8,834 bases of DNA from Burkholderiaceae bacterium (GTDB lineage: Bacteria; Pseudomonadota; Gammaproteobacteria; Burkholderiales; Burkholderiaceae), in contig JAGOCV010000162.1 of assembly GCA_017998575.1 (NCBI GenBank), positions 1-8,834 of the forward strand. Direction: 5' to 3'. A model generated the notes under the pieces. It did not search any database, was not told where the DNA came from, and worked only from the letters and a program-made list of their open reading frames with translations. Below are positions 1 through 8,834 of this stretch, piece by piece; the first letter of the stretch is position 1, and every line of letters starts with the position of its first letter. Position numbers and translations under genes: made by a program.

Positions 1-277
1 CCGACAGGCAGGCCGCGCCGTGCCCGGCGTAGCTCTGGGCGATGTCGGCCGGCTCGAAGTCGGCGCGCAGCACGCCCTTCGAAGGGCTGGCCTTCTTGAC
101 CTCGGCGATCACGGCAGCGCGGCCGGCCGCGATCTTCGCGCGCAACGCGCCCTCGAAGTCGCGCGTGAGCACGCGGCTCTCGGCATCGGCACGCATGGCC
201 TCCAGCGACACGCGCTTTTTCGCGGCGGCGATTTCTTCATGCTTGACCGCGACGATCTGGTTCAGGATGTCCGACAT
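1..277 (-). CDS. trpC: Indole-3-glycerol phosphate synthase, N-terminal part (cut by window edge)
   Basis: TrpC closes and decarboxylates carboxyphenylamino-deoxyribulose phosphate to indole-3-glycerol phosphate, in the cytoplasm. Only the first 92 codons are in the window; the rest of this (beta/alpha)8-barrel enzyme, normally about 260 residues, lies beyond base 1. The protein begins [20 protein letters not shown]. It contains the family hallmark [12 protein letters not shown] at about residues 61-72, which carries the first catalytic and substrate-binding lysines of the barrel, followed by the usual DFxPxxIAxxYxxxGAA-type stretch. The ATG at 277 lies 5 nt after the trpD stop. A GAGGG Shine-Dalgarno sequence sits inside the last trpD codons. 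It is the last visible gene of the trpE-G-(exporter)-D-C unit and must be co-transcribed with trpD. No fused trpF can be judged from this fragment. Identification is secure from the motif and the operon position. Confidence 0.96.
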
Positions 278-282
278 GGCGT

Positions 283-1314
283 TCAGCCCTCGAGCGATTG
301 GGTGATGGCGACGAAGCGCGACAGCCGCTCGCGCGCCGCGCCACTGGACAGTGCCGTGCGCGCACGTGCGATGCCGTCGGCGATGGACGGCGCGACGTTG
401 GCCGCGTAGAGCGCCGCGCCGGCATTGAGCAGCACGATGTCGCGCGCCGGCCCGGCCTCGTCGTTCAGCACGCCGCGCAGGATGCCCGCCGACTGCTCGG
501 CCGTCTCGACCTTGAGCGCGCGGCTGCTGGCCATGGGCAGGCCGAAGTCCTCGGGATGGATTTCGTATTCGGTGATCTCGCCGTCCTTGAGCTCGCCCAC
601 GAGCGTGGAAGCACCCAGGCTGATCTCATCCATGCCGTCGCGGCCATAGACCACGAGCGCATGCTGAGCACCCAGGCGCTGCAGCGCACGCACCTGGATG
701 CCCACCAGGTCGGCGTGGAACACGCCCATCAGCGTGTTGGGCGCGCTGGCCGGATTGGTCAGCGGACCCAGGATGTTGAAGATGGTGCGCACACCCAGTT
801 CCTTGCGGATGGGCGCGACGTTCTTCATCGCCGGATGGTGGTTGGGCGCGAACATGAAGCCCAGGCCCACCTCGTCGATGCAGCGCGCGATCGCCTCGGG
901 GCCGAGGTTGATGTTGGCGCCCAGCGCTTCCAGCACGTCGGCGCTGCCGGACTTGCTCGACACGCTGCGGCCGCCGTGCTTGGCGGTGCGCGCGCCCGCG
1001 GCGGCGGCCACGAACATCGCGCAGGTGGAGATGTTGAAGGTGTGCGATCCGTCACCGCCCGTGCCGACGATGTCGACCAGGTGCGCCGCGTCGGCCACCT
1101 GCACGCGGGTGGAGAACTCGCGCATCACCTGCGCGGCGGCGGTGATCTCGCCGATGGTTTCCTTCTTGACGCGCAGGCCGGTGATGAGGGCGGCGGTCAT
1201 CACGGGCGAGAGCTCGCCGCTCATGATGCGGCGGACGATGTCGAGCATCTCGTCGTGGAAGATCTCGCGGTGCTCGATGGTGCGTTGCAGGGCTTCCTGC
1301 GGCGTGATGGGCAT
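283..1314 (-). CDS. trpD: Anthranilate phosphoribosyltransferase
   Basis: TrpD transfers the phosphoribosyl group of PRPP to anthranilate, giving phosphoribosylanthranilate, the second step of tryptophan synthesis. The 343-residue length is normal for a stand-alone TrpD, so it is not fused to TrpG. Visible motifs: an N-terminal helical region ending near residue 70; the PRPP-binding glycine loop [14 protein letters not shown] (84-97); [15 protein letters not shown] (112-126); the anthranilate-contact arginine in PIRKELG (Arg170); NILGPLTNP (180-188); and the Mg-binding acidic pair in GRDGMDE (Asp229-Glu230). All key residues are present. The ATG is preceded by an AGGAG Shine-Dalgarno sequence with 5-nt spacing, right after the TAA of the exporter gene, so trpD has its own good ribosome site despite the inserted gene. 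Its stop lies 5 nt before trpC. Very secure call. Confidence 0.98.
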
Positions 1315-1326
1315 GCAGTCTCCTCG

Positions 1327-2010
1327 TTACGGGAATCGGCGTGGCACGGCCACGGCGGGATTGTCGGCCAGCGCCAGCCGCGCGGCGAAGCCGATGAACA
1401 GCAGACCGGCGGCGCGCTCGATCCAGTGCATGCCGGGCACGACGCCGATGCGATGGCCGCCCGCGCGCCGCACCAGCCACGACGCGCCCAACGCCCAGCC
1501 CAGGCAAACGGGCAGCGAGTTCGCCGTGAACAGCAGGCCCAGCAGGAAGAACGCCAGCAGCGGATGCTCGGCACCTGGCGCGATGAACTGCGGCAGGAAG
1601 GCCAGGAAGAACAGCGCCACCTTGGGGTTGAGCGCGTTGGTGAGGAAGCCGCGCGCGAAGGCCGTGCGCCAGCTGCCGGCGGTGCCTGCCGCATCGGCCG
1701 GTGCAGCCGCATCCAGCGGCTGCGGCCGGGCCATCAGCATGCGGATGCCGGTCCAGGCCAGATAGGCCGCGCCCACCCACTTGAGAACGGTGAAGGCCGT
1801 GGACGACGCGGCGATCAGCGCGCTCACGCCCAGCGTGGCCGCGAAGATGTGCACGAAGCACCCCGATATCACGCCCAGCGCCGCCGCCACGCCCCGGCGC
1901 GCGCCGTCCCGCAACGCATGCGTGACGATGCACAGCACGTCGGGGCCGGGCGTGACGTTGAGGATCCAGCCGGCGACGATGAACACCAGCAGGTGTTGCG
2001 CGTCGGGCAT
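1327..2010 (-). CDS. LysE/RhtB-family amino-acid exporter inside the trp operon
   Basis: This is a 227-residue inner-membrane protein of the LysE/RhtB translocator family, whose members export amino acids or derivatives; the substrate here is unknown. Family marks are NVTPGPD (18-24) in the first membrane helix, and GFLTNALNPKVALFFLAFLP (121-140), the conserved fourth-segment signature. Hydrophobic segments lie at about 5-27, 42-62, 66-92, 119-142, 150-178 and 197-214, which fits the usual six-helix topology. The ATG shares one base with the trpG stop (TGATG), and only a weak GGAA precedes it, so translation is probably coupled to trpG. The 12-nt gap to trpD holds the trpD ribosome site. Location inside the operon suggests export of a tryptophan-pathway or related compound, but this is inference from position only. 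I recall similar placements in related Comamonadaceae but cannot check that here. Confidence 0.93.
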   Translation of the reverse strand: MPDAQHLLVFIVAGWILNVTPGPDVLCIVTHALRDGARRGVAAALGVISGCFVHIFAATLGVSALIAASSTAFTVLKWVGAAYLAWTGIRMLMARPQPLDAAAPADAAGTAGSWRTAFARGFLTNALNPKVALFFLAFLPQFIAPGAEHPLLAFFLLGLLFTANSLPVCLGWALGASWLVRRAGGHRIGVVPGMHWIERAAGLLFIGFAARLALADNPAVAVPRRFP

Positions 2011-2582
2011 CAGCGCTGTTCCAGGAAGTTGCGCAGCATCGCGTGGCCGTGTTCGGTGAGGATGGACTCGGGGTGGAACTGCACGCCCTGCACGGGCAGC
2101 TCGCGGTGGCGCACGCCCATGATCTCGCCGTCGTCGGTGCGCGCGGTCACCACCAGCTCGGCCGGGCAGCTTTCGCGCTCGATCGCCAGCGAGTGGTAGC
2201 GGTTGACCGTGAACTGCGCGGGCAGATCGGCGAACACGCCTTCCTGCGTGGTGGTGATCACGCTGGTCTTGCCGTGCATCAGCTGCTGCGCACGCACGAT
2301 GGTGCCGCCGAAGGCCGCGCCGATGCTCTGGTGGCCCAGGCATACGCCCAGCACCGGCAGCTTGCCCGCGAAATGGCGGATGGCCTCGACCGAGATGCCG
2401 GCCTCGGCCGGCGAGCACGGGCCGGGCGAGATCACCAGCAGGTCGGGCCGGCGCTCGGCCACGCCCGCCACGGTGATCTCGTCGTTGCGGTGCACCTCCA
2501 CCTCCACGCCCAGCTCACCGAAGTACTGGACGATGTTGTAGGTGAAGCTGTCGTAGTTGTCGATCATCAAAAGCTTGGTCAT
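2010..2582 (-). CDS. trpG: Anthranilate synthase component II, glutamine amidotransferase
   Basis: TrpG hydrolyses glutamine and passes ammonia to TrpE for anthranilate formation. The 190-residue class I amidotransferase is full length and unfused. It shows the opening [11 protein letters not shown] (6-16), the oxyanion loop SPGPCSP (52-58), the nucleophile elbow GVCLGHQ with Cys81, HGK (103-105), RYHSL (128-132), and the His170/Glu172 pair in QFHPES, so the catalytic triad is complete. In several bacteria one TrpG serves both anthranilate and 4-aminobenzoate synthases; no pabB is in the window, and whether this copy is shared is unknown. The ATG lies 3 nt after the trpE stop, with a GGAG ribosome site at 6-nt spacing that overlaps the end of trpE. 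Its stop overlaps the exporter start by one base. Both junctions imply tight stoichiometric expression with trpE. Confidence 0.98.
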
Positions 2583-2585
2583 CGC

Positions 2586-4085
2586 TCACTCCAGCCCTTC
2601 TTCGACAAGTTCCGACGCCCGCAGCAGCGCACGCGCCTTGGCTTCGGTTTCCTTCCATTCCAGCTCGGGCACCGAATCGGCCACCACGCCGGCCGCGGCC
2701 TGCACGTAGAGCGTCTGGTCCTTGATGACGCCGGTGCGGATGGCGATGGCCACGTCCATGTCGCCGGCGAAGCTCAGATAACCGCAGGCGCCGCCGTAGA
2801 GGCCGCGCTTGGTGGGTTCGAGCTGATCGATGAGTTCCATGGCATGCACCTTGGGCGCGCCGGTGAGCGTGCCAGCCGGAAAGGTGGCGCGCAGCACGTC
2901 GAGGCTGGTCATGCCGTCTTGCAGGATGCCCTCGACGTTGCTCACGATGTGCATCACGTGGCTGTAGCGCTCCACCGCGAAAGCCTCGGTTACCTTGACG
3001 GAGCCGGTCTTGGCGATGCGGCCGATGTCGTTGCGCGCGAGGTCGATCAGCATCACGTGCTCGGCGCGCTCCTTCGGATCGCTCACCAATTCCAGCTCGG
3101 CGGCCTTGTCGGCCTCGGGCGTGGCCTGGCGCGGACGCGTGCCCGCGAGCGGGCGGATGGTGATCTTCTGGCCTTCGGGCACCTGCTCCTGCCGCACCAG
3201 GATCTCGGGCGACGCGCCCACCACATGGAAGTCGCCGAAGTGGTAGTAGTACATGTAGGGCGACGGATTGAGCGAACGCAGCGCGCGGTAGAGCGACAGC
3301 GGGCTCTCGGTGTAGCGCTTGCGGATGCGCTGGCCCACCTGCACCTGCATGAAGTCGCCGGCGGCGATCAGTTCCTTGGCGCGCTCGACGGCCGCGATGT
3401 AGTCGGCCTTGGCGAAATCGCGCTCGGCCGGATAGGCCTGGCTGGCCTTGAGTTGCGGCGCGCTCACGGAGTACTTGAGCTTGTCCTTGAGGTCGCGCAG
3501 GCGCTTCTTGGCATTGGAGAACGCTTCGGGCTGCGCCGGGTCGGCATAGACGATGAGGTAGAGCTTGCCCGAGAGGTTGTCGATGACAGCCAGCTCTTCG
3601 CACTGCAGCAGCAGGATGTCGGGGCAGCCCAGCGTGTCCGGAGGGCACGTGGCTTCGAGCTTCTTCTCGATGTAGCGCACGGCGTCGTAGCCGAAGTAGC
3701 CGGCCAGCCCGCCGCAAAAGCGCGGCAGGCCGGGCCGCAGCGCCACCTTGAAGCGCTTCTGGTATTGGGCGATGAAATCGAGCGGGTTGCCCTGCGCGGT
3801 CTCGATCACCTGGCCGTCGCGGACGACCTCGGTGCGGGCCGCATCGCCGAAGCCGCTGGCGCGCAACAGCGTGCGCGCCGGCAGTCCGATGAAGCTGTAG
3901 CGGCCGAAGCGCTCGCCGCCCACCACGGATTCGAGCAGGAAGCTGTGGCGTCCGCCGTCCTGCGAATGGGCGAGCTTGAGGTAGAGCGAGAGCGGGGTTT
4001 CGAGGTCGGCGAAGGCCTCGGCGATGAGGGGTATGCGGTTGTAGCCGGCGTCGCGCAGGCTCTTGAATTCCAGTTCGGTGATCAC
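2586..4085 (-). CDS. trpE: Anthranilate synthase component I (GTG start)
   Basis: TrpE converts chorismate and ammonia to anthranilate, the committed and normally feedback-inhibited step. It has 499 residues, the usual length. The N-terminal domain carries the tryptophan-binding LLES (50-53) followed by GERFGRYSF; the second allosteric element NPSPYMYYY is at 273-281. The chorismate-binding domain shows GASPEILVR (290-298), IRPLAGTRPR (310-319), ERAEHVMLIDLARND (339-353), FPAGTLTGAPK (402-412) and GGACGYLSFAGDMDVA (431-446). All active-site and allosteric motifs look intact, so feedback inhibition by tryptophan is expected. The start is GTG at 4085: a TGA closes the frame at about 4131, no ATG lies between, and GGAGG stands 9 nt before the GTG. 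An attenuator-like leader precedes it. It is the first enzyme gene of the operon. Confidence 0.98.
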   Translation of the reverse strand: MITELEFKSLRDAGYNRIPLIAEAFADLETPLSLYLKLAHSQDGGRHSFLLESVVGGERFGRYSFIGLPARTLLRASGFGDAARTEVVRDGQVIETAQGNPLDFIAQYQKRFKVALRPGLPRFCGGLAGYFGYDAVRYIEKKLEATCPPDTLGCPDILLLQCEELAVIDNLSGKLYLIVYADPAQPEAFSNAKKRLRDLKDKLKYSVSAPQLKASQAYPAERDFAKADYIAAVERAKELIAAGDFMQVQVGQRIRKRYTESPLSLYRALRSLNPSPYMYYYHFGDFHVVGASPEILVRQEQVPEGQKITIRPLAGTRPRQATPEADKAAELELVSDPKERAEHVMLIDLARNDIGRIAKTGSVKVTEAFAVERYSHVMHIVSNVEGILQDGMTSLDVLRATFPAGTLTGAPKVHAMELIDQLEPTKRGLYGGACGYLSFAGDMDVAIAIRTGVIKDQTLYVQAAAGVVADSVPELEWKETEAKARALLRASELVEEGLE

Positions 4086-4090
4086 GGGGC

Positions 4091-4146
4091 GGGCCCTCCG
4101 GAGCCCGGGCCGCGAGGGGCGGCCAGTTCATTCCATCGATGGCCGC
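4091..4146 (-). promoter_or_regulatory. trpE translation-start region with self-complementary segments around the ribosome site
   Basis: The trpE Shine-Dalgarno GGAGG (4099-4095) lies inside the palindrome CUCCGGAG and is flanked by GGGC (4106-4103) and GCCC (4094-4091). Upstream, CCCUC (4118-4114) is complementary to GAGGG (4098-4094), so it could act as an anti-Shine-Dalgarno. A GGCCGC block (4124-4119) can pair either with GCGGCC upstream (4146-4141) or with GCGGCC downstream (4113-4108). In the second case CCCUC becomes a hairpin loop. These pairings are seen directly. That they control trpE translation is inference, and such complementarity is common by chance in very GC-rich DNA. Confidence 0.35.
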
Positions 4147-4167
4147 GCGCGGGGGCGGGCCGGGGGT

Positions 4168-4231
4168 GCACGGGCAGGCCGGCAGGCGCCGGCGGCCGTG
4201 CGTTCAGATGCGCACGAACTCAGGCTTGCGC
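4168..4231 (-). promoter_or_regulatory. Candidate tryptophan attenuator: mutually exclusive RNA hairpins
   Basis: Four segments follow the Trp codons in the leader RNA. Segment 1, GCGCA (4231-4227), begins at the last base of the second Trp codon and can pair with segment 2, UGCGC (4214-4210). Segment 2, as CGUGCG (4216-4211), pairs perfectly with segment 3, CGCACG (4202-4197), across an 8-nt loop. Segment 3, as GCACGG (4201-4196), pairs perfectly with segment 4, CCGUGC (4173-4168). The last hairpin encloses an inner stem GCCGGC/GCCGGC (4193-4188 with 4183-4178, loop GCCU). This is the 1:2, 2:3, 3:4 logic of classical attenuation: a ribosome stalled at the Trp codons would free segment 2 and favour 2:3 over 3:4. 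Oddities are the absent U-tract after segment 4, and that segment 3 starts only two bases after the leader stop, so a terminating ribosome would briefly cover it too. Confidence 0.6.
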
Positions 4232-4287
4232 CAGGGCCAGGCTCCCCGGTCGCTGCGACCTGTGATGACAGTGCGGTGAACGAACAT
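4204..4287 (-). CDS. trpL: trp operon leader peptide (27 aa, Trp-Pro-Trp)
   Basis: This short ORF ahead of trpE encodes 27 residues, beginning MFVHRT and ending RGAWPWRKPEFVRI. Tryptophans are at positions 17 and 19, in the codon run TGG-CCC-TGG (4239-4231). Two Trp codons within three, in a short peptide just before trpE, is the mark of a ribosome-mediated attenuator. The peptide itself is expected to have no enzyme role; translation speed senses charged tRNA-Trp. The stop is 118 nt before the trpE GTG. No Shine-Dalgarno precedes the ATG (the upstream bases are GCCCGCC), while an extended -10 box ends 8 nt before it, so the message may start at or next to the AUG. Sinorhizobium meliloti trpL is a known leaderless parallel. 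Alternating hairpins follow. The same reading frame extends upstream to an ATG near 4428, but that would lie before the promoter. Confidence 0.75.
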   Translation of the reverse strand: MFVHRTVITGRSDRGAWPWRKPEFVRI

Positions 4288-4303
4288 GGCGGGCAGTGTA
4301 GCA
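4287..4303 (-). promoter_or_regulatory. Candidate trp operon promoter with extended -10
   Basis: On the minus strand TGC (4303-4301) directly precedes TACACT (4300-4295), giving an extended -10 with four of six consensus bases in the hexamer. The best -35 candidate is the poor TTCCCG (4324-4319) with an 18-nt spacer, which fits an extended -10 promoter that leans less on the -35. The expected transcription start, 7-8 nt downstream of the hexamer, falls at about 4288-4287, that is, on the trpL ATG. No repressor operator was recognised. Confidence 0.5.
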
Positions 4304-4331
4304 AATGGCCGCGACGGGCGGGAAACCCCGA

Positions 4332-4360
4332 TGGGCACGAGCGTGAGGCACCGTGAGAAT
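4332..4360 (+). promoter_or_regulatory. Weak candidate promoter for the chalcone-isomerase-like gene
   Basis: TGGGCA (4332-4337) and GAGAAT (4355-4360) are separated by 17 nt, and each matches four of six sigma-70 consensus bases. They stand 41 nt before the ATG at 4402, in the divergent gap shared with the trp promoter. In GC-rich DNA such partial matches are frequent, so this is only the best candidate seen. The rest of the gap (4361-4401) holds a GAGGA ribosome site and nothing else recognisable. Confidence 0.2.
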
Positions 4361-4401
4361 CGCGCGCCACCCATCCCGCCCCTCATCGAGGACACCCACC
4401 C

Positions 4402-5013
4402 ATGCCGCCCGCCGCCCTGCTCCGCCATGCCTGTGCCACGCTCGCCGTTGCGCTGCTGTCCATGTCACCCGTCCAGGCACAGGCCCCGGCCGCTCCCGTG
4501 GTGGTGGACGGCGTGAAGTTCGAGCCGACGGCCACCGTGCAGGGCACGCCGCTCGCGCTCAACGGTGCGGGTACGCGCTACAAGGCTGTGTTCAAGGTGT
4601 ACGCGATGGCGTTGTACGTGCCCAAGGCGGCCGGCACGGTCGACGAGATAGCCGCGCAACCTGGTCCCAAGCGCATCGTCGTCACCATGCTGCGCGACAT
4701 CGATGCCAACGAACTCGGTCGCCTGTTCACGCGCGGCGTGGAAGACAACACGCCGCGCCAGGAGCTTTCGCGGCTGATCCCCGGGCTGCTGCGCATGGGC
4801 GAGATGTTCGCGCAGCAGAAACGCCTGAACGCGGGCGACACCTTCAGCGTCGACTGGATACCGGGCACAGGCGCGGTGGTGACCGTGCGCGGCCGCGTGC
4901 AGGGCGAGCCTTTCCGCGAGCCCGAGTTCTTCAATGCCCTGCTGCGCATCTGGCTGGGGCCGCAGCCGGCCGACTGGCGACTGAAGGAACTGCTGCTGGG
5001 CAAGCCCGCCTGA
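4402..5013 (+). CDS. Secreted chalcone-isomerase-like domain protein
   Basis: The 203-residue protein starts with a clear Sec signal peptide: a short basic N-region (Arg8, His9), the hydrophobic run ACATLAVALLSM, and a likely AQA cleavage site after residue 28. The mature part resembles the bacterial chalcone isomerase-like family: DGVKFEPTATVQGTPLALNG (36-55), then YKAVFKVYAMALYVP (60-74), the mixed region with DANELGRLFTRGVEDN (101-116), a polar GDTFSVDWIPGTG strand pair (145-157), and the closing FFNALLRIWLG (176-186). Bacterial members are periplasmic proteins of unknown role; there is no reason to assume flavonoid chemistry, and the fold is shared with fatty-acid-binding relatives. A GAGGA ribosome site about 10 nt upstream supports this ATG. 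It diverges from trpL and converges on gph with a 14-nt gap, so it is probably transcribed alone. Confidence 0.85.
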   Translation: MPPAALLRHACATLAVALLSMSPVQAQAPAAPVVVDGVKFEPTATVQGTPLALNGAGTRYKAVFKVYAMALYVPKAAGTVDEIAAQPGPKRIVVTMLRDIDANELGRLFTRGVEDNTPRQELSRLIPGLLRMGEMFAQQKRLNAGDTFSVDWIPGTGAVVTVRGRVQGEPFREPEFFNALLRIWLGPQPADWRLKELLLGKPA

Positions 5014-5027
5014 GCGTTGCGCGCGCC

Positions 5028-5705
5028 TCAGCTCGCGACAAGTTCGGCCAGCGAATCGATCCAGGCGTCGGCATCCACGCCACGCACCGGCTCGCCGTGG
5101 TTGTAGCCATAGGTCACGAGTACGACCCGGCACCCCGCGCCCCGCGCTGCACGCGCGTCGTTGCTCGAATCGCCCACCACCAACGTGCGGGCTGGCGCCG
5201 AGCCCAGCGCCTCGCAGGTACGCAGCACCGGCAGCGGATCGGGCTTCTTGCGCTCGAACGAATCGCCGCCGAACACGTGCGAGAACACCGCCTCGATGCC
5301 CTTGGCCGCCAGCAATGCACGCGCATAGGCCACGGGCTTGTTGGTCAGGCAAGCCAGCGGCAGACCGCGCGAGCGCAGGCCGGTCAGCCCGTCGGCCACG
5401 CCAGGGTAGAGCGCCGAGTGCTGCCCGTTGATATGGCCGTAGTGCGCCTGGTAAGCCTCGTAGGCTTCGGCGTATAGCGCCGTCGCCCGGCAAGCGTCGA
5501 CCACGTGGCCGAGCGCGCTGCGCACCAGGTGCTCCGAGCCGTTGCCGACGAAGTGCGCCAGCGATTCGCGCGGCAGGGGCGGCAGGGCCAGTTGCGCCAG
5601 CATGGCGCCGATGGCGGCGTCGAAATCGCCCATGGTGTCGACCATCGTGCCGTCGAGATCGAGGATGACGGCGTCGAAGCGGCCGGGTTCCAGAGGAATC
5701 TGCAT
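5028..5705 (-). CDS. gph: HAD-superfamily phosphatase, phosphoglycolate phosphatase type
   Basis: Gph-type enzymes dephosphorylate 2-phosphoglycolate, a by-product of DNA end repair and of oxygenase side reactions. The 225-residue cytoplasmic protein has all HAD motifs: motif I DLDGTMVDT (16-24, nucleophile Asp16 and acid/base Asp18), motif II LTNKP (120-124), motif III in FERKKPDP (150-157), and motif IV GDSSND (178-183). The helical cap lies at about 25-90 and includes FVGNGSEHLVRSALG. Length and cap fit Gph better than the smaller beta-phosphoglucomutases, but exact substrate choice within this family is hard to tell from sequence. In many Burkholderiales gph sits beside ubiG; it does not here. 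I chose the ATG at 5705, 10 residues before the conserved FDAVILDLDGT. No Shine-Dalgarno precedes it, and a CATAAT box lies only 6 nt upstream, so the mRNA may be leaderless. Confidence 0.88.
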   Translation of the reverse strand: MQIPLEPGRFDAVILDLDGTMVDTMGDFDAAIGAMLAQLALPPLPRESLAHFVGNGSEHLVRSALGHVVDACRATALYAEAYEAYQAHYGHINGQHSALYPGVADGLTGLRSRGLPLACLTNKPVAYARALLAAKGIEAVFSHVFGGDSFERKKPDPLPVLRTCEALGSAPARTLVVGDSSNDARAARGAGCRVVLVTYGYNHGEPVRGVDADAWIDSLAELVAS

Positions 5706-5711
5706 CGACCG

Positions 5712-5717
5712 ATTATG
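5712..5717 (-). promoter_or_regulatory. Candidate -10 box for gph
   Basis: CATAAT on the minus strand matches five of six -10 consensus bases and ends 6 nt before the gph ATG. No convincing -35 hexamer lies 16-19 nt upstream. If it is used, transcription would begin on or beside the start codon. It sits in the 78-bp divergent gap between gph and the DUF1304 gene. For the plus-strand genes I see only a weak TACGAT (5733-5738) in that gap. Confidence 0.3.
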
Positions 5718-5783
5718 GTGGCCGCGCCGCAGTACGATGCCGCCTGCGCGTGGCGCCGCCGCGCCGTTGAAAGGCCCGCTCCA

Positions 5784-6140
5784 ATGTTCATCGCCGCCCA
5801 GATCGTCGTCGCGCTCATCGCCCTGCTGCACGTGTACATCCTCGTGCTCGAGATGTTCCTGTGGGACAAGCCCAAGGGCATGAAAGCCTTCAACCTGACG
5901 CCCGAATCCGCCAGCGCCACCAAGGTGATGGCGGCCAATCAGGGCCTCTACAACGGCTTCCTGGCCGCCGGTCTGTTCTACGGCCTGGTGCCTGGCCCGG
6001 CCAGTTTCGCGTTCCAGGTGTTCTTCCTGCTGTGTGTGCTGGTGGCGGGCCTCTACGGCGCGGCCACGGCCAGCCGCAAAATCCTGTTCATTCAGGCGAT
6101 CCCGGCCGCCATCGGCCTCGCTCTCGTGCTGCTGGCCTGA
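5784..6140 (+). CDS. DUF1304 family small membrane protein
   Basis: This 118-residue protein consists almost entirely of four membrane segments, at about 2-24, 51-69, 72-95 and 100-118. It carries the DUF1304 hallmarks LHVYILVLEMFLW (15-27), NQGLYNGFLAAGL (52-64) and ILFIQAIPA (100-108). The family is widespread in bacteria and has no established function; the conserved His16, Glu23 and Asn52-Gln53 within or near the membrane are notable but unexplained. AAAGG with 9-nt spacing is the ribosome site, which favours this ATG over upstream in-frame codons. It is the first gene of a likely three-gene unit with the BenE-type transporter (17 nt downstream) and gshB. A link to transport or redox is only suggested by that context. 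Confidence 0.9.
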   Translation: MFIAAQIVVALIALLHVYILVLEMFLWDKPKGMKAFNLTPESASATKVMAANQGLYNGFLAAGLFYGLVPGPASFAFQVFFLLCVLVAGLYGAATASRKILFIQAIPAAIGLALVLLA

Positions 6141-6157
6141 AGCGCCGCGAGCCGGTC

Positions 6158-7333
6158 ATGCGATTCTTCCGCGACCTGAGCCTGTCGGCCGCAGCCGCCG
6201 GCTTCGTCGCCGTGCTGGTGGGCTTCACCAGCTCGTTCGCCATCGTGTTCCAGGCCGCGCGCTCGTTCGGCGCCACGCCCGAGATCATCAGCTCGTGGAT
6301 GTGGGCGCTGGGCCTGGGCATGGGCCTGTGCACCGCCGTGCCTTCGCTGGTGCTGCGCAAGCCCGTGATGGTGGCCTGGAGCACGCCGGGCGCGGCCGTG
6401 CTGGCCGTGGCCGGCGCCGGCCATTCGATGGGTGAGGCGGTGGCGGCCTTCATGATCAGCGCCGGGCTGATCACGCTGTTCGGCGTGACCGGCTGGTTCG
6501 AACGCGTGATGAACCGCATTCCCATGGCGATCGCGGCAGCCTTGCTGGCCGGCGTGCTCGCGCGGTTCGGCCTTGCAGCCTTTACGGCGGCGCAGACCGC
6601 ACTGCCGCTGGTACTGCTGATGCTGGGCACCTACCTGGCAAGCCGCCGCCTCGCGCCGCGCTATGCGATTCCGCTCACCCTGGCCGTGGCCATCGCCTAT
6701 ACGGCTGCGCGGGGTCAGCTGGCGTGGACGGGCGTGCATCTGGGTTTCGCCGTCCCGGTGTTCACATCCCCCGTTTTCACCTGGTCCGCCGCCATCAGCC
6801 TGGCGCTGCCGCTGTTCATCGTCACCATGGCTTCGCAGAACCTGCCGGGCGTGGCGGCCATCCGCGCCTCGGGCTACCAGATGCCGGTGTCGGGCCTGCT
6901 GAGCATGACCGGCCTGGCCACGCTGGTGCTGGCGCCGTTCGGCGCGTTCGCGCTCAACCTGTCGGCCATCACGGCGGCCATCTGCATGGGCCGCGAGGCG
7001 CATGAAGACCCGGCCCGGCGCTACACCGCGGCGGTCTGCTGCGGCGTGCTCTACGTGCTGATCGGCGTGTTCGGCGCCACGGTGGCCGGATTCATCACGG
7101 CCTTCCCCGGCGAGCTGGTGGCGGCGATCGCCGGCCTGGCGCTGCTGGGCACGATCGCGGGCGGCCTGGCCACGGCTCTGGGCGACGAAAAGCACCGCGA
7201 GGCGGCGATCATCACTTTCCTCGTCACGCTCAGCGGCGTGTCAATAGCCGGGATCGGGTCGGCGTTTTGGGGCGTGGTCGCGGGCGCGATCGCGCTCGTT
7301 GTGGGACAGTACGGGCGAACCACTCACCGCTGA
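6158..7333 (+). CDS. benE: BenE-family benzoate/H+ symporter
   Basis: BenE proteins are inner-membrane proton symporters that import benzoate or similar aromatic acids. The 391-residue length and about 12 hydrophobic segments fit. Family features seen are VGFTSSFAIVFQAARSFGAT (21-40), the broken-helix motif AWSTPGAA (73-80), TMASQNLPGVAAIRASGYQ (223-241), APFGAFALNLSAITAAICMG (259-278), and GVLYVLIGVFGATV (296-309). The sequence ends in a short polar tail, GQYGRTTHR. The ATG at 6158 begins MRFFRDLSLSAAAAGF, the usual BenE opening. It has only a poor ribosome site and stands 17 nt after the DUF1304 stop, suggesting coupling. No benzoate degradation genes (benABCD, box, cat) are in the window, so the substrate may be something else. 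The gene symbol is by family, not by shown specificity. Confidence 0.88.
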   Translation: MRFFRDLSLSAAAAGFVAVLVGFTSSFAIVFQAARSFGATPEIISSWMWALGLGMGLCTAVPSLVLRKPVMVAWSTPGAAVLAVAGAGHSMGEAVAAFMISAGLITLFGVTGWFERVMNRIPMAIAAALLAGVLARFGLAAFTAAQTALPLVLLMLGTYLASRRLAPRYAIPLTLAVAIAYTAARGQLAWTGVHLGFAVPVFTSPVFTWSAAISLALPLFIVTMASQNLPGVAAIRASGYQMPVSGLLSMTGLATLVLAPFGAFALNLSAITAAICMGREAHEDPARRYTAAVCCGVLYVLIGVFGATVAGFITAFPGELVAAIAGLALLGTIAGGLATALGDEKHREAAIITFLVTLSGVSIAGIGSAFWGVVAGAIALVVGQYGRTTHR

Positions 7334-7346
7334 GCCGAGCGCATTC

Positions 7347-8303
7347 ATGGACATTCTCTTCGTCGCCGATCCCCTCGAGGCCTTCAAGACCTACAAGGAC
7401 ACCACCTTCTCGATGATGCGCGAGGCCGTGCGCCGCGGCCACACGGTTGCAGCCTGCCTGCCGCAGGACATCTCGTGGCGCTCGGGCGCTCAGGTGCAGG
7501 CCATGGTGCGTCGCATCGAACTCACCGGCGATGAGGACGGCGCCTGGTTCCGCGAGACGGGCCGCCCCACGCTGCTGCTGCGCGACTTCGACGCCGTGCT
7601 GATGCGCAAGGATCCGCCGTTCGACAGCGAGTACTTCTACGCCACGCACCTGCTGGAGCAGGCCGAGCGCGAGGGCGCGCGCGTCTTCAACAAGCCCCGC
7701 ACGCTGCGCGACCACCCCGAGAAGCTCGCGATCATGGAGTTCCCGCAGTTCGTGAGCCCCACGCTGGTGACGCGCGACGCGGCCGAGGTGCGGCGCTTCC
7801 ATGCCGAGCACAAAGACATCATCCTCAAGCCGCTGGACGGCATGGGCGGCATGGGCATCTTCCGCGTGAAGGAAGATGCGCTCAACCTCGGCTCCATCAT
7901 CGAGACGCTCAACAAGGACGGCGCCGAGACCATCATGGTCCAGCGCTTCGTGCCCGAGATCACGCAGGGCGACAAGCGCATCCTCGTGATCGGCGGCAAG
8001 CCCGTGCCTTACAGCCTCGCGCGCATCCCGCAGGGCACCGAGGTGCGCGGCAACCTGGCGGCCGGCGGCAAGGGCGTGGCCCTGCCGCTGTCGGAGAGCG
8101 ACCGCGCGATTGCCAACGCCATCGGCCCGGTTCTGGCCGCGCGCGGCCTGCTGCTGGTGGGACTGGACGTGATCGGCACCTGCCTGACCGAGATCAATGT
8201 GACCAGCCCGACCTGCTTCCAGGAAATCACGCAGCAGGCCGGCTTCGACGTACCGGCCATGTTCATCGACGCGCTGGAGGCAGCGGTGGCGTCGGCGGCC
8301 TGA
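7347..8303 (+). CDS. gshB: Glutathione synthetase
   Basis: GshB joins gamma-glutamylcysteine and glycine with ATP to make glutathione, the second and last step of its synthesis, in the cytoplasm. The 318 residues match the bacterial ATP-grasp enzyme (E. coli 316). Motifs in order: N-terminal DILFVADPLEAFKTYKDTT (2-20); MRKDPPFD (86-93); FNKPRTLRDHPEKL (114-127); the glycine-rich ATP lid KPLDGMGGMGIFRV (161-174); QRFVPEITQGDKRI (199-212); RGNLAAGGKG (234-243); and GLDVIG with Mg-binding EINVTSPT (272-289). The ATG at 7347 gives the canonical MDILFVADP start; the frame is open further upstream but into benE. It follows benE by 13 nt with a weak ribosome site, so co-transcription is likely. gshA, often next to gshB in related bacteria, is not here. 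It converges with the next gene at a 9-nt gap. Confidence 0.97.
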   Translation: MDILFVADPLEAFKTYKDTTFSMMREAVRRGHTVAACLPQDISWRSGAQVQAMVRRIELTGDEDGAWFRETGRPTLLLRDFDAVLMRKDPPFDSEYFYATHLLEQAEREGARVFNKPRTLRDHPEKLAIMEFPQFVSPTLVTRDAAEVRRFHAEHKDIILKPLDGMGGMGIFRVKEDALNLGSIIETLNKDGAETIMVQRFVPEITQGDKRILVIGGKPVPYSLARIPQGTEVRGNLAAGGKGVALPLSESDRAIANAIGPVLAARGLLLVGLDVIGTCLTEINVTSPTCFQEITQQAGFDVPAMFIDALEAAVASAA

Positions 8304-8312
8304 GTGCGGCCA

Positions 8313-8834
8313 TCAACCGACGGCCACGCCGTCCACGAAAACCTTCAGCTCGCCTGACGCGAACGGCGTCCACACTTCGTTCGACGTGAGCGGCGCCGTC
8401 ACCACCACGGCCACCCGGTCCGTCGGCGTGGTGTGTGCGGCGAAATCCACCGACAGGTCTTCGTCGGCCAGACTGGCGTGCGCGAACGGATGGCGCCGCT
8501 CGATGTACCAGAGGTGTGTCGATGCATGGGCCCAGAGCGCCTCGCCGCTGGAGAGCAGGAAGTTGAAGGTGCCGTGCGCGGCGATGCGCGCGGCCAGCTC
8601 GCGCAGCGTGAGCGTCATCTCGGCCACGCTGGGCGTGCCGGCATGCGACTTGGCCAGCTCTTGCATGATCCAGCAGAAGGCGCGCTCGCTGTCGGTGGTG
8701 CCGACCGGACGGAAGGCGCCGTGCAACTGGGGCCAGAAATCTTTGAGGTCGCCGTTGTGCGCGAACACCCAGTAGCGGCCCCACAGCTCGCGCACGAAGG
8801 GGTGGCAGTTCTCCAGCACCACGCCGCCCTGGGT
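8313..8834 (-). CDS. Class II glutamine amidotransferase, YafJ-like, N-terminus outside window
   Basis: The visible 173 residues are the C-terminal part of a class II (Ntn) glutamine amidotransferase of the stand-alone YafJ-like group, usually about 260-280 residues. The open frame runs through the right edge and starts mid-gene with TQGGVVLENCHPF, the typical stretch following the conserved AHIR(K)AT. AHNGDL (25-30) is the glutamine-binding motif of the fold; GTTDSERAF (45-53), NFLLSSGE (91-98) and HPFAHASLADEDLSVDF (115-131) follow the family pattern. The catalytic Cys, at position 2 of such proteins, is beyond the edge and cannot be checked. The fold hydrolyses glutamine; no acceptor domain is present, and the physiological substrate of this group is unclear. 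A GTG in frame at 8822 is not the true start. The stop lies 9 nt from that of gshB. Confidence 0.9.
   Translation of the reverse strand, partial: TQGGVVLENCHPFVRELWGRYWVFAHNGDLKDFWPQLHGAFRPVGTTDSERAFCWIMQELAKSHAGTPSVAEMTLTLRELAARIAAHGTFNFLLSSGEALWAHASTHLWYIERRHPFAHASLADEDLSVDFAAHTTPTDRVAVVVTAPLTSNEVWTPFASGELKVFVDGVAVG

Follow-up and report, generated by a model that had tools for sequence, protein, structure and literature searches.

The question raised by this locus is how a trpE-trpG-trpD-trpC operon is coupled to the tryptophan supply, and whether the short Trp-codon ORF preceding trpE acts, as the original prediction held, as a ribosome-mediated transcription attenuator. The E. coli trp operon is the textbook example of transcription attenuation, with a Trp-codon leader ORF and a hairpin located after its stop codon. 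In the window (the whole 8,834-nt stretch of DNA that was analysed), the operon order was established with Pfam and NCBIfam models and all four genes lie on the minus strand: trpE (2586–4085, GTG start), trpG (2010–2582), trpD (283–1314) and trpC (2–277), the last truncated at the window end. A chalcone isomerase-like gene is oriented in the opposite direction and starts at 4402. The leader ORF, trpL, occupies positions 4287–4204 of the minus strand and consists of 27 codons and a stop codon (4206–4204), encoding the peptide MFVHRTVITGRSDRGAWPWRKPEFVRI. It carries the TGG-CCC-TGG sequence at 4239–4231, i.e., two Trp codons at 4239–4237 and 4233–4231, the first of which is codon 17, and the trpE GTG codon at 4085 lies 118 nt downstream of the trpL stop; the ORF, the Trp codons and the gap had been described earlier and their coordinates were borne out. 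The leader peptide matched no NCBIfam model, and the Rfam release 15 covariance models gave zero matches in the whole window up to E = 5.

The conservation of the leader was analysed in two sets of related loci. Among 80 named trpE loci, many titled as Comamonadaceae genera, an AW[PLA]WR leader was present in 59, in addition to the window. In the family-wide set, 200 genomes were searched, TrpE was detected in 192 and the upstream regions of 130 were examined; these were taken nearly in the order of TrpE score, so that weaker matches are under-represented, and at least one row (G049) was omitted. Of the 130 same-family regions, 124 contained an in-frame AW-x-WR leader, the exceptions being L149, L155, L187, L217, L220 and L228. 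In L155 a Cys codon replaces the second Trp codon (AWPCR) and the rest of the core is intact. The L187, L217, L220 and L228 loci still possess a CTACACT-type -10 sequence close upstream of trpE, which would fit an excised leader.

The pooled and deduplicated set comprised 176 leaders, the window included. Their consensus was MF[IV]H....TG..DRGAWPWR, in which the Ala and Trp codons were fixed by the selection of family leaders with AW[PLAVS]W[RK], and it was followed by a C-terminal tail variable in length and sequence. The first ATG after the -10 sequence was in frame with the Trp motif, with no in-frame stop codon, in 162 of 163 cases (the exception was L032), a test that used the nucleotide motif and the -10 sequence alone. 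The occurrence of the leader in 124 of 130 regions together with this maintenance of the frame goes beyond chance, and the comparison thus indicates that the leader ORF is real. Since a conserved in-frame leader with two Trp codons lies directly 5' of trpE-trpG-trpD-trpC, the operon is very probably controlled by charged tRNA-Trp via ribosome stalling. Both the expected conservation of the ORF and its Trp codons in close relatives and the tRNA-Trp control proposed in the original prediction therefore gained support.

A -10-like hexamer was located 6–10 nt upstream of the leader ATG in 168 of 174 family leaders. The hexamer read TACACT, TAAACT or TAGACT in 165 of the 174 leaders, mostly TACACT with TTTGC before it. 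In the window, the corresponding extended -10 element TTTGCTACACT occupies 4305–4295 on the minus strand, 7 nt 5' of the ATG, with the hexamer at 4300–4295; no sigma-70-like match was found in a scan of positions 3700–4900. Because the spacing of 6–10 nt is about the usual distance from a -10 hexamer to the transcript start, transcription would begin at the AUG itself and the trpL mRNA is probably leaderless. A transcription start downstream of 4204, which would run against the earlier proposal, is unlikely given the conserved -10 at 4300–4295.

The codon choice in the leader core revealed constraint at the RNA level. Arg was encoded by CGG in 161 of 165 CGN codons, with CGG constituting 11% of the trpE Arg codons, and Gly by GGA in 158 of 172 cases against a trpE background of 2.7%. 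Pro was encoded by CCC or CCT in all 159 cases and never by CCG, the codon used for 51% of Pro in trpE, and ACA and GGT were also favoured against the codon bias. Such a choice fits a hairpin across the Trp codons, H0 (4249–4231, minus strand), with the arms 4249–4244 (CCGGGG) and 4236–4231 (CCCTGG). Its pairing was near-invariant in the comparison, with 1041 of 1056 cells paired relative to 32–67% for slid partners, and the stretch was more stable than its shuffles. The variation in H0 was mostly one-sided, which denotes conservation with no strong covariation. In the full-length equilibrium fold of the window, H0 was absent and the block paired elsewhere. The A of GGA and the upstream ACAGGT are not accounted for by H0, and neither an RNA nor a peptide role was found for the ACA-GGT codons (4263–4258 in the window) in the family leaders.

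A second conserved pairing connects the first codons of the leader with the RNA preceding trpE. The 5' strand of this helix, P1, is GTTCGTTC (4285–4278, minus strand), comprising the G of the start codon and codons 2–4, and its 3' strand is the box GAATGAAC (4133–4126, minus strand), the two being paired with one G-U. The box, whose reverse complement matches the leader start GTTCATTC, was detected in 38 of 176 intergenic regions, with 0.3 expected. Similar excesses were observed for GAATGAA (48 of 176 regions, 0.5 expected) and for GGAGGCTC in the intergenic RNA (36 of 176, 0.4 expected), and 58 of 62 GAATGA hits were located 44–82 nt upstream of trpE.

The pairing was evaluated by exchanging intergenic partners between leaders. 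A duplex-energy test gave -13.5 for own partners and a mean of -12.6 for swapped ones (permutation sd 0.15), with a mean rank of 0.42 (chance 0.5); the effect was smaller in this version because GC-rich stretches swamp the test, and an exact-complement test was used next. The longest exact complement of leader nt 0–14 in the intergenic region was 6.11 for own and 5.25 for swapped partners (z 10.8), and the signal was still present for nt 6–20 (z 6.0) and nt 12–26 (z 6.4). The swap tests ignore relatedness within the family. Downstream leader windows were used as the control; those starting at nt 18–48 gave z from -1.3 to 2.4. When the tests were split by location, leader nt 0–15 gave z 10.3 at -95 to -35, 5.2 at -35 to 0 and 2.6 at -230 to -95, with z from -2.2 to 3.2 for control windows from nt 18 onwards. 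Of the 137 ATGTTC leaders, 72 had a GAAC anchor and gave z 7.4 in an anchored test, and 65 lacked such an anchor. Both sides of P1 were changed together in L207 (11 bp), L042 (8 bp), L172, L174, L059 and L061. A DNA-binding protein recognising GTTCATTC/GAATGAAC was also considered and is disfavoured, as several loci changed both sides and still pair.

Full-length folds pointed in the same direction. Leader nt 3–10 paired with the region from -110 to -30 with a mean probability of 0.43, exceeding 0.5 in 78 of 174 leaders, compared with 0.05 and 4 of 174 for shuffled intergenic RNA. The mean values for further leader segments with the same region were 0.12 (nt 13–20), 0.09 (nt 21–28) and 0.10 (nt 29–36). 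For the window, the predicted pairing of P1 was 0.98, and leader nt 21–28 (0.60) and nt 29–36 (0.85) were also predicted to pair with this stretch. P1 is thus predicted for the window and for slightly fewer than half of the family leaders, and its complementarity is documented for part of the family. In a subclade (e.g., L200, L208 and L225), leader nt 12–27, of the GCAAGCAAACC type, pair nearer the leader stop and not with the box (z 7.6). Overall, the conserved elements support a tie between the leader start and the RNA before the trpE ribosome-binding site.

The RNA following the box is structured. Directly after it lies the hairpin HB (4124–4108, minus strand), with GGCCGC/GCGGCC arms at 4124–4119 and 4113–4108 that appear in the folds and gave z 5.9 in the swap test. 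It is followed by SDH (4107–4090, minus strand; arms 4107–4101 and 4096–4090), a hairpin predicted in the folds and containing the trpE Shine-Dalgarno sequence GGAGG (4099–4095). In the window fold, a single unpaired base lies between P1 and HB, and HB directly abuts the Shine-Dalgarno hairpin; the same adjacency was found in L035 and L082. The swap test of the Shine-Dalgarno hairpin arms gave z 3.0 only, and in the family the hairpin occurred in two matched forms, GAGC...GCTC and GGGCC...GGCCC. In 52 of 176 cases, a stem of 4 bp or more carried a Shine-Dalgarno-like core in its loop. When the leader was omitted from the fold, the box was largely unpaired (about 0.6–0.8) and its flanks were paired (71 sequences). 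In the family of the window, P1 lies beside the Shine-Dalgarno sequence and not on it, and the box looks, from the folds and by analogy, like a landing (standby) site adjoining a partly sequestered Shine-Dalgarno sequence. By eye, the Trp-codon block GGGGAGCCTGG suggested a direct helix with the trpE Shine-Dalgarno sequence GGAGGCTC; this was rejected, as the block paired with the last 25 nt with a median of about 0 and a mean of 0.04; the CTC after the Shine-Dalgarno sequence is explained by the local hairpin, whose arms change together.

An order-wide sample extended the analysis beyond the family. It included 120 genomes, with TrpE detected in 112, three of them in the family of the window, and 87 of the 109 TrpE-positive non-family genomes were examined. 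Leaders were picked by a Trp-motif rule, framed after inspection of the peptides but blind to complementarity, and distances were counted up to where the TrpE match begins, the start codon being unverified. The rule picked leaders in 50 of 87 regions, in 26 of 41 families, with WRWR or WRWWR as frequent endings. In these 50 leaders, nt 3–27 tested for pairing with the 40 nt directly upstream of trpE gave 6.52 for own partners (z 12.4); the value was z 8.2 with one genome per family and z 10.6 without L267. In L267, the leader start and the trpE-proximal RNA pair over more than 20 bp of CACAGAG-like simple sequence. At least six contiguous pairs were present in 28 of 50 leaders, with 7.6 expected, from 19 families, and a Shine-Dalgarno-like purine run was found in the partner or its flanks in 20 of those 28. 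The signal was z 10.9 for the 36 leaders with the stop less than 80 nt away and z 3.4 for the 14 located farther, and along the leader it decreased from z 11.6 at nt 3–21 to 0.5 at nt 33–51. A further signal was detected between nt 27–45 and the region from -120 to -35 (z 4.0). In family f5 the paired sequences change together (ACTCCAA/TTGGAGT, ACTCCG/CGGAGT and TTACTCC/GGAGTAA).

Taken on its comparative footing, a ribosome-mediated, Trp-responsive translational attenuator upstream of trpE is the reading we lean towards, with slightly better than even confidence. The trpL mRNA would begin at its own AUG. With charged tRNA-Trp plentiful, ribosomes would clear the short ORF and leave the first codons of the leader free to pair as P1 with the GAAUGAAC box, stacking on HB and SDH and placing the structured trpE ribosome-binding site out of reach. 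With Trp scarce, one ribosome would stall at the Trp codons and a second would wait on the start codon; this queued ribosome would block P1, and the single-stranded box could then serve as the standby site from which trpE is translated. The queued ribosome is needed in this model because one stalled at codon 17 leaves nt 1–14 uncovered. With the usual sizes of ribosome footprints, a second, initiating ribosome fits behind the stalled one. The leaderless start, the stalling and queueing of ribosomes, the use of the box as a standby site and the consequence for trpE are proposed steps. The prediction of P1 in less than half of the leaders, the ATGTTC leaders without a GAAC anchor, the pairing elsewhere in a subclade, the further leader segments predicted to pair with the box stretch in the window, the low swap score of the Shine-Dalgarno hairpin arms and the lack of H0 in the window fold speak against the P1 model. 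More tentatively, and with somewhat less than even confidence, the trp operons of a whole betaproteobacterial order may have in common a translational attenuator whose antisense element is formed by the first codons of the leader. In many families these codons would pair with the ribosome-binding site of trpE; in the Comamonadaceae-like family their partner would be a standby site that stacks on a sequestered Shine-Dalgarno sequence. Trp shortage would then be reported by ribosomes queued on a leaderless mRNA instead of by one stalled ribosome.

The same helix could serve another purpose. P1 covers the last base of the leader AUG as well as the codons that follow, so it might merely shut off leader translation on the complete transcript, sparing Trp, or protect the 5' end, with trpE controlled otherwise. 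Das et al. 1983 reportedly proposed that distal leader RNA in E. coli pairs with the trpL ribosome-binding site. We consider this explanation rather unlikely, as the partner of the leader start in other families is often the trpE Shine-Dalgarno sequence itself. It is also unlikely, to a slightly greater degree, that control is exerted by Rho-dependent termination in the C-rich RNA between the stop and trpE, set by the position of the ribosome on the leader. Other systems have leader peptides that act via Rho, and C exceeded G after the stop codon (0.40–0.42 vs 0.31 in the first 40 nt); however, this excess is modest, and such termination would explain neither P1 nor the pairing between the leader start and the trpE ribosome-binding site in other families. 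Rho-dependent control and the shut-off of leader translation may also coexist.

The original prediction itself, in which 1:2, 2:3 and 3:4 stems alternate and a terminator attenuates transcription, fared worse. Its three stem pairs (GCGCA/TGCGC, CGTGCG/CGCACG and GCACGG/CCGTGC) are exact Watson-Crick complements at the positions assigned to them, and the window folds allow the alternation, since 2:3 formed in the RNA left free when a ribosome occupies the second Trp codon, and 3:4 formed in the RNA past the trpL stop. The 3:4 stem corresponds to the hairpin HA directly after the stop codon (4201–4168, minus strand; present in the fold), and in the family it was kept, with z 7.5 for own vs swapped partners. 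The other two stems were not conserved in the 176 leaders: 1:2 gave z -1.4, and 2:3, in which the end of the ORF pairs with RNA located past the stop, gave z -1.8, with z -3.1 for the last 15 nt of the ORF. They look like chance GC-rich complementarities, a caveat that had accompanied the prediction. No U tract follows HA and no terminator-like site was found within 3700–4900 of the window. Hidden U-tract terminators in the family were considered and found unconvincing, as terminator-like sites in the 176 leaders numbered 45, compared with 33 in mononucleotide shuffles, and their positions were scattered. The leaders of related families do include ones with a downstream hairpin and U tract: L062, L064, L066, L068, L074, L242 and L257 each have a Trp-rich leader and then a hairpin and U tract before trpE, looking like classical attenuators. 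For the locus studied here, the classical trp transcription attenuator is not supported and appears very improbable. Least credible is an action of the conserved peptide itself, as an arrest peptide or in trans, which would agree with the MF[IV]H....TG..DRGAWPWR conservation and with the trans action of the S. meliloti peptide peTrpL (PMC7298713), but much of the conservation lies at the RNA level (CGG, GGA, no CCG) and the C-terminal tail differs between leaders in both length and sequence.

Transcription attenuation is classically illustrated by the trp operon, yet the conserved signals in many families of one order point to control at the translation start. The translational attenuator proposed here shares with the E. 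coli system a short Trp-codon ORF before trpE and a hairpin after its stop, and it differs in having no U-tract terminator, no conserved antiterminator and probably a leaderless mRNA, and in the conserved helix between the leader start and the RNA close to trpE. Its design would be simple, requiring sensor codons and a leader start complementary to the landing zone of the next gene. The compact non-family leaders, with the stop about 42–52 nt before the TrpE match in 20 of 50, suggest regulation with no room for a terminator.

Canestrari et al. 2020 are said to have described leaderless polycysteine short ORFs of mycobacteria acting by translation attenuation of downstream genes. A review describes leaderless Cys short ORFs of mycobacteria that regulate downstream translation (PMC9031893). 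The common features would be a short ORF with sensor codons, a leaderless start, which is probable here, and attenuated downstream translation, which is proposed here. The present leaders would sense Trp, belong to another phylum and have their own first codons as the pairing strand. In E. coli tisB, the standby site is blocked by a separate antisense RNA, whereas here the leader start of the mRNA itself would block it. A standby (landing) site beside a sequestered Shine-Dalgarno sequence has been reported for tisB (PMC7708055). In S. meliloti, the trpL/rnTrpL leader has a Trp-codon uORF before trpE(G) and its RNA begins at the trpL ATG, as is probable here, and a transcription terminator is described for it (PMC7298713), whereas none was found in our case. 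Actinobacteria are described as having translational T-boxes, as well as cys leader peptides that lack obvious terminators (PMC1262725). For short leader-gene distances, the authors of PMC4833913 stated in a reply to a reviewer that all attenuation variants seem impossible, the distances there being shorter than here; they refer to Lopatovskaya et al. 2010 on a mechanism that overlaps with the ribosome-binding site. The terms "attenuation", "trp" and "leader peptide" do not occur in the main text of a survey of start sites in one Burkholderia (PMC4603805). Among the open-access matches listed, none concerned betaproteobacterial trp leaders with a start-to-box helix. Amino-acid-sensing leader ORFs are well known, and the start-to-box helix in a trp leader is what would be new; Vitreschak et al. 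2004 and Merino et al. 2008 may bear on its priority.

The leader pattern also provides a sequence rule for finding unannotated leaders. A scan with it gave a match in 25 of 40 genomes, and of 14 matches examined, three precede trpE (L112, L119 and L134), one precedes trpG (L135) and ten are chance-like. L135, from genome G213 of family f14, is a GAWPWR leader, MFALPASPRIIVFHPVPAVGAWPWRPAP, located before a trpG gene named by eye, and trpE of the same genome has a separate Trp-rich leader, L301. Judging from L135, Trp leaders may control further Trp genes.
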